Part shown: one piece after another, positions 1-64,000 of the stretch
Numbering within the stretch: position 1 is the first letter of the stretch
How the letters are laid out: each line of letters begins with the position of its first letter
NCBI GenBank assembly: GCA_003577165.1
Contig: QEUM01000001.1
Coordinates: forward strand, 1 to 64,000
Reading direction: 5' to 3'
Length of the DNA stretch: 64,000 nucleotides
Origin: Armatimonadota bacterium
Lineage (GTDB): Bacteria; Armatimonadota; Fimbriimonadia; Fimbriimonadales; ATM1
The notes under the pieces: generated by a model
Databases searched by the model: none
What the model saw: the letters and a program-made list of their open reading frames with translations, nothing else
What the model was told of the DNA's origin: nothing
Made by a program: the position numbers and the translations under genes

Positions 1-235
1 CGTTTTTGTTTATCGCGGCCCTTCAGGCCGCGCCTTTCGCCTGGCGGCCCCGTTTCCAGGGCTGCGCCCTTCGCTCTAGAATCCTCGGCCCTTCGGGCCT
101 TCATTCCAACACGGACGGCTCACATCCGTTGCAGCCGCCGCCGTGAGCATTAAGCCCCGGAGGGGCGGCCAAAAGACAGCGAAGGGGATAGCCCTGGTGA
201 AGCACCGAACCATCGCCGTCAGGCACATAGGGCCG
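1..235. repeat. Cluster of GC-rich palindromic (REP-like) units
   Basis: Three short palindromes are packed here: 14-32 (7-bp stem, loop CTTCA), 87-99 (GGCCC/GGGCC, loop TTC) and 154-166 (GCCCC/GGGGC, loop GGA). They are embedded in degenerate text rich in GGCC and GGGGCGGCC that does not encode a convincing protein. This looks like the dispersed intergenic repeat often seen in planctomycete-like and Armatimonadota genomes, where translations on both strands give low-complexity Arg/Pro/Gly spurious ORFs. Only the palindromes are seen directly; dispersal across the genome is inferred. Confidence 0.5.
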
Positions 236-461
236 AAGCATGATGACCGGTATTCGTCCGACCAGTGCCATCCAGCCCGCAACTCATGCCTGGTGCCACG
301 CGATTCCTGAAGCACGGACCCAATCGGATTTTCCTGAGGATTTGCGATTCTATCAGTGGCAGGGATTTGCAGGCATGGCGCCGAAACACGGCATTATGGG
401 AGGAGCTTCTGCCGGAGCGACGGTCAATCTGATCTCTGGCAACTAGCATGGTGGTTCTCCA
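236..461. other. No supported gene; possible remnant
   Basis: A 68-codon open frame runs from 240 to 446 on the plus strand and ends 15 bp before the next gene. Its translation has no recognisable motif and its start is only two codons after a stop. It could be the tail of a decayed upstream gene, but nothing else supports it. Confidence 0.3.
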
Positions 462-878
462 ATGACCACATTCGAAGACCTTAAAGAACTTGAGCGCACA
501 GGTCACATTCAAATCGGAGTTCGCTACGAGTGCGCGATTTGGTACTTCACCTATTCCGGAAGAATGAAGCAGGTTGCCACGGCCTCAGGCGTTATCTGGC
601 TCATCGTCGCAATTTCAATCCTCGTCGTCAAGGGGTGGGTCATTGGGGTAATTGCTGTGTTAGCGGCTATCACGGGTTTTCTCGCAACGCCGATAGTCCT
701 CGCCCGTCCTCTCCGCCACTGGGCGTGCATGAAGTTGCGCATTGACGCATTGTCTAGTGAAACCATGTTCGACGGCCTCTATGACACTTCCGACGTCAAC
801 ATCTTTGACAAGAGGCAACAGCGAGTTATCTCATCTCCCGCAAACTGGCGCGAGGAACTAGATGCGGAAACACCGTGA
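462..878 (+). CDS. Small two-helix membrane protein, unknown function
   Basis: A 138-aa protein with no family I can name. A soluble N-terminal segment of about 36 residues rich in Tyr and charged residues is followed by two closely spaced hydrophobic helices (about residues 37-56 and 60-82). A cytoplasmic-looking tail with several acidic residues ends the protein. This short-soluble/2TM/soluble layout resembles the SLATT-type 2TM effectors found in bacterial conflict loci, but I see no SLATT-specific motif, so that is only a suggestion. It stands alone beside palindromic repeats at the window edge, with no co-directional partner, and has only a weak ribosome binding site. Confidence 0.5.
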   Translation: MTTFEDLKELERTGHIQIGVRYECAIWYFTYSGRMKQVATASGVIWLIVAISILVVKGWVIGVIAVLAAITGFLATPIVLARPLRHWACMKLRIDALSSETMFDGLYDTSDVNIFDKRQQRVISSPANWREELDAETP

Positions 879-1228
879 CGGTGCGGAACCACACATTCAC
901 TACTCCGCAAGTTATCCGATGCGCGAGCAACCCTTGCCGATTGGTAGATTTCGGCTCCCGCGGTGTGAGTAGCAGACTTCAGGCTATCTCTCACTACGTC
1001 TTGAGATGTCGATGCGTCGCCATCGGGCATGGTAGCATTCTCGGTAGCTCGGGCCGTAGATTCTGGCCACGGTTTCCTGTGTCGATTCAATTGATGATGA
1101 TCAATGACAACATCGACGGCAGGCTTTTCGGGCAGCACCCGTCGCCGCATCCAACTGTTGGGTGACACTCGATTGTCGCACACGTTTCGGGAGCGTCCTT
1201 CGCCTGACACATCAACCTCCATCGCAAC
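879..1228. other. 350-bp stretch without a recognisable gene
   Basis: Both strands carry short open frames here (up to about 147 codons on minus, running back into the 3' end of the 2TM gene), but their translations are low-complexity and show no start signal or motif. No terminator hairpin, repeat or RNA gene was recognised. It separates two convergent genes of unknown function. Confidence 0.5.
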
Positions 1229-1855
1229 CTACTGCGAATGCCGACGAGTCTCCGAACTCAGCTCTCGGAAAGTTACATCACTTAGGCGCTGGGCAAATCT
1301 GAGCAGGACGACAACGATCTCGCAGAATCGGTAATCGATGAGCGATCTTGAGAAGTCGAAGTTCAGCCACGTGTGCCAGAACACACTGTCCTTCAGATCG
1401 CTGGCCGCCGATTCTCCAAGGAGCACCGCTGCAATGACTTCCCGATTAGACAACTTCCTATCGTCGAACCGCAAACCGGAGTAACCTTGAAGGAAGTTCC
1501 GTGCCCTTTTCATGACAGAAAGGAATTTCACCTTCCAGCGACCGCTGATCGCTTGATCTCCTAGCAGCTCTGCGAGTTGGTCGCTCTCGGAAAGGAAGAA
1601 GTCTGCAAGAGCCGACACTATGCGCCCTGAGTTCGGGTTCCTAAACGACGCGGCCAGCGGTGACAGTTCGCCGTCGCTCCATGAGCGTTCGGCCGTCGCG
1701 GATGCGCTCAAGAGGATTGTGACTGCGAACGAGTCAGCAAGGATAGTATCCATCGCTCTGTGGAGTGCCTCGAGGCGCGTCAGGACCGTAGCTTCGGACG
1801 CGCACTTAGCGGTAGGTCCACTAGGCCTAGCTTTGGTCCTGTAGAAACGGGCCAT
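1229..1855 (-). CDS. Hypothetical protein overlapping the 3' end of rfbB
   Basis: A 208-aa protein of unknown function. The start ATG at 1855 is chosen because the open frame upstream of it is only a shadow of rfbB; this start overlaps the rfbB 3' end by 29 bp and implies translational coupling. The sequence is predicted to be largely alpha-helical and soluble, with a basic N-terminus and a C-terminal half rich in Arg, Phe and Leu (FWHTWLNFDFSRSLIDYR). There is no signal peptide or membrane helix. The length and helical character would be compatible with a HEPN-like fold, but no Rx4-6H motif is evident. Its position suggests co-transcription with rfbC-rfbB, which does not by itself assign a role. 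Confidence 0.55.
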   Translation of the reverse strand: MARFYRTKARPSGPTAKCASEATVLTRLEALHRAMDTILADSFAVTILLSASATAERSWSDGELSPLAASFRNPNSGRIVSALADFFLSESDQLAELLGDQAISGRWKVKFLSVMKRARNFLQGYSGLRFDDRKLSNREVIAAVLLGESAASDLKDSVFWHTWLNFDFSRSLIDYRFCEIVVVLLRFAQRLSDVTFRELSSETRRHSQ

Positions 1856-2855
1856 AGTATCTCTTCGTGAATCTTGTGTACTCCTGCGACTCCGTGATAG
1901 GGCGCCACCAGGATTCGTTCTCCTTGTACCAGCGAACCGTTTCACGCAGGCCGCTCTCGAAGTCCACGGTCGGCTTCCAGCCGAGCGACCGGAGTTTGCT
2001 CGAACTCATGCTGTAACGGGCATCGTGCGCGCCCTTGCGCGGGTCCTCGATGTGTTTGACGAGTTCGGGGCCGCGACCTAATTCCTCCAGGAGGATGCGG
2101 ACCACTTCCATGTTCGTCCGCTCATTTGAATCCGAAATGTTGTACACCTCTCCAGCCTTGCCGTGGCGCAAGACCGTGTCGATGCCTGATGCGTGGTCGC
2201 TGGCATGAATCCACTCGCGGCGCTGTGTTCCCTCTCCATACACTGGTACGGGCTTACCGTCAAAGAGCCGAGTCGCAAAGAACGAAATCAATTTTTCCGG
2301 ATACTGATAGGGCCCGTAGGTGTTCCCCCCTCGCGTTACGACGACATTGGTGCCGTAGGATTTGAAGTGGGCGCGACACTGAAGATCTCCAGCGGCCTTG
2401 CTCGCGGAGTAGGGCGTGTTCGGTTGGATGGGCGACTCCTCCGTCCATTCGCCTTCGTCGAGCGAGCCGTAGACCTCGTCGGTGCTGACCTGCAGAAGTC
2501 GCTCAACTCCAGAGTTCCGGACGGCTTCGAGGAGGACGTAGACGCCCACGACGTTTGTCTGGAGAAATGCATCTGCGGCCATAAGGCTTCGATCGTTGTG
2601 GGTCTCCGCTGCGAAATTCACAACGGCTGTAATCTCATGTTCTCTGATCGCGGCGAGGACCGCGTGCTCATCTTCGATTCTCCCCTTGACGAACGAGAAT
2701 CGAGGGTCGTGCCTGAAGCCCGCAAGCGTGCTCTCATGGCCCGCGTATGTGAGTGCGTCGAAGACAATCACTCTGTCGTTTGGATGGGTCGCCAACACGT
2801 GCCGGCAGTACGCACTGCCGATGAATCCAGCCCCCCCGCAGACGAGGAGATTCAC
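1827..2855 (-). CDS. rfbB: dTDP-glucose 4,6-dehydratase
   Basis: A 342-aa extended short-chain dehydrogenase that converts dTDP-D-glucose to dTDP-4-keto-6-deoxy-D-glucose, the committed step toward dTDP-L-rhamnose and related deoxysugars of surface glycans. The N-terminus carries the NAD-binding GGAGFIGS motif (about residues 7-14). The active-site YSASK (Tyr-x3-Lys) lies near residue 150, preceded by the Thr-Asp-Glu-Val-Tyr-Gly segment typical of RmlB. The start codon is GTG, directly after the TAA of rfbC with no gap, so the pair is translationally coupled. rfbA and rfbD, which would complete a rhamnose set, are not in the window. Confidence 0.93.
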   Translation of the reverse strand: MNLLVCGGAGFIGSAYCRHVLATHPNDRVIVFDALTYAGHESTLAGFRHDPRFSFVKGRIEDEHAVLAAIREHEITAVVNFAAETHNDRSLMAADAFLQTNVVGVYVLLEAVRNSGVERLLQVSTDEVYGSLDEGEWTEESPIQPNTPYSASKAAGDLQCRAHFKSYGTNVVVTRGGNTYGPYQYPEKLISFFATRLFDGKPVPVYGEGTQRREWIHASDHASGIDTVLRHGKAGEVYNISDSNERTNMEVVRILLEELGRGPELVKHIEDPRKGAHDARYSMSSSKLRSLGWKPTVDFESGLRETVRWYKENESWWRPITESQEYTRFTKRYYGPFLQDQS

Positions 2856-3341
2856 TTAGGCGTCGTCCTCCGGCAAACGGAACTGCGAGTCGGGGTCGGC
2901 TTCATGTCGAATTTCGTCCACGGGCTCCGATTTGCCCCGCCCCGCATAGAGCGCGTCCGGAAAGTTGAGGACGTATCCGTCCGTGTTCGATACGTTCTTA
3001 TAGGCGTGAACGACCCCGGGGGGGACGATCGCGAGAGTTGGCTCCTCTTCTCCCACATCGAATGTCATGAGAGTCTTGTCTCCGCCGGGTCGGTTGTCCC
3101 AAAGGTAGAGGCGGAACTTCGCTGAGAGAAAGGCGAATCCATCGGTTTGGTTGGCGTGCTCATGCGGGCCGCGCGCGACTCCGGGATAGGTGAGCGAGAC
3201 GTATCCCATCACGGGCCGGAACCAGTCGGGGAGTTCGTCTTCTCGGAAGGCCTCGATGAGCCAGCCGCGCGCGTCGGAGTAGCGCGTGAGCCTTCGGAGG
3301 AGGACGCCCGGCATAGGTTGGCGGTCCCGCTCGGCGTCCAT
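2856..3341 (-). CDS. rfbC: dTDP-4-dehydrorhamnose 3,5-epimerase-like cupin
   Basis: A 161-aa cupin of the RmlC family. The ATG at 3341 is preferred because the longer upstream frame is antisense to deoC. Residues RGPHEH supply the conserved active-site His of the family, and IVPPGVVHAYKNVS matches the conserved PPG...H segment of the second cupin strand. At 161 aa it is somewhat shorter than canonical RmlC (about 180 aa), so a related sugar 3-epimerase or isomerase activity cannot be excluded. It is first in a short operon with rfbB and is divergent from deoC across 55 bp. Confidence 0.82.
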   Translation of the reverse strand: MDAERDRQPMPGVLLRRLTRYSDARGWLIEAFREDELPDWFRPVMGYVSLTYPGVARGPHEHANQTDGFAFLSAKFRLYLWDNRPGGDKTLMTFDVGEEEPTLAIVPPGVVHAYKNVSNTDGYVLNFPDALYAGRGKSEPVDEIRHEADPDSQFRLPEDDA

Positions 3342-3396
3342 GGCGGGATTATGCCCGACCGGCGTTCGCCACCCGCCCGCGGGCGGCGTAAACTCG

Positions 3397-4245
3397 ATGG
3401 CAATGGCAGCACCCGCTGGACTGAGCATGGAGGAGATCCGCGACATCGAAGTCGGTCGGACCGAAGTCGCGGCGATTCGAGACGAGTCCCGGCAGGCTCG
3501 CGGCGAGTTCGAGGCTGGCCGTGAGTTCGCCCGACGCTGCCTCGGCGTGCTCGATCTCACCTCCCTGAAGGCGAATGACACGCTCGAGTCGATCGCTTTG
3601 CTCTGCAGCCGGGCCAGAGAGGCGCAACCGTACGCGGTGTGTGTATATCCGGTCTTCGCGGAAGTCGCGCGGAGAATGCTCGCCGGCACCGACGTCCGGC
3701 TCGTGACGGTTGCCGGCGGATTTCCGCACGGGCTAAGTCCGCTGGACGCGCGAGTCCAAGAGGTTGCGTTGTGCGCCAAGGCCGGGGCTGACGAGATTGA
3801 CGTGGTGATTCGCAGGGAGTGGGCGATGACATCGAATTGGGCAAGGCTCTACGACGAGTGTTCTCGCCTCCGCGATGTGGCGAGCGACGCAGTTCTCAAG
3901 GTGATTCTGTCCACCGGAGACATCGCGAGCCACGGGGCAATTGCAAGAGCCGCGTATGTGGTCTGCTGCAGCGGCGCTGACTTCGTGAAGACGAGCAGCG
4001 GTCAGGACACCGCCCCCCCGACGATCGAACATGGATGCGCGATTGCCCATGCGTTGAGGGTGTTTCGAGAGAAGCGAGGGCGTGTTGTTGGGCTAAAGGC
4101 TGCCGGTGGCATCCGAACGCGCGGCGACGCCGCGGAATGGATGGCCCTCGGCGAGTGGATTCAAGAAGGGACGAGCAGCGACCCGTTGCGATTTCGCATT
4201 GGGTCGTCAGCGCTTTTGGATTCTTTGGAGGATGACGATAGCTAG
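3397..4245 (+). CDS. deoC: Deoxyribose-phosphate aldolase
   Basis: DeoC cleaves 2-deoxy-D-ribose 5-phosphate into glyceraldehyde 3-phosphate and acetaldehyde in deoxynucleoside catabolism, using a Schiff-base lysine. Family signatures are visible: LDLTSL near the N-terminus, KVILSTG, the catalytic DFVKTSSG and the phosphate-binding KAAGGIRT. The start is taken at ATG 3397 (282 aa); ATG 3403 or 3427 are alternatives, and the longer frame upstream runs into the rfbC promoter region. At about 280 residues it is longer than the common 220-250-aa form because of an N-terminal helical extension and a C-terminal insertion. Its last 4 bp overlap the convergent cytochrome-like gene. Confidence 0.9.
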   Translation: MAMAAPAGLSMEEIRDIEVGRTEVAAIRDESRQARGEFEAGREFARRCLGVLDLTSLKANDTLESIALLCSRAREAQPYAVCVYPVFAEVARRMLAGTDVRLVTVAGGFPHGLSPLDARVQEVALCAKAGADEIDVVIRREWAMTSNWARLYDECSRLRDVASDAVLKVILSTGDIASHGAIARAAYVVCCSGADFVKTSSGQDTAPPTIEHGCAIAHALRVFREKRGRVVGLKAAGGIRTRGDAAEWMALGEWIQEGTSSDPLRFRIGSSALLDSLEDDDS

Positions 4246-4613
4246 CGCTCCTTCGCGCCAGAGTCGATCCAATCTTTGATCTTCTTCTGTTCTGAAGCCG
4301 GGAGCGCGCCTGGCGGCGGCATGACTGGTGGTTTCGCCCCGCTGATACGCTTGTAGAGCAGGCTGTCTCCGGACTTCTTCGGGACGATGACTTTGCCGGA
4401 CGTGCTTCCCTTCATGATGTTTGCGTAGGTATCGAGCCGTAAGCCTGCCATTGCGGCCTGACCTTGGTGGCATCCGATGCAGGCACGGTCGAATATCGGC
4501 TTGACCGATGCGTAGGTCGGGGCCTGCGATTGGCTCGTGCCCTCTCGAAACGCAAGGGATGCTGCGACGAGGGCGCAGACAGACAGGACGGATAAGGCGC
4601 GACTCCTTCTCAT
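4242..4613 (-). CDS. Exported mono-haem cytochrome-like (PSCyt1-type) protein
   Basis: A 123-aa exported protein with a single covalent haem site CIGCH, an N-terminal basic segment and a hydrophobic signal sequence. The context after the CxxCH (GLRLDTY...G...SGKVIVPKKSGDSLLYKRI...MPP) is that of the planctomycete-type cytochrome C1 domain, where the Met-Pro-Pro segment can supply the distal haem ligand. In larger family members this domain is fused to DUF1549/DUF1553; here it stands alone. ATG 4613 is preferred over an in-frame GTG at 4631; neither has a clear ribosome binding site. It is the last gene of the sigma/CHAT/subtilase cluster, 39 bp after the protease gene, so co-transcription is likely but a functional link is not shown. 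Confidence 0.78.
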   Translation of the reverse strand: MRRSRALSVLSVCALVAASLAFREGTSQSQAPTYASVKPIFDRACIGCHQGQAAMAGLRLDTYANIMKGSTSGKVIVPKKSGDSLLYKRISGAKPPVMPPPGALPASEQKKIKDWIDSGAKER

Positions 4614-4652
4614 CGGGGGAGGATTATCCACATTGGCGCGGCGCAGAGGGGG

Positions 4653-5828
4653 CTATTGCCGAATTATTTGCACCAGCCTCGCCATATTCAGGCGCGATCC
4701 CAGCTGGTCCTCGAAGCCTGGATTCAGCGGGTCGATGTTGTCGCCCGACACGCGCACGGCATCGCGCAGGAACTCGGGGGTCCGCGGAGGGCTGTAGGCG
4801 AGGCCCGAGGCAATTGCGCCCGTGACGAACGGCGCGGCGAAAGAGGTGCCCGACCAGATTCCCGCGGTTCCGTCCCACCAGTAACTCTTGATTCCTGTCG
4901 CTGGCGCGGCGGCGTCGGCCGCTCCCTCCCAGTTGCTGAAGGGCGCGCGCACGTCGTCGGGAAGCACGCCCGTGACGCATACAGCCTTGCTGTTGCGTGC
5001 GGGTGTTAGAGCGAGGCGTTGGCCGTTGTTTCCGATCGCTGCAACGACGAGAAGACCGACCTCCTCGCACCAATCGAGAACGTCATTCAGGGCTGGGACG
5101 TTGTCGATCGCTCCGAGGGAGACGTTTGCCAGTTCGGAGCCGTTCGCCCATGCGAACGCGAGGCCCTTGATCAGCCTCCATGCCGTCGAGTAGCCATCGC
5201 TGTCCGCGATGCGCACGATCACCAGTCCAGTGGGGGGCCACATGATTGTCACAATTCCCGCGACCATCGTGCCGTGTCCGGTGCCTTCGTCGAAGACCCC
5301 GTTACCGTTTGTGTCGTGGCCTCGCGGCGCGTCGAAAGGAGGCTGACCTGTTTCCACTGTGTTCAGGCTTGCGACGACGCGCAGCCAAAGTCCGAATTGA
5401 CGCTGGCCCAGGCCGGTGTCGAGAATCGCCACGCGCACGTTTCGTCCGCGCATGAGCCGCATCGGCGGAAGCCAGCGGATTTGACTCAGGACGGCTGAGT
5501 TCTCCTGATAATAGAAGTTCGTTCCGTACACTGCGCCGATCGTCGAACCCATGCCCGCTCCGTGGTGCTCGGGCATCACGACAACATTGTCGTCCTCGGC
5601 CCATACGATCCGAGGATCGCCGATCATCTGCTGCTGAATCAGGTGTGGGTCTTGGCCCAAGGTGTCGTAAAGGTAGAAGGGCGCCGGTTCTGTCTCGTCG
5701 GTAAGCCCGAGCCCGTAGTCGTTGGCGACTGCAATCGGATCCGCGCCTGGAGCGAGGCGAACGATTAGGTTCGCCGCGCTAGCGGCGGCTGACAAGACGA
5801 AGATCAGGATGAGTGCGATGCCTCTCAT
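4653..5828 (-). CDS. Exported subtilisin-like (S8) serine protease
   Basis: A 391-aa S8 protease. The start at 5828 overlaps the CHAT gene stop as ATGA and is followed directly by a signal peptide (hydrophobic residues 4-18, AAASAA cleavage region), so the mature enzyme acts outside the cytoplasm. An inhibitor/propeptide-like segment spans about residues 20-85. The catalytic triad is visible: Asp137 in VAILDTG, His185 in GHGTMVAG, Ser329 in SGTSFAAP, with the oxyanion Asn in AAIGNNG (about 267). The segment DTNGNGVFDEG just before the catalytic His resembles a calcium-binding loop. No C-terminal anchor is seen. Coupling to the CHAT gene suggests the two proteases act in one programme. Confidence 0.9.
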   Translation of the reverse strand: MRGIALILIFVLSAAASAANLIVRLAPGADPIAVANDYGLGLTDETEPAPFYLYDTLGQDPHLIQQQMIGDPRIVWAEDDNVVVMPEHHGAGMGSTIGAVYGTNFYYQENSAVLSQIRWLPPMRLMRGRNVRVAILDTGLGQRQFGLWLRVVASLNTVETGQPPFDAPRGHDTNGNGVFDEGTGHGTMVAGIVTIMWPPTGLVIVRIADSDGYSTAWRLIKGLAFAWANGSELANVSLGAIDNVPALNDVLDWCEEVGLLVVAAIGNNGQRLALTPARNSKAVCVTGVLPDDVRAPFSNWEGAADAAAPATGIKSYWWDGTAGIWSGTSFAAPFVTGAIASGLAYSPPRTPEFLRDAVRVSGDNIDPLNPGFEDQLGSRLNMARLVQIIRQ

Positions 5829-8500
5829 GGGTTTTGCTCCTTGCAGAAGCGCTGTCCGAGCCCAGGCAGGATGACGAGACCCGCCCAGTAGTAAGGATGC
5901 TCGAACGCGGCCTTTAGGTTCGATCTCGCTCCAGCGACGGCCTGAGACAGGCGCGTTCCCGACGCGAGCGCGCTCAATATCGCGGGCATCGCGACCTCCG
6001 CGGCTCGGTCGTCGAGCGGCCATTGGCTCCCAACGACGGCCTGGGCGCCCCGAGCGAGAAACGCCCTTGCGAGGCCGTCTGCCTCAAAAATATTGGACGT
6101 CGACATTGCCGCCGTGTCGCAGGCCGAAAGCGTGGCAAGGCCCACTTTCAGTTTGCTCCTGGCGATTTCACCGGCGAACACGTCGCCGTCTTCGAACACA
6201 AGATGTGAGAACATTGGGTTCTCTTCGCTGAACACGCCGTGACCCGCGACGTGGATTAGGTCGAATGCGCATCCGGAGAAGAGTTCTCTTACCTGCCCCG
6301 CCGATCTGCAAACAACTGCGTTTGGGAAGACGCTTAGGATCGCCTGCAATTCGTCAGATACGCGCGGCAGGTCCTTCGATTCCGAAGCCCAAATCGCAAC
6401 GGAGGGATCTTTTGGAATTCGTATGCTGAGGGATGTCGCGTTGAACGCAGGGCTCGGCAGCAGTTCAGCTTCCGCTTCGATGTCCTCGAGGATGAGACTC
6501 CAAGGCGCGCTCCAAAGGAGGCCAAACGGAGCGATACGGTTCAGTTCGTTCTCAGATTCCCATCCGGTCAGAAGCTTCGACCTTAGTTCGTTTGCGATGG
6601 ACAGTGCCTGACTCGGTCGACATGAGTCATCTGTCATCGGCGCGAGGATTTCGTAGCGGGCAGCTCGGAGCAGCCGGGTCAACTCGTCGAGCGACGCGTG
6701 GATTTCGAAGAGCGTTCTGTTGCGGAGGGCGGCGATGCCAGATGGACGCCGCACGAACACTGTGCTGTCGTACTCAGAAGCATTCGGAAGCCGTGATGCT
6801 GCGCGCATCGGCACGCGAATGGCTTCGATCCAGGAACGACTCAGGCGAGCGAGGGTTTGTGATCGCGCGGGACCTCGCCGCGAGTTGGACGGCGGTTCGA
6901 GTGACGAGAGTTCTGCGTTGATGGTATCGCGAAGTTCCCGCAGGTCTTGCGCTTGACGTTCGGTGATCGATGCTGCGCTGAGGATTTCATCGAGGAGCGC
7001 AACGGAGCGGGAACGAGTGACGACGTCCACCGCTTCGTCCACACGCTCGGGGGTGGGGCGCTCCAACAGCGCTTCAAGATAAGCCGAAGTCGCTCGCTCC
7101 TTGTCGTTGAACGCTGCGGCTCGCGCGATGGTGGTTCGGGTCAGGGCGCGAAGTTCGAGGATCGCGTCGAACATCTTTCGGTACGTTTCGATTCGCTTCT
7201 TGCCCGTTTGCGTCTGCGCTTCAATTTCCAGCGCCTTCCAGGTGAGGGGGAGAAGTCCGAGCGACTGGATGCGGCGCCGAAGCCTCGCTACGTCGGCGAC
7301 TGTGAGCGTTCCCCGTTGGAGCGCCGCCTCGGCGGCGACGAGCAGGGCTTTGCAGCGATGGAACTCAGCGGCGCGTTCCGGAAGCAACGAGACGGCGGTA
7401 TGAGCGATTCGCTCTGCGGCCTCGTACTTTCCGCTCATGAGGTTCGCGTCCGCCATGCCAAGAAGCGCGGCGGCTGCCCATACAGCGTTGCCGCTTTTCG
7501 CGAAAATGGAGCGCGCCCTGCTGAAGGAGCGCCGTGCGCCGTCGAGGTCGCCAAGCGCGAGGGACACTTGGCCCCGACCGTAATGGCAGTTGGCGACGTT
7601 GATCGGCATGTCTGCCAGAGACTTCATTTCGAGAGCCGAGCCGTACGCGTCTGTTGCTTCCCGCCACAGGTTCAGGGCGAAGTACGTGTGACCGAGGAAC
7701 TCCGTCACCCTCGCCAATTCCGGTCCGCCCCCCCCTGAGAGGTTTTGGCGTACGGCGAGCAAAACTGTGAGGGCTTCATCCGCGTGTCCTCGGATGCGCA
7801 AAGCCTGAGCTTCGTTGACGCGGCAGAGGTCTACGTAGTGGGATAAGCCCAAGGATTCGAAAGTCGAGGCGGCTTCACGAGCGATAGTTTCCGCACGTTC
7901 TGCGCTTCCTCCGAAGAGTTCTGCGGTGGAAAGCGCGAGGTCCGCAGCGGCGCGCTCGACGAGCATGCCCGCTCTCTCCAGGTCTCCTCGCGCTTTCGCA
8001 GCAAAGGCGCGGGCCCTCGCATAGTCGTCGGCCCAGAGACATGCGTTCGCCAAGTTGAGTCGAACGCGAGCGGCGAGGTCGCGTCGTTTCGCCTTCGATA
8101 GACGGTCGGCCAGTTGTGAGCCGAGCTCAATGGCCTCCTCGATGCGAGCGGCGCGGGCCAAAGAGTCGACGGCTCCAATCTGGTACTCGAGGGATCGAAT
8201 TCGGTCCGGCGCGTGTTGACCTGCCTGCAGGAAGGAGCGCGCACTTGCTCGCCACTTACCCTCGGATCGCTCGCCCACCGCTTTCGCGCGGTATGCGAGG
8301 CCCGGATCGTCGCCCAGGTCGCGGACGGTTCGCCAGTGAGATGCAAGTCGGGCGGCTAAGTGTGGAGCCTGTTGAGAGAGTTCGACGACGCGACGGAAAA
8401 ACGCATCCGAAAGGCCGGGCGGTGGGTCGCGCAGAGCGGCTCGCGCTTCAGCCGCTGTGGTGACCGATTCGAGGACTGCGACAGCCGATTCAGTTGTCAC
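5825..8500 (-). CDS. TPR-CHAT caspase-like protease
   Basis: An 891-aa cytoplasmic protein with no signal peptide or membrane helix. Residues about 30-480 are a long alpha-helical array of tetratricopeptide-type repeats (for example the GDLDGARRSFSRARSIF helix pair). The C-terminal third is a CHAT domain, a clan CD cysteine protease related to caspases and separase. The predicted dyad is His754 in IHVAGHG and Cys794 in LSACDTA, followed by the family-typical GLARAFLARGAQAVVGSQWPL. TPR-CHAT proteases are known as target-activated effectors in type III-E CRISPR and gasdermin loci; neither partner is present here. It overlaps the anti-sigma gene by 11 bp and the subtilase gene by 4 bp, so all three are translationally coupled. 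Confidence 0.9.
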   Translation of the reverse strand: MTTESAVAVLESVTTAAEARAALRDPPPGLSDAFFRRVVELSQQAPHLAARLASHWRTVRDLGDDPGLAYRAKAVGERSEGKWRASARSFLQAGQHAPDRIRSLEYQIGAVDSLARAARIEEAIELGSQLADRLSKAKRRDLAARVRLNLANACLWADDYARARAFAAKARGDLERAGMLVERAAADLALSTAELFGGSAERAETIAREAASTFESLGLSHYVDLCRVNEAQALRIRGHADEALTVLLAVRQNLSGGGGPELARVTEFLGHTYFALNLWREATDAYGSALEMKSLADMPINVANCHYGRGQVSLALGDLDGARRSFSRARSIFAKSGNAVWAAAALLGMADANLMSGKYEAAERIAHTAVSLLPERAAEFHRCKALLVAAEAALQRGTLTVADVARLRRRIQSLGLLPLTWKALEIEAQTQTGKKRIETYRKMFDAILELRALTRTTIARAAAFNDKERATSAYLEALLERPTPERVDEAVDVVTRSRSVALLDEILSAASITERQAQDLRELRDTINAELSSLEPPSNSRRGPARSQTLARLSRSWIEAIRVPMRAASRLPNASEYDSTVFVRRPSGIAALRNRTLFEIHASLDELTRLLRAARYEILAPMTDDSCRPSQALSIANELRSKLLTGWESENELNRIAPFGLLWSAPWSLILEDIEAEAELLPSPAFNATSLSIRIPKDPSVAIWASESKDLPRVSDELQAILSVFPNAVVCRSAGQVRELFSGCAFDLIHVAGHGVFSEENPMFSHLVFEDGDVFAGEIARSKLKVGLATLSACDTAAMSTSNIFEADGLARAFLARGAQAVVGSQWPLDDRAAEVAMPAILSALASGTRLSQAVAGARSNLKAAFEHPYYWAGLVILPGLGQRFCKEQNP

Positions 8501-9029
8501 TGGAGCCGCCCCCCGGCGGTCCCACCGAGTGTGCGCCGTCGGGTGAGAGGATCACGAAGGCCGTTCCTGGTAGGTCGGGCGACGTGAAGGTGACGTAGCC
8601 GTCTGCATCCGGCTCGCAAACAGAATCCAAGGCGAACACTTCCCAGCCTTCCGTCGGGAGACGGAGCATGACGCTCCATCCGGATTCCTCGCGGCGGTAC
8701 TCGACCCTCAGTCGCTCTCCGCCGGCTTCGATCAACTCCTGAAAGGCCGCCGCATCACCGGCGCGCACTCCTGCCGCAGCCAGCGTGGACGAAATCCGTT
8801 TGCAGGGGCTGGGCGCCCGCGCGCCTGCGGCGATCGCTTTCGCGGCCACGATGAGGTCGGCGGGAGCGTCGAGTGTCAGGACCGTTGCGGCCCGTCGGAC
8901 GTCTTGAATCTCGGCGAGATGGCGAGAGCAGTCCGGACAGGAGCGAGCGTGCGCTTCAGCCTCTTCATCCGCGCTGCCGAAAGCGACGGCGATCAAGCGT
9001 TCCCTAAACTGGCCGCACGCGCGTTTCAT
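8490..9029 (-). CDS. Soluble zinc-finger (zf-HC2) anti-sigma factor
   Basis: A 179-aa protein with an N-terminal ZAS-type zinc finger (His27-x3-Cys31-x2-Cys34, within AHARSCPDCSRH), the hallmark of ECF anti-sigma factors. Unusually, no transmembrane helix follows. The middle is helical, and residues about 105-170 form a predicted beta-rich domain with Trp and acidic residues. A membrane-independent anti-sigma factor would sense a cytoplasmic signal, and the C-terminal domain is a candidate sensor or CHAT-docking module (inference). It starts 42 bp after the sigma gene and overlaps the TPR-CHAT gene by 11 bp. Confidence 0.82.
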   Translation of the reverse strand: MKRACGQFRERLIAVAFGSADEEAEAHARSCPDCSRHLAEIQDVRRAATVLTLDAPADLIVAAKAIAAGARAPSPCKRISSTLAAAGVRAGDAAAFQELIEAGGERLRVEYRREESGWSVMLRLPTEGWEVFALDSVCEPDADGYVTFTSPDLPGTAFVILSPDGAHSVGPPGGGSSDN

Positions 9030-9071
9030 CTCGTTTCGTAAGAGGCCCGACGCCGGGGCGCTGATACTCGG

Positions 9072-9653
9072 TCATTCATCAAAAAAGCCCCTCGCTTCCA
9101 AGATCTTGCGAAGCCTGTCCAGGCAGCGGGCCCGCGTCGGGCCGATCGCACCGACGGCCATGCCGGTTTTCTCCGAGATCTCGCCGTACGCGGCCTCGGA
9201 ATGGCCGAAGAGGAGTGACAGTAAGGTCCTGCACTTCTCCGACAGGGCGGCCATCGCTTTGCGAAGGGCGTCGGCCTGCAGGGACCGCTCCGCCTCCTCG
9301 TGGGCGGCCGACTCTTCCACGGCCAGCACTTCATCAAGGGAGCGGTCATCGTCGAGGGAGACGGCGAGGTTCCGAGCCGCGATGCGGCGAACTCGACTCG
9401 CCTCTCGCGACGCCGTCACGGCGACCCAGCGGGGCAGCGCTGCAGGCGACTCGATCCGATCCAGATGCTCATATAGGGCAATGAAGGTCGCTTGGAATAC
9501 GTCGGCTGCGTCGTTTGGCTCCAGTCCGGTCCGGACGCAGATGGAGTAGACGAGCGACTGGAATTGCTCGACTATCGCCGACCAGGACCGCTCATCGCCG
9601 CGGCGGGAGCGCTCCAGTAGCCGGGAAAGGTCGGTGTCTACGCGAAGCGCCAA
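9072..9653 (-). CDS. ECF-type RNA polymerase sigma factor
   Basis: A 193-aa group 4 sigma factor with sigma regions 2 and 4 only. Region 2 includes the ANDAADVFQATFIALYEHL-like helix (here EPNDAADVFQATFIALYEHL), the -10-recognition/core-binding part. Region 4 near the C-terminus contains the helix-turn-helix YGEISEKTGMAVGAIGPTRAR. The start codon is TTG at 9653, with no alternative in-frame ATG nearby. It lies 48 bp after the transketolase stop, so it could be read through from tkt or use its own promoter. As first gene of the cluster it probably autoregulates the anti-sigma, CHAT and protease genes. Confidence 0.88.
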   Translation of the reverse strand: MALRVDTDLSRLLERSRRGDERSWSAIVEQFQSLVYSICVRTGLEPNDAADVFQATFIALYEHLDRIESPAALPRWVAVTASREASRVRRIAARNLAVSLDDDRSLDEVLAVEESAAHEEAERSLQADALRKAMAALSEKCRTLLSLLFGHSEAAYGEISEKTGMAVGAIGPTRARCLDRLRKILEARGFFDE

Positions 9654-9701
9654 ACCGTTGGTCCGATTCTGGCATAGGGAGGCTCACGGCCCCGAGAATG
9701 A

Positions 9702-11666
9702 CTAGTTCTGGCAGTTCTGGAAGGCGATTCGAGCGGCTTCGGCGACTCTTTCAGCCGTGAACCCGAATTTCTCGAACAAGACCTCCGCGGGGGCGCTCGC
9801 GCCGAAGCGCTCGAGGCCAATGACCGTTCCACGAAGGCCGACGTACTTGTGCCATCCGAGAGGAGTAGCCGCTTCCACAGCAACTCGGGCCTCAATCTCC
9901 GGAGGCAAGACAGTGGTTCGATAATCCCCGGCTTGATCGTCGAAAAGTTCGCAGCAGGGCATGCTGACGACGCGCGCGGCGATGCCCTCCTGAGACAGGA
10001 GCGCTTGCGCCTGAAGGCAGAGGGAAAGTTCGGAGCCGGCGCCGATGAGGATCACATCCGGCTTCTTCGTCCCGTCGCTCAAGATGTACCCCCCCCGGAG
10101 AGCGGAGTCGTCCGGCGGAGTGATAGCTGGCAGTTTCTGCCGAGTGAGAACGATTGCAGTCGGGGCGTCCTCCGACGTGAGCGCGGCGCGCCAGGCGCTG
10201 ATCGTTTCGTTGCCGTCAGCGGGTCGAAAGACTCGAAGCCGCGGGATGGCGCGAAGCGAAGGGAGATGCTCCACAGGTTGGTGTGTTGGTCCGTCTTCAC
10301 CCAGGCCGATGCTGTCGTGAGTGAACACGAAGATCGACGGCACGTGCATGAGAGCGCTGAGCCGGATGCTCGGCCTCATGTAGTCGCTGAAGATCAGGAA
10401 GGTTCCGCCGAAGGCGCGAATTCCGCCATGCAGGTTGATGCCGTTCACGATGCAGCCCATCGCGTGTTCGCGGACGCCGAAGTAGATGTTGCGAGCGGTT
10501 CGATCGTCGGCTGAAAAGGCGCGGCCGTCCGCGATCAGAGTGTTGTTCGATTCTGCGAGGTCGGCAGAGCCGCCGATCAGTTCGGGCATCTTGGATGCGA
10601 TGAGGTTGATGACTTTGCCTGACGCCTGGCGGGTTGCCATCGAGCCCTCGAACGGTGGCATACCGTCAAAGAGCAATTGCGGAAGATGACCGGAGATGCG
10701 TCGCATGAACTCCGGATTGAGTGATGCAGCGAGTTCCGACGCAATGCGATCCGATCTGTGTCGCTCTCCGACGGTCCTCATGTGCGCGCGGACCTCTTCG
10801 GGAATCCAGAACTTCTCATCCACGGGCAGCCCGAGCGCGGCCTTGGACTTTTGAACCTCTTCCTCTCCGAGGGCTGCGCCGTGACTGGAAGCGGAGTTGG
10901 CTTTGTTAGGACTTCCGAATCCGATGACCGTGCGGCAGATGATGAGTGACGGTTTATCGGCTACGGCCTTCGCATCTGATATTGCCGCGTCGACCTCATC
11001 AAGAGACATGCCGTCACAGTGCGAAACATGCCAGCCATAGGATTCGAATCGTTTTGCGACATCCTCCGTGAACGCGAGGTCGGTCGATCCGTCTATGGTG
11101 ATCCGATTTGAATCGTAGAGGTAGATGATGCGGCCGAGCTTCAGGTGTCCGGCCAGGGAGGCCGCCTCGGACGCAACTCCCTCCATCAGGTCGCCGTCGC
11201 TGCAAATGGCGTAGGTCCAGTGATCGACGAGTTCGGGAAACTCGGCTCGGAGTTTCGCTTCCGCAATCGCCATTCCGACTCCCGTCGCGAAGCCCTGCCC
11301 GAGGGGGCCGGTCGCCATCTCCACTCCCGGCGTGAGGAAGTTCTCTGGGTGTCCCGGCGTTTTGCTCTCCCACTGTCTGAACCGACGGATTTCGTCGAGC
11401 GGCAGATCGTATCCGGTCAGGTGGAGCAGGCCGTAGAGCAGCATGCTGCCGTGACCTGCGCTCAGGATGAATCGGTCGCGGTTGAACCAGGCGGGGGCTT
11501 CGGGATCGAAGCGAAGGTGCCTCGCGAAGATCGCGTAGCCCATGGCGGCGGCCCCCATCGGCATGCCAGGGTGCCCGCTGTTCGCCTGCTGAACCGCGTC
11601 CATGGCCAGCCCTCGGAGGACGTTGATCGTGAGTTGCGCGACCTCCGTCGCGGGCTGTGTGGGCAT
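9702..11666 (-). CDS. tkt: Transketolase
   Basis: A 654-aa thiamine-diphosphate enzyme transferring two-carbon units between sugar phosphates in the non-oxidative pentose phosphate pathway. The ThDP/Mg motif is seen in [17 protein letters not shown], with the early conserved [13 protein letters not shown], the pyrimidine-domain [15 protein letters not shown] and the C-terminal domain with [18 protein letters not shown] 11666 is chosen over an upstream in-frame TTG at 11684, which lies close to the preceding gene. The length is normal for the family. It follows the ANTAR regulator by 26 bp. Confidence 0.96.
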
Positions 11667-11692
11667 GGGCGGGATGCTACCCAAAGGCCGTG

Positions 11693-12265
11693 TCAGTCGG
11701 GAAAGACGTTCCTCTCGATGATGTCTTCGGCCACTTCACCCATGGTGCGGTTCTGCCTGCGGGCGGCGTAGTGGATGCGCTTGTGGGCCTCTTCCTCCGT
11801 CAGTTGGAACTTGTCCATGAGTTTGCCCTTCGCGCGGTCGAGAACCGTTCGATTCCGAAGGCGCGTTTCGAGTCTGCGGACGTCCTTGTATCTCGCGATG
11901 GCCATCTCGATTCCGGGACCGAGGTCGGTCGTTTTGACCGGCTTGGAGAGGAAGGCGAACGCCCCTGCGGCTGCGGCACTGTCGATGGTGTCGGCATCGC
12001 TGTAGGCTGTAAGGAGCACCACAGGGCAGTCGATCTCCTCGGCCATCTTCTTGGCGGCCTCGATCCCACTGCCTTCCGGCATGCGGATGTCCATGATGGC
12101 GATGTCCGGCCGAACTTCCGCGGCCTTCTCCACCGCTTCCGGTCCACTGGTGGCTTCTGCGACTACGGCGTGCCCGAGCGATTCGAGTTGACTCCGAAGG
12201 GTCTCCCGGATCATCGGCTCGTCATCGGCGATGAGAATGCGATAACTCTTAAGTTCTGACGGCAT
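11693..12265 (-). CDS. REC-ANTAR response regulator (RNA-binding antiterminator)
   Basis: A 190-aa protein. Residues about 8-120 are a receiver domain with the acidic pair in IADDEP, the phospho-acceptor Asp in IMDIRMP, the conserved Thr in LLTAYS and Lys in LSKPVK. Residues about 130-187 are an ANTAR domain ([22 protein letters not shown], then [11 protein letters not shown]). ANTAR proteins bind dual-hexaloop RNA hairpins and prevent transcription termination. No cognate histidine kinase lies nearby. Its leader (12266-12345) and the tkt upstream spacer are the local places to look for a target; I could not confirm a dual-hexaloop element. Confidence 0.92.
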
Positions 12266-12342
12266 GGTTCGTTCCCTGTGCCAGCTGCCGTCATGGGCTC
12301 GGCCGTGGCGGTCAGCCTAACTCCGACCGCACAGACTCTCTT

Positions 12343-12426
12343 ATGTTACCGTTCGGCGCGTCCCCCGCGCCTCCCGATTCAGTAAAGAGTTTCGGCGACG
12401 GGCGGCCAATTTTCGAGGGGTAACAT
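12343..12426. promoter_or_regulatory. Inverted ATGTTACC / GGTAACAT pair between divergent genes
   Basis: An exact 8-bp inverted repeat (12343-12350 and 12419-12426) flanks 68 bp between the divergent ANTAR and thiolase genes. Each copy reads GGTAACAT in the outward direction, so each could supply a TAACAT-type -10 element to its own gene, or the two could be half-sites for a shared regulator. No good -35 element was found at the expected spacing on either side. Confidence 0.35.
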
Positions 12427-12450
12427 CCTGCCAGAGTTAGAGAAGAAGCG

Positions 12451-13629
12451 ATGAAAGAAGCCGTTATTCTGTCCGGAGTTCGAACCCCGATCGGCGCGTT
12501 TATGGGAGGGCTAGCCACTCTCTCGGCGCCCAGACTCGGGGCGGCCGCCATTCAAGCCGCGTTGGAGCGCTCGGGCGTTGCCCCAGACCAAGTCGACGAG
12601 GTGCTCATGGGCAACGTACTTTCGGGAGGCATTGGGCAGGCGCCTGCCCGACAAGCGGCGATTTTCGCCGGATTGCCTGAGAGCGTTCCTTGCACGACGA
12701 TCAACAAGGTCTGCGGAAGCGGAATGAAGGCCGTGATGATGGGTGCGCAGGCGATTCGGTGCGGCGACGCGGACATCGTCGTGGCGGGGGGGATGGAGTC
12801 GATGTCTCAAGCGCCTTACGCTCTGCCGAAGGCTCGCACCGGATATCGAATGGGCAACGGAGAGTTGGTGGACTTGATGATTCACGACGGCCTGTGGGAT
12901 CCATACAAGAACATTCACATGGGTCACGCTGGTGAGTTGTGCAGCCGAGAGTGCGGGATCTCCAGAGAGAGGCAGGATGACTTTGCCGCCGAGTCTTATC
13001 GGCGCGCGCTAGCCGCTCAAGAGTCGTGTCGTTTTGCAGATGAGATCGTGCCGGTGCCAGTTCCTCAGTCGAAGGGCGATCCGGTACTCGTGGACAAAGA
13101 CGAAGAGCCGGGGAGGGGGAACATCGAGAAACTCCCTTCGCTCCGTCCGGCCTTCGACAAGGAGGGAGTCGTCACAGCCGGAAACGCCTCGTCCATCAAC
13201 GACGGTGGCGCGGCTTTGGTGCTGAGTTCCGCGGACCGCGCCGAGAGCCTGGGACTAAAGCCGATTGCAAAGATCGTCGCGTATTCTCAGCACGCACAGG
13301 CGCCAGAGTGGTTCACGACTGCGCCAGCGTCAGCGATCGAGAAGCTGCTTGCGAAGACCGGCTTGTCGGTTGGTGACATCGACCTATTCGAGGTGAACGA
13401 GGCGTTCTCGGTGGTTTCTCTCGTAGTCGCGGACAAAGTCGGGATACCTCATGAGAAGATGAACGTGAACGGCGGCGCAGTCGCGCTCGGACATCCGATC
13501 GGAATGACCGGCGCGCGGCTGGTGCTGACGCTCATTCACGAACTTCGGCGTCGAGGCGGAAAGCGCGGGATTGCGACTCCGTGCATCGGTGGCGGAGAGG
13601 CGACTGCGATTCTGGTCGAGATCCCGTAG
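12451..13629 (+). CDS. Acetyl-CoA acetyltransferase (thiolase)
   Basis: A 392-aa type II thiolase that condenses two acetyl-CoA to acetoacetyl-CoA or performs thiolysis in the reverse direction. The nucleophilic Cys88 lies in TTINKVCGSGMKA, the catalytic His348 in GGAVALGHPIG and the second catalytic Cys378 in CIGGGEA. The GNASSINDGGAA and EVNEAF segments are also family signatures. The start ATG follows an A/G-rich AGAGAAGAAGC. It stands alone on the plus strand between divergent ANTAR and convergent STAND genes. An AtoE-like short-chain fatty acid carrier is encoded 6 kb away, which would fit acetoacetate metabolism, but they are not in one operon. Confidence 0.93.
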   Translation: MKEAVILSGVRTPIGAFMGGLATLSAPRLGAAAIQAALERSGVAPDQVDEVLMGNVLSGGIGQAPARQAAIFAGLPESVPCTTINKVCGSGMKAVMMGAQAIRCGDADIVVAGGMESMSQAPYALPKARTGYRMGNGELVDLMIHDGLWDPYKNIHMGHAGELCSRECGISRERQDDFAAESYRRALAAQESCRFADEIVPVPVPQSKGDPVLVDKDEEPGRGNIEKLPSLRPAFDKEGVVTAGNASSINDGGAALVLSSADRAESLGLKPIAKIVAYSQHAQAPEWFTTAPASAIEKLLAKTGLSVGDIDLFEVNEAFSVVSLVVADKVGIPHEKMNVNGGAVALGHPIGMTGARLVLTLIHELRRRGGKRGIATPCIGGGEATAILVEIP

Positions 13630-13642
13630 AGGGCCGGACCGC

Positions 13643-16324
13643 CTATTCCTTCATCTCCTTCAGGAGCGCTTCGCACTGGGCGATGCTGCCCTCGATCGCC
13701 TCTTCGTACTGGATTTGTTCCCCTTCTTCCACACACTGTCGATACCGCGCGTCGCCTATGGTCCTCGCTGCTTCCTCCTCCAGTTTCTTGAAGTCCTCAT
13801 AAACTGCGGGGACGAAACCAACTCCCGTCCGGCGGCTGTGGCCGATCGCGACGCCGACAGTCTTCGCAGCCATGGCGATATCTCCGATAGTCATGTAGGC
13901 GAGCGCAAGGTGCGTCAGACCGTAGTGCAGGAGCACACGATCTCCCATCTCGCGCACTAAGAGGAAAGAGTCCCGGAGAGCGCGGAGGCCCTTCGCAACT
14001 TTTCCGAGGCGGAAGCAGACACCGGAGAGGACACAAAAGGAGATGCCCGCACGGCGCTTTGCGCGAAGTCTGACAGCCAGCCGCGCGCTCTCCTCAAGCA
14101 GGCTCTCGGCATCCGTCTGGCTTCCCGCAAAGGCCTCCGCACCTCCCAGGTTCTGCAACAGGCACATCTTGCCGAAGTCATAGCCGATCTCTTCTGCTAT
14201 CGGCATCACCGCCTTCACGGCCTCGCGCACCTCGGCGAGTTTGAATGCGTAAGCCTGCGCCATTGTTCGATTCTGCACCGCGTCCACGTAGATGTACTTT
14301 TCACCCGACTCTTGCGCATAAGCTTCCACTTCATCCACGATGGTAAAGAACTCGTGCCACTTTTCCTCGCGGAAGAGGCGGCGGGAGAGTTCGAGTTTGG
14401 CGATGTTGATGAGTCGTTCGTCTCTGCCCCCGGCCTCGATGTACCGATCTATTGCCGAACGAATCCACTGCGTTGACTCCCTCAATTGGCGGATGTCGCA
14501 ATATTCGCCCAAGGATATGACCATTCGCAATCCGTACTCCGGTTGCTCCTGGATCGCGTAATGGAGGGCGGCGAGCACATCAGAGATCCGTTCGTCACCT
14601 CGTCGCAAGGCGGAATGAGCCGACGAGCTCCATGTTCGCGGCCACTCCGCTTCCCCGGTGAAGAGGAAGTACCTGCAGTGTCTTGCGTATGTCTCTGAGG
14701 CTTCGCCCGTTTCTTCTAGCTTCTCGAGTGCGTACTCTCGGACGGACTCGTATAGGTGAAACCTCGACTCGCCGGAAACTCCCGTCTCCACGCGCATGAG
14801 GCTCTTCGACAACAAAGACTCCATGCGGTCGATGAAGTCGGGTGAGGGCGTTGGCAGGTCACGCGAGCGCTCCTCTCCTGTCGGGTAGAGAGTCTTTCGC
14901 GGCACCGTGTCGTCGAGCACGAATGTGTCGTTTGGGCCGGTCACGGCATAGGCATCCGGCAGAGCGCATCCGCCTACGAAGACCGCGAGGCGGTTGAGCA
15001 ATCTCTTCTCCTCGTCAGTAAGGAGACTGTAACTCCAGTCAATGGTGGCGCGGAGAGTTTTGTGGCGATCTGGCGCGTCCCTTCTACCAATTGACAGCAA
15101 TTCGATTCCCTTATCGAGAAGCCTGATCATCTCCTGTGGGCTGAGCATCTTGACCCGGGCCGCCGCGAGTTCGATCGCAAGAGGGATGCCCTCGAGTTTT
15201 GCGCTTATTTCCGCAACGGCCTCCGCGTTGTCGTCGTCCAACGTGAAGTCTGGTCGCACGGACTTCGCCCGGTCGACGAAGAGGCGCACTGCCGGCATCC
15301 TTTCGAGAGCGGATCGGTCCAGGCCGGCTGCTCCAGCGGCAGGGTGCCCAAGGGGCGGGACGCGATACTCGTGCTCGGCGGCGATGCGCAGGGGCTCTCG
15401 ACTCGTCACGATCACCTTGATCCCCGAGCAACCCTCGAGGAGTTGGGAGACGTACACCGCAGCGTTCATGAGGTGTTCGAAGTTGTCGAGGACAACGAGG
15501 CGCGGATCCGGAGGCAGGTTCGCGAAAAGGGTCTGCATCGCGTCCGTCGAGGGTAGGCCGTGGCCAATCAGGTAGTTGAGGAGGACAACCGGCACGAGGT
15601 CTGTGTCTCGCACTCCTGCAAGGGGGATGTAGGTCACCGGCGCAGCGAACCGTTCTTCGACCCGGCGCGCAACTTCGATTGCGAGCTTCGTCTTGCCGAT
15701 CCCGCCAGGGCCGAGGAGGGATAGCAGACGGACTTCGTCCGACAGGATCAGTCCGCGGCAGGCCTCGACATCCGCCTCTCGGCCAACAAGGGGTGTGCCT
15801 GGGATCGGCAGAGCGGCCCGGGGGCGATGGATTGGCTTCGGAGGCTGCGCGGTCTCGAAGCGCTCGCTCAGGAGGAGGGCGAGGTCGTTGGCGAGAAGGC
15901 CTTCCAACTCCTCTGCCGTTTCGAAAGATCGGTACGACACGCCCGACTCGCGGATTCGGGAGGCAAGCGCCGCGAGCCTCGGCTCCCGGTCCCGCCCCTT
16001 GAAATAGATGAGCCGCGGCTTGCCGTCGGAGAGGTTGAACTCGTCCTCGAGGCCCGAGACCTCCATGTCGGGTGCGATCCACCCGTACGACTTCCCATAG
16101 ATGCCGACGAAGATTTGGCTCTGTTCGAGGTAGGCGCGGTAAACGTCTCTCGGTGGGTGGGGGCGGGCGCCCATCTCGAACATCACGGGAATCAGCCGTA
16201 GGCCCTCGATTGCGCGGCGCGCAGCGGCGCGGTCTTCCCCGAGTTCCTGCAGCGTCGAACTGACGAAGACTCGGACGCGTTGGTCCGGTGTGCGGATCAT
16301 GCTGACGGTCTCGACTGTCTCCAT
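13643..16324 (-). CDS. DUF4062 / NB-ARC / TPR STAND ATPase
   Basis: An 893-aa three-part protein. Residues about 15-110 are a DUF4062 domain (VRVFVSSTLQEL, GIYGKSYGW), a Rossmann-like module found at the N-terminus of signalling NTPases. Residues about 178-470 form an AfsR-like NB-ARC ATPase with LVGRE, P-loop GPGGIGKT (205-212) and Walker B LVVLDNFEHL, then winged-helix-like segments. The C-terminal 350 residues are helical repeats of TPR type. There is no DNA-binding SARP domain. STAND proteins of this layout act as ligand-triggered oligomerising switches, and some defend against phage; the role here is not shown. The upstream extended -10 and its isolation suggest an independent single-gene unit. 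Confidence 0.87.
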   Translation of the reverse strand: METVETVSMIRTPDQRVRVFVSSTLQELGEDRAAARRAIEGLRLIPVMFEMGARPHPPRDVYRAYLEQSQIFVGIYGKSYGWIAPDMEVSGLEDEFNLSDGKPRLIYFKGRDREPRLAALASRIRESGVSYRSFETAEELEGLLANDLALLLSERFETAQPPKPIHRPRAALPIPGTPLVGREADVEACRGLILSDEVRLLSLLGPGGIGKTKLAIEVARRVEERFAAPVTYIPLAGVRDTDLVPVVLLNYLIGHGLPSTDAMQTLFANLPPDPRLVVLDNFEHLMNAAVYVSQLLEGCSGIKVIVTSREPLRIAAEHEYRVPPLGHPAAGAAGLDRSALERMPAVRLFVDRAKSVRPDFTLDDDNAEAVAEISAKLEGIPLAIELAAARVKMLSPQEMIRLLDKGIELLSIGRRDAPDRHKTLRATIDWSYSLLTDEEKRLLNRLAVFVGGCALPDAYAVTGPNDTFVLDDTVPRKTLYPTGEERSRDLPTPSPDFIDRMESLLSKSLMRVETGVSGESRFHLYESVREYALEKLEETGEASETYARHCRYFLFTGEAEWPRTWSSSAHSALRRGDERISDVLAALHYAIQEQPEYGLRMVISLGEYCDIRQLRESTQWIRSAIDRYIEAGGRDERLINIAKLELSRRLFREEKWHEFFTIVDEVEAYAQESGEKYIYVDAVQNRTMAQAYAFKLAEVREAVKAVMPIAEEIGYDFGKMCLLQNLGGAEAFAGSQTDAESLLEESARLAVRLRAKRRAGISFCVLSGVCFRLGKVAKGLRALRDSFLLVREMGDRVLLHYGLTHLALAYMTIGDIAMAAKTVGVAIGHSRRTGVGFVPAVYEDFKKLEEEAARTIGDARYRQCVEEGEQIQYEEAIEGSIAQCEALLKEMKE

Positions 16325-16411
16325 GCCAATGAGGGACGCTAAGGTGCTTCGTCGGCTTGGATCGCGGGACTCGCAGCAGGGCGGCCCGATCCTCTCGTAC
16401 TTGCCCGCCGG

Positions 16412-16420
16412 AGTATAGCA
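16412..16420 (-). promoter_or_regulatory. Extended -10 promoter element for the STAND gene
   Basis: Reading on the minus strand, TGCTATACT matches the extended -10 consensus TGnTATAAT at five of six core positions. It lies about 90 bp upstream of the STAND start. No convincing -35 is present, as is usual for extended -10 promoters. Prediction only. Confidence 0.45.
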
Positions 16421-16502
16421 AGCAAACCCGACCGGCCGCCCTCGCTTACGGGTCCTTCGGGTATCCTCTGCGACCGCGAGGAAGCAGCTTGGGAACCATC
16501 AC

Positions 16503-16622
16503 ATGGACCGGCGATTCAACGACCGGGCGCGCATAGGGCGCCGCGGCAACCTGCACTCGCGTACTTCCTCGCTCGACTCCACAGGCCGCCGCAAGTCCAG
16601 CGACCCGGTGAACCCCTCATGA
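16503..16622 (+). CDS. Possible 39-codon leader ORF overlapping thrS
   Basis: An ATG-initiated 39-codon frame whose stop TGA overlaps the thrS ATG as ATGA (16619-16622), the classic coupling arrangement. The peptide is basic (Arg-rich, with RR and RRK clusters) and Ser-rich with only two Thr codons, so it is not an obvious threonine attenuator peptide. Third codon positions are mostly G or C, as in real genes here. A GGGAA stretch about 10 bp upstream may act as a weak ribosome binding site. It may couple translation to thrS, encode a small protein, or be fortuitous. Confidence 0.4.
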   Translation: MDRRFNDRARIGRRGNLHSRTSSLDSTGRRKSSDPVNPS

Positions 16623-18364
16623 GCCAATCCTACGAACAATCACGCTTGTACGCGCTTCGTCATTCGGCTGCTCACCTGATGGCGCAGTCGGTGCTTCAAC
16701 TGTATCCGGATGCGAAGCTGACCATCGGCCCACCAATCGAGAACGGGTTCTATTACGACATTGATTTTGGCGATCAGAAGTTCACGGAAGCGGACTTGGC
16801 CAAGGTCGAGGAGAAGATGCGCGAGAATGCAGCGCGCCACCTGCCGATCGTGCGAGAGGAACTGACGCGCGATCAAGCGCGCGATCGCATCTTGCGACTT
16901 CACCAGGACCCTTACAAGATCGAACTCCTGTCGGACATCCCTGAGGGAGACGTCATCACGTTCTACACGCAGGGAGAGTTCACTGACCTCTGTCGGGGTC
17001 CGCACGTGGAGTGCACGGGCGATATCGAGAACTTCAAACTTCTCACGGTCGCGGGCGCGTACTGGCGCGGCAGCGAGAGGAACAAGATGCTGACGCGCCT
17101 TTACGGAACGGCATTCGAATCGGCCGAGGAGTTAGAGCGATACCTCCACAATTTGGAGGAAGCGAAGAAGCGCGACCATCGAGTGCTCGGGCGGGAACTG
17201 GGCCTGTTCATGTTCTCGCACACCGTCGGCCAGGGATTGCCTCTGTGGCTGCCGAAAGGCGCGATCCTCCGTGAGATTCTCACGGACTTCCTTCGCGCGG
17301 AGCAGCTGAAGCGCGGGTACCAGCCGGTGGTGACGCCGAACATCGGACATCAAAGGCTGTATGAGAAGAGCGGGCACCTCATCACGTTCCGTGAGAAGAT
17401 GTATCCGTTCATGACCGATGAGGACGGTGACATCCACATCCTCAAACCGATGAACTGCCCGTTCCACATTGAGATTTACAGGAGCTCGCTCCGAAGTTAC
17501 AGGGAATTGCCGATTCGTTACGCGGAGTTCGGAACGGTGTACCGGTATGAGCAGAGCGGCGAACTGGCGGGCATGCTGCGCGTCCGCGGCTTTACGCAGG
17601 ACGACGCTCATATTTTCATGCGCCCGGACCAACTGCTGGATGAATTTAAGGGCGTCGTGGACCTCACGATTCACGTTTTGAAGTGGCTCGGTCTGAACGA
17701 GTATTCGGCGCGCCTCGGCACGCGAGATGATGAGGGCGCGAAGTACGTTGGATCGCCTGAGAACTGGCAGTTGGCGGAAGCGGCGATCAAGCAGGCTTGC
17801 GACGAGATGGGAATGGACTACGAGGTGTCTCCCGGCGACGCGGCGTTTTACGGCCCGAAACTCGACCTGATCGTGAAGGACGCCCTCGGCCGCAGTTGGC
17901 AGATGGGGACGGTGCAGGTGGACTACAACCTGCCCGAGAGATTCGAACTCGAGTACACGGGCGAAGACGGCCAGCCGCACCAGCCCGTGATGATTCACCG
18001 CGCGCCGTTCGGATCGCTTGAGAGGATGATCGGCCTATTGACGGAGCACTACGGCGGAGCCTTCCCTTTCCATCTTGCGCCCGTGCAGATCGCGATCCTG
18101 CCGATTGCGGATCGGCACAATGACGCGGCGTACAAGCTGCGAGACAAGATCCTCGCGGGGCGCCCGGGTTGGCGAATCTCCGTGGACGACTCCTCGGAGC
18201 GACTAGGAAAGAAGATCTTGATGAATCAGCATCAGAAGATCCCGTATATGCTCGTTCTCGGCGACAAGGACATCGAGAACAATACTGTCAGCGTGCGTAG
18301 CCGCGAAGCGGGAGATCTCGGAGCGAAGTCGCTGGAGGAGTTCCTTCGGATAGCAGAGGGTTAG
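16619..18364 (+). CDS. thrS: Threonyl-tRNA synthetase, form without TGS domain
   Basis: A 581-aa class II synthetase that charges tRNA-Thr and edits Ser-tRNA-Thr. The protein begins almost directly with the editing domain (HSAAH, His15/His19, later DLCRGPHVECT). It therefore lacks the roughly 60-residue N-terminal TGS domain of the usual 640-aa enzyme. Motif 1 with the zinc ligands MNCPFH, motif 2 (FGTVYRYEQSGEL...RGFTQDDAHIF) and motif 3 (HRAPFGSLERMIGLL) are all present, followed by the anticodon-binding domain (VQIAILPIADRH). The ATG overlaps a small upstream ORF. miaB follows after 3 bp, forming a tRNA-function pair. Confidence 0.97.
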   Translation: MSQSYEQSRLYALRHSAAHLMAQSVLQLYPDAKLTIGPPIENGFYYDIDFGDQKFTEADLAKVEEKMRENAARHLPIVREELTRDQARDRILRLHQDPYKIELLSDIPEGDVITFYTQGEFTDLCRGPHVECTGDIENFKLLTVAGAYWRGSERNKMLTRLYGTAFESAEELERYLHNLEEAKKRDHRVLGRELGLFMFSHTVGQGLPLWLPKGAILREILTDFLRAEQLKRGYQPVVTPNIGHQRLYEKSGHLITFREKMYPFMTDEDGDIHILKPMNCPFHIEIYRSSLRSYRELPIRYAEFGTVYRYEQSGELAGMLRVRGFTQDDAHIFMRPDQLLDEFKGVVDLTIHVLKWLGLNEYSARLGTRDDEGAKYVGSPENWQLAEAAIKQACDEMGMDYEVSPGDAAFYGPKLDLIVKDALGRSWQMGTVQVDYNLPERFELEYTGEDGQPHQPVMIHRAPFGSLERMIGLLTEHYGGAFPFHLAPVQIAILPIADRHNDAAYKLRDKILAGRPGWRISVDDSSERLGKKILMNQHQKIPYMLVLGDKDIENNTVSVRSREAGDLGAKSLEEFLRIAEG

Positions 18365-18367
18365 AAG

Positions 18368-19768
18368 TTGTCGTTCGCAATCGACCAAGTCATCGAGAAA
18401 TCGCAGGCTGACGGGACTCCGGCCGCCTCGCTTGCGTCGCTTGGCTACAAGGTCGTGACGTGGGGCTGTCAGATGAACGTCGAGGACAGCGAGCAGATGG
18501 AACTTCGGCTCGAAGAACTCGGCATGAGGCGGGTCGAGCGCGAAGAGGAAGCGTCGGTGATTCTCCTCAACACATGCAGCGTTCGCAAGAAGCCGGAGGA
18601 CAAGGCGTTCAGTTACCTCGGCGAACTTCGGAAACAGAAGCAGGAGCGACCCGACCTCGTCATCGGAGTCTGCGGGTGCATGGCGCAGCTGCGGGCGGAC
18701 GAGATTCGAAAGAGGTGTCCTCATGTCGACTTCGTCGTCGGCACGGCGCAGATCTCTCAGATCCCCGGTTTAGTTGCAGAAGCCAGACAGAAGCAGCGAT
18801 TCGCGATGAGGTTGGAACTGCCCGAGCGGAGGGGTGCGATCGTCACCGACGTCCCGAGGCGTGAAGTGGCGCGCGCGCCTAAGTTGAAGGCGTTTGTTCC
18901 GATCCAGTTCGGCTGCGACAAGTTCTGCACCTTCTGCATTGTGCCAACGACACGCGGCCGCGAGAGGAGTCGTCCGACGGAAGACATTCTCGACGAGGTT
19001 TCTCGGCTCGCGGAGCGGGGCACGAAAGAGATTACGCTCCTCGGGCAGACCGTCAACAGTTATGGAAAGAACCTGCTGGAAGGCAAGGTGCCCTTCGCTC
19101 AGTTGCTGTGGCAGATTAGCCGAATATCTGGAATCGAGCGGATTCGCTACACGAGCCCCTATCCTCGTGACTTCCGGGATGATCTGATCGCCGCGCATCG
19201 GGATTGTCCTGAAGTCATGGAGCACTGCCACCTTCCGCTGCAAAGCGGCGACGACGACGTGCTTCGTCAGATGAGGCGCGTCTACACCGTGGAGTCCTTC
19301 GAAGAGATTTACCACAGGCTCCGCGAGGTTCCGGGCATGGCGGTGACGACGGACATCATCGTCGGCTTCCCTGGAGAGACGAGGGAGCAATTCGAGAACA
19401 CGCTTCGATTCGTCGAGCGGCTCCGATTCGACGGCGCGTTCATGTTCGCATATTCGCCCCGGCCCGGTACGAACGCAGCGAGCCGAGAGGATCAACTGCC
19501 CGCCGCCGAAAAGAAGGCGAGGCTCGCGGCGTTGATCGATCTCCAGAACCGAATCACTTGCGAGATCAACGCATCCGAGGTGGGCAACGTGTTCGAGGTC
19601 ATGTTGGAGGGGTGCTCTGAAAAGGACCCGAACTTGCACAAGGGCCTGACTCGACACGGAAAGACCGTACACTTCCGCGCGCCACAGTCGGCAGAACCAG
19701 GCGCGATGCTGCACATTCGCGCCGTCAGCGCGCACCTGTGGGGCTTCCACGGCGAAGTCGTCGGTTAG
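18368..19768 (+). CDS. miaB: tRNA-2-methylthio-N6-isopentenyladenosine synthase
   Basis: A 466-aa radical-SAM methylthiotransferase that thiomethylates i6A37 in tRNAs reading UNN codons. The N-terminal UPF0004 domain has its three cluster cysteines (Cys34 in WGCQMN, Cys70 in NTCSV, Cys104 in CGCMAQ). The radical SAM motif CDKFCTFC spans residues 183-190, and the C-terminal TRAM domain includes EGCSEKDPNLHKGLTRHGKTVHF. The start is TTG three bases after the thrS stop, with an AGAGGG ribosome binding site inside the thrS end. Its last 4 bp overlap the convergent AtoE-like gene. Confidence 0.95.
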   Translation: MSFAIDQVIEKSQADGTPAASLASLGYKVVTWGCQMNVEDSEQMELRLEELGMRRVEREEEASVILLNTCSVRKKPEDKAFSYLGELRKQKQERPDLVIGVCGCMAQLRADEIRKRCPHVDFVVGTAQISQIPGLVAEARQKQRFAMRLELPERRGAIVTDVPRREVARAPKLKAFVPIQFGCDKFCTFCIVPTTRGRERSRPTEDILDEVSRLAERGTKEITLLGQTVNSYGKNLLEGKVPFAQLLWQISRISGIERIRYTSPYPRDFRDDLIAAHRDCPEVMEHCHLPLQSGDDDVLRQMRRVYTVESFEEIYHRLREVPGMAVTTDIIVGFPGETREQFENTLRFVERLRFDGAFMFAYSPRPGTNAASREDQLPAAEKKARLAALIDLQNRITCEINASEVGNVFEVMLEGCSEKDPNLHKGLTRHGKTVHFRAPQSAEPGAMLHIRAVSAHLWGFHGEVVG

Positions 19769-21105
19769 AAGAACCGCGGGGCGAACGCGAAGGCTACGCT
19801 GACCAGAGCGGCGTACACGATGAACACCAGGGTGAGATAGCCCATGATGTCGCGGAATTTTAGTCCCGCCAGTCCCAATAGAGGGATCGCCCAGAAGGGC
19901 TGAATCGCGTCCGTCATCATGTCGCCCCATGCATAGGCGAGCACCGTGAGGGGCGCCGCGACGCCGTGCTCAGCGCCTGCCTGCATGATGTACGGGGCCT
20001 CGATGAACCACTTGCTCCCGCCAGAGGGCACGAAGTAATTGACGATGCCGGAATACCAGTACACGATGACGGGAAAAGTGTCGGCTGTCGAGGTGCGGAC
20101 GAAGACGTCGGCAAACTTGTCCTGAAGGGCCGTTGACTTGATGATGCCGTAGATGCCCGCGTAGAACGGAAATTGAATCACGATCCCCCAAAGGAAACTC
20201 CCCCCCCTCTCGCAGGCAGAGAGGAAACTGCGAGGGTTCCAGTGGAGCAGCACGCCCGCAGTCAACAGGATCAGATTCACCGTGTTGAGGTCAATGGCCT
20301 CGCCGATGGGCTTCGATGAGAAGTGTTGCCACAGGAAGCTCGTGGCGAGAACGACCACGGCCCACGAGATGATGGGCCACCGTTCGACGGCATCACTCCA
20401 GGAGTTGGACTCAGTCGGGACGACTTCCGGCTGGTGACCGATGTCTGCGGTTTCGGGGAGGGGGACCGTGTCTTGAGGCTTCGGATGCAGCCGCGGGACG
20501 AGCACGGCGATCACTACGAGGACGATGAGCGTGAGGACGATGTTAAACGATGAGAAGATCGTTTCAGAAACCGGAATGAGCGGAATTCCTGTCTTGTCGG
20601 CGTGTTCTCTCGTCGCGACGAGGAGAGGCGCAGAGGCTGACAGCCCGGCGTGCCAGGTCGCGGACATGCCCAAGTAGGCGCATGCCACAAGGAGCCGAAA
20701 GTCCGCAGTCCTACACTTTCTGGCAACGATCTTCGCGCACACAGCGGAGGCGGAGATCGAGAGGCCCCAGTTGATGAGCGCGCTGATCATGCTGAAGAGG
20801 GCGACGACGAGGACGGCCCGGGTGGGGGACGTCGCCATTGCCGCGAGGCGTTCGAGGAGCGCGCCGACGGGTTTCGTCTGAGCGAGCACGTAGCCTGCCA
20901 GCATGATCAGGCACATCTGCATCGCGAACGCGAGCAGTTCCCATAGACCCGTTCCCCATGCGCTTGCCGCTTCTGCGGCGGTAACGCCGCCAATGAAAAC
21001 TGCCAGCAGAAACACGATGGCCGTCAGCAGTACAGCGATCACGTAAGCGTCCGGAACCCACCGCTGCGACCAAGTCGTCAGCACGGTTGCCAATCGTCCG
21101 ATCAT
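19765..21105 (-). CDS. atoE: Short-chain fatty acid transporter (AtoE-like)
   Basis: A 446-aa inner-membrane protein with about 11-12 hydrophobic helices. The family signature is clear: an N-terminal WVPDAYVIAVLLT segment, ALFSMISALINWGLSISASA, YFVPSGGSKWFIEAPYI and WGDMMTDAIQPFW. AtoE proteins take up acetoacetate, butyrate and other short-chain acids. ATG 21105 is preferred over ATG 21120 because it has a GGGAGG ribosome binding site five bases upstream. It is separated from the upstream thioredoxin-like gene by 163 bp containing a strong hairpin, so it is probably transcribed separately. Confidence 0.88.
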   Translation of the reverse strand: MIGRLATVLTTWSQRWVPDAYVIAVLLTAIVFLLAVFIGGVTAAEAASAWGTGLWELLAFAMQMCLIMLAGYVLAQTKPVGALLERLAAMATSPTRAVLVVALFSMISALINWGLSISASAVCAKIVARKCRTADFRLLVACAYLGMSATWHAGLSASAPLLVATREHADKTGIPLIPVSETIFSSFNIVLTLIVLVVIAVLVPRLHPKPQDTVPLPETADIGHQPEVVPTESNSWSDAVERWPIISWAVVVLATSFLWQHFSSKPIGEAIDLNTVNLILLTAGVLLHWNPRSFLSACERGGSFLWGIVIQFPFYAGIYGIIKSTALQDKFADVFVRTSTADTFPVIVYWYSGIVNYFVPSGGSKWFIEAPYIMQAGAEHGVAAPLTVLAYAWGDMMTDAIQPFWAIPLLGLAGLKFRDIMGYLTLVFIVYAALVSVAFAFAPRFF

Positions 21106-21202
21106 CCTCGCCTCCCTCATTGGAGACGGACTTGCGCCGCCGAACGCACCCGGCCGCCTTGCCTCCTACGCGACGGTCTCGACCCTTCCCAAACGAAGCG
21201 AA

Positions 21203-21228
21203 CCTCCCAATCCTCATGGAATGGGAGG
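21203..21228 (-). terminator. Hairpin after the thioredoxin lipoprotein gene
   Basis: A stem of 11 positions with one A-A mismatch and a 4-nt loop (CCTCCCAATCC / GGAATGGGAGG), 40 bp after the stop of the thioredoxin-like gene. On the minus strand it is followed by TTCGCTTCGTTTG, only moderately T-rich, so it may be an imperfect intrinsic terminator or a 3'-end stabiliser. Confidence 0.45.
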
Positions 21229-21268
21229 CTCGGCTATGCCGTACGATCTACGGTCTTGGCGGAGAGGC

Positions 21269-21802
21269 CTAAGCGCCTTTCGCCTTCTGCATCATGGCGA
21301 TCAGGGGCTCCGCGCCGCCGAAGCCAACGAGCGTGTCCACGACATTGCCGTTTGCGTCGAGCACTTTAATGTCGGGGATTCCGTCCACCTTGAACTCCTT
21401 TGCCAGGTCCGGCTGCTCATCGATGTCGATCTTCACGAGGACGTATCCTTCCGCAGCGGAAGCGAATTCCGGAGTCGGGAAAACCTCTTTGACGTACTTC
21501 TGGCACGGCGCGCACCATGTGGCAGTGAAGTCTACGAGAACCAACTTGCCTTCGGTCTTCGCGGTCTGGAGGGCATTGTCCAGGTTCGTCACCCAGTCCT
21601 TCTCAGCGATCACGGTCGGACTTCCGCCGTCCGCCGAAGCGCCAGAAGAAGCGTTCGTCGTGGAGCCGCCCGCATCATCGGGTGGTTCGCTTGCGGCGCC
21701 GTTCGCGTCTGCAGCGGGTTCCTCGTTCTTCGAACAAGCGGGGCCGATGAAGGCGGCGGCAACGAGTAACGCCGCGATGAAAACTGCATTCCAAATACGC
21801 AT
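21269..21802 (-). CDS. Thioredoxin-like lipoprotein
   Basis: A 177-aa lipoprotein. The signal sequence ends in a lipobox-like FIGPAC with Cys23 as the acylated residue, followed by a disordered Ala/Ser/Gly/Asp-rich linker to about residue 62. The thioredoxin fold has the redox motif WCAPC (Cys97, Cys100) and the cis-Pro segment DGIPDIKVLD. It is therefore a membrane-tethered thiol-disulfide protein outside the cytoplasm, perhaps serving cytochrome maturation or periplasmic protein repair. The start at 21802 excludes a longer frame that overlaps the upstream MFS gene's tail. It lies 31 bp after that gene. Confidence 0.9.
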   Translation of the reverse strand: MRIWNAVFIAALLVAAAFIGPACSKNEEPAADANGAASEPPDDAGGSTTNASSGASADGGSPTVIAEKDWVTNLDNALQTAKTEGKLVLVDFTATWCAPCQKYVKEVFPTPEFASAAEGYVLVKIDIDEQPDLAKEFKVDGIPDIKVLDANGNVVDTLVGFGGAEPLIAMMQKAKGA

Positions 21803-21833
21803 TCGAGAGTCCTCCTGAGCCCTGGACGTCGCC

Positions 21834-23174
21834 TTAGGATTCTGCCGCAGCCTCGGCAACTTTCAGGTTGCCGGGGACGGAGAGTTGGACCGCATCGGGC
21901 AGGTCCGCCTCCACGTTCCACACCAAGCGCCGGCGAATCAGGAGAACCACCGCAGCGACGGTCAGGACACCCATTATTACGGACAGGAGCCTCAGTCCGC
22001 TTCCCTCACCCACTCCGATCATGCGCCCAGCTGTGGAAGCCAGGCCTCCGGTCGGCATCATGGCGGGTTCGAAGACGCGGGTAGCAAGGAGTCCGCAGAG
22101 CCAGACCGAGAGAGGGGCGAGAGACGTCGCAGCGAGCCTGCGCAGGGAGAAGACGCGGCCCTGGTACTCAGGGTCGACTTTGACCATCCAAATCGATTGG
22201 CTGCACGCCTGAACGAATGGGAAGCAGAACATCATCCCGACAGAGCCCACTATCATCAGGACGAGGCTCGTCGTCAATCCGAAAAGCGTCAGGAAGCCGC
22301 CAACCGCAACGCCAAACCAGAGCAGGCCTTCCACCTTGCGCTTTGGCCCCCCCCAGGCGCCCATCGCAATGGAACCTATCAGCATTCCGATGCCACCCAA
22401 TGTCGCGATCAGGCCATAGGCCTTCTCGCCGTGGTATCCCATCACGGTTGGGCCGAAGATGGCCTGAACTCCGCCGACGGTGAAGTTGACCGTCATGAAG
22501 AACTGCATGATGCCGATGAGTCCCGGCCGCTGCAGCAGGTAGTTCCATCCTTCCCGAATCTCACCCAGAACGGAACGTGCAGCCGTCGAGGCCGCATCGC
22601 GCACGGGCGAAGGGATGATTGAAAAGAGGACGGAGGTGACCGCAAACCCAAAGGTCACGAAGTCGATGATGAAGACGGAGGCGAGTCCAAACTTTGTGAG
22701 CACGACCGCCGCAAGGAACGGGGACGCGATCATCGAAAGCGCCTCGCCCATTTGTGCGATTCCACTCGCTCTGGCGACGTGCTCCTTTGGCACCAGCGCG
22801 CTCGTCGCCGCCATGAAAGCGGGCCACTGCAAAGACGCGAACGCAGTGCTCCAGGCTGTGGCGAGGACGATGTGCCAGACCGCGAGTCCGACGGTCCTGT
22901 CCACGACGAACAGGCTGAGGGTGGCGAGCGCGGCTCCTATGTCACCTACCATCATCGCCGTCTTGCGCGGGATGCGATCGACGATCACGCCTGCGAACGG
23001 GCTGGCGACGGCATTGGTGATAAAGACGGCAAGGATGATGGCTACGAACGCGTCTACCGACCGAGTTTCCTTGTACACATGAACGCTCAGCGCAAAGCCC
23101 GTCATGGCCGAGCCGACGTTTGAGACGACCTGGCCGAACAGGATTAGGGCGAATGCACGAGTGCCTGTGAGCAT
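21834..23174 (-). CDS. MFS transporter (MFS_3 / enterobactin-macrolide exporter type)
   Basis: A 446-aa protein with 12 predicted membrane helices. The loop motif GVIVDRIPRKTAMMVGD between helices 2 and 3 is the MFS signature A in the form typical of the MFS_3 group, which includes macrolide and siderophore exporters. The first helix AFALILFGQVVSNVGSAM is also typical. The substrate cannot be read from sequence. It lies in a minus-strand run, 43 bp after the KynB-like gene and 31 bp before the thioredoxin lipoprotein. Confidence 0.88.
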   Translation of the reverse strand: MLTGTRAFALILFGQVVSNVGSAMTGFALSVHVYKETRSVDAFVAIILAVFITNAVASPFAGVIVDRIPRKTAMMVGDIGAALATLSLFVVDRTVGLAVWHIVLATAWSTAFASLQWPAFMAATSALVPKEHVARASGIAQMGEALSMIASPFLAAVVLTKFGLASVFIIDFVTFGFAVTSVLFSIIPSPVRDAASTAARSVLGEIREGWNYLLQRPGLIGIMQFFMTVNFTVGGVQAIFGPTVMGYHGEKAYGLIATLGGIGMLIGSIAMGAWGGPKRKVEGLLWFGVAVGGFLTLFGLTTSLVLMIVGSVGMMFCFPFVQACSQSIWMVKVDPEYQGRVFSLRRLAATSLAPLSVWLCGLLATRVFEPAMMPTGGLASTAGRMIGVGEGSGLRLLSVIMGVLTVAAVVLLIRRRLVWNVEADLPDAVQLSVPGNLKVAEAAAES

Positions 23175-23217
23175 GGTTGGTTGGGCTACGGGGCCTGCGC
23201 CCAGCGCGTTGCAGGGG

Positions 23218-23826
23218 CTAAGACTTTAGCAGGACGGCGCGAACCCACGTCGCATCCGCCCCCGGGACCTTCAGCGGGAGGGCGATGAGATCGTATTCCC
23301 CGGGCTCGGCGCGGGTGAGGTCGAGGTTTTCAAGGACCGCGATACCAGCAGAGGCAAGGCGTTTGTGATTGTCCAGCTCTTTGCTGTCTACTGGATCCAC
23401 CGATGGACCGTCCACGCCGACGAGCACGGCCTTGTTCTCGATCAGCCAGTCTGTCGCCGTGGGCGGCAAGCAGTCGAACTCGGCATCGAAGCGTGTGGAT
23501 TCGGTTCGGCTGTTCCGCGTCTTGAACAGCACGCGGCGGGACATTGGAATCGTTAGGTCAGAGAGCGCGGCCCAATCGTTCACTTCGATGACGACGGCTG
23601 GACCGACGAAGGCCTCCAGAGATGGCTCTTCGACCTCGAAGCCGAAGTGATACGGAAGATCAACATGCGTCCCCGCATGCGAACTGCCTCGGATCTCAGA
23701 AACGTTGCAGGAGTCCCCTGCCTCCATTTGCAGCGTCCAGAGCCGCGAGAAGGGCACATCCCCGGGAAACACGGCCGTGTCCGGCGCGAGCGGTCGGCTA
23801 ATGTCAATAATCGTTGGCAAGGGCAC
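23218..23826 (-). CDS. kynB: Cyclase/kynurenine formamidase family hydrolase
   Basis: A 202-aa metal-dependent hydrolase. The family motif HAGTHVDLPYHF (HxGTHxDxPxHF) supplies metal and catalytic residues, and the N-terminal DISRPLAPDTAVFPGD matches KynB-type arylformamidases, which hydrolyse N-formylkynurenine in tryptophan catabolism. No other kynurenine-pathway gene is in the window, so a different amide or cyclic substrate is possible and the symbol is tentative. It starts with GTG inside the 3' end of the upstream peptidase gene (23-bp overlap), so the two are co-translated. Confidence 0.83.
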   Translation of the reverse strand: MPLPTIIDISRPLAPDTAVFPGDVPFSRLWTLQMEAGDSCNVSEIRGSSHAGTHVDLPYHFGFEVEEPSLEAFVGPAVVIEVNDWAALSDLTIPMSRRVLFKTRNSRTESTRFDAEFDCLPPTATDWLIENKAVLVGVDGPSVDPVDSKELDNHKRLASAGIAVLENLDLTRAEPGEYDLIALPLKVPGADATWVRAVLLKS

Positions 23827-25879
23827 CTGCCGGCGTCATGACTAGACGCTCGATGAAGAACTCCATCATTCGATTGAAGTTGATCCCGGCATGTCCCATG
23901 TCCGGGCCCAGTTGGACTTCGAAGCTCTTGCCGGCGCGCTGCAGCGCGCGGATCAATTGAATGGTGTTGGACAGGTGCACATTGTCATCGGCCGTGCCAT
24001 GGAAGAGCATGAGCCAGCCTTTGAGGTTTGCGGCGTACGTCATCGCTGAGCCGGCATCGTAGCCCTCTTTGTTCTCCTGCGGAATCCACATGTAGCGTTC
24101 GGTGTAGATGCTGTCGTAGTTCCTCCAGTCGGTGACGCTTGCGGAGGCGCAGGCTGCGGCGAACACATCGGGGTGTCTGAGGATGCACATCACAGAGGCG
24201 TAACCTCCATACGACGTTCCGTAGATTCCGACCTTCGACGCGTCCACATACGGCCTTTTGGCTAGTTCCTTCACGCCCGCGGCCTGATCGTCAATCTCAG
24301 TCACTCCGCACTTGAGATACATGGCGTCCGTGAACTCCTTGCCGCGACCGTTCGTTCCTCGGCCGTGGATTTCGGCGAACAGAAAGCCGAATTCCGTGAT
24401 GGAGTTGGGAGTCGTGAATGCTTCGCGAAGTCCTCCCGATTCTGGACCGGCGTACACGCCCACGAGTAACGGGTACTTGCGATTCGGATCAAACTGCGAC
24501 GGTTTGTGGAGGACGCCGTAGCACTTGGTCTTTCCGTCTCCCGCGGTGAATTCAAACAGCTCGACTTTCTTGAGGCTCAGTTCCTCGAACTTTGAAATGT
24601 CGCTCTCCTTGAGTTTCTCTATGAGCCGGCCGTCGGCGTCTCGCAGGGCTGTAACGGGTGGAATGTCGTGTGTCTCGAAGGTGTCGACGAAGTGTTTGCC
24701 GTCGGGGGCAAGTTGAATCGAGTGATGATAGGCGGGGTCGGTGAGCCTGCGGTCGCCCTTGCCGTCGAGGCCGACTCGGTGCAACTGAAGTTTGTAGGGA
24801 TTGTCTCCACTTCGCGCCATATAGAACAGCGAATTGCCTATGATCGAGACGATGTTCGCCACCTCGAACGAGTGGTTCGTCACCGTCGCCAGCAGTTCGC
24901 CCTTGAGGTTGTACTTGTAGAAATTGGAGTAGCCGTTTCTCTCGGAGACCCAAAGGAACGTGTCGTCGGTCAGCCAATGAATGCGCGGGTGGTTGTCGGT
25001 CCAACTGGGCAGCCACTCCTCGCGAATGATGACCCTGCACTTGCCCGACGCCGGGTCGGCGGCGGTCCACTCCATGACGTTCTGCCTGCGGTTGGTTCGG
25101 TTGAAAAACAACTCCTTTCCATCCTTCGACCATCGAACATCGTAAATGTAGTGACCGACGACATCGTTCGAAAACGGTTTCCCATCGCGGACATCCACTT
25201 GCACCGTCTTCTTGGATTCCAGGTCATAGATGAAAAGGTCTACGACAGGATTCGGGTCGCCCGCCTTCACGTACGGCTCGATGTAGGGCTCCGTGTATAG
25301 GCCCGATTGATTGAGCGCGAGGAAGTAGTCCTTTACGTTGGAATTGTCGAACCGGTAGTAGGCCAGTTTCTTGGAATCCGGAGACCACCACATCGCGCTG
25401 CGGACTCCGAGCTCCTCTCCATAAACCCAACTGGCAGTTCCGCATGCGATTCGCTTCGCCGCATCGCCATCGGTCGAAATCTGTTCGGTCGGCTCCTGGG
25501 CCCTGGGTCCGATCCATACGTTGCTGTTCTTGAAAACGGCCTGCAACTTCCCGTCCGGCGAGTACTCGACGGTGAATTGTCTGCCCCGCGACGGGTTCTG
25601 TCGAGTTTGAGGCGCGGAGGCGTTCGACGACGGGGGCGGTTTGACCTCCGTGCGGGCGTGAGTGGTGACATCGTAGCGAATCGTCTTGTCGCCGTCTCGG
25701 TAGGTGAAGGCCTTACCGCCCTCGACCCACGAGACTTGCAGGTCGCCGCGCACGACGGACTGGCTGATCTTCGCGCGCATCTCGTTGTATCGCGCGTACC
25801 CCGGCATGCTGGGCAGCCGATGCTGTCCCACTGTAACGAGGGCGAGGGCGGCGGCAGCCAGGACGAAATGAGGCCTCAT
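23804..25879 (-). CDS. Exported dipeptidyl-peptidase IV-like serine peptidase (S9)
   Basis: A 691-aa exported peptidase that removes X-Pro or similar dipeptides from peptide N-termini. A signal sequence (hydrophobic residues about 5-18) opens the protein when ATG 25879 is used; the GTG-initiated longer frame has no function I can see. The N-terminal two thirds form the DPPIV beta-propeller. The alpha/beta-hydrolase domain has the catalytic Ser556 in GTSYGGY, Asp near 631 in HGTADDNVH and His663 in DMGHAG. The gene lies 50 bp after GH130 and overlaps the KynB-like gene, suggesting one transcription unit for peptide and glycan scavenging. Confidence 0.92.
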   Translation of the reverse strand: MRPHFVLAAAALALVTVGQHRLPSMPGYARYNEMRAKISQSVVRGDLQVSWVEGGKAFTYRDGDKTIRYDVTTHARTEVKPPPSSNASAPQTRQNPSRGRQFTVEYSPDGKLQAVFKNSNVWIGPRAQEPTEQISTDGDAAKRIACGTASWVYGEELGVRSAMWWSPDSKKLAYYRFDNSNVKDYFLALNQSGLYTEPYIEPYVKAGDPNPVVDLFIYDLESKKTVQVDVRDGKPFSNDVVGHYIYDVRWSKDGKELFFNRTNRRQNVMEWTAADPASGKCRVIIREEWLPSWTDNHPRIHWLTDDTFLWVSERNGYSNFYKYNLKGELLATVTNHSFEVANIVSIIGNSLFYMARSGDNPYKLQLHRVGLDGKGDRRLTDPAYHHSIQLAPDGKHFVDTFETHDIPPVTALRDADGRLIEKLKESDISKFEELSLKKVELFEFTAGDGKTKCYGVLHKPSQFDPNRKYPLLVGVYAGPESGGLREAFTTPNSITEFGFLFAEIHGRGTNGRGKEFTDAMYLKCGVTEIDDQAAGVKELAKRPYVDASKVGIYGTSYGGYASVMCILRHPDVFAAACASASVTDWRNYDSIYTERYMWIPQENKEGYDAGSAMTYAANLKGWLMLFHGTADDNVHLSNTIQLIRALQRAGKSFEVQLGPDMGHAGINFNRMMEFFIERLVMTPAGALANDY

Positions 25880-25929
25880 GCAGGATAGATACCTGAGCGT
25901 CGGGGTTTGGCAGTTTCCGGCATCACAAT

Positions 25930-26910
25930 TCAAGATGGAAATGCCTCCATGTGACCGAAGAGGGCTTCGACGGTCGTGAATCCGAGACACGTGACGGTGT
26001 CGGCTGCTCCATAGTAGACCGCGATTCGCCCTGTCGCCGGATCGGCGATTGCGGCGCAGGGAAAGACGACGTTTGGTACGTCGCCCATGCGCTCATAGGT
26101 TTCATGAGGGGAGAGGATGTACGCCGCCGCTCGACGGCGCACCTTCCAGGGCTGTTCTAAGTCGAGGAGAGCGACTCCGGCATGGTAGACGTAGCCGCTG
26201 CAAGAGGTGAGCACACCGTGGTAGAGGAGCAGCCATCCCTCCGTCGTCTCGATAGGAACTGGGCCTGCGCCGATTTTCGTGGACTCCCACGGCTGGATTC
26301 CCGCCATCACATGGCGGTGCTTGCCCCAGTGAACGAGGTCGTCGCTCTGACTGAGGAAGATGTCGCCGAAGGGTGTGTGGCCGTTGTCGCTCGGCCTGCT
26401 GAGCATCATGGCCTTGCCTCCGATGCGCCGAGGGAACAGGACGCCGTTTCGGTTGTAAGGGAGCAGCGCGTTCTCGATCATCTCGAATCGAGCGAAGTCG
26501 TCTGTGACAGCGAGGCCGATCGCGGGGCCGTGGAATCCGGTGCACCACGTCACGTAGTAGCGGCCGTCCAACCGGCACACCCGCGGGTCGTATCCGTATT
26601 CGGGCTTCTCGATCTGCGGATCTGGAATCTCGAAGAAGATCGGTTCGGGCTTGACTTGCCAGGAAACGCCGTCGCCGCTGAAACCGGTGTGAAGCCTCAT
26701 GCGGCGGTGCCGATCGTCGCAGCGGAACACACCCGCGAAGCCGGTGCCGAACGGCACGGCCGCGCTGTTGAACACGCCGTTGCTGGTCGGTGTCGCGTCG
26801 CGCGGGATGATGGGGTTCCTGGACGAGCGCCAGATCGGGTCGTGGGAGCCCACCGGAGGATCCTCCCAGGGAAGCGATGGGAGGGGTTCCCCAACGAGCC
26901 GGGCGGTCAT
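25930..26910 (-). CDS. Glycoside hydrolase family 130 phosphorylase-like protein
   Basis: A 326-aa five-bladed propeller enzyme of GH130, a family of beta-mannoside and mannooligosaccharide phosphorylases and hydrolases. Family features include NPIIPRDATPTSNGVFNSAAV, GYDPRVCRLDGRYYVTWC (with the conserved Asp), GIQPWESTKIGAGPVPIETTEGWLLLYHGV and the C-terminal YYGAADTVTCLGFTTVEALF. No signal peptide is visible, so it probably acts in the cytoplasm on imported beta-mannosides. It is the first gene of the run GH130-peptidase-KynB and is divergent from the BNR lipoprotein across 87 bp. Confidence 0.9.
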   Translation of the reverse strand: MTARLVGEPLPSLPWEDPPVGSHDPIWRSSRNPIIPRDATPTSNGVFNSAAVPFGTGFAGVFRCDDRHRRMRLHTGFSGDGVSWQVKPEPIFFEIPDPQIEKPEYGYDPRVCRLDGRYYVTWCTGFHGPAIGLAVTDDFARFEMIENALLPYNRNGVLFPRRIGGKAMMLSRPSDNGHTPFGDIFLSQSDDLVHWGKHRHVMAGIQPWESTKIGAGPVPIETTEGWLLLYHGVLTSCSGYVYHAGVALLDLEQPWKVRRRAAAYILSPHETYERMGDVPNVVFPCAAIADPATGRIAVYYGAADTVTCLGFTTVEALFGHMEAFPS

Positions 26911-26997
26911 TGCCTGGCAAGGCTACCTGGTTGGGGAGGGAGGCCTGGCGCGGAGTCGTATAGTGCTTGTTACAATAGGAGTCGTGGGAGGACGATC

Positions 26998-29706
26998 GTG
27001 AGAGGTTCTTTTTCAGTTTTCGTCTGCGCGACGCTTTGTGCCGTTGCGGGATGCGTACGGCCAGCGCCGGTTGCAGAGAGGTCGGAGTCGGAACGAACGA
27101 CGGCGATTCAAGCCATGCGCATGCGCTACCAACAGAGGGCGAACCCGGACGGGACGATACCGGAGAACGCGCTTTGGAAAGCCAAGGTTCAGAGGGATGA
27201 CCTCATCCTTCGGCAGTCGGAGGCGGGCTGGGCACTCAACCCGACCAGCTGGACTTGGCGTGGGCCTGGAAACATCGGCGGTCGGATCCGCGCGATCCTC
27301 ATCCATCCCACCACGCCGAACACTATGTACGTCGGCTCTTGCGGCGGAGGGATCTGGAAGACGACCAACGGTGGTACTTCGTGGTTTCCCCTGAACGAAT
27401 TCATGGCATCGCTGTCGGTCGGCTGCATGTGGATGGATCGCACCAACCCGGATGTTCTGTACGCCGGCACGGGCGAGGGGTTCTTCGAGGCGGTGGAGGG
27501 GACTTCCAACACGGCGACCATTCGCGGCGCGGGCATCTTCAAATCCGTGGACGCTGGGGTCACCTGGTTTCAACTGCCTTCGACCGCCAACCCCGACTTC
27601 TATTTCGTGAATCGTCTCGCTCAAAGTCCGACCAACTCGAGCCTGTTCTTGGCAGCGACGTCGACGGGCATTTTCCGCTCCCTCGACTCCGGCGGCACTT
27701 GGACGAAGGTCCGCGATGGCTGGGCCTATGACGTGAAGTTTCATCCGACCGACGGGAACCGCGTCGCGGCGGGAATGCACGGCTCGCCGTCCGTGCTCTT
27801 TTCGAGTGACGCGGGCGTTAACTGGACTGCGGCGACGGGAATCACGAATCCCCATCGCGCCGAGGTCGTGTGGGCGCCCTCTGCTTCGTCAACCTTATAC
27901 GCCGCAGTGAACAACACGAGTCAGCGAATTCATGTCTATCGAAGCGTGAATTACGGCGGGGCTTTCACGCTGATGACGAGCGGCAACGGGATCTCGGCGC
28001 TCGAGGCCTACACCAATGCTTTGTGGATCGACCCGATCAACTCCAACACGCTCGTCGTGGGCGGAGTGAACCTCTATCGCAGCACCGACGGTGGAGTCAC
28101 CTTATCCTCGACGTTTAGTGGAGTCCACTCCGACCATCACGTCATTGTCCAGCATCCGGCCTTCGACGGGACCAACAATCGCACCGTGTACTTCGGGGGG
28201 GATGGAGGCATTTACCGGACGACGAACATCTATGGAAGCTCTTCCACGGAGCTGAACAACAACCTCGGTGTTACGCAATTCTACGGCGGCGCGATGAGCA
28301 ACACGACCGGTGTCGCGATAGCCGGGGCTCAAGACAACTACACGACGCGCTTCTCCGGCAACATCGAAGGTTGGGTTGCAGAGATCGGAGGCGATGGAGG
28401 ATTCTGCGCAAACGATCCCACAGACCCGAACTACTTCTATGGCGGGTCGCAGAATCTCAACATCTTCCGATCTTCAGATGGCGGTCTCAACTGGGTTGAC
28501 ATCAACGATGGGATATTGGACCGAAGTGGCGGCGCGTGCAACTTCATTTCTTTCTACATGATCGATCCGAACGAGCCCAATCGGATGCTGGTGGGAGCGA
28601 GGCGCCTCTGGCGCTCGAACGACGTAAAGACCGGGAATCAGCCCACGTGGGCCGTCATCAAGGACCCGATCGGCGGTTCGTTCCGAGAGTTCCCGACGTC
28701 CCACTACTACAATAACTCGCCGTTCAACATCTCGACGCTAACGGTTGCCAAGGGCAACTCCGATCTGATCTGGGTGGGCTACAACAACGGACAGGTGTGG
28801 AAGACGACGAACGGGACCGCTGCGACCCCGACATGGACGAGAGTGGGAGCGGGCGTTCTTCCCGACCGGTGGGTGTCGAGAATTGCGATCGATCCCAACA
28901 ATCACGATCGCGTGTTCATCAGTGTCATGGGATGGACCGACGGCAACGTGTGGAAGACGGAAGACGGAGGAAGCACATTTACGGACGCCGCCGGGGTGCC
29001 GCCGAGAAGGCTTCCTGTAGTTCCTGTCAGCGCGCTGGCTCTCAATCCGCTCAATGGTAACCACCTGATCGTTGGCACCGACATCGGCATCTTCACGTCC
29101 TACGACGGCGGAGCAACGTGGTCCGCCGAAACCCAGGGCCCTGGAACTGTGCCGATCGAGGAACTGGTCTGGCGCGATGCGACGCGCCTTCTCGCGTTCA
29201 CATACGGCCGTGGCCTGTTCGAAGCGGATGTGACTCCAGCCGACGCAGAGGCTCTCGCCGACGCTATGAGTGTCGTTCGCGGGATCCTCGTTTCGGGTGG
29301 ACTTTCCGACATCCGCCTCTCCGACGATTTGAGAGCTGTTGTACAAAACGGCATTACCATCGGCCCCTTCGACCCGCCGATCCAGGTGCAGGTGAGCATG
29401 GCTGCGCCCCAGCGCGTGGCCAACGCCCTTCGGTTTGACGTCGAGGGTTCCGTAAACTCGGTCAACCTGACCGAGGCCGTTCACGCGTGGGACTTCGACG
29501 CGGGCGCGTGGGTGCTGTGCGGAACCGGGGCTGCCCCACTCTCTGAGAGCGTAAGGACGTACTCGCCGCCCGGGGCCGTTTCGCGATTCATCCATCCGGG
29601 CACCAAGGAGGTCCGCATCCGGGTGTCGTACGCCCGCTCGGGGCCGGGCAGCGGCTCGACATTCCAGGCGCGGCTCGACCAGGTCCGTTGCAGAGTGAAC
29701 TACTGA
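26998..29706 (+). CDS. Large BNR/VPS10-like beta-propeller lipoprotein
   Basis: A 902-aa protein. The start is GTG 26998 because a strong GGGAGGA ribosome binding site lies six bases upstream and a signal sequence with lipobox AVAGC (Cys19) follows at once; the in-frame extension upstream to 26182 is antisense to GH130. The mature protein contains many sortilin/BNR-type Asp-box repeats (GIWKTTNGGTSW, GIFRSLDSGGTW, NIFRSSDGGLNW, VWKTEDGGSTF), forming one or two large propellers over residues about 80-720. A beta-sandwich-like domain occupies the last 180 residues. Such proteins bind glycans or peptides at the cell surface or assist exported peptidases. A TACAAT -10-like hexamer sits about 25 bp upstream. 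Confidence 0.87.
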   Translation: MRGSFSVFVCATLCAVAGCVRPAPVAERSESERTTAIQAMRMRYQQRANPDGTIPENALWKAKVQRDDLILRQSEAGWALNPTSWTWRGPGNIGGRIRAILIHPTTPNTMYVGSCGGGIWKTTNGGTSWFPLNEFMASLSVGCMWMDRTNPDVLYAGTGEGFFEAVEGTSNTATIRGAGIFKSVDAGVTWFQLPSTANPDFYFVNRLAQSPTNSSLFLAATSTGIFRSLDSGGTWTKVRDGWAYDVKFHPTDGNRVAAGMHGSPSVLFSSDAGVNWTAATGITNPHRAEVVWAPSASSTLYAAVNNTSQRIHVYRSVNYGGAFTLMTSGNGISALEAYTNALWIDPINSNTLVVGGVNLYRSTDGGVTLSSTFSGVHSDHHVIVQHPAFDGTNNRTVYFGGDGGIYRTTNIYGSSSTELNNNLGVTQFYGGAMSNTTGVAIAGAQDNYTTRFSGNIEGWVAEIGGDGGFCANDPTDPNYFYGGSQNLNIFRSSDGGLNWVDINDGILDRSGGACNFISFYMIDPNEPNRMLVGARRLWRSNDVKTGNQPTWAVIKDPIGGSFREFPTSHYYNNSPFNISTLTVAKGNSDLIWVGYNNGQVWKTTNGTAATPTWTRVGAGVLPDRWVSRIAIDPNNHDRVFISVMGWTDGNVWKTEDGGSTFTDAAGVPPRRLPVVPVSALALNPLNGNHLIVGTDIGIFTSYDGGATWSAETQGPGTVPIEELVWRDATRLLAFTYGRGLFEADVTPADAEALADAMSVVRGILVSGGLSDIRLSDDLRAVVQNGITIGPFDPPIQVQVSMAAPQRVANALRFDVEGSVNSVNLTEAVHAWDFDAGAWVLCGTGAAPLSESVRTYSPPGAVSRFIHPGTKEVRIRVSYARSGPGSGSTFQARLDQVRCRVNY

Positions 29707-29746
29707 CCGAGGCGGAACTCTAACGGGCCGAAAGGGAGTAACCTAT

Positions 29747-29762
29747 CCCGGCTTTTGCCGGG
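29747..29762 (+). promoter_or_regulatory. Hairpin covering the DUF5916 ribosome binding region
   Basis: CCCGGC-TTTT-GCCGGG forms a perfect 6-bp GC stem with a 4-nt loop six bases before the ATG at 29769. Its 3' arm runs into GGGGAA, the only purine-rich stretch that could serve as ribosome binding site. Folding would hide this site and could make translation structure-dependent. Alternatively it is the remnant of a terminator for the upstream lipoprotein gene. Confidence 0.4.
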
Positions 29763-29768
29763 GAATTG

Positions 29769-31763
29769 ATGCGCCTGCTGTTTTCCGCTGCGCTGGTAGC
29801 CCTCGCCGTGCCTCTGATCGCCGCCGAGGGCTTTCGCACGATTGAGGGGAGGAAACTCCCTGCGCCACCCGTCATCGACGGGACCATCGGCGCGGACGAA
29901 TGGGCCGCGGCGGCGACTTCGAGCGGGTTCGTCGAGTCCTCATCGGAGGAGGCGACCCGTTACGATACGATCGTTTTCCTCGGCTATGACGACGAGGCCG
30001 TGTACGTCGCGTTCCGCTGCTTCGACCCTGAGCCGGAACTCATTCGCGCGACCGAGTACCGACGAGAGGGCAACCTGCGCGGCGATGACACAGTTCGGGT
30101 GGAAATCAACCCGTTTGGGACCTTCCGCCGAGACGACCAGAACGAGTTCGAGGTCAACCCGCGAGGTGCAGCCAGCGCTGAATTCGCCGGCGGAAGGGCG
30201 GCGAAGCGGGAGTGGCAGGGCGAGTGGGTCGGTCAGAGTCGCATCACCGACACCGGATGGGAGTGCGAGATTCGCATCCCGTGGAAGATCCTCCGCCTCC
30301 CGGGGCCAGGGGAGCGAACGCTCACGATCAACTTCTCACGCACGATTCCACGCGACCAGTTAACCGTCGTTTGGTCCAGCCAGGGGCGGGAGCGACGGCC
30401 GGAGAGAACGGGTCGCTGGGTGGGGGTCCAACTTCCCCTCATCGAGGTGCCGTCGGAGGTCCAGATCCTTCCCTATCAGACACTGGGCTACTCGGAGGAT
30501 TCGGAAGACGGATACGTGTTCAACAGCGGCGTGGACATGCGACACCAGTTTGGAACGCAACGGACGGGGCTGGCGACGATCAACCCGGACTTTGCCAACG
30601 TCGAGAATGCCGTCATTGGAATTGACTTCTCCCGGTTCGAGAGGCTCGCGGACGAGACGCGGCCGTTCTTCACGGAAGGCGAGGACTACTTCCGGGTGGG
30701 GGGAATGCAGCTCCGAATGTTTTCGCCGCAGAGAATTGACCAGATCGATTTCGGGGCGAAACTGTTCGGCAAGATCACGTCCGATGACACGTTTGGAGCG
30801 ATGGTCACGACTCGCTTCGATCATGAAACGGCGGCGGTCTTGAAGTACGGGCGGAGCTGGGGACCCACTACGTCGCTCACGGTGGGCGGCACGTATCTTC
30901 GCGACGAGGAGGACGGAACTGAGAACGTGGCAGCAGGGATTGACTTCTCTAAGCGATACGGACTTTGGGGATTCAGTTCGAACTTAGGCTTCACGTCCGA
31001 CAATGACCTGGATGACGGTCACCGCTACGACTTCGACGTCAACTATTCCTCCGATGGACTGACCGTAGGGTTCGGATGGCAGGAGCTCTCGGAGGACTTC
31101 GTTCCGCGCCTCGGGTTTGCGCCTCGGCGGGGCTTCAACGGTTGGAGCGCGTTTGCGTTCTATCGAAACTCGTGGGTCGAGGGGGCGCTAACGAACATCG
31201 AGGCAAATGCCTTTTGGGAAGCGAGTGAGAGGCTCGACAACGGCGAGAACTACCTTCAGTCCTTCTCAGCGTCTGCACGAGGATCGCTCCGTTCCGACGT
31301 TGGATTCTCACTCGGCTACAACCGCTCGGTGTTCCTGGATGGCGAGGTTGACTCGACGGTGAGCATCGGCGGCAACTTTCCGGCAAACGATCCTTACAAG
31401 AACGTCGGCTTCGACTTCTCGGGCGGAGAGATCGAGGGCGAAAGATATGCGGCCCTTCGCTTTAATGGCCGGTACCGGTTCCCATTCCGGCTGACTGTGT
31501 CGGGGAGTTTTCAGTTCGTCGAACTGACCGGTGACCACAACGAGCAGCACATCATCGGTATGAGTTACGAACTTTCCGAGTTTCAGTCCCTTCTCGGCCG
31601 CGCAGTGATCCGGAACGACGACATCAACTGGTACCTCGCGTTCAGACAATCAGGGAACCTTGGCATCGAGTACTTCGTCATCGTAGGCGACCCGAACTCG
31701 AGGACTTTCGAGAACCGCATCGTGGTTAAGGCGGTTATTCCCTACTCGATTTCGCTTCGGTAG
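29769..31763 (+). CDS. DUF5916 / CBM9-like outer-membrane protein
   Basis: A 664-aa exported protein with signal peptide (about residues 1-19). Residues about 25-210 form a CBM9-like carbohydrate-binding domain (PPVIDGTIGADEWAAA, YVAFRCFDPEP). The remainder matches the DUF5916 layout: TINPDFANVENA..., DETRPFFTEGEDYF and a long alternating amphipathic region typical of a C-terminal outer-membrane beta-barrel. ATG 29769 is preferred to the TTG one codon upstream. In other bacteria such proteins are linked to glycan or peptide use at the outer surface. The 3' end overlaps the convergent MFS gene by 29 bp. Confidence 0.87.
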   Translation: MRLLFSAALVALAVPLIAAEGFRTIEGRKLPAPPVIDGTIGADEWAAAATSSGFVESSSEEATRYDTIVFLGYDDEAVYVAFRCFDPEPELIRATEYRREGNLRGDDTVRVEINPFGTFRRDDQNEFEVNPRGAASAEFAGGRAAKREWQGEWVGQSRITDTGWECEIRIPWKILRLPGPGERTLTINFSRTIPRDQLTVVWSSQGRERRPERTGRWVGVQLPLIEVPSEVQILPYQTLGYSEDSEDGYVFNSGVDMRHQFGTQRTGLATINPDFANVENAVIGIDFSRFERLADETRPFFTEGEDYFRVGGMQLRMFSPQRIDQIDFGAKLFGKITSDDTFGAMVTTRFDHETAAVLKYGRSWGPTTSLTVGGTYLRDEEDGTENVAAGIDFSKRYGLWGFSSNLGFTSDNDLDDGHRYDFDVNYSSDGLTVGFGWQELSEDFVPRLGFAPRRGFNGWSAFAFYRNSWVEGALTNIEANAFWEASERLDNGENYLQSFSASARGSLRSDVGFSLGYNRSVFLDGEVDSTVSIGGNFPANDPYKNVGFDFSGGEIEGERYAALRFNGRYRFPFRLTVSGSFQFVELTGDHNEQHIIGMSYELSEFQSLLGRAVIRNDDINWYLAFRQSGNLGIEYFVIVGDPNSRTFENRIVVKAVIPYSISLR

Positions 31764-32982
31764 GTTCGAGCAGACTCAGCACCCAGCCGATCGAGACTGC
31801 CCCGGAGCAGAGAATGAAGGGCGCGTAGGGATTGACTTCGTAGGCCTTCGCGCCCACGAGAAGACCGACGATCGCACCAAAGCCTTGGGCTGTCATGACG
31901 GCGCCGAGGTTCGAAGCCGATTTGCGGCTGTCAATCAGCGACACCGAGGCGTACCAAGCGGGGATTGCGAGAAGAAATCCGAGGCCGACCAATATCGCGC
32001 CGACGGCCACCGCCCAAAGAGATTCAAAGGGCGCAAACCAGTTTCCCAAGGAGATGAACCAGACTCCGCACGCGCAGAAGAGGAGGCCGACTTTCACGGC
32101 TCTGCCTCGGCCGATCTTTTCGCCCCAAGATCCGAGTGGGACGCTCAGGACGGCCATCGCGATCGCCGCGGGAAGCACGAGCGCGCCGAATTGGGCCTGC
32201 GACAACCCAAAGACATCCTTGGCGAAGAACTGGATAACGACCATCGGCACACCCACTCCGAAAAACGTGATGAAGCCGACGATCAGTACGAGGGGTAGTT
32301 TCTTTGCAGCCGCCACCACATCCGCGATCGAGTGCTCCGAGACCGCATCGGCTTCGGAGTGCTTGGCGCGGAGGTCCGTCCGCACGCAGCATGCCGCGGC
32401 GACGAACGTTGCGGCGAAGAGAATCGTGGCGAGATAGAAGGCTGCGCTGAGAGAATCGAAGAGCGAGTTAATGACCCCCCCCGCAGGCACGCCGAGCGCG
32501 AGCCCCACCATGAAGCAGACGTTCAGCATGCTGAGCGCTTTCGACTTCTGTCCGTCCTCGACCGCTTCCGCGACGGCCGCGTAGGCCGCCGGCCAGAGCA
32601 TCGCGGCTGCGACTCCATCGAGGACTCGGAGCCCCACGAATGCGGCGATCTGCCCGCTTCCCCAGGAAGGGGGCACGGCGAGTGTGAGGAGCGGCGTCGT
32701 CATCCAGACGATGGGAGCGAACAGTAGAAATCGGCTTCGGCCGAAGCGGTCGGCGAGATGGCCGAAATAGGATTTGAAGAGGGCCTCCGTGAGGAGGAAC
32801 GCCATCATGACGACGCCGGCGATGCCCTCGGTTAGATTCCGTTCATCCCGAAGGTAGACGGGCATCGCGAGGACGTTGAGGACGGCGACGCCTAACTCCG
32901 CGAATAGTGCGACGCAGAGGAGCCGCAGGACCGGCGGCCTGGCCCAGATGGGACGTTTGCGAGCCTCCTCGACAGCCGCCAT
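31735..32982 (-). CDS. MFS transporter
   Basis: A 415-aa protein with about 12 hydrophobic helices and the MFS loop motif GHLADRFGRSRFLLF after helix 2. The second half carries a matching GSWGEKIGRGRAVKVG loop. It belongs to the drug/metabolite efflux-like MFS_1 group; the substrate is unknown. It starts 73 bp after the rpsI stop on the same strand as the ribosomal superoperon, so low-level read-through is possible, but nothing ties it functionally to ribosome synthesis. Its 3' end overlaps the DUF5916 gene tail by 29 bp. Confidence 0.87.
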   Translation of the reverse strand: MAAVEEARKRPIWARPPVLRLLCVALFAELGVAVLNVLAMPVYLRDERNLTEGIAGVVMMAFLLTEALFKSYFGHLADRFGRSRFLLFAPIVWMTTPLLTLAVPPSWGSGQIAAFVGLRVLDGVAAAMLWPAAYAAVAEAVEDGQKSKALSMLNVCFMVGLALGVPAGGVINSLFDSLSAAFYLATILFAATFVAAACCVRTDLRAKHSEADAVSEHSIADVVAAAKKLPLVLIVGFITFFGVGVPMVVIQFFAKDVFGLSQAQFGALVLPAAIAMAVLSVPLGSWGEKIGRGRAVKVGLLFCACGVWFISLGNWFAPFESLWAVAVGAILVGLGFLLAIPAWYASVSLIDSRKSASNLGAVMTAQGFGAIVGLLVGAKAYEVNPYAPFILCSGAVSIGWVLSLLEPTEAKSSRE

Positions 32983-33007
32983 ACTTCAATAATAGACGCC
33001 GATTGGG

Positions 33008-33024
33008 AGCCGCCTGAAGCGGCT
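33008..33024 (-). terminator. Weak hairpin at the 3' end of the ribosomal superoperon
   Basis: AGCCGC/GCGGCT forms a 6-bp stem with a 5-nt loop 32 bp after the rpsI stop. On the minus strand it is followed by CCCAATCGG rather than a T-tract, so it is at best a weak or Rho-assisted terminator. Confidence 0.3.
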
Positions 33025-33055
33025 GGCTACTGTTCGGCCTCCTCGCGGTCGGGTG

Positions 33056-33442
33056 TTAGCGCTTGACGAACTGGAATCCGCGGCGGGCTCGCTTGCGGCC
33101 GTACTTCTTCCGTTCCTTGGCTCTCGGGTCGCGGGTGAGGAAGCCGGTCCTTCGCAGGGGGCTCCTCAAGTCGGGGGCCATTTCGATGATGGCGCGGGCG
33201 ATGCCGAGTTTGACTGCGCCCGCCTGACCGGCGAGGCCGCCGCCCTCCGCAGTGGCAACGACGTCGATCTTGCCGTCAAGCCCCACTTGCCGGAGTGGGC
33301 TCGCGACGATCATCTCGAGCACTTTGCGCCCGAGATAGGCGCTCATGGGTCGACCGTTGATCGTAACTTCACCGGTTCCGTTCGAAATCCAGACGCGGGC
33401 AATGGCGTTCTTCCTTCGACCTGTTGCGTAGTATCGTTCCAT
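33056..33442 (-). CDS. rpsI: 30S ribosomal protein S9
   Basis: A 128-aa S9 with the family core ([35 protein letters not shown]) and the basic C-terminal tail [17 protein letters not shown] that reaches the P-site tRNA anticodon loop. It follows rplM by 9 bp in the conserved rplM-rpsI pair and is the last gene of the superoperon. Confidence 0.97.
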
Positions 33443-33451
33443 CGTTGTTCG

Positions 33452-33886
33452 TTAGTCTCCCAGATTCAAATCGATTGGATTCTGTGCTGCGTGAGGGTGA
33501 TCGGGGCCGCGATAGACCTTCAGCTTCTTGATGATCTCGTGGCCCAGCCTGTGCTTCGGAAGCATGCCCCATACGGCGCGGTAAATCAGTTTCTCCGGCT
33601 TGGACTCCAGAAGCGTTCCCCTCGACACCGCCCTCAGTCCGCCCGGCCATCCCGTGTGGTGGTGGATCAACTCGTCCTTCTTGTTGTTTCCCGTAAGCCG
33701 CGCCTTCTCAGCGTTGATGACGATGACATGGTCGCCGACGTCCTGATTGTAGGCAAATGTCGGTTTGTTCTTGCCGCGCAGAACCTGGGCGACGGCCGCC
33801 GCAATGCGACCGACCGGCTGGTTCGTGGCGTCCACCACGTACCACTTTCGCTCGATGTCTTTCGACTTCACACTATAGGTACTCAT
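33452..33886 (-). CDS. rplM: 50S ribosomal protein L13
   Basis: A 144-aa L13 with the conserved KWYVVDATNQPVGRIAAAVA, GDHVIVINAEKARLTGNK-like and WGMLPKHRLGHEIIKKLKVY segments. ATG 33886 is chosen; the frame continues upstream only as a shadow of truA. It begins 8 bp after truA, the gram-positive-like order truA-rplM-rpsI. Confidence 0.97.
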   Translation of the reverse strand: MSTYSVKSKDIERKWYVVDATNQPVGRIAAAVAQVLRGKNKPTFAYNQDVGDHVIVINAEKARLTGNNKKDELIHHHTGWPGGLRAVSRGTLLESKPEKLIYRAVWGMLPKHRLGHEIIKKLKVYRGPDHPHAAQNPIDLNLGD

Positions 33887-33894
33887 AGTCGTAC

Positions 33895-34692
33895 TCACTC
33901 TTCTTCGTTTTCTTCTCGCAAGTCTCTCAGTTTTCTTCCGTACAGCACTTTCCAAAGCGTCAGGCCTTTCGCCGGCAGGACGACTGGCCATGTCAATCTT
34001 TCTCGCCGGCCCTCGTCGAGCAGTTCCGCGAACTCTGCGACGGTTCTCTTCCCACGGCCGACTTCGAACAGCCCCCCCGTAATTCGTCTCACCATGCCCC
34101 GAAGGAACGCCGAACCGATCAGCGTGACGACCACCTCGTCTCCTCGGTGAGTAACCTCTGCCTTCGAGAGTTCACGAACGCAGTTGTTGATTCCGTCGAG
34201 TTCCTCTGCAAAGGCTCGGAAGTCGTGCTTTCCGAGCAAGCAGATCGCTGCCACTTTCATTCGAGGGATGTCGAGACCGAATCCCGATGCCCAGACGAAC
34301 CTCGCTCGGTGCGGCTCAACCTTCTCGAGCGTGGAGAGAGTGTAGCGATACTCTCTGCCTCGCGCGAAGAAGCGGGAGTGAAAGTCGGGCCGAACGAATC
34401 TGGCTGACTCGATCCTCACGTCCTCTGGAAGCGCCCTGTTTAGGGTCTTCACCCATGCCGATGTCGGCATCGGGTTGGAGGACGCGAAGTCCGCGACTTG
34501 TCCCCGAGCGTGCGCACCGGAATCGGTGCGGCTTGCCCCGCGAAGTTCAACGTCTTCGCCCGAGACACGAAAAATGCTGTCTTTCAAGGTGCCATGGACC
34601 GTTCGCACGTTTGGCTGTTCGGCCCAGCCGCAGAAGTCAGTTCCGTCGTATTGCACGACGAGCTTGATTCTGCGATTCAGTTTTTCAGTCAA
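33895..34692 (-). CDS. truA: tRNA pseudouridine(38-40) synthase
   Basis: A 265-aa enzyme isomerising uridines 38-40 in the tRNA anticodon arm. The catalytic Asp lies in RGASRTDSGAHARGQVADF, and the basic RNA-binding segment YRYTLS and the C-terminal LRGMVRRITGGLFEVGRG are also visible. The best start is TTG 34692, which overlaps the rplQ stop by 8 bp and begins just before the typical N-terminal RIKLVVQYDGTDFCGWAEQ. No ATG is available at the right place. Co-translation with rplQ is implied. Confidence 0.93.
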   Translation of the reverse strand: MTEKLNRRIKLVVQYDGTDFCGWAEQPNVRTVHGTLKDSIFRVSGEDVELRGASRTDSGAHARGQVADFASSNPMPTSAWVKTLNRALPEDVRIESARFVRPDFHSRFFARGREYRYTLSTLEKVEPHRARFVWASGFGLDIPRMKVAAICLLGKHDFRAFAEELDGINNCVRELSKAEVTHRGDEVVVTLIGSAFLRGMVRRITGGLFEVGRGKRTVAEFAELLDEGRRERLTWPVVLPAKGLTLWKVLYGRKLRDLREENEEE

Positions 34693-35116
34693 CCAATTCG
34701 ATGACGGCAGTGGGCGCGCCGTCTCCTCGGCGATGCCCGGTCTTCGTAATGCGCGTATAGCCTCCGGGCCTGTCTTTGAAGCGCGGTGCGACGCGATCGA
34801 ACAGATGCTTGACGAGGTCTTCGCCATTGACGAGCGACCTCTCGATCTCCTCTTCGATGCTGAGTCCGAGCTTGCGTCCGGCGGGGCTGCTGGTGCTGTG
34901 TCCCACGAGCAGCCTGCGAGCCTGTCGCCGAGCCGCGATGGAGTCCTGCTTCGCCAGCGTGATGAGGGGCTCGACGATCCTTCGGAGTTCTTTCGCTCTC
35001 GTCACGGTCGTGTGAACGTAGCCGTGGCGAATGAACTGGCGCGTAAGGTTCGTGAGCAGCGCTTTGCGCTGATCCGATGGAAGTCCGAGTTTTCTTCGAT
35101 CAACCTTGTGTCGCAT
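34685..35116 (-). CDS. rplQ: 50S ribosomal protein L17
   Basis: A 143-aa L17 recognised by MRHKVDRRKLGLPSDQRKALLTNL and the HTTVTRAKELRRIVEPLITLAK helix. The C-terminal part (GGYTRITKTGHRRGDGAPTAVIELV) is complete. An insertion around residues 68-95 (LVGHSTSSPAGRKLGLSIEEE) makes it longer than the 116-127-aa minimal form. It follows rpoA by 12 bp. Confidence 0.97.
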   Translation of the reverse strand: MRHKVDRRKLGLPSDQRKALLTNLTRQFIRHGYVHTTVTRAKELRRIVEPLITLAKQDSIAARRQARRLLVGHSTSSPAGRKLGLSIEEEIERSLVNGEDLVKHLFDRVAPRFKDRPGGYTRITKTGHRRGDGAPTAVIELVD

Positions 35117-35128
35117 CGTCGTTCTCCG

Positions 35129-36112
35129 TCAATCCATTTCGTCGAAGGCGTCGAAGCGGACGGCGTCGCGACCGGTGCCGGTCTTGAGCGCATATCCACG
35201 CTCCTGAAGTTTCTCGCGAACCTCGTCCAGCGCTTTTGACCCGAAGCCTCGAATCGCCATCAAGTCTACGTCCGAGTAACGGAGCAGATCGCGCAACGAG
35301 TCGATGTTGGCGCGCCGGAGGCAGTTGAAAGTGCGCTGGCTGAACTCCATTTCCTCGACTCGAATGTCCGGTACGCCATCCAACTCGGAAGGCTCGTCGT
35401 CCGGGCCGTCCAGGCCCAGATCCATTCGGTTTTCGCTCAGGTCGAAGAAGAGTTTGAAGTAGCGGTCGAGAATCTCCGCGGCCTGGCTTACCGCGACGTT
35501 CGGGGCAACGGCAGCGGTTGTTTCGACCTCGATGGTGAGTCGTTCGTAGTCTGTTCTCTGGCCGACACGCGTGGCCTCAACCGTGTAGTTGACCTTGCGC
35601 ACCGGAGTGTACTGCGAGCCCATCGTGATAAAGCCGATGCGGCCCTTGTACTTCTCGTGCTTGTCCGGCATCACGTAGCCAGTCCCCCACCCGACATAGA
35701 GTTCCATGTACAGGGTGGCCTTCTGATCGCTCAGCGTGCAGAGGTAGCACTCCGGATTCATGATTTCGACTTCCGGCGGGCACTGAATGTCTGCAGCGGT
35801 GACGCGGCCCGGGCCCTTCACGTCGATGATTAGTTCGTAGTCTTCTTCCGGCGGGCGATCGCGATGGATGCGAATCGCGACGTCGCGAAGGTTGAGCAGC
35901 AGTTCGTTCATGTCCTCCTTCACGCCGGGAATGGGCGCGAATTCGTGGAGCACCTTCTCGACGCGAACCGCAGTGATCGCTGCGCCTGGAATCGAACTCA
36001 GCAAGACGCGACGAAGCGCGTTGCCGATCGTCTGTCCGTAACCGCGTTCCAGCGGCGTGAGGACGAACTTGCCGTATGTGTCGTTTAGTTCGAGCGTTTG
36101 AACGTTTGTCAT
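35129..36112 (-). CDS. rpoA: RNA polymerase alpha subunit
   Basis: A 327-aa alpha subunit. The N-terminal dimerisation domain shows FVLTPLERGYGQTIGNALRRVLLSSIPG and the EFAPIPGVKEDMNE segment. An acidic linker (about residues 235-255) leads to the C-terminal helix-hairpin-helix domain (LRRANIDSLRDLL...RGFGSKALDEVREKL) that contacts UP elements and activators. It starts 3 bp after the rpsD stop, in the standard alpha-operon order. Confidence 0.98.
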   Translation of the reverse strand: MTNVQTLELNDTYGKFVLTPLERGYGQTIGNALRRVLLSSIPGAAITAVRVEKVLHEFAPIPGVKEDMNELLLNLRDVAIRIHRDRPPEEDYELIIDVKGPGRVTAADIQCPPEVEIMNPECYLCTLSDQKATLYMELYVGWGTGYVMPDKHEKYKGRIGFITMGSQYTPVRKVNYTVEATRVGQRTDYERLTIEVETTAAVAPNVAVSQAAEILDRYFKLFFDLSENRMDLGLDGPDDEPSELDGVPDIRVEEMEFSQRTFNCLRRANIDSLRDLLRYSDVDLMAIRGFGSKALDEVREKLQERGYALKTGTGRDAVRFDAFDEMD

Positions 36113-36115
36113 GCG

Positions 36116-36754
36116 CTACCTTGAATAGAATTCGACGATCAGTTGTTCGTTAATCAGGGTGTCAATTTCGTCACGTGTCGGGACCTTGACGACCTTCGCG
36201 TCATAGGTTTGGGTTTCGAGCGTCAGCCACGCGGGGGGGTTGGTTGTCGCGACTCGTCCTACCGCTTCTTTGGTGTGGACTGTTTCGCGCTTGCTCTCAT
36301 GAAGCCCAACGACGTCACCGGGCTTGAGTTGGTAACTCGGGATGTTGACTCGACGTCCGTTGACGGTGAAAAAGCGGTGGCCCACCAACTGGCGCGCCTG
36401 TCCTCGCGAACTCGCCCATCCGAGCCTGTAGACCGTGTTGTCGAGGCGCATCTCAAGAAGTTGGAGTAGGTTCTCACCGGTAACTCCGCGCCTTCGGGTC
36501 GCTTCGGCGACGTAGCGCTCAAACTGATCTTCGCGCAGTTGGTAGATGCGCTTCAGTTTTTGCTTCTCAATCAACTGCTCACCGTACTCGGTGATCTTCT
36601 TTCTCATCGCATCTCCGCCGTGCTGTCCAGGAGGCTTTTTGCGCCATTCCTTTTCCATACTGCACTTTCGGGTCGAGCAGCGGTCACCCTTGAGAAAGAG
36701 CTTGACGCCCGCGCGGCGGCAGAAGCGACACTTAGATTGCCAAATAACTGACAT
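36116..36754 (-). CDS. rpsD: 30S ribosomal protein S4, zinc-binding form
   Basis: A 212-aa S4. The N-terminus keeps a CxxC...C...C set (CRFCRR, DRCSTRKCSM), which marks the zinc-containing C+ form. The S4 RNA-binding domain (MRLDNTVYRLGWASSRGQARQLVGHRFF split over residues about 100-130) and the C-terminal INEQLIVEFYSR are complete. S4 often represses its own operon; no S4-type pseudoknot was identified here. Confidence 0.97.
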   Translation of the reverse strand: MSVIWQSKCRFCRRAGVKLFLKGDRCSTRKCSMEKEWRKKPPGQHGGDAMRKKITEYGEQLIEKQKLKRIYQLREDQFERYVAEATRRRGVTGENLLQLLEMRLDNTVYRLGWASSRGQARQLVGHRFFTVNGRRVNIPSYQLKPGDVVGLHESKRETVHTKEAVGRVATTNPPAWLTLETQTYDAKVVKVPTRDEIDTLINEQLIVEFYSR

Positions 36755-36769
36755 GAAACTGCTTCCTCG

Positions 36770-37162
36770 TTAGACCCTGCGCCTCTTCGGCGGTCGGCAG
36801 CCGTTGTGCGGCAACGGCGTCACGTCTCGGATGGAAACCACGTCGAGTCCGTTCGCCTGAAGCGCGCGGATGGCCGTTTCTCTTCCGGCGCCAGGACCTT
36901 GAACCCAGATGTCAACCCTCTTCACTCCATGCTCCGCGGCGCGCTTGGCAGCATCCTCTGCGGCCACCTGTGCGGCGAACGGAGTTCCTTTGCGGCTGCC
37001 TTTGAAGTTGACCCGTCCGGCGCTTGACCAGCAGATCACGTTGCCCTGCGGGTCGGTGAGAGTGACGATGGTGTTGTTGAACGTGGATTTGATGTGCGCC
37101 ACCGCGTGGAGCACATTCTTCGACGCCTTCTGCTTCTGTCGACCCGTGGGCTTTCTTGCCAT
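36770..37162 (-). CDS. rpsK: 30S ribosomal protein S11
   Basis: A 130-aa S11 with [41 protein letters not shown] and the C-terminal [21 protein letters not shown], which contributes to the platform of the 30S subunit near the E site. It follows rpsM by 25 bp. Confidence 0.98.
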
Positions 37163-37187
37163 TTGGATTCAGTGCCTCTCCAGTTTC

Positions 37188-37565
37188 CTACTTGGTTGCC
37201 TTCTTCTTTCCGGCAACCGTCTTCTTGGGACCCTTTCGTGTCCTCGAATTCGTTCTCGTGTTCTGTCCGCGGACGGGGAGTCCGCGCCGATGGCGGAGTC
37301 CTCGATAGCAGCCAATTTCGATGAGCCGTCGGATGTTCTGCTGAACCTCTTGCCGAAGGTCACCTTCGACTTGGTAATCGTTGTCGATGATCTCGCGGAG
37401 TTTAGCCACGTCCTGGTCGGAGAGCTCTCGGACCTTGACGGTGGGGTCCACTCCCGCCCGCTTGCAGATCTCGGCGGCGTTGCGGCGGCCGATCCCGTAG
37501 AGGTACGGGAGCGCGTAAAGGACGGCTTTGTCTCGCGGAAGGTCTACGCCTGAAATACGTGCCAA
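37188..37565 (-). CDS. rpsM: 30S ribosomal protein S13
   Basis: A 125-aa S13 with the N-terminal [20 protein letters not shown] and the C-terminal basic region [20 protein letters not shown] that contacts tRNA and the A-site finger. The initiation codon is TTG, supported by an AGGAG ribosome binding site seven bases upstream, which is unusual for a highly expressed ribosomal protein. rpmJ lies 10 bp upstream. Confidence 0.97.
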
Positions 37566-37575
37566 ATCTGTTCTC

Positions 37576-37689
37576 CTACCCCTGTCGCTGCTTGTGCTTC
37601 GGGTTCTTGCAAAGCACCCTCACCACGCCCTTTCGGCGGATGATCTTGCACTTGTCACACATCTTTTTGACGCTTGTTTGAACCTTCAT
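37576..37689 (-). CDS. rpmJ: 50S ribosomal protein L36, zinc form
   Basis: A 37-codon gene encoding [20 protein letters not shown] and continuing to [10 protein letters not shown]. The CxxC...C...H zinc set (CDKC, LCKNPKH) marks the C+ form. It sits in the conserved infA-rpmJ-rpsM order. A GC hairpin (CCCGG-CGT-CCGGG) and a TATACT -10-like element lie in the 96-bp gap before it, but no matching -35 was found. Confidence 0.96.
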
Positions 37690-37785
37690 CTTGACGTACC
37701 CCAGGCTGCGCGGTGGGAAGGGGTAAGCACCCTGCCCGGACGCCGGGCGCAAGGGCGAAGTATACCCCAGGGCCGACCCTCCCTC

Positions 37786-38031
37786 CTACTTGAAGCGATA
37801 GACGATCCTCCCTTTGGTGAGGTCGTACGGGCTGAGTTCGACCTTGACCTTGTCCCCCGGCAGGATCCGGATGTAGTACATCCTCATCTTGCCGCTGACG
37901 TGGGCCAGGACCTCATTGCCGGTCTCCAGGAGGACCCGGAACTTGGCGCTGGGCAGCCTCTCGACAACCGTGCCTTCGACCTCGATGCCTCGTTCCTTGT
38001 CCGATGTCTTGATATGCCTCTGTTTAGGCAT
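37786..38031 (-). CDS. infA: Translation initiation factor IF-1
   Basis: An 81-aa S1-like OB-fold protein that blocks the ribosomal A site during initiation. Recognisable segments are [43 protein letters not shown] and the end [15 protein letters not shown]. It is slightly longer at the N-terminus ([15 protein letters not shown]) than the 72-aa standard form. The start overlaps the map stop region by 8 bp. Confidence 0.97.
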
Positions 38032-38794
38032 GGATGGCTTCCTCCTCCGGCAGCGCCGTCAGTATCTCGGGCGCGCCGTCTGTGATGGCTACCATGTGCT
38101 CGAAGTGGGCCGAGAGTTTGCCGTCCTGGGTGACGACCGTCCAGTCGTCCGCCAGGGTCTTCACCTCGGGCCTTCCTTCGTTGATCATGGGTTCGATGCA
38201 AATCGTCATGCCCGGTCTAAGGGTCTCGCCTCTTCCGGGGCGGCCGAAGTTGGGGACGTCGGGCTGTTCGTGGAGCCTGCGGCCGATGGCGTGTCCCACG
38301 AGGTCGCGCACGACCGAGCAGCCCTGGGATTCGACGTAGGACTGGACCGCGTGGCCAATGTGGCCCGTCGTCCTCCCCGCCCGAGCTTGGGCTATTCCCT
38401 GATAGAGGCCCTCGCGGGTGACATTGAGGAGCCGGCGGGCGGCGGGGCTGATCTCCCCAACGGGAAACGTCCAGGCTCCGTCTCCATGGAATCCGTCCTT
38501 GTAGGCGCCGATGTCGAGGGTCACGATGTCGCCTTCCTGCAGTTCCCGCGGGCCCGGGATGCCGTGCACCACTTCGTCGTTGACGGAGATGCAGACCGAC
38601 TTGGGAAAGCCCCGGTAGTTGAGAAAGGAGGGTACGGCGCCGTTCTGCGCCAAGAAGTCGTGGCCGATGCGATCCAGTTCACCAGTCGTGATCCCGGGCC
38701 GGATGTGGGCGGCCATTTTCCGGATGGCGAGGGCGACGAGCCTGCCGCACTCACGCATCTTGAGCAAGTCCTTGTCCGTTTTAAGGGAGATCAC
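38024..38794 (-). CDS. map: Methionine aminopeptidase type I
   Basis: A 256-aa dinuclear metallopeptidase that removes the initiator Met from nascent proteins. Metal ligands appear in the expected order: Asp in [20 protein letters not shown] (two), His in [18 protein letters not shown], Glu in TICIEPMIN and Glu-less C-terminal [19 protein letters not shown] carrying the last Glu. The start is GTG 38794 in a GTGA overlap with the adk stop. It is placed in the usual secY-adk-map-infA order. Confidence 0.96.
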
Positions 38795-39363
38795 GACTCC
38801 AGCACCTCTCGGACGGACTCGAACACCTCGGAGATGGTTCCACCAGCCGGGATTCTGTGCAACTTGCCCTGCTTCTCATAGTAGTCAATGAGGGGCGCGG
38901 TCGCCTCTTCATACACGCGAAGCCTTTGCTTGGCGACTTCGATATCGTCGTCCGTCCGGCCCTCGATGGCGGCCCGACCGGAGATTCGCTGCAGCAGCAC
39001 GCTCTCTTCCGCCTCGAATGCGATGACATGTGTGATCGGCCTTTCATGCGACTCGCACATGGCATCGAGCGCTTCGGCCTGCTTCACGGTTCTTGGAAAA
39101 CCGTCCAACAGGAAACCTCCGTCGAGCGTTTCTGCACACAAGCGCTCGCGAACAACGCCGATGATCACGTCGTCCGGAACCAGGCGGCCGCAAGACATGT
39201 ACTCGCCGGCGATTTTGCCGAGGGGGGTTCCGGCTGCCACCGCTTGCCGCAGCATCTCACCTGTCGAGAGCGAGCAGAGACCGCACGATTCGCATATTCG
39301 CTTCGCCTGGGTTCCCTTTCCCACTCCTGGGGGACCGAGCAGCACTACTCGCAGGTCGGGCAT
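38791..39363 (-). CDS. adk: Adenylate kinase, short-lid form
   Basis: A 190-aa enzyme interconverting ATP + AMP and 2 ADP. P-loop GPPGVGKGT opens the protein, and FLLDGFPRTVKQAE and the AMP-binding region are intact. The LID region (RISGRAAIEGRTDDD) is the short form without the zinc-binding cysteines of the long form. It lies 3 bp after secY and overlaps map by 4 bp. Confidence 0.97.
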   Translation of the reverse strand: MPDLRVVLLGPPGVGKGTQAKRICESCGLCSLSTGEMLRQAVAAGTPLGKIAGEYMSCGRLVPDDVIIGVVRERLCAETLDGGFLLDGFPRTVKQAEALDAMCESHERPITHVIAFEAEESVLLQRISGRAAIEGRTDDDIEVAKQRLRVYEEATAPLIDYYEKQGKLHRIPAGGTISEVFESVREVLES

Positions 39364-39366
39364 GAG

Positions 39367-40665
39367 TTACTTGTTGTATCCGCGCATGATCAAGTTGGCT
39401 TCCACCTGCCGCATCAAGTCGAGGACGACGCTCACGATGATGAGGAGCGATGTGCCGCCGACTAAGTTGAACGTTTGGCTGTTGATCTGGGTGATGCTCG
39501 GCACGTAAAAAGGAATCAACGACACAAACGCAAGGAACAGCGCGCCGACGACGGTGATCCGACTGATGACCTGGTCGAGAAACTCTTCCGTCTGCTTGCC
39601 TTGCCGAACGCCCGGGATGTAGGCGCCGGATCTTTTGAGGTGCGCTGCGATGTCTTCGACGTTGAACTGAATCGCTGTGTAGAAATAGGTGAAGAAGAAG
39701 ATGAGCCCTGCGTAGACCAGGGAGCCTGACACCCAGTGGTACCAGAACGCCGTTTGCGGATTCGGGCTGAAGAAGGACCCGACGTTCGTCCAGAAGACGG
39801 CCCACTCGGTCCCGGGCGCAAACGACGCGAACGTTTGCGGCATGTACAGGAGGGAGATCGCAAAGATGATCGGAATAACGCCAGCGGCGTTGACCGGAAT
39901 GGGCAGGAAACTGCTCCCGCCGCCCAGCATCTTCGACCCAAAGTTGCGGCGCATGTGCTGGATTGTGATTCTCCTCTGCGCTTGGGTGAAGAAGACGATC
40001 ATCGCGGTCACGCCGATGAAGATCGCTGCGAGCAGCAGAATCTGCCAGATCTGGATGAACTCGTCTTTCGCCAGCCTTTCGATCTGAAGCGGGAATGAAA
40101 TCACGATGCCAGCGAAGATCATCAGGCTGACGCCCTGGCCAATTCCCTTCTCTTGGATCTGCTCGCCGAGCCAGAGCACCATCATGGCTCCCGCCATCCA
40201 GAAGACGATGATCATGACCTTTGCGAGCGGTGCCAGTGGAAGGCCACCCGTGAGCATCTGAATGAACCCGAGCCCTTGGAACACGCAAAGGACGATTGTG
40301 AGCGCGCGTGTTCTTTGCGCTCGCTTCATCCGCTCGTACTGACCGCCCTCCATTTGCTCTTTCTTGAGCGATGGGATGGCGATCGTCATCAACTGCATGA
40401 TGATCGAGGCCGTGATGTATGGGTTGAGGCCGAGAGCGAAGATGCTAAGCCTGCGCAACGCGCCGCCCGTGAACATGTTCAGCATGTCCAACAGGCCGCC
40501 CGAACCGGTCAATTTCGCGAGAACTTCCTGGGGGCTGTATCCGGGAACGGGAACTTGAACGTGAAGCCCAACGGCATACACGCCGAACATCGCAAAGACG
40601 AACAGGATTCTCTGCCGAAGCTCCGGTTCGGCCCATGCGGCTCGAATCGTGTCCGCCAATTTCAC
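39367..40665 (-). CDS. secY: Protein translocase subunit SecY
   Basis: A 432-aa protein with 10 membrane helices that forms the Sec channel. Family landmarks include the FALGLNPYITASIIMQLMTI segment with the plug region just before it, PVNAAGVIPIIFAISLLYMP, and cytoplasmic basic loops such as RRITIQHMRRNFGSKM. It starts with GTG overlapping the rplO stop by 4 bp, so translation is coupled to L15 synthesis as in many bacteria. Confidence 0.97.
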   Translation of the reverse strand: MKLADTIRAAWAEPELRQRILFVFAMFGVYAVGLHVQVPVPGYSPQEVLAKLTGSGGLLDMLNMFTGGALRRLSIFALGLNPYITASIIMQLMTIAIPSLKKEQMEGGQYERMKRAQRTRALTIVLCVFQGLGFIQMLTGGLPLAPLAKVMIIVFWMAGAMMVLWLGEQIQEKGIGQGVSLMIFAGIVISFPLQIERLAKDEFIQIWQILLLAAIFIGVTAMIVFFTQAQRRITIQHMRRNFGSKMLGGGSSFLPIPVNAAGVIPIIFAISLLYMPQTFASFAPGTEWAVFWTNVGSFFSPNPQTAFWYHWVSGSLVYAGLIFFFTYFYTAIQFNVEDIAAHLKRSGAYIPGVRQGKQTEEFLDQVISRITVVGALFLAFVSLIPFYVPSITQINSQTFNLVGGTSLLIIVSVVLDLMRQVEANLIMRGYNK

Positions 40666-41102
40666 AAGCGGATGACCTCTCCTCCCGCCTTGACGATCTT
40701 CTCTTCCGCCGTCTTGCTAAAGGCGTGCGCCGAGACCTTGAGTTTCTTCGTGACCTCGCCGAATCCAAGCACCTTCAGACCGCTCTTCATGTTGCCGACC
40801 AGGCCCTTGGTGCGGGCGATCTCTGGCGTGACTTCGTCCCCCGAGGCGAAGGCTTCTTCGAGGACCGACAAGTTCAGAACCGCGTACACCTTGCTGTTCG
40901 GGTTGCGGAAGCCTTTTCGAACGGGAAGCCGGCGGTGGATCGGCGTCTGGCCGCCTTCGAATCCGGGATGGATGCTCGTCCTCGACTTCTGGCCTTTCGT
41001 TCCTCGCGAGGCGGTTTTGCCTGAGCCGCTGCCGATTCCGCGGCCGACGCGCCGCTTCTTCTTCCGACTGCCGGAGTCCGGCTTCAAATCATGAAGTCGC
41101 AT
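40662..41102 (-). CDS. rplO: 50S ribosomal protein L15
   Basis: A 146-aa L15 with the extended glycine/basic N-terminus (KKRRVGRGIGSGSGKTASRG, then QKSR) and the globular C-terminal domain ending in SKTAEEKIVKAGGEVIRL. It overlaps rpmD by 14 bp and secY by 4 bp. Confidence 0.97.
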   Translation of the reverse strand: MRLHDLKPDSGSRKKKRRVGRGIGSGSGKTASRGTKGQKSRTSIHPGFEGGQTPIHRRLPVRKGFRNPNSKVYAVLNLSVLEEAFASGDEVTPEIARTKGLVGNMKSGLKVLGFGEVTKKLKVSAHAFSKTAEEKIVKAGGEVIRL

Positions 41103-41286
41103 TGGATTCCTCCAGGGGACGGACTTCCACCATGTGGCGCACCTTGTGAAGCATGCCTCGGATGGAAGGCGTGTCTTCGTGGATCACGACTTGGTGGAGC
41201 TTACGCAAACCGAGCGCGGTGACGGTTCTGCGATTGCCGACGTTGTTGCCGATTGGACTCTTAACCAACTTCACTTGCAACTTCAT
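41089..41286 (-). CDS. rpmD: 50S ribosomal protein L30
   Basis: A 65-aa L30 starting MKLQVKLVKSPIGNNVGNRR, with TALGLRKLHQVVIHEDTPSIRG typical of the family. ATG 41286 is the right start; the frame upstream is antisense or shadow to rpsE. It overlaps rpsE by 26 bp. Confidence 0.95.
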   Translation of the reverse strand: MKLQVKLVKSPIGNNVGNRRTVTALGLRKLHQVVIHEDTPSIRGMLHKVRHMVEVRPLEESNATS

Positions 41287-41833
41287 GTGCTTCCTCTTTC
41301 GATTCTTTGGTGAACCACGGCGCGATGTCCTTGAGTTCGAGGCTTCTTTGTGCGGCTCGCTCTTTCGGATCCGTGAGTTGTTCCAGCGCATTGAGCGCGG
41401 CCCATGCGCAGTTGACCGCGTTTCGGCTGCCGAGGGTTTTGGCGAGCACGTCGTGGATGCCTGCGGCTTCCAGGATGGACCGAACGGCGCCACCAGCGAC
41501 GACGCCGGTTCCCTCGCTCGCGGGCTGAAGGAGAACTCGCGTGCTGCCTTCTTGTCCGATGATGCGGTGGGGAATGGTGCGGTCCACCATCGGCACTCGG
41601 ATCATGGACTTTCGAGCCGCGTCCTCACCCTTTCGGATCGCGTCGGGAACGCCCCGGGCCTTGCCGATGGCTGCTCCTACCCGGCCTTGGCCATCGCCTA
41701 CGACGACAAGCACGCTCCAAGACATGGTGCGTCCGCCCTTGTGCGTCTTGGAGACCTTGTTGGTCTGGACGACCCTTACATCGAGGCCGTCGCTTTCCTG
41801 TCCTCTCGAACTGTCGAAACGTCCACCGCGCAT
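41261..41833 (-). CDS. rpsE: 30S ribosomal protein S5
   Basis: A 190-aa S5 with the double-stranded-RNA-like domain (VVQTNKVSKTHKGGRTMSWS, VVGDGQGRVGAAIGKARGVP) and the C-terminal GTGVVAGGAVRSILEAAGI domain. S5 lies at the mRNA entrance and affects decoding accuracy. It is slightly extended at the C-terminus (KESKEEAHEVASEVG). Confidence 0.97.
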   Translation of the reverse strand: MRGGRFDSSRGQESDGLDVRVVQTNKVSKTHKGGRTMSWSVLVVVGDGQGRVGAAIGKARGVPDAIRKGEDAARKSMIRVPMVDRTIPHRIIGQEGSTRVLLQPASEGTGVVAGGAVRSILEAAGIHDVLAKTLGSRNAVNCAWAALNALEQLTDPKERAAQRSLELKDIAPWFTKESKEEAHEVASEVG

Positions 41834-41838
41834 TCTGT

Positions 41839-42189
41839 TTAGAACTCCATCCCGGCCTCTCGGGCCGCTTGTGCGAGCGCGGCTACGCGCCCTGCGTATC
41901 GGAAACCGCCGCGGTCGAAGACGACCCTTTTGATTCCCTTCTCTTTCGATCGCTCGGCGATCAGTTTGCCGACCGCCTTGGCTCCGTCGATGTTGCCGCC
42001 CTTCTCAATGCCCTTTTCCAGGCTGCTGGCGGCTGCGAGCGTAACCCCGTGCTCATCATCGATGACTTGAACGATGATGTGCTTCAGGCTTCTAAACACC
42101 GAAAGCCGCGGCCGTTCCGCAGTTCCGGTCACTCGCTTGCGGAGGCGCTTGTGCCTCAATACTCGCATGTCTTGTGTCGTCTTGCTCAT
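41839..42189 (-). CDS. rplR: 50S ribosomal protein L18
   Basis: A 116-aa L18 with the basic N-terminus ([20 protein letters not shown]), [14 protein letters not shown] and the final [28 protein letters not shown]. It binds 5S rRNA together with L5. It lies 12 bp after rplF and 5 bp before rpsE. Confidence 0.97.
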
Positions 42190-42201
42190 TGCAGTTGTGC
42201 G

Positions 42202-42759
42202 CTAACTTGCGGCGCGCTTACCTTGCTTGAGTTTGATGTACTCACCTTGATAGCGTATGCCCTTCCCTTTGTAGGGGTCAGGCTTTCGAACTCGTCGGAT
42301 GTCTGCGGCAACCTGACCGACCTTCTGCCGGTCGATCCCTCGGACCTTCACTTGGATAATCCTGGAGCGATCTTCCTGCCCCACCTCAAACTGGATTCCG
42401 GGTGGGGGGGACACTCGAACTGGGTGCGAATAGCCGATGTTGAGCACCAGATCCGAGCCTTCGACCGTCGCACGATAGCCGACGCCGTGGATCTCAAGTC
42501 CCTTCTCGAATCCCTGGCTGACACCGACCACCATATTGGAGATGAGGGTGCGAGCGAGGCCATGTTGGCTTCTGTGGCGCGCTTGTTGCGACGGCCTCGC
42601 GACAAGCACTTGGCCCTCTTCGATCGCTACGGAAAGGTCGGGACTCACTTGCTCTGAAAGTTCGCCCTTCGGTCCCTTCACGCGCACTCGATTGCCGGGC
42701 TCGACTTCAACAGTCACCCCACTCGGAATCGGAATCGGCTTTTCACCAATACGTGACAT
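42202..42759 (-). CDS. rplF: 50S ribosomal protein L6
   Basis: A 185-aa L6 with the two-domain pattern: N-terminal MSRIGEKPIPIPSGVTVEVE and the C-terminal signature IRRVRKPDPYKGKGIRYQGE near the sarcin-ricin loop. It contains a G7 homopolymer (42404-42410) encoding Pro residues. It follows rpsH by 8 bp. Confidence 0.97.
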   Translation of the reverse strand: MSRIGEKPIPIPSGVTVEVEPGNRVRVKGPKGELSEQVSPDLSVAIEEGQVLVARPSQQARHRSQHGLARTLISNMVVGVSQGFEKGLEIHGVGYRATVEGSDLVLNIGYSHPVRVSPPPGIQFEVGQEDRSRIIQVKVRGIDRQKVGQVAADIRRVRKPDPYKGKGIRYQGEYIKLKQGKRAAS

Positions 42760-42767
42760 TGCTCAAC

Positions 42768-43163
42768 CTACCAAATCTCGCAAAGAATCTCTCCACCGAT
42801 TCTTCGCTTTCGCGCCTCGCGGTCCGTCATCAGACCTTGATTCGTGCTGACGATCTGCGTCGCCATGCCGCTACGAACAGGCCGAAGTTCACGAGCGGCC
42901 TTGTAGACACGCAGACCCGGCCTGCTGATTCTCTTTAGTTGGCGCAGCACGGGACGGCGTTTGCTGTCGTATCGCAGGTGCAGTCTCAGGGTCGGGAAGG
43001 CGGTTTCACGAACGACTTCGACGTCCGCGACAACTCCTTCCGATCGAAGGAGGCCTGCGATGCCTTCCTTGATCTTGCTGTGTGGAACATCAACGGTCGC
43101 GTGCTTCGCTCTGTAAGCGTTTCGCACTCGAGTCAACAGGTCAGAGATCGGATCGCTATGCAT
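42768..43163 (-). CDS. rpsH: 30S ribosomal protein S8
   Basis: A 131-aa S8 with SDLLTRVRNAYRAKHATVDVP and the C-terminal MATQIVSTNQGLMTDREARKRRIGGEILCEIW, which binds helix 21 of 16S rRNA. In E. coli S8 represses the spc operon by binding near rplE; the EF-G-like insertion sits just upstream of this region here. Confidence 0.97.
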   Translation of the reverse strand: MHSDPISDLLTRVRNAYRAKHATVDVPHSKIKEGIAGLLRSEGVVADVEVVRETAFPTLRLHLRYDSKRRPVLRQLKRISRPGLRVYKAARELRPVRSGMATQIVSTNQGLMTDREARKRRIGGEILCEIW

Positions 43164-43166
43164 AAG

Positions 43167-43352
43167 TTACCAACTCGACTTCGTGACTCCCGGGAGCATG
43201 CCTTTGTTGGCCAACTCCCTTAGACAGATGCGGCACACGCCGAAGTAGCGGAAGTAGCCATGCGGCCTTCCGCAGATCGAGCATCGGTTGTATGCTCGCA
43301 CTTTGAATTTCGGCTTATGTTTCTGTTTCTCAATTAGGCACTTTTTTGCCAT
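43167..43352 (-). CDS. rpsN: 30S ribosomal protein S14, short zinc type
   Basis: A 61-aa S14 of the zinc type (rpsZ-like), starting [20 protein letters not shown] and carrying [20 protein letters not shown] with the paired CxxC motifs, then [21 protein letters not shown] 43352 is chosen over an in-frame upstream extension with no family resemblance. It lies 3 bp before rpsH and 55 bp after the EF-G-like gene. Confidence 0.96.
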
Positions 43353-43407
43353 AGTTCTCTCCGATTCGCAATTGCGGATATCGAGACACAATTTTCGATT
43401 ATACCCG

Positions 43408-45477
43408 TCAGGCTTCTGCCTCCTCGGCTCTCCGCTTCGCGTACTCCTTCTTCAGCGTCTCCTGTTCGTTCATGGGCAATTCCTCGTACCGGGCGAACCT
43501 CTGCCGGAATCGGCCTCGCCCCTTCGTGATAGAGCGAAGGTCCAGGGCGTACTTCATCATGGTGGCCATGGGAACGTCCGCCTGGATGCGCTGCTTGCCC
43601 GGCGCAATCATCTCCATTCCGAGCGGCCTTCCTCGGCGGTTATTCAGATCGCCCATGACATCGCCCGTGAACTCCTCCGGAACGTCGATTTCGACGTAGA
43701 GGATCGGCTCGAGGATCGTCGGCTGCGCTTGCTCTACGGCGTTCCGGAAGGCGAGGGCACCTGCCTGCTTGAAGGCTTGCTCACTGGAGTCCACGTCGTG
43801 GTAACTGCCGTGGAACACGTTGACTTTGATGTCTACGACGGGGAATCCGGCTACCACGCCTTTCGCCATGGCTTCTTGGATGCCCTTGTCGATTGCGGGC
43901 AGGTAGTTTTTCGGTATCGCTCCACCCACGATCGAGTCCACATATTGATAGCCAGCGCCCCTCTCGAGGCTGCTCAGTTCGATATGGCAGTCGCCGTATT
44001 GTCCGCGGCCGCCGGTTTGCTTCTTGTACTTCCCTTGCGCCTTGGCCGAACCCCGCACCGTTTCGCGGTAGGGGATTCTCGCCTCGACCGTTTCGACGTT
44101 GACGCCGAATTTGTCGCGCAGCTTCTCGATGACCACGTCGAGATGGATGTCGCCCATCCCCTCGATGAGGTCTTGCGACGTTTCTGCGTTTCGCACGTGG
44201 TGGAATGTCGGATCTTCGTCGACGATTCTTTGAAGCGCGCCGCCGATTTTGTCTTCATCGGTCTTTGATTTCGCGACGATCGCGAGGCGATAAATCGGCT
44301 CCGGGTACTCGATCGGCGGGTACTTGCGGGGGTTCTTCGGATCGCAGAGGGTGTCGCCCGTGCGCGTCTTTTGAAGTTTCGAGATCGCCGCAATGTCGCC
44401 GGCCGAAACGGCGGGCGCCTGGAGCTGCTCCTTGCCTCGCGGGAAAAACAGCGAACCGATGCGCTCGTTCTCCTCGGTGCTCATGTTTTTGAGGGGAGAG
44501 TCGGCCTTTAGAGCGCCAGTCATTACTCGCACGTAGTTGATGCGTCCGACGAACGGGTCCGCGGTCGTTTTGAAGACAAACGCTGAAAGCGGCGCCGCTT
44601 CGTCGCACTTCACCTCTTCCCCGCCCCAAACCTTCGGCTTTTCCGCCGGACTCGGGATCAATCCGATGAGGTGGTCGAGCAGCATCGTCACTCCGATGCC
44701 TGTCGAAGCGCTGCCCATCAAAACGGGATACACCTTGCCATGGCTGACGCCAACTTCGAGGCCGTGCTCGATCTCCTGTTCTGTGAGCGACTCGCCGTCG
44801 AGGTATTTCATCATCAGGTCGTCGTCGCCTTCGGCGGCCGCGTCCATCATGCCGTCGCGAGCCTTGCTGGCCTCACCTGCGACATCCGCAGGCGGATCTT
44901 CGGACTTGCCATCCTTGACTCCACCGACGTGCGCCTTCCCGTCGATGAGGTCATAGACACCGCGAAAAGAAGTCTGATGCCCGATTGGAACCTGCACCGG
45001 GACCACGCGTTTACCGTAACGTTGGTCGAGCGCTTTGAGGAGCGCGGTGTGATCCGCGTTGTCGCGCTCCATCTTGTTCACGAAGATGAGCCGCGAAAGG
45101 CCGGATTCCTCCGCGACTTCCCAAGCGTTATCGAAGCCGACGTCGATGTCCGCCTGTGCGGGCGTGACGATGACCATCGCTTCGACGATGCGCGAGACAC
45201 CGTAGAGGTCGCCGATGAAATCGGGGTATCCAGGAATGTCAATCAGGTTGATCTTGTGACCCTTCCATTCGATCGGGATGACGGAAGCATTGAGGCTGAT
45301 CTTCCGACGAATCTCCTGCGGGTCGAAATCGGAGTGAGAGGAGCCTTGGTCGACCGACCCCAAGCGATCGGCCCCCCCGGAGGCGTACAGCATCTGCTCC
45401 ACAAGCGTGGTCTTGCCCGCGCCGCCATGTCCGACGATGGCGACGTTTCGAATCTTGTCTGCGGAATACTGCTGCAC
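43408..45477 (-). CDS. EF-G-like GTPase inserted in the spc operon
   Basis: A 689-aa EF-G paralogue with domains I-V. The G1 motif is GHGGAGKTT (residues 16-24), and the position of the [11 protein letters not shown] motif reads DIPGYPDF, so Tyr84 replaces the catalytic His. G4 is NKMERD, a variant of NKxD. Domain IV keeps GGRGQYGD and [20 protein letters not shown]. This is the FusA2/EF-G-2-like subfamily, whose members are thought to be poor or specialised GTPases and not the main translocase; genuine fusA is also present at 55052-57166. It starts with GTG 17 bp after rplE and is followed by rpsN, a position normally without a gene. Confidence 0.92.
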
Positions 45478-45494
45478 TCGGTTAACCCCTCAAC

Positions 45495-46073
45495 CTATTC
45501 CTTGATCGGCATGCCCATGAGTCGCAGGAACGCCTTGGCTTCCTGGTCGTTGGGCGCGGTAGTGCAAATGACGATGTCCATTCCCCGGATGCGATCAAAC
45601 GTGTCGTAGTTGATCTCCGGAAAGACAAGCTGTTCCTTCAGGCCAAGCGCGTAGTTGCCGCGGCCGTCGAAGGACTTGGAAGGCAGGCCTTGGAAGTCGC
45701 GGAGCCTCGGGAAAACGACCGTGATCAACTTGTCGAGGAAGTGGTACATCCGCTCCCCTCGCAGCGTAACCTTGCAGCCGATCTTGTCGCCTTCGCGCAC
45801 GCGGAAGTTGGAGATGGACTTTGTGGACGTGGTGACGACGGGCTTCTGCCCCGTGACCGCCGTCATGTCGCGGATGGAATTCTCAAGCAGTTTCGCGTCC
45901 TTGAGCGCGCCGCCGACGCCCATGTTGACGACGATCTTTTCAAGGCGCGGGACTTGCATGACGGAGCGGTACCCGAACTCCTTGCGGAGTTCCGGCACGA
46001 CCACCGATTCGTAGTGATCCCTAAGCCTGCTCTTCGGCGGCTTGATTACGGCTGCAGCTTCCTTCTTTGCCAT
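45495..46073 (-). CDS. rplE: 50S ribosomal protein L5
   Basis: A 192-aa L5 with VMQVPRLEKIVVNMGVGGAL, TGQKPVVTTSTKSISNFRVRE and the C-terminal FPEINYDTFDRIRGMDIVI. It binds 5S rRNA and contacts P-site tRNA. The N-terminus is extended by about 12 residues (MAKKEAAAVIKPPK). It follows rplX by 14 bp. Confidence 0.97.
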   Translation of the reverse strand: MAKKEAAAVIKPPKSRLRDHYESVVVPELRKEFGYRSVMQVPRLEKIVVNMGVGGALKDAKLLENSIRDMTAVTGQKPVVTTSTKSISNFRVREGDKIGCKVTLRGERMYHFLDKLITVVFPRLRDFQGLPSKSFDGRGNYALGLKEQLVFPEINYDTFDRIRGMDIVICTTAPNDQEAKAFLRLMGMPIKE

Positions 46074-46087
46074 CTTCGATGTCTCGA

Positions 46088-46465
46088 TTACTTAATGTCG
46101 ACTGTCTCTTTGCTGACTTTGGCGTAGCGAACGATTCGTCCGTCCTCGAGCCGTCTGCCGACTCGCGTTGGCTTATCGGAGTGCGGGTCGATGAGCATCA
46201 CCTTGCTGACGTGGAGCGGTGAGGGTCGCCGGATTCGGTCCCCGGGCTGGTCCGCCTGCCTGGACTTGCGGTGCTTCCACACCGCGTTGAGCGGCACGGC
46301 ATTGCCCTCCTTGTCCTTAGTCAGGCCCTCGAGCACGACCATCTGCTTTTCCGGGATGACGCGAATCACGCGGCCCCTTTGACCTTTGTCCTTGCCGGCG
46401 ATGACGAGGACCGTGTCGCCGGTCCGAATCTTCATCTTGGGAGCGGGCTTGACTGCCTTAATCAT
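46088..46465 (-). CDS. rplX: 50S ribosomal protein L24
   Basis: A 125-aa L24 with the KOW motif (KIRTGDTVLVIAGKDKGQRG) and PLHVSKVMLIDPHSDKPTRV. It is an assembly initiator of the 50S subunit. The start overlaps the rplN stop by one base. It is about 20 residues longer than the minimal form at the C-terminus. Confidence 0.96.
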   Translation of the reverse strand: MIKAVKPAPKMKIRTGDTVLVIAGKDKGQRGRVIRVIPEKQMVVLEGLTKDKEGNAVPLNAVWKHRKSRQADQPGDRIRRPSPLHVSKVMLIDPHSDKPTRVGRRLEDGRIVRYAKVSKETVDIK

Positions 46466-46833
46466 CAGAGCACCTCCGGCGCAAGCGACACGATTTTCAT
46501 GAAATCGCGATCGCGGAGTTCACGGGCGACCGGGCCGAAGATTCGCGTGCCGCGGGGTTCTTTCTGCGGAGTGATAAGCACGCATGCGTTTTCATCGAAC
46601 CGAAGCGTGCTGCCGTCCGCTCGGCGGATCGCCTTCTTCGTTCGGACGATCACCGCACGAACCACATCGCCTTTTTTGACCGGCATGTTCGGAGTGGAAG
46701 ACTTCACCGCACCTACGATGATGTCTCCCACGCCGCCGTAACGCGGCTGAGAACCCTTAAGTACGCGGATGCAGAGCACTTCCCGCGCTCCCGAGTTGTC
46801 CGCTACTTTCAGTCTCGAATACTGCTGAACCAT
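46465..46833 (-). CDS. rplN: 50S ribosomal protein L14
   Basis: A 122-aa L14 starting [20 protein letters not shown], with [23 protein letters not shown] and the C-terminal [20 protein letters not shown]. All typical core segments are present and the length is exact for the family. Confidence 0.98.
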
Positions 46834-46860
46834 ATCTTTGACTCCATGTTGAACCGCGCA

Positions 46861-46878
46861 GCAGCCCCACGCGGCTGC
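46861..46878 (-). other. Intercistronic hairpin between rpsQ and rplN
   Basis: GCAGCC/GGCTGC forms a 6-bp stem in the 53-bp gap between the rpsQ stop and the rplN start, one of the larger gaps in this tight operon. No T-tract follows. It may be an RNA processing or pausing site. Confidence 0.3.
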
Positions 46879-46886
46879 CGAGTCGG

Positions 46887-47153
46887 TTACTTAACCTTTT
46901 CTATGACCCTGCTAACTCTCCAACGCTTCTCTTTGCTCAATGGACGAGTCTCGACGATCTCCACATAGTCGCCGACGTCGCAGCCGATTTCATCGTGCGC
47001 TTTGAAGCGGCGGCTGCGAAGCACCGTCTTGCCGTAAAGCGGATGCTGGACACGTCGCTGCACGCGAACGACCACCGTCTTGTCCATTTTGTTGGACAGG
47101 ACGACTCCGTCACGCACCTTTCGACGATTTCGAACTGTTGATTCCGTCGCCAT
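46887..47153 (-). CDS. rpsQ: 30S ribosomal protein S17
   Basis: An 88-aa OB-fold protein recognised by [39 protein letters not shown] and [20 protein letters not shown]. It overlaps the rpmC stop by one base. Confidence 0.97.
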
Positions 47154-47359
47154 CAGTTGGCACCTTTCCCTTTCTCAGTCAAGACAGTTTTGATGCGAGC
47201 GATGTTGTGCCGCTGCACCTTCTGGCTTGTCGTGTCTTTGATCTCACGAAAGCCCAGTTGCCGCCGCAGATTGAAGAGGGCTAACTCTTCCTTCTTCAGC
47301 ATCGCTGCAAGTTCGTCAACCGACTTGTTACGCAATTCTTTGGCTTTGAGCTCTTTCAT
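47153..47359 (-). CDS. rpmC: 50S ribosomal protein L29
   Basis: A 68-aa helical L29 with [30 protein letters not shown] and [13 protein letters not shown]. It lies at the tunnel exit next to L23, where nascent-chain factors bind. It starts 3 bp after rplP. Confidence 0.97.
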
Positions 47360-47362
47360 TGC

Positions 47363-47866
47363 TTACTCCTTCGATTCGCCCCTTTCGGCGACGAATTTAG
47401 GCGGCTTCGCCTCCACCGAGCCCGAGTCCCCAGCAGGGATCTCGGCGTGATCCGGGAAGTCGTGACGCGTGATGAACTTCGCGCGAATTGGGAGTTTGTG
47501 CATCGCAAGCCGCATCGCTTCCTTGGCGGTTTCGATGGAGACGCCCTTCATCTCGAAGAGCACGCGTCCCGGTTTTACGACCGCGACCCAGCCTTCGACC
47601 GAACCCTTGCCGGAGCCCATTCTCGTTTCAGCGGGCTTCTTCGTGTAAGGCTTGTCCGGGAAGATGCGAATCCAGACCTTTCCGCCACGTCGGACGTAGC
47701 GAGTCATCGCGATTCTCGCGGCTTCGATCTGCCGGTTCGTGACCCAGCCAGGCTCAAGCGCTTGAATGCCGAAATCTCCGAAGTCGAGCTTGGTTGCGCC
47801 GGAAGCTGGGCCCTTCATCCGGCCTCGCGAGACCTTTCGGTGTTTGACGCGCTTAGGCATCAACAT
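47363..47866 (-). CDS. rplP: 50S ribosomal protein L16 with C-terminal tail
   Basis: A 167-aa L16, starting [19 protein letters not shown], with the core [20 protein letters not shown] and [20 protein letters not shown]. The usual protein ends after about 140 residues; here a tail of about 27 residues ([20 protein letters not shown] and on) follows. The start lies inside the rpsC 3' end (14-bp overlap). Confidence 0.97.
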
Positions 47867-48644
47867 TGGCGCTCACCTCCCCCGTTGTTGCAGTCGTGGG
47901 TTCTGTCGCTGGTTCCGCCGCAGGCGCAGGCGTCTCCGCGCGAGGCGGTCTTGCGCGTTCGCGTCCGCGCTCCTTGCCGGACTCGGCCAGTTGGCCTCGA
48001 TCTGGCAGCACCTCGCCCTTATAAATCCAGACACGGACGCCGATGACGCCGTAGGTCGTTCTCGCCTCCGCGATTCCGTAATCGATGTCGGCTCGAAGGG
48101 TGTGCAGCGGGATCTTGCCGTACTTCTCCGCCTCGGTTCGCGCGATTTCTGCGCCGTTGAGCCGTCCGGACACGATGATCTTGATGCCCCTTCCGTTCAT
48201 ACGGAGGCTTCGCGTGATCGCCTGCCTCATCGCGCGGCGATGCGAGATGCGGCGTTCGAGCTGCTGCGCGATGTTCTCCGCGACGAGTTGCGCATCCAAC
48301 TCGGGTTGTCGGACCTCGCTCACGTTGACGTGGACTCGCACCGCGGGATCCTGTTTTGAGACGAGCCTCTGAATCTTCTCTGTCAGGTCGTCGATGCCTC
48401 GGCCGCCTTTGCCGATGACGGCGCCGGGGCGCGCGGTCAGAAGCGTCACTCGCACTTTGTTCGCAGCCCGCTCAATGTCGACGCGGCTGATATTGCCCAT
48501 CCCCAATTCCTTGCGAATGAGTTTCCGAATTTTGTAATCGCCGAGCAGAAGCGACTTGTAAGTGCGCTTGTCTGCGTACCAGCGGCTATCCGGCTCTCGG
48601 ATCACGCCGAGCCTAAATCCAATCGGATGTACCTTTTGTCCCAT
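47853..48644 (-). CDS. rpsC: 30S ribosomal protein S3 with C-terminal tail
   Basis: A 263-aa S3. The N-terminal [20 protein letters not shown], the KH domain ([19 protein letters not shown]) and the C-terminal [20 protein letters not shown] are all present. After about residue 215 there is an Arg/Glu then Ala/Pro/Thr-rich tail of some 45 residues. S3 helps form the mRNA entry tunnel and helicase. It follows rplV by 5 bp. Confidence 0.97.
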
Positions 48645-48649
48645 GTTTC

Positions 48650-49204
48650 TTATTGCTCCTCGGACTTTTCCCCTTCGGGCTCGGACTCAATCGTTTCCGC
48701 AGGTTCGGCAGCGGATTCCACGGCAGCGTCCGCTGTTTCAGGTTGTTCCGCCGACTGCTCCTGAGGAGCTTCTTCTGCGGCGGCCTTTGCGGCGCGCTCC
48801 TTCTTGGGCTTCGGCGCCTCGAACTTCGGCCTCGGCTTCGGCTTCGCGTTCGACTTCGGCATCGCGAACGGTTCGCCTTCGGTGAGGACGACGGTAATGT
48901 GGCTCGTCCTCTTCAAAATGCGGTTCGCTCGGCCTTGGGCTCGTGCCCGAATTCGCTTCAGCCTCATCCCTTCGTCCACTTGAATGCGGCTAATGACGAG
49001 CGTCTCGGGGCTCAGCGAGTTGTTCTCCATCGCGTTACCGACCGCGCTTCGAAGAACCTTGTGAAGCATCCTCGCTCCCTTGCTCTTGTGATGCTGCAGT
49101 TTGGCGAGCGCGAGCACTGCGTGGTCGCCGCGCACTTCTCGCGCGACCAGTCGCACTTTGCGTGGCTGCACTCTTAGTCCTTTTCCGACTGCTCTAACTT
49201 CCAT
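48650..49204 (-). CDS. rplV: 50S ribosomal protein L22 with long acidic tail
   Basis: A 184-aa L22. The core ([60 protein letters not shown]) ends near residue 113, the normal length. A tail of about 70 residues then runs through a Lys/Pro-rich stretch into an Ala/Glu-rich acidic end. ATG 49204 is the family start; the gene overlaps the upstream exported-protein gene by 11 bp. L22 lines the exit tunnel, so a long C-terminal tail on the ribosome surface may be accessible to other factors (inference). Confidence 0.95.
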
Positions 49205-49919
49205 TTCGAATTCCCCTATTGGACTCGCTTTGAACTCGCTCCACGACATATTGGATGGCGGTAAGCCTGTCCCCGAAACCGACGTCCACATTCGACAGGG
49301 TGCCTGTCGCCTTAATCGTCTTGGAGTCCGTTGTCCGGACGAGACTGGTTACTGCAAGTTTGCTTGGCTCTGAGCCCTCCGCTGCGAAGACCTCGAGGTT
49401 TGAAACGATGGTGGCGACTCCATCCCGAATCGCTTCCAGCGTTGCCACTCCTTTGACGAGAACCTTGCCCGTCTTCGCATCCTTGTGCGTCACCGGAGAT
49501 GGCGTGCCGACTTTCATTTCTTGCGCTATGGGCGCTGCCAATAGCAGCAAGACCAACCCGCTCAGACGATCACCGGCTTCGCCTTCCGTCTTGGCGGCCA
49601 GCGGGATTCCGAATCGGTTCACGCGAGCCACTTGCTTCATGCCACCCGAGTGCGCGCTGTTGACTTCCTGGCCGTTTAACAAAACCGCGAGAGATTGCAC
49701 TTGCGTCTCAACATCCGCTTCTCCGCCGTCGTACGTCTTGAGAACGGTCTGCCCGACCTGCATCTTCACGCTCGCTTCGCCATTGCTCGAAGTGATGTCC
49801 ATCGCGATCTTGAAGTTCGCCTTTTCGCCCATCTTCCATTGAGGGGCGCAAGTGAACGTTTCCTGCCCTGGCAGGACGGTGCATGCGACGAGTGGGATGG
49901 CGAGCGCGGCTGCGATCAT
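49194..49919 (-). CDS. Exported protein/lipoprotein inserted in S10 operon (second of pair)
   Basis: A 241-aa protein with an N-terminal hydrophobic signal and a lipobox-like PLVAC (Cys13), so it is probably exported and perhaps lipid-anchored. The mature part is predicted to be mostly beta-strand (KMGEKANFKIAMDITSSNGE, GVATLEAIRDGVATIVSNLE). No named domain is certain; the fold recalls DUF6263-like secreted proteins. It resembles the preceding gene's product in length, strand pattern and the C-terminal DSKT-KATGTL versus NSKTGKVVKVEGKM segment, so the two are likely paralogues. It overlaps that gene as ATGA and rplV by 11 bp, so its translation is tied to ribosomal-protein synthesis. Confidence 0.75.
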   Translation of the reverse strand: MIAAALAIPLVACTVLPGQETFTCAPQWKMGEKANFKIAMDITSSNGEASVKMQVGQTVLKTYDGGEADVETQVQSLAVLLNGQEVNSAHSGGMKQVARVNRFGIPLAAKTEGEAGDRLSGLVLLLLAAPIAQEMKVGTPSPVTHKDAKTGKVLVKGVATLEAIRDGVATIVSNLEVFAAEGSEPSKLAVTSLVRTTDSKTIKATGTLSNVDVGFGDRLTAIQYVVERVQSESNRGIRNGS

Positions 49920-50629
49920 TTCTGCCTCACCTTCGCGATGGTGAACGAACCTTCGACTTCGCCCGCGTCGGGATCTTCGGCCGTCATCTTGCCTTCGACT
50001 TTGACGACCTTGCCGGTCTTGCTGTTGACGTAACTCGTGAGTTCGAGGTCTACCGGCGGGTTCTCCTTGTCCTTGAGCGTGAGCGACATCTGGAGTTTCG
50101 CGACGTGCTCTTCGTAGAGGCGGCCCGTTGCGACGAGCGTTCCTTCACCGTCGAGCTTCGCCTCTCCGTCCTTGGCCTCCCACTTCACCTGGAACTCGCC
50201 GCCGAGTTCGAATTCTCCCTTCGGGACAAACCCGCTAATGAGTGCGAGCGACAAGATCTCGTCCTCCTCGGGATTCAATTCGAGCGGCATTCCGTTCTCT
50301 TGGAAGCGGATTGTCTTGGGCTCCGGAAGTTCATCCGTAGGCATGGTCTCCGCGCCGAAAGTCACTTTCTTCTCGGTCACAGCCCATTCCAGGTTCGCAT
50401 GGCCGCCTTCGAGGATTTCCGTGATCTTGAAGTTGTAGGCCCCCGTCTCCGAGAACGCCATGCCTCCGGCGGAGATCTTAAACTCAAACGTGTAAGCCTG
50501 CGATTCGCCTTCCGTGTACACGCGGCCAAGCGTCACCCGCACCTTCGGGGGGGCGTCTTGTCTCTCAGGCGCGTCCGATGCTATCGGCGCGATGCCTGCG
50601 AGAGCCAGTGCTAAGACCGCGGTTTTCAT
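49916..50629 (-). CDS. Exported protein inserted in S10 operon (first of pair)
   Basis: A 237-aa protein with a signal peptide (MKTAVLALALAGIAPIAS) and a mature beta-rich body with many Glu, Lys and Gly residues (YNFKITEILEGGHANLEWAV, FELGGEFQVKWEAKDGEAKL). I do not recognise a named family. The start codon lies directly next to the rpsS stop with no gap, and the stop overlaps the next gene, so it is fully embedded in the S10 operon between rpsS and rplV, where almost all bacteria have no gene. No metal-binding or catalytic motif is evident. It may be an envelope protein whose level follows growth rate (inference). Confidence 0.77.
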   Translation of the reverse strand: MKTAVLALALAGIAPIASDAPERQDAPPKVRVTLGRVYTEGESQAYTFEFKISAGGMAFSETGAYNFKITEILEGGHANLEWAVTEKKVTFGAETMPTDELPEPKTIRFQENGMPLELNPEEDEILSLALISGFVPKGEFELGGEFQVKWEAKDGEAKLDGEGTLVATGRLYEEHVAKLQMSLTLKDKENPPVDLELTSYVNSKTGKVVKVEGKMTAEDPDAGEVEGSFTIAKVRQK

Positions 50630-50914
50630 TTACTTCACCTTGCTCTTGTCTTCCTTGCCGCCGCCGTGGCCGCGGAAAGTTCGAGTTGGGGCGAACTCAC
50701 CCAACTTGTGTCCCACCATGTTTTCCGTCACATAGACCGGCTGGTGCTTTCGTCCGTCGTGTACTGCGAAGGTGTGGCCGATCATCTCCGGGACGATCGT
50801 GCTCCTTCGCGACCATGTGCGAATAATCTGCTTTTCACCGGACGCGTTCAGCCGGAGCACCTTTTTAATGAGGTGGTCGTCGATGAACGGTCCCTTCTTG
50901 ATGCTGCGAGGCAC
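50630..50914 (-). CDS. rpsS: 30S ribosomal protein S19
   Basis: A 94-aa S19 with [40 protein letters not shown] and [18 protein letters not shown]. The start is GTG overlapping the rplB stop by one base (TAGTG). It is followed without a gap by the first exported-protein gene. Confidence 0.97.
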
Positions 50915-51744
50915 TACGCTTTCCTCCTTCTCACGATGTAGGCGTCCGTGCGCTTATTGCGTCGCGTTTTGGAGCCGAGCGCCTTGTTGCCCCAGCGGTC
51001 GACCGGGCCCTTCTTGCGTCCCACGGGCGACTTCGCTTCGCCTCCGCCGTGCGGGTGGTCACGCGGGCTCATCGCCACGCCGCGCACGTGCGGCTTACGG
51101 CCCTTCGCGCGCATCTTGCCGGCTTTGCCGAGCCTTTCGTTCTCGTGCTGCTGATTTCCGATCTCGCCCACGGTGGCTCGGCAGTTACCGTGCACCATGC
51201 GCATTTCGCCACTCGGCAGCCGAAGCGTAATCATGCCGGCTTCTTTCGCCATGATCTGCGCCGCCATCCCGGCAGCTCGAGCGATCTGGCCCCCTCGTCC
51301 GGGCTGGATCTCGATGTTGTGAACTCGGGTGCCGAGAGGGATGTTTGCAAGAGGAAGGCAGTTGCCGACTCGGATGTCTGCATCGCTTCCGCTGACAACC
51401 GTATCCCCCACGCCGAGGTCTGCAGGCGCAAGGATGTAGCTCTTCTCCCCGTCCTTATAGTGAAGCAGAGCAATTCGACAGGTCCGGTTGGGGTCGTATT
51501 CGATCGCGGCTACTTTCGCGGGCACGCCATCCTTGTTTCGCTTGAAGTCGATGACACGGTAGGTTCGCTTCGTTCCGCCGCCGCGCCAATGCGCAGTCGT
51601 GCGACCCGTGTTGTTTCGGCCGCCGGCTCTTTTCAGGGAGCGCGTGAGCGACTTCTCGGGCTCGGTCTTCGTTACCTCGGAGTAATCCGACGTAATGAGG
51701 AATCGGCGTCCCGGTGACGTTGGTTTGTATTTCTTAATCGCCAT
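50914..51744 (-). CDS. rplB: 50S ribosomal protein L2
   Basis: A 276-aa L2 with [32 protein letters not shown] and the peptidyl-transferase-proximal [20 protein letters not shown] that includes the functionally important His. Length and ends are normal. It starts 6 bp after rplW. Confidence 0.98.
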
Positions 51745-51750
51745 CGTGCT

Positions 51751-52065
51751 TTAGACTCCAAATCCTTCGAGCGTCTGTCCCTCGGCCAGAGTGATGATCG
51801 CCTTCTTGCGATCCGGTCTCCGGCCCTGAATGCGCCAGTTCGTTCGCTTCGTCTTGCCTCGGACCGAAATGACGTTTACCTTGACGACCTGAATGCGATC
51901 TTTCTCCTTCTTCTTGCCTTCGTTGAAGATCGCTTCGATCGCCTGGGCGATTTCCGTTCGGTTCGCTTTCGGGTTGACCCAAAACGCGTACTTGCCTTCG
52001 GAGCCAAGAATGACGCTCTTCTCCGTAAGCACCGGCATCAGAACGATGTTGTGAGGATCAATCAC
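51751..52065 (-). CDS. rplW: 50S ribosomal protein L23
   Basis: A 104-aa L23 with IVLMPVLTEKSVILGSEGKY, FWVNPKANRTEIAQAIEAIF and GKTKRTNWRIQGRRPDRKKA. Two GTG codons are possible; GTG 52065 is preferred because AGGAGG lies seven bases upstream and it forms a GTGA overlap with rplD, while GTG 52071 is only one base from that site. L23 docks nascent-chain factors at the tunnel exit. Confidence 0.96.
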   Translation of the reverse strand: MIDPHNIVLMPVLTEKSVILGSEGKYAFWVNPKANRTEIAQAIEAIFNEGKKKEKDRIQVVKVNVISVRGKTKRTNWRIQGRRPDRKKAIITLAEGQTLEGFGV

Positions 52066-52727
52066 GCCCACACCTCCTGGATCGCTTTGAGCGCGTCCTC
52101 GGCGATCACGATCTTGTGCGCGACCATCAGGTCTCGCGCGGAGAACCCTTGAGTCTTGACCGGATCGTCGCCGTCCTTGACTGCCGCAGGCGCCGTCCGC
52201 ACCTCAACGTTCGGGAGATTCCTAAAGCTCCTGAACGCGACTTCATCGTAGGCGGGCAGGATGACGAGGATTCGCTTTGCATCGGCCGCTCCGACTTTCG
52301 AAAGCAGTTCGACGGCGGACTTCGTCTTCGGTTCGGAGAACGAGATCTTGTCCACGACGACGATCGCATCGTCGTTCAACTTCGCAGCGAATGCGGATTG
52401 GATCGCGAGGCGTCGTTCCTTGCGATTGACTTTCTTCTCATACGACCTGGGCTGCGGAGCGAAAACGACACCACCGTGCGCGTAGTGCGGCGCTCGGATC
52501 GAGCCCTGTCGGGCGCGGCCCGTTTTCTTCTGGCGATACGGCTTCCTTCCGCCGCCTGAGACTTCTGCTCGGGTCTTGACCTTTTGAGTTCCCTGTCGTC
52601 GGTTCGCCTGTTCTGCGACCACCGCTCTGTGAATGACGGAAAGCTTGCTCACGGTCGAAAGCGCGTCGTTGACCGCGACTTCTCCCTTCTGCTTTCCGCT
52701 GCTGTCGAGGATCTTGAGGCTTGCCAT
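52062..52727 (-). CDS. rplD: 50S ribosomal protein L4
   Basis: A 221-aa L4 with the tunnel-loop region [20 protein letters not shown], then [20 protein letters not shown], and C-terminal [12 protein letters not shown]...[17 protein letters not shown]. In E. coli L4 also represses the S10 operon by binding its leader. It overlaps rplC by one base (TAATG). Confidence 0.97.
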
Positions 52728-53350
52728 TATTTGGCACCTTCCTTCAGAACTGCGACGAGGGAGCCGTTCGGCCCTGGCACGCTGCCGCTCACGAGGATGA
52801 GGTTGCGATCGGCGTCCACCTGAACCACTTTCAGGCCCTTCTGCGTGACCCGCTCGCTGCCCATGTGTCCAGGACCTCGCTTGCCCTTGAATACTCGCTG
52901 CGGGCCGGTCGCTCCGCTTGAGAGCGGCCGTCGGTGCGTCATGTATCCGTGTGAATCGTGCTGCCCGTGAAAACCGTGGCGCTTCATCGCGCCTGCGAAC
53001 CCGCGACCCTTGCTCGTTCCGACGACTCGTACGGCCTCGCCTTCATCAAAGATGTCCACGCGGAAGGATTGGCCCAGTTGCACGCCGTCCGTGGCGCCTC
53101 GGAATTCGCGGAGGTAGCGAAGAGGCGCGGCTCCCGCCTTCTTCAAATGGCCTGTGACGGGAAACGAAAGTTTCTTCGCCTTCGTCTCTTCATAACCAAC
53201 CTGAACTGCGTCGTATCCGTCGCTGTCCCGCGTCTTGATTTGAGTTACGACGACAGGCCCGGCCTCGATGACCGTCACCGGGACCATCTTTCCCGCGTCG
53301 GTGAAGATGTGCGTCATGCCAATTTTTTTGCCCAGGATTCCTGGCAACAT
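52727..53350 (-). CDS. rplC: 50S ribosomal protein L3
   Basis: A 207-aa L3 starting MLPGILGKKIGMTHIFTDAG, with SKGRGFAGAMKRHGFHGQHD and HGYMTHRRPLSSGATGPQRV approaching the peptidyl transferase centre. ATG 53350 has the ribosome binding site AAGGAG; the upstream frame is non-coding leader. Confidence 0.97.
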   Translation of the reverse strand: MLPGILGKKIGMTHIFTDAGKMVPVTVIEAGPVVVTQIKTRDSDGYDAVQVGYEETKAKKLSFPVTGHLKKAGAAPLRYLREFRGATDGVQLGQSFRVDIFDEGEAVRVVGTSKGRGFAGAMKRHGFHGQHDSHGYMTHRRPLSSGATGPQRVFKGKRGPGHMGSERVTQKGLKVVQVDADRNLILVSGSVPGPNGSLVAVLKEGAK

Positions 53351-53458
53351 TTCTCTTAATCTCCTTGCAGCCTCTCCGAAGACTCCGGCGTCTGGCGTGG
53401 CGTTGCCCTTTCGATCGGGTCGCACCCGCCGGCCTTCACGAGGCCTACTCGAATCGTC
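53351..53458 (-). promoter_or_regulatory. Structured 108-bp gap between rpsJ and rplC
   Basis: The largest intercistronic gap inside the S10 part of the operon. It contains two small hairpins in tandem, 53431-53445 (GGCCT/AGGCC, 5-nt loop) and 53416-53428 (CGGGT/ACCCG, 3-nt loop), ahead of the rplC ribosome binding site. No terminator or promoter was recognised. It could be a translational control element for rplC. Confidence 0.35.
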
Positions 53459-53770
53459 CTATGCCTGTTTAACCTCGATGTCGACGCCGCTCGGAAGATC
53501 GAGTCTCATAAGCGCGTCGATAGTCTTGTTAGTCGGCTCCAAAATGTCAATGAGTCGCTGATGGATCCGAATCTCGAAATGATCCATCGATTCCTTGTCG
53601 ATGTGCGGTCCCCGGATGGTGCAGAACCGTCGAATAGAAGTGGGCAATGGCACCGGGCCGCTGAGCCTGGCGCCCGTACGCTTCGCCGTGTCGGCGATCT
53701 TGGACGCCGATTGATCGAGCGCCCTATGATCGTACGCTTTCAGCTTGATTCTTACTCTCTCGGTTCGCAT
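53459..53770 (-). CDS. rpsJ: 30S ribosomal protein S10
   Basis: A 103-aa S10 (NusE) with [40 protein letters not shown] and [13 protein letters not shown]. It also acts in transcription antitermination with NusB. It follows tuf after 68 bp that contain a strong hairpin. Confidence 0.98.
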
Positions 53771-53799
53771 TGTTGCAGCACTTTCCTCACACGTTGAGC

Positions 53800-53824
53800 G
53801 GGGGTGAGTTCTTCACTCACCCCC
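53800..53824 (-). other. Strong hairpin between tuf and rpsJ without a T-tract
   Basis: On the minus strand GGGGGTGAGT pairs perfectly with ACTCACCCCC (10 bp, loop GAAGA). GCTCAACG follows rather than T residues, so it is not a standard intrinsic terminator. It begins 14 bp after the tuf stop and precedes rpsJ by about 30 bp. It may be a processing or 3'-stabilising element that sets tuf mRNA apart from the S10 message, or a pause site. Confidence 0.55.
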
Positions 53825-53838
53825 ACCCCGTGTCTGAT

Positions 53839-55041
53839 TTACTCGAAGACCTCCGTGATCGTGCCCGCCCCGACGGTTCGGCCACCTTCGCGGATCGCGA
53901 ATTTCGAGCCTTGCTCCATGGCGATGGGCGCGATGAGTTCGACGCTCATCGTGATGTTGTCGCCGGGCATCACCATCTCGACGCCGTCCGGAAGCCTCAA
54001 CTCACCGGTCACGTCCGTCGTTCGGAAGTAGAACTGCGGGCGATAGCCGGTCACGAACGGTGTGTGCCGTCCGCCTTCTTCCTTGCTGAGGACGTAGACC
54101 TCGGCCTTGAACTTCGTGTGCGGCTTGATCGAGCCGGGCTTGGCGATGACCATTCCTCGCTCGATTTCCTTTCGCTCCACGCCTCGGAGCAGGAGGCCGA
54201 CGTTGTCACCAGCCTGGCAGTAGTCGAGCAGCTTTCGGAACATCTCGATTCCCGTACACACGGTCTTCTTGCTTTCCGGTCGAAGGCCGATGATCTCGAC
54301 CTCTTCCATCGACTTCAGCTGACCGCGCTCGACGCGGCCGGTTGCGACCGTGCCACGACCCGTGATCGTGAACACGTCTTCAACCGCGCACAGGAAGGGC
54401 TTGTCGATGTCGCGCTCAGGAGTCGGGATGTAGTTGTCGACCGCGTCCATAAGCTCCAGGATCTTCTGCGTCCACGGATCGTCGAGGTTGAGCGGCTCCT
54501 GCTCCATGACCTTCAGGGCCGAGCCTCGAATGATGGGCGTGTCGTCGCCGGGGAATCCGTACTTGCTCAGAAGATCGCGAATTTCGAGTTCGACGACGTC
54601 GAGAAGTTCCTCGTCGTCCACCATGTCGCACTTATTCATGAACACGACGATGTACGGGACGCCAACCTGACGTGCGAGAAGAATGTGCTCGCGCGTCTGA
54701 GGCATCGGGCCGTCGGCCGCGCTCACGACGAGGATCGCTCCGTCCATCTGGGCGGCGCCGGTGATCATGTTCTTGATGAAGTCGGCGTGGCCCGGACAGT
54801 CGACGTGGGCGTAGTGACGTGTGGCCGTTTCGTACTCGGCGTGATAGATGTTGATCGTGATGCCGCGCGCCTTTTCTTCCGGAGCCGCGTCAATCTCGTC
54901 GTACTTCTTTCGTTCGGCAAGACCCTTGGCGGCGAGCACGCTGGTGATCGCCGACGTCAGGGTCGTCTTACCGTGGTCGACGTGACCGATCGTTCCGATG
55001 TTGACGTGCGGTTTAGTTCTCTCGAACTTGGCTCTTGCCAT
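53839..55041 (-). CDS. tuf: Elongation factor Tu
   Basis: A 400-aa GTPase delivering aminoacyl-tRNA to the ribosome. Motifs: G1 GHVDHGKT, G2 ARGITIN, G3 DCPGHADF with the catalytic His, G4 NKCD and G5 GSAL. Domains II and III include [13 protein letters not shown] and [20 protein letters not shown]. It lies 10 bp after fusA, in the str-operon order. Confidence 0.99.
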
Positions 55042-55051
55042 TGTTATCCTC

Positions 55052-57166
<2,115 letters not shown>

Positions 57167-57178
57167 GTGACTACACCA

Positions 57179-57649
57179 CTAGAAGCGGAAGTGGGCAAAG
57201 GCCTTGTTGGCCTCAGCCATCTTGTGGGTGTCCTCCTTCTTCTTCACCGTCGCGCCCTGACCGTTGTATGCGTCGATGAGTTCGCCGCTGAGTTTTTCGA
57301 TCATGGACTTGCCGGAGCGTTTGCGCGAGTTGCTGACCAGCCATCGAATCGCGAGGGTTCGGCGGCGGGCGGGTCGCACTTCGACAGGAACCTGATACGT
57401 TTGACCGCCGACTCTTCGCGGTCGGACCTCCGTAACGGGCATGCAGTTCTGCAGCGCCTTCTCGAAGATTTCGAGCGCTGGCTTGCCTTCCTTCTCTTCG
57501 CAAATCTCCAGCGCTCGATAAACGATCTTCTCAGCACGCACCTTTTTGCCGCTAAGCATCAATCGGTTAATAAATCGCTGAATGAGTTCCGACCCGAACA
57601 CTGGATCCGGGAGAACGATGCACTTGGGGGTTCGACCTTTCCTCGACAT
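57179..57649 (-). CDS. rpsG: 30S ribosomal protein S7
   Basis: A 156-aa S7 with [40 protein letters not shown] and [20 protein letters not shown]. It initiates assembly of the 30S head and lies at the E-site exit. ATG 57649 is the family start, 4 bp after rpsL. Confidence 0.98.
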
Positions 57650-57653
57650 GTCG

Positions 57654-58028
57654 TTAGTCCTTCGGTCTCTTCGTCCCGTACTTGCTGCGCCCTTGGCGTC
57701 GGTCGTTCGTTCCGGCGGTCTGCTGCGTTCCACGAACGATGTGGTATCGGACGCCGGGCAGGTCCTTGACACGGCCGCCTCGCACGAGCACGACAGAGTG
57801 CTCTTGGAGGTTGTGTCCGATTCCGGGGATGTACGCGGTCACTTCGACCCCGTTCGTCAGGCGCACGCGCGCGATCTTCCGAAGCGCCGAGTTCGGCTTC
57901 TTCGGTGTGACGGTACGGACGACGGTGCAGACGCCTCTGCGCTGTGGGTTACCCTTGAGCGCGGGCGACTTCGACTTGGACTTCGCAGTCTGCCGTCCTT
58001 TGCGTACGAGTTGGTTGACTGTGGGCAT
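57654..58028 (-). CDS. rpsL: 30S ribosomal protein S12
   Basis: A 124-aa S12 with [40 protein letters not shown] and [18 protein letters not shown], the decoding-centre loops where streptomycin-resistance changes map in other bacteria; both loops are wild type in form (PKKPNS and RVKDLPG). The ribosome binding site is GGAAGA. The frame runs upstream to 58106, but that extension passes through the leader terminator and is not protein-like. Confidence 0.98.
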
Positions 58029-58047
58029 GGTCTTCCATGGCAGCCCC

Positions 58048-58081
58048 AAAAGCAAAAACCCCCGTCGGCGCACGACGGAGG
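58048..58081 (-). terminator. Intrinsic terminator (candidate attenuator) in the rpsL leader
   Basis: On the minus strand CCTCCGTCG (58081-58073) pairs with CGACGGGGG (58067-58059) around a 5-nt loop, and TTTTTGCTTTT follows at once: a textbook Rho-independent terminator. Its T-tract ends only about 20 bp before the rpsL ATG, and the best promoter for the operon lies about 130 bp upstream. It therefore sits within the leader and could attenuate the whole superoperon. Confidence 0.8.
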
Positions 58082-58126
58082 GCTTTCCATCTCCTGCTTG
58101 GCACAAGGCCTCACTAGGTTTTTATT

Positions 58127-58161
58127 CGTGAGTCACCTCACGACATTCGGTTCAACCTCCG
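58127..58161 (-). promoter_or_regulatory. Leader mini-ORF, GNRA-type hairpin and candidate antiterminator arm
   Basis: Reading along the minus strand: GGAGG (58160-58156), nine bases, then ATG TCG TGA (58146-58138), a two-codon ORF with a good ribosome binding site. A hairpin CGTGAG-GTGA-CTCACG (58142-58127) overlaps its stop. The CGGAGG at 58161-58156 is exactly complementary to CCTCCG in the 5' arm of the downstream terminator, so pairing between them would compete with termination. This is a structural inference. Confidence 0.45.
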
Positions 58162-58206
58162 ACACGCGATATAGGCGGTCCTGCCTTCGGGCAACACCGG
58201 GGCGCT

Positions 58207-58236
58207 ATTGTGCCTGAGTCGTACCTAAGAAGTCAA
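58207..58236 (-). promoter_or_regulatory. Sigma70-type promoter of the ribosomal superoperon
   Basis: On the minus strand TTGACT (58236-58231), an 18-bp spacer and CACAAT (58212-58207). This is the best promoter match seen upstream of rpsL. Initiation about seven bases further gives a leader of roughly 170 nt before rpsL. Confidence 0.65.
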
Positions 58237-58265
58237 GTGGTTTCGCCTCAGCGGACGACCCGAGA

Positions 58266-59078
58266 CTACTCGAGGGTGCCGGCCGCCGCACCAAACGACG
58301 GGGACCGGAGGAACTCTTCGATCGCCTTCCACCGCTCCTGGGTTTCTTGCGACCCGTAGTCCCTAAGCAGGTCGAGGCCGGACCGGCCCTCTCCAGTGGC
58401 GAGGATCTTGTCGAACACTTGCCGGGAACGGGACCGCGACTCGGATGTCCAGGCCGGGCTGAGCCTGCGGCCTTCTTGTTCGGAACAGAGCACGAGGATG
58501 GGGCAGCGAACCCGTTCGACCCAGTCGTCGAGGCTGTCGCCTGCCTCCGGGTAGCGGCTTGGAGAAAGAAGCACGAGACCGCCGGCCCGCCGCCTCTGGG
58601 CTGCGACGGCCAGGGCCGCCCCAGCGGCTGGACCCGACCCGGCGACGTAGACCCTGCGGTACCTCTGCTCTTCGCGGATGGAATCGAACTCGGCCAGGGC
58701 GGCGTCTATCGCTCCGCTGCCGGAGCCCATGTCGGCCAACGCCCGGGACTTCGCAGCGGCGAGGTCCAGGAGCTTTACGTCCAGGCCGATCTCATTGAAC
58801 TTCACGATGTGGTTTTCCCAGTAGCCGACTTCGTCCCGGCCGATCGCCAGAACGAGGAGGCACCTGTCGGCTGGGCTGGAGGCCTTCGACGATGCCGCGC
58901 GGGTCTTCGAGGTGGGTGGAGGCTCGACCGGAACGATGTCCCCGGTTTGCCCAGCGGGCTTCGCTTCCATCCCCTCCGATGCCGAGCACCCCAAGAAGGC
59001 GAGGGCCAGGGCGCACAGCGCTAACCGTCCTGAAATGGTCGCCGACTTGAGTGCGCCCCGAGTAAGTCCTTTCAGCAT
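58266..59078 (-). CDS. Alpha/beta-hydrolase-like lipoprotein
   Basis: A 270-aa protein with signal sequence and lipobox AFLGC (Cys31 region), a disordered Pro/Ser/Ala linker, then an alpha/beta fold. Strands RCLLVLAIG, YRRVYVAGSGPAAGAALAVA and CPILVLCSEQEGRR give the order expected of dienelactone-hydrolase-like folds, but the elbow reads AGSGPAAG, so a canonical GxSxG Ser is not obvious; activity is uncertain. ATG 59078 fits the signal peptide; the longer frame is antisense to dtd. It is the last gene of the kdsB-rel-dtd run, 65 bp after dtd, and is followed by the rpsL promoter. Confidence 0.72.
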   Translation of the reverse strand: MLKGLTRGALKSATISGRLALCALALAFLGCSASEGMEAKPAGQTGDIVPVEPPPTSKTRAASSKASSPADRCLLVLAIGRDEVGYWENHIVKFNEIGLDVKLLDLAAAKSRALADMGSGSGAIDAALAEFDSIREEQRYRRVYVAGSGPAAGAALAVAAQRRRAGGLVLLSPSRYPEAGDSLDDWVERVRCPILVLCSEQEGRRLSPAWTSESRSRSRQVFDKILATGEGRSGLDLLRDYGSQETQERWKAIEEFLRSPSFGAAAGTLE

Positions 59079-59143
59079 CCTGCTTCCGAGGAGGGATACT
59101 TCGGCCCCGGGCAGGAGGTTCCTCCGAAACGGATGGAGTGGGT

Positions 59144-59590
59144 CTATGGCGTCGGGGCGTCGATTACCAAAGTAACTGGTCCGTCGTTTTCGAGGCTCAC
59201 CGCCATGTCGCCGCCGTACTCCCCCGCTTCGACCCGCAAGGGCCCCGCCCGGAGCAGTTCGAGGACTCGCTCGTACCAGGCACGCCCCTCCTCGAAGGCG
59301 GACGCGGCGACGAAACTCGGCCGCATCCCGCGGCTCACGTCGCCGCAAACCGTGAAGTTGGACACGACGAGGATGTCGGCCCCGGCTTCGGTCGCAGAGA
59401 CGTTCATCTTCCCCTCCGAGTCCGGAAACACCCTTAGGCCATGGAGTTTGTTGGCCATCCACGCTGCCTGCCGTTCCCCGTCGCCCTGAGAAACGCCGAG
59501 AAGGACCAGGAGACCCTTCCCAATCTCACCCACGATCCTGCCTTCGACTTCCACCCGCGCCCAGGCTACGCGCTGGACAACGGCCCTCAA
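59144..59590 (-). CDS. dtd: D-aminoacyl-tRNA deacylase
   Basis: A 148-aa DTD that hydrolyses D-aminoacyl-tRNAs and mischarged Gly-tRNA-Ala, keeping D-amino acids out of proteins. The two active-site motifs are visible: VVSNFTVCGDVSRGMRPSF (family SQxxL-type, here S-N-F-T) and the Gly-cisPro motif in NDGPVTLVID. The start is TTG in a TTGA overlap with the rel gene stop, so translation is coupled. The rel-dtd order is widely conserved. Confidence 0.95.
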   Translation of the reverse strand: MRAVVQRVAWARVEVEGRIVGEIGKGLLVLLGVSQGDGERQAAWMANKLHGLRVFPDSEGKMNVSATEAGADILVVSNFTVCGDVSRGMRPSFVAASAFEEGRAWYERVLELLRAGPLRVEAGEYGGDMAVSLENDGPVTLVIDAPTP

Positions 59591-61818
59591 GCCCGTTTGC
59601 CCCCGAAGGTCCGCTGGATGCTGATCACGTCCTGCATGGGGCTGACCTTATTGATGAGGCTGGCCAGATGCTGCCTGTCCGTTACATCCACCGTGATGTC
59701 GATGAGGGCGGTTTGGTCGGGGAGCGTCCGGATGGTGGCGGAGACGACGTTCGTCTTTGTCTCTCCAAGGACCGCGCTGATGTCGGCGAGCAGCCCCTGG
59801 CGGTTCATCGTGATGATTCTCAAATTGACGGACCAGGCGGCCTTGCTATCCTTCGGCCAGTTCACCGTCACGATCCGATCCGGTTCGCGGGTTGCGAACT
59901 CGGCGAGGTTCGGGCACAGCTTCCGGTGGAGGATGACGCCGCGCCCCTTGGAAATGTAGCCCACGACTTCGTCGCCGGGGACGGGCAGGCAGCACTTCCC
60001 TCTCCGAAAGGTCACGTTGTCAACTCCCCCAGGGCCGATGGCAAGGGTTGCTGCGCCGGCTGCCACCCTCGCTCCGTGTATCCGGCGGCCGGACTGCCCC
60101 TCGTTCGGCAGGAGTCGGTTCACCACGCGCTTCACGGCGATCGTGCCATCACCGACGGCGGCCAACAGCGACCTGACGTCCTTTTTCCGAAGGATCTTTG
60201 CGATCTCGAGCATTCGCTCTTCGGTCATGACCAGTTTTGGGTCTTGGCCATGGGATCGGACTTCGGACTCAAGAGCGTCCTTGCCCCTTTGGGCATTCGC
60301 GTCGCGGTTCTGCTGCCGGAAGAATGCGCGAATCTTTGAGCGAGCGTTGGCGGTCTTGGCGATTCGCAACCAGTCCATGCTCGGCTGCGCGTCTCTCCGG
60401 GTCAAGACTTCGACGATGTCGCCATTCTCCAGCGGGTGGTCGAGTTTGACGATGCGGCCGTTGACTTTCGCGCCGACGCAGTGGAGTCCGACTTGCGAGT
60501 GGATTCGGAACGCGAAGTCGATGGGGCTGGCTCCTGCTGGAAGGTCGATCGCGTCTCCTTTCGGCGTGAAGCAGAAAACCTGCTCACCGAACAGGTCCAT
60601 GCTGACGCTGCGGAGGAACTCGCTGCCGGATGCCGTTTCGCTGGACCAGTCGACGATCTGTTGCCGAAGGCGGTTGATCATCGCCTCCTCTTCGAGGTTC
60701 GTCTTCGATCTCGCCAAAGTTTTGTACTGCCAGTGTGAGGCGATTCCGTACTCCGCCATGCCATGCATGTCGAACGTTCGAATCTGCACTTCGAGGGGTT
60801 CGCCGTGCGGCCCTACAACCTTCGTGTGCAGCGACTGATACCCGTTGACCTTCGGGTTTGCGATGTAGTCGAAGAAGAGGCCGGGGATGGGCTTCCACAG
60901 TTCGTGAACGAGTCCCAACACCCGGTAGCAGTCGGCTTCATCGGGAACCAGGACACGGATTCCGAGAAGGTCGAAGATCTCTTCGAAGTCGAAGCCATGC
61001 ACATGCATCTTCTGGTGGATGCTGTAGAGATGCTTCGGGCGACCCTGAACCTCTGCTCCGTGGATTCCTGCGTGTTCGAGCCTCTCTTTCAGCATGACCA
61101 TGGACTCGTGAAGTTCGGCTTCGCGCTTCGCGCGTGTCTTCGCGAGTCGGTCGGAGATCTCGTCGAATTCTTGGGGATGCAGATACTTGAATGCGAGATC
61201 CTCGAGTTGCCACTTCACCTGCCAAATTCCCAATCGCGCGGCGAGTGGAGCGTAGATGTCCGTCGTTTCCTGGGCAACTCGAACTCGCTTCTCTTCCGGC
61301 AGGTGTTCCAGGGTCTGCATGTTGTGTAGACGGTCTGCGAGTTTGATGACGATGACTCGGAAGTCCTTGGCCATCGCGAGAAGCATCTTCCGCATCGTCT
61401 CAGCGACTCGCGTCCGCTTCTCTGCGGCTTGCCTCCACTCCGCGTCGTCCGCGAGAGGAGGAAAGCGCATCTTGGTGACGCCCTCGACGAGCGACGCGAT
61501 GCATCCACCGAAGGCCTGCTCGATCGCGTGCTTGTCGATTCCCGTGTCTTCCAGCGTGTCGTGGAGCAGCGCGGCGATGATGGACTCCTCGTCCATCTTG
61601 AGATCCACGAGGATGTGCGCGACCGCAAGAGGGTGGGTGACGTACGGTTCGCCGCTCGCGCGCACCTGTCCGCGATGCGCCTGCTCGGCCATATAGTAGG
61701 CTTCGCGGATTCTCGAAACGTCCTCGCTCGGCCGAGCGACGCGGAAATCGGCCAACAGGTCGCTTAGGCCCTCAGGCTCTTCCCATGTATCGGGGATTCG
61801 TACCGCGCCTACGGACAC
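59587..61818 (-). CDS. rel: Bifunctional (p)ppGpp synthetase/hydrolase
   Basis: A 743-aa Rel/SpoT protein governing the stringent response. Domains in order: HD hydrolase (YVTHPLAVAHILVDL, LLHDTLEDTG, KLADRLHNMQTL; intact, so hydrolysis is expected), synthetase (NPKVNGYQSLHTKVVGPHGE), TGS (VFCFTPKGDAIDLPAGASPI), a Cys/His-containing helical region and a C-terminal ACT domain. The start is GTG three bases after the upstream gene. Co-transcription with dtd and kdsB would link amino-acid stress to tRNA quality control. Confidence 0.97.
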   Translation of the reverse strand: MSVGAVRIPDTWEEPEGLSDLLADFRVARPSEDVSRIREAYYMAEQAHRGQVRASGEPYVTHPLAVAHILVDLKMDEESIIAALLHDTLEDTGIDKHAIEQAFGGCIASLVEGVTKMRFPPLADDAEWRQAAEKRTRVAETMRKMLLAMAKDFRVIVIKLADRLHNMQTLEHLPEEKRVRVAQETTDIYAPLAARLGIWQVKWQLEDLAFKYLHPQEFDEISDRLAKTRAKREAELHESMVMLKERLEHAGIHGAEVQGRPKHLYSIHQKMHVHGFDFEEIFDLLGIRVLVPDEADCYRVLGLVHELWKPIPGLFFDYIANPKVNGYQSLHTKVVGPHGEPLEVQIRTFDMHGMAEYGIASHWQYKTLARSKTNLEEEAMINRLRQQIVDWSSETASGSEFLRSVSMDLFGEQVFCFTPKGDAIDLPAGASPIDFAFRIHSQVGLHCVGAKVNGRIVKLDHPLENGDIVEVLTRRDAQPSMDWLRIAKTANARSKIRAFFRQQNRDANAQRGKDALESEVRSHGQDPKLVMTEERMLEIAKILRKKDVRSLLAAVGDGTIAVKRVVNRLLPNEGQSGRRIHGARVAAGAATLAIGPGGVDNVTFRRGKCCLPVPGDEVVGYISKGRGVILHRKLCPNLAEFATREPDRIVTVNWPKDSKAAWSVNLRIITMNRQGLLADISAVLGETKTNVVSATIRTLPDQTALIDITVDVTDRQHLASLINKVSPMQDVISIQRTFGGKRA

Positions 61819-61820
61819 TC

Positions 61821-62636
61821 CTATCCTTCAAGCCCATTTGGGAGAATGAGTGCGAAGCCGCTTCGGCCGTCACTCGATTGCCCTGCAATTCCGAGCGAGC
61901 CCTTTGGCGTGACGGAGATGCGCTTGACCAGATTTCGGTCTATCGAAGCGGGCAAATCCCACAGGACTCTCTTCGTGCCGTTATCGGCAATGTGCACGAA
62001 CTGCCCAGAGTACAGAATCACGCCGCCTGACTTCGCAGGGATCATACGGAGAGCATCGTGCTTTGCGATGTGCTGCTTCCTGCCGTTCGGTGCGTACTTC
62101 TCGACGTTTCCCGCGGCGTCAAGCAGATAGAAGCCACCCGTTCCCAACGGGACGATGTCGGACGGCGCGCCTGTGTCGATCTCGGCGCCATCGGAATCTA
62201 ATATGAACTCGACCGCACTGCTGTCCGCCGTCTTCTTCGCGACGTTTCCGGAGTTGAAGAAGAACCAGACGTTGTCATAGGCATCGAGGCGCGCTGCGTT
62301 CGGAAATCTGGCATGTGCTTCCCAGACGAGTTTTCCGGACTTCGTGAACATCCCAACGAATCCGGATTCATAGTCCACGATCGCCAGACCCGATGCGGTC
62401 GGCAGGATTTCAAGTTGACCTTCGTACTTCCGATCGTATCTTTGAACTTCAACCAGAGACTTCCCCTCGACTTTGTAGCGAACCACTTGCGCGGAGGCGT
62501 CGTCGGGATCGAGGAGAGCGAGAAGGATCGTTCCATCCCGATCGAGGGCGAATCCGTTGCCGGGATTCGATGGCAATGCCACCTGGAAGTAGGTGGGAAC
62601 GAAGAGGCCGACGGTTGCGGCCACGGATCCGATCAT
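61821..62636 (-). CDS. Exported or membrane-associated propeller-like protein, unknown function
   Basis: A 271-aa protein. The start at 62636 overlaps the kdsB stop as ATGA and gives a short hydrophobic N-terminus (MIGSVAATVGLFVPTYFQVA). The rest shows repeated strand-turn units (GFALDRDGTILLAL, GLAIVDYESGFVGMFTKSGK, GGFYLLDAAGNVEKYAPNGR) of the NHL/PQQ beta-propeller kind. No catalytic residues are recognisable. It links kdsB and rel in one operon. Confidence 0.75.
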   Translation of the reverse strand: MIGSVAATVGLFVPTYFQVALPSNPGNGFALDRDGTILLALLDPDDASAQVVRYKVEGKSLVEVQRYDRKYEGQLEILPTASGLAIVDYESGFVGMFTKSGKLVWEAHARFPNAARLDAYDNVWFFFNSGNVAKKTADSSAVEFILDSDGAEIDTGAPSDIVPLGTGGFYLLDAAGNVEKYAPNGRKQHIAKHDALRMIPAKSGGVILYSGQFVHIADNGTKRVLWDLPASIDRNLVKRISVTPKGSLGIAGQSSDGRSGFALILPNGLEG

Positions 62637-63367
62637 CTGTTTCCTCCTGTCGCGAGTAGTTCCCGCACGATGTCCGCCTGCTCGGGCGTGTCCACAGCGA
62701 GAGCGGTTGCCGCCGCGCGCTTCATCTGAATGGCAATTCCGTTCTCCAAGAATCTCAACTGTTCGAGCATTTCGGTGCGTTCCAGAGGCGTCGGCTCCCA
62801 TTGGCTGAATCGTCGGAGCGCATCCCGGGTGTAAGCGTAGAGTCCAACGTGCTTCTTCAGTTGGACTCCGGACTGTTGTCGTTCGAATGGGATGCGCGAC
62901 CTCGAAAAGTAGAGGGCCCTATCTCTGTTGTCGGTCACGACTTTGACCACAGCAGGGTCGTCCGCCTCACGTTCGTCCATGAAGTCGTAAACGCTGGCCA
63001 TCTGCTCCCCTGATTCGGTGAGGGCGTCGGCGCAGGCCGCGATGGTCTCGGGCTGGATCAGGGGCTCATCGCCCTGGACGTTGACGTAGGCATCGGCCTC
63101 GACCTTCGAGGCGACCTCGGCGATCCTGTCCGTGCCTGTCGGGTGGTCGAACGACGTCAAGATGGCTTTCGCTCCGAACGCTTCTGCCGCCTGGACTATC
63201 TCACGGTCGGGGGTGGCGATGAACACGTCCGAAATGTTCGGCGCCTTCGTTGCCGCCTCCCACACCCACTGAACCATCGGCTTCCCGCAAAGGTCCAGGA
63301 GCGGCTTGCCCGGACACCGGGTGCTCGCCATCCGGGCCGGGATCACGGCTACAACCATTGCCTCCAT
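62633..63367 (-). CDS. kdsB: 3-deoxy-manno-octulosonate cytidylyltransferase
   Basis: A 244-aa enzyme that activates Kdo with CTP to CMP-Kdo for lipopolysaccharide core synthesis. The N-terminal AVIPARMASTRCPGKPLLDL, then FIATPDREIVQAAEAFGAKA, FDHPTGTDRIAEVA and YVNVQGDEPLIQPE are diagnostic. ATG 63367 is chosen; TTG 63376 and ATG 63358 are alternatives and none has a strong ribosome binding site. Its presence indicates a Kdo-containing outer membrane. Confidence 0.95.
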   Translation of the reverse strand: MEAMVVAVIPARMASTRCPGKPLLDLCGKPMVQWVWEAATKAPNISDVFIATPDREIVQAAEAFGAKAILTSFDHPTGTDRIAEVASKVEADAYVNVQGDEPLIQPETIAACADALTESGEQMASVYDFMDEREADDPAVVKVVTDNRDRALYFSRSRIPFERQQSGVQLKKHVGLYAYTRDALRRFSQWEPTPLERTEMLEQLRFLENGIAIQMKRAAATALAVDTPEQADIVRELLATGGNR

Positions 63368-63384
63368 GATACGCAATCGGCGGG

Positions 63385-64000
63385 CTAACCGCCGGGCTCG
63401 ATGATCGTGTTCTCACCCGGCAGCAACTCGAACTGAATGCGCCAGGCGTCTTCAAGGTCCGTGACTTTGCCGCAGGCGAGGGGCCACTGAACTGCGAAAC
63501 GCCTCGGCACCTCGATCTGGAACACGAGCGCGGTGGGGGATCCGAAGGAGAGGTAGTCGATCTTGCCGCCGCGGACCCTCGCGTCGACGGTCACCCCTTT
63601 GCTCAGTCGGAGACCACGAAAACTGAAGTCTGGGAGGCTCTCCGGCACGGCCGGAAAGAGATGATCCCCCATGTCGTCTACCCTCACGAACATCCAGTGA
63701 AGGGCCGCGAGCCACGCGCCGCAACCGGTGGTGAACCAGGGAACGATCGGGTTGCCTGCGGCATCGAGGTGTTCGTTGGGGCTCATGAACTGACCTGCGG
63801 CGAGTGGTCCGCGTCGAACGGCCTCCCACGCCCCTTCGCCGTTTCGAAGAACGCTGAAGCACATACCGAGGTGGCCTGCCGTCCAGATCCAGGTCGTGCC
63901 GTCGAAGGACTTAGAGAGTCCCGGCTTCCACCCCTGCTCTGTCTTTAGCGTTGCCGACGCCCACCCGACGGTGCGCCGCGCAAATTCGGAGGCGTCATCG
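63385..64000 (-). CDS. Glycoside-hydrolase-like protein, C-terminal part (cut by window edge)
   Basis: The reading frame is open from the window end to its stop at 63385, giving at least 205 C-terminal residues; the start lies outside. The part seen includes NEHLDAAGNPIVPWFTTGCG, AWLAALHWMFVR and LFPAVPESLPDFSFRGLRLS followed by GGKIDYLSFGSPTALVFQIE. This resembles the end of the (alpha/alpha)6 domain plus the C-terminal beta-domain of GH95/GH65-type glycosidases, so glycan hydrolysis is likely but the family is not certain. It is 17 bp upstream of kdsB on the same strand. Confidence 0.65.
   Translation of the reverse strand, partial: DDASEFARRTVGWASATLKTEQGWKPGLSKSFDGTTWIWTAGHLGMCFSVLRNGEGAWEAVRRGPLAAGQFMSPNEHLDAAGNPIVPWFTTGCGAWLAALHWMFVRVDDMGDHLFPAVPESLPDFSFRGLRLSKGVTVDARVRGGKIDYLSFGSPTALVFQIEVPRRFAVQWPLACGKVTDLEDAWRIQFELLPGENTIIEPGG

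Follow-up and report, generated by a model that had tools for sequence, protein, structure and literature searches.

Within a 64,000-nucleotide stretch of an Armatimonadota genome (here called the window), two genes for putatively exported proteins, X1 and X2, were found between rpsS and rplV, inside the S10-type ribosomal-protein operon, which is uninterrupted in almost all bacteria. The insertion is a lineage-wide trait common to one Fimbriimonadales family and inherited vertically. The explanation we favor, to which we give about an even chance, is that X1 and X2 are growth-coupled periplasmic carriers of a greasy ligand whose genes the S10 operon acquired in a single event; their exact role is conjecture. 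A literature search found nothing on secreted-protein genes between rpsS and rplV.

On the minus strand of the window, the genes run in the order fusA, tuf, rpsJ, rplC, rplD, rplW, rplB, rpsS, X1, X2, and rplV, continuing with rpsC, rplP, rpmC, rpsQ, rplN, rplX, rplE, a second fusA, rpsN, rpsH, and onward. The upstream flank, rpsS (S19; 50630-50914, minus strand), matched PF00203 at 50666-50908 (E 1.1e-37), and its stop codon (50632-50630) is followed at the very next base, 50629, by the ATG of X1, leaving no gap. X1 (49916-50629, minus strand) encodes 237 aa, a predicted exported, acidic, beta-rich, DUF6263-like protein, and its stop overlaps the start of X2 in a 4-bp ATGA (49916-49919, minus strand), a spacing of -4 that recurred in 6/6 genomes with both genes complete. 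X2 (49194-49919, minus strand) encodes the 241-aa paralogue of X1, and its stop at 49194 lies beyond the rplV ATG at 49204, where the conserved sequence MEVRAVGK begins, giving an 11-bp overlap. The downstream flank, rplV (L22; 48650-49204, minus strand), matched PF00237 at 48881-49192 (E 5.8e-33). The sequence-only reading had given these coordinates, lengths of ~240 aa, and the ATGA and 11-bp overlaps, all of which were correct on reexamination. The second EF-G gene (fusA2; 43408-45477, minus strand) belongs to the spc portion of the cluster, where it lies between rplE and rpsN. It was equally placed in family members with this stretch covered and in the sampled families f3, f4, and f5 of the order, and was not found at the two f2 loci examined.

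The window comes from a genome of 2.75 Mb in 23 contigs, belonging to a Fimbriimonadales family of uncultured Armatimonadota represented by 8 genomes in 7 genera. An X1 orthologue occupied the equivalent position between rpsS and rplV in 8/8 of these genomes, and X2 was also present in 7/8. Two Pfam searches covering 113 genomes of the order supplied the distance separating the S19 and L22 domains. It was 1,436 to 1,494 bp in six family genomes and only 752 bp in G004, where X1 is the sole inserted gene; in G003, the contig is broken within X2, with X1 adjoining rpsS on one contig and X2 adjoining rplV on the other. At 102 junctions of the order outside the window's family, the distance was 50 to 228 bp, and outside the order it was 57 to 376 bp at 43 junctions among the matches listed. 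The survey of this junction across Armatimonadota that the sequence-only reading had proposed thus located the insertion family-wide and at none of these 102 and 43 junctions. The doubt raised there, that relatives might lack the insertion and the assembly be at fault, was dispelled: the structure was repeated in 8 independently assembled genomes over 7 genera, and it is therefore neither chance nor misassembly. In a tree of five ribosomal proteins, the family formed a clade (support 100/99), with the two sampled f2 members beside it. Together with the presence throughout the family and the absence at the other junctions compared, this makes one insertion on the family stem the simplest explanation, and the arrangement rpsS-X1-X2-rplV provides a common marker for this family.

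When X1 and X2 were compared directly, the similarity was marginal (E 0.03). Once the relatives' profiles were used, it became significant: the X1 profile (7 sequences) aligned with the X2 profile (6 sequences) over 201 columns (hhalign E 8.9e-25), and cross-detection by hmmsearch gave E values of 1e-16 to 1e-27, bearing out the earlier suggestion that the two are probably paralogous. In a tree of 55 homologues, the eight X1 sequences formed one clade (100/100) nested within a broader one made up of dispersed genes (100/97), and the six X2 sequences grouped with four dispersed f2 genes (99/98), the order within that clade being poorly settled. In-place tandem duplication was ruled out by these separate, supported clades. 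Since both proteins fall in old clades with dispersed genes, they diverged before the family arose, and on the evidence of profiles and tree they are ancient paralogues rather than a fresh local duplication. X1 and X2 may have entered the operon together or successively. The X1 tree recovered the sister pair G003 and G004, as in the ribosomal-protein tree; beyond this pair, the comparison of the two trees is poorly resolved. Dispersed homologues elsewhere were not near ribosomal genes, and their neighborhoods were too mixed for a common context to be found. X-like genes were observed beside queA and a HAD hydrolase gene in two genera (L100:5788-8183 and L102:6401-7123), with three copies in tandem in L100, and in family f3 they adjoined a gene for a LolD-like ABC ATPase (L052:4747-5469 and L103:7875-8594), with LolA absent above the cut-off.

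X1 and X2 of the window could be assigned to no Pfam or NCBIfam model, and neither matched DUF6263 (PF19777), the family suggested for comparison, at E 10. Two other matches, to an NCBIfam TATA-box-binding model (E 0.06) and to Pfam DUF7406 (E 0.16), were dismissed as chance, and a PDB sequence search returned no relative of either protein. The curated cut-off of the DUF6263 model is a whole-protein score of 26.7 bits. The model was matched by 10/39 homologues (best E 2.2e-10), of which two among the matches listed exceeded the cut-off. X2 of G007 fell below it (E 8e-5, 22.8 bits), and the more distant homologues scored 28.8 and 38.5 bits. Two homologues that pass the cut-off, L024 and L032, were matched by the X1 and X2 profiles at E 1e-14 to 1e-19. 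Kinship with DUF6263 is therefore transitive, running through intermediates that match a model which the window proteins miss, and X1 and X2 are DUF6263-like remote relatives rather than members. They resemble the family in their similar length and probable export and differ in having no direct match to the model. The DUF6263-like family is scattered through Armatimonadota genomes; a literature search found no function or paper for DUF6263.

Among genera, identity was 35 to 44% for X1, which has the conserved motif VATGRLYEEHVAK, and 26 to 31% for the less conserved X2, compared with 74 to 82% for rpsS. Such fast protein evolution fits a reading in which the pair landed by chance and was kept for strong expression, with no functional link and no regulatory meaning in the ribosomal context, and in which it survived since its reading frames and Shine-Dalgarno (SD)-like sites kept rplV translated. 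The single loss of X2, in G004, points the same way, and X2 is therefore not indispensable. There is also precedent in Gammaproteobacteria and Bacilli, where the rpoBC-str-S10-spc-alpha cluster has been invaded at operon borders by small unrelated gene sets that persisted vertically (PMC8046335). Those invasions likewise brought small foreign gene sets into a conserved cluster with vertical inheritance, but they encode metabolic genes and sit between operons or at rplL-rsmC (PMC8046335), whereas X1 and X2 encode putatively secreted proteins inside S10, in overlapping frames. The tight overlaps, moreover, were maintained over 7 genera, and most family genomes had no further copy at E 1e-6 (G005 had two extra and G007 had one), which leaves the function to the operon copies. 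Capture for expression alone is plausible, but we hold it at somewhat below even chances.

A hydrophobic N-terminal stretch was present in 13/13 sequences (7 X1 and 6 X2), preceded by a positive n-region in 3/7 X1 and 4/6 X2; in the other four X1 and two X2, the signal peptides are therefore weak. Most X2 sequences have typical signal peptides, for example MRRISYLVAVALLAALASA and MKSKTVGLFAVVAMVAAFA. X2 of the window (N-terminus at 49881-49919, minus strand) is unlike its orthologues in having no positive n-region and a lipobox-like LVAC at residues 10 to 13, and it may have turned into a lipoprotein. The earlier claim that both proteins are exported thus stood for X1 of the window and for X2 of most relatives and was less clear for the atypical X2 of the window; overall, Sec-type export is well supported by the sequences, although not uniform. 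Mature X1 is strongly acidic (pI 4.3 to 5.0) and highly charged. The position between two ribosomal-protein genes could instead suggest that X1 and X2 regulate or assist the ribosome, through cytoplasmic feedback or a role in assembly. This is highly improbable in view of the hydrophobic, low-confidence N-termini with typical signal peptides in most X2, the acidity of mature X1, and the location of homologues elsewhere, away from ribosomal genes.

Several signals suggest that the exported pair is expressed with its neighbors. The rpsS-X1 spacing in 7 genomes was 0, -4, -4, +3, +3, +1, and -1 nt; the X2-rplV spacing was not conserved (-23 to +12 nt). A candidate SD-like site for X1, AAGGTGA (50635-50641, minus strand), lies within the last rpsS codons and forms a weak anti-SD duplex (-3.9 kcal/mol), and the X1 sites were likewise weak in 6/7 genomes (-3.0 to -4.7 kcal/mol). 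The SD-like site for X2, AAGGTGAGG (49925-49933, minus strand; -6.8 kcal/mol), is formed by conserved codons specifying KVR near the C-terminus of X1. These codons spell AAGGTGAG in G000, G001, G002, and G005 and a weaker site in G006 and G007. The invariant KVR is kept in G004, which has no X2 and where rplV comes next; it may therefore serve the protein as well as the RNA. For rplV, an SD-like AGGGGA (49212-49217, minus strand; -6.4 kcal/mol) lies inside X2. No internal promoter or terminator match was found on the minus strand. In samples of 18 to 54 genes from a crude gene caller, X1 codon usage ranked above the midpoint in 5/5 genomes (percentiles 98, 95, 73, 100, and 56), a range that ribosomal-protein genes share in most of them, and that of X2 was average in 4/5. 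Coupled translation across spacings of this size is well documented, including within the Escherichia coli S10 operon (PMC12548453). Cotranscription of X1 and X2 and their translational coupling with the ribosomal genes are thus implied by the overlaps, the SD-like sites, and the lack of a promoter or terminator match. The sequence-only reading took full coupling to imply that an envelope component is made in step with ribosomes. Such synchronous output may follow from this arrangement, in which the X1-X2 overlap is conserved and the X2-rplV overlap is not.

AlphaFold2 models built from 12 sequences had a pLDDT of 87.2 and pTM of 0.81 for X1 and a pLDDT of 77.1 and pTM of 0.74 for X2. Both predicted folds consist of about ten long antiparallel strands and one helix (residues 124 to 131 in X1), with a hydrophobic N-terminus of low confidence, and they provide an initial proposal for how the uncharacterised DUF6263 group may fold. 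With Foldseek, each model retrieved LmcA, MTP, apoB, 4fvs, and 4z48; lipovitellin and 3fzx were additionally matched by X1 and 3bk5 by X2. The profile and structure comparison suggested earlier therefore gave lipid binders as the best solved matches, at E values of about 1e-4 to 1e-3 and probabilities up to 1.0, but with low TM-scores of 0.2 to 0.54. The predicted half-barrel may be akin to lipid carriers of the LolA/LolB/LppX-LmcA type: it retrieved LmcA, 3bk5, 4fvs, and 3fzx (YmcC-like), along with MTP, apoB, and lipovitellin through their lipid modules. It differs from this type in having no LolA sequence match and low TM-scores. Small porin-like outer membrane beta-barrels would also account for all-beta models, and some porins were among the structural matches, with weaker E and probability; some homologues also matched the Pfam PorA model weakly. 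The lipid-carrier folds ranked higher (probability near 1 versus about 0.2 to 0.8 for porins), and the internal helix and high charge of mature X1 are also at odds with a porin, which we consider very unlikely. On these models, mature X1 and X2 would most likely hold a lipid or some other greasy molecule within a half-open barrel.

Armatimonadota belong to the diderm Terrabacteria. LolA (PF03548) had no match in the 8 family genomes and none above the cut-off in 25 relatives, in keeping with a review according to which outer-membrane assembly in diderm Terrabacteria does not use the Lol pathway (PMC11784454). An X homologue likewise went undetected in many of the order's genomes, and the absence of LolA therefore does not show that X1 and X2 replace it.

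In the growth-coupled carrier explanation, a pair of secreted, periplasmic, beta-rich DUF6263-like proteins would have become lodged at the rpsS-rplV junction of the S10 operon on the stem of the family, leaving its transcription and translation unbroken, and would then have been passed on vertically with one later loss of X2. Transcription on the S10 message, and translation largely by ribosomes coming from the upstream gene, would be expected from the lack of promoter or terminator matches of their own, the contacts and overlaps, and the SD-like sites in the preceding genes; output would then track the rate of growth. In their mature form, X1 and X2 would act like LolA/LolB/LppX-type carriers, serving envelope growth. 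A bolder version, in which the two proteins carry lipids through the periplasm independently of Lol and so supply the outer membrane of a LolA-less Terrabacterial lineage, with synthesis hard-wired to ribosome production, is unlikely. If it were true, the S10 placement would physically link growth rate and envelope building. On the wider question of how cells match envelope growth to ribosome production, putative envelope genes held in a core ribosomal operon throughout a bacterial family offer a testable natural experiment.

Elsewhere in the window, an 893-aa protein is encoded at 13643-16324 (minus strand). Its N-terminus starts with VFVSSTLQELGEDR, and this beginning presumably resembles a DUF4062/STAND-type sensor.
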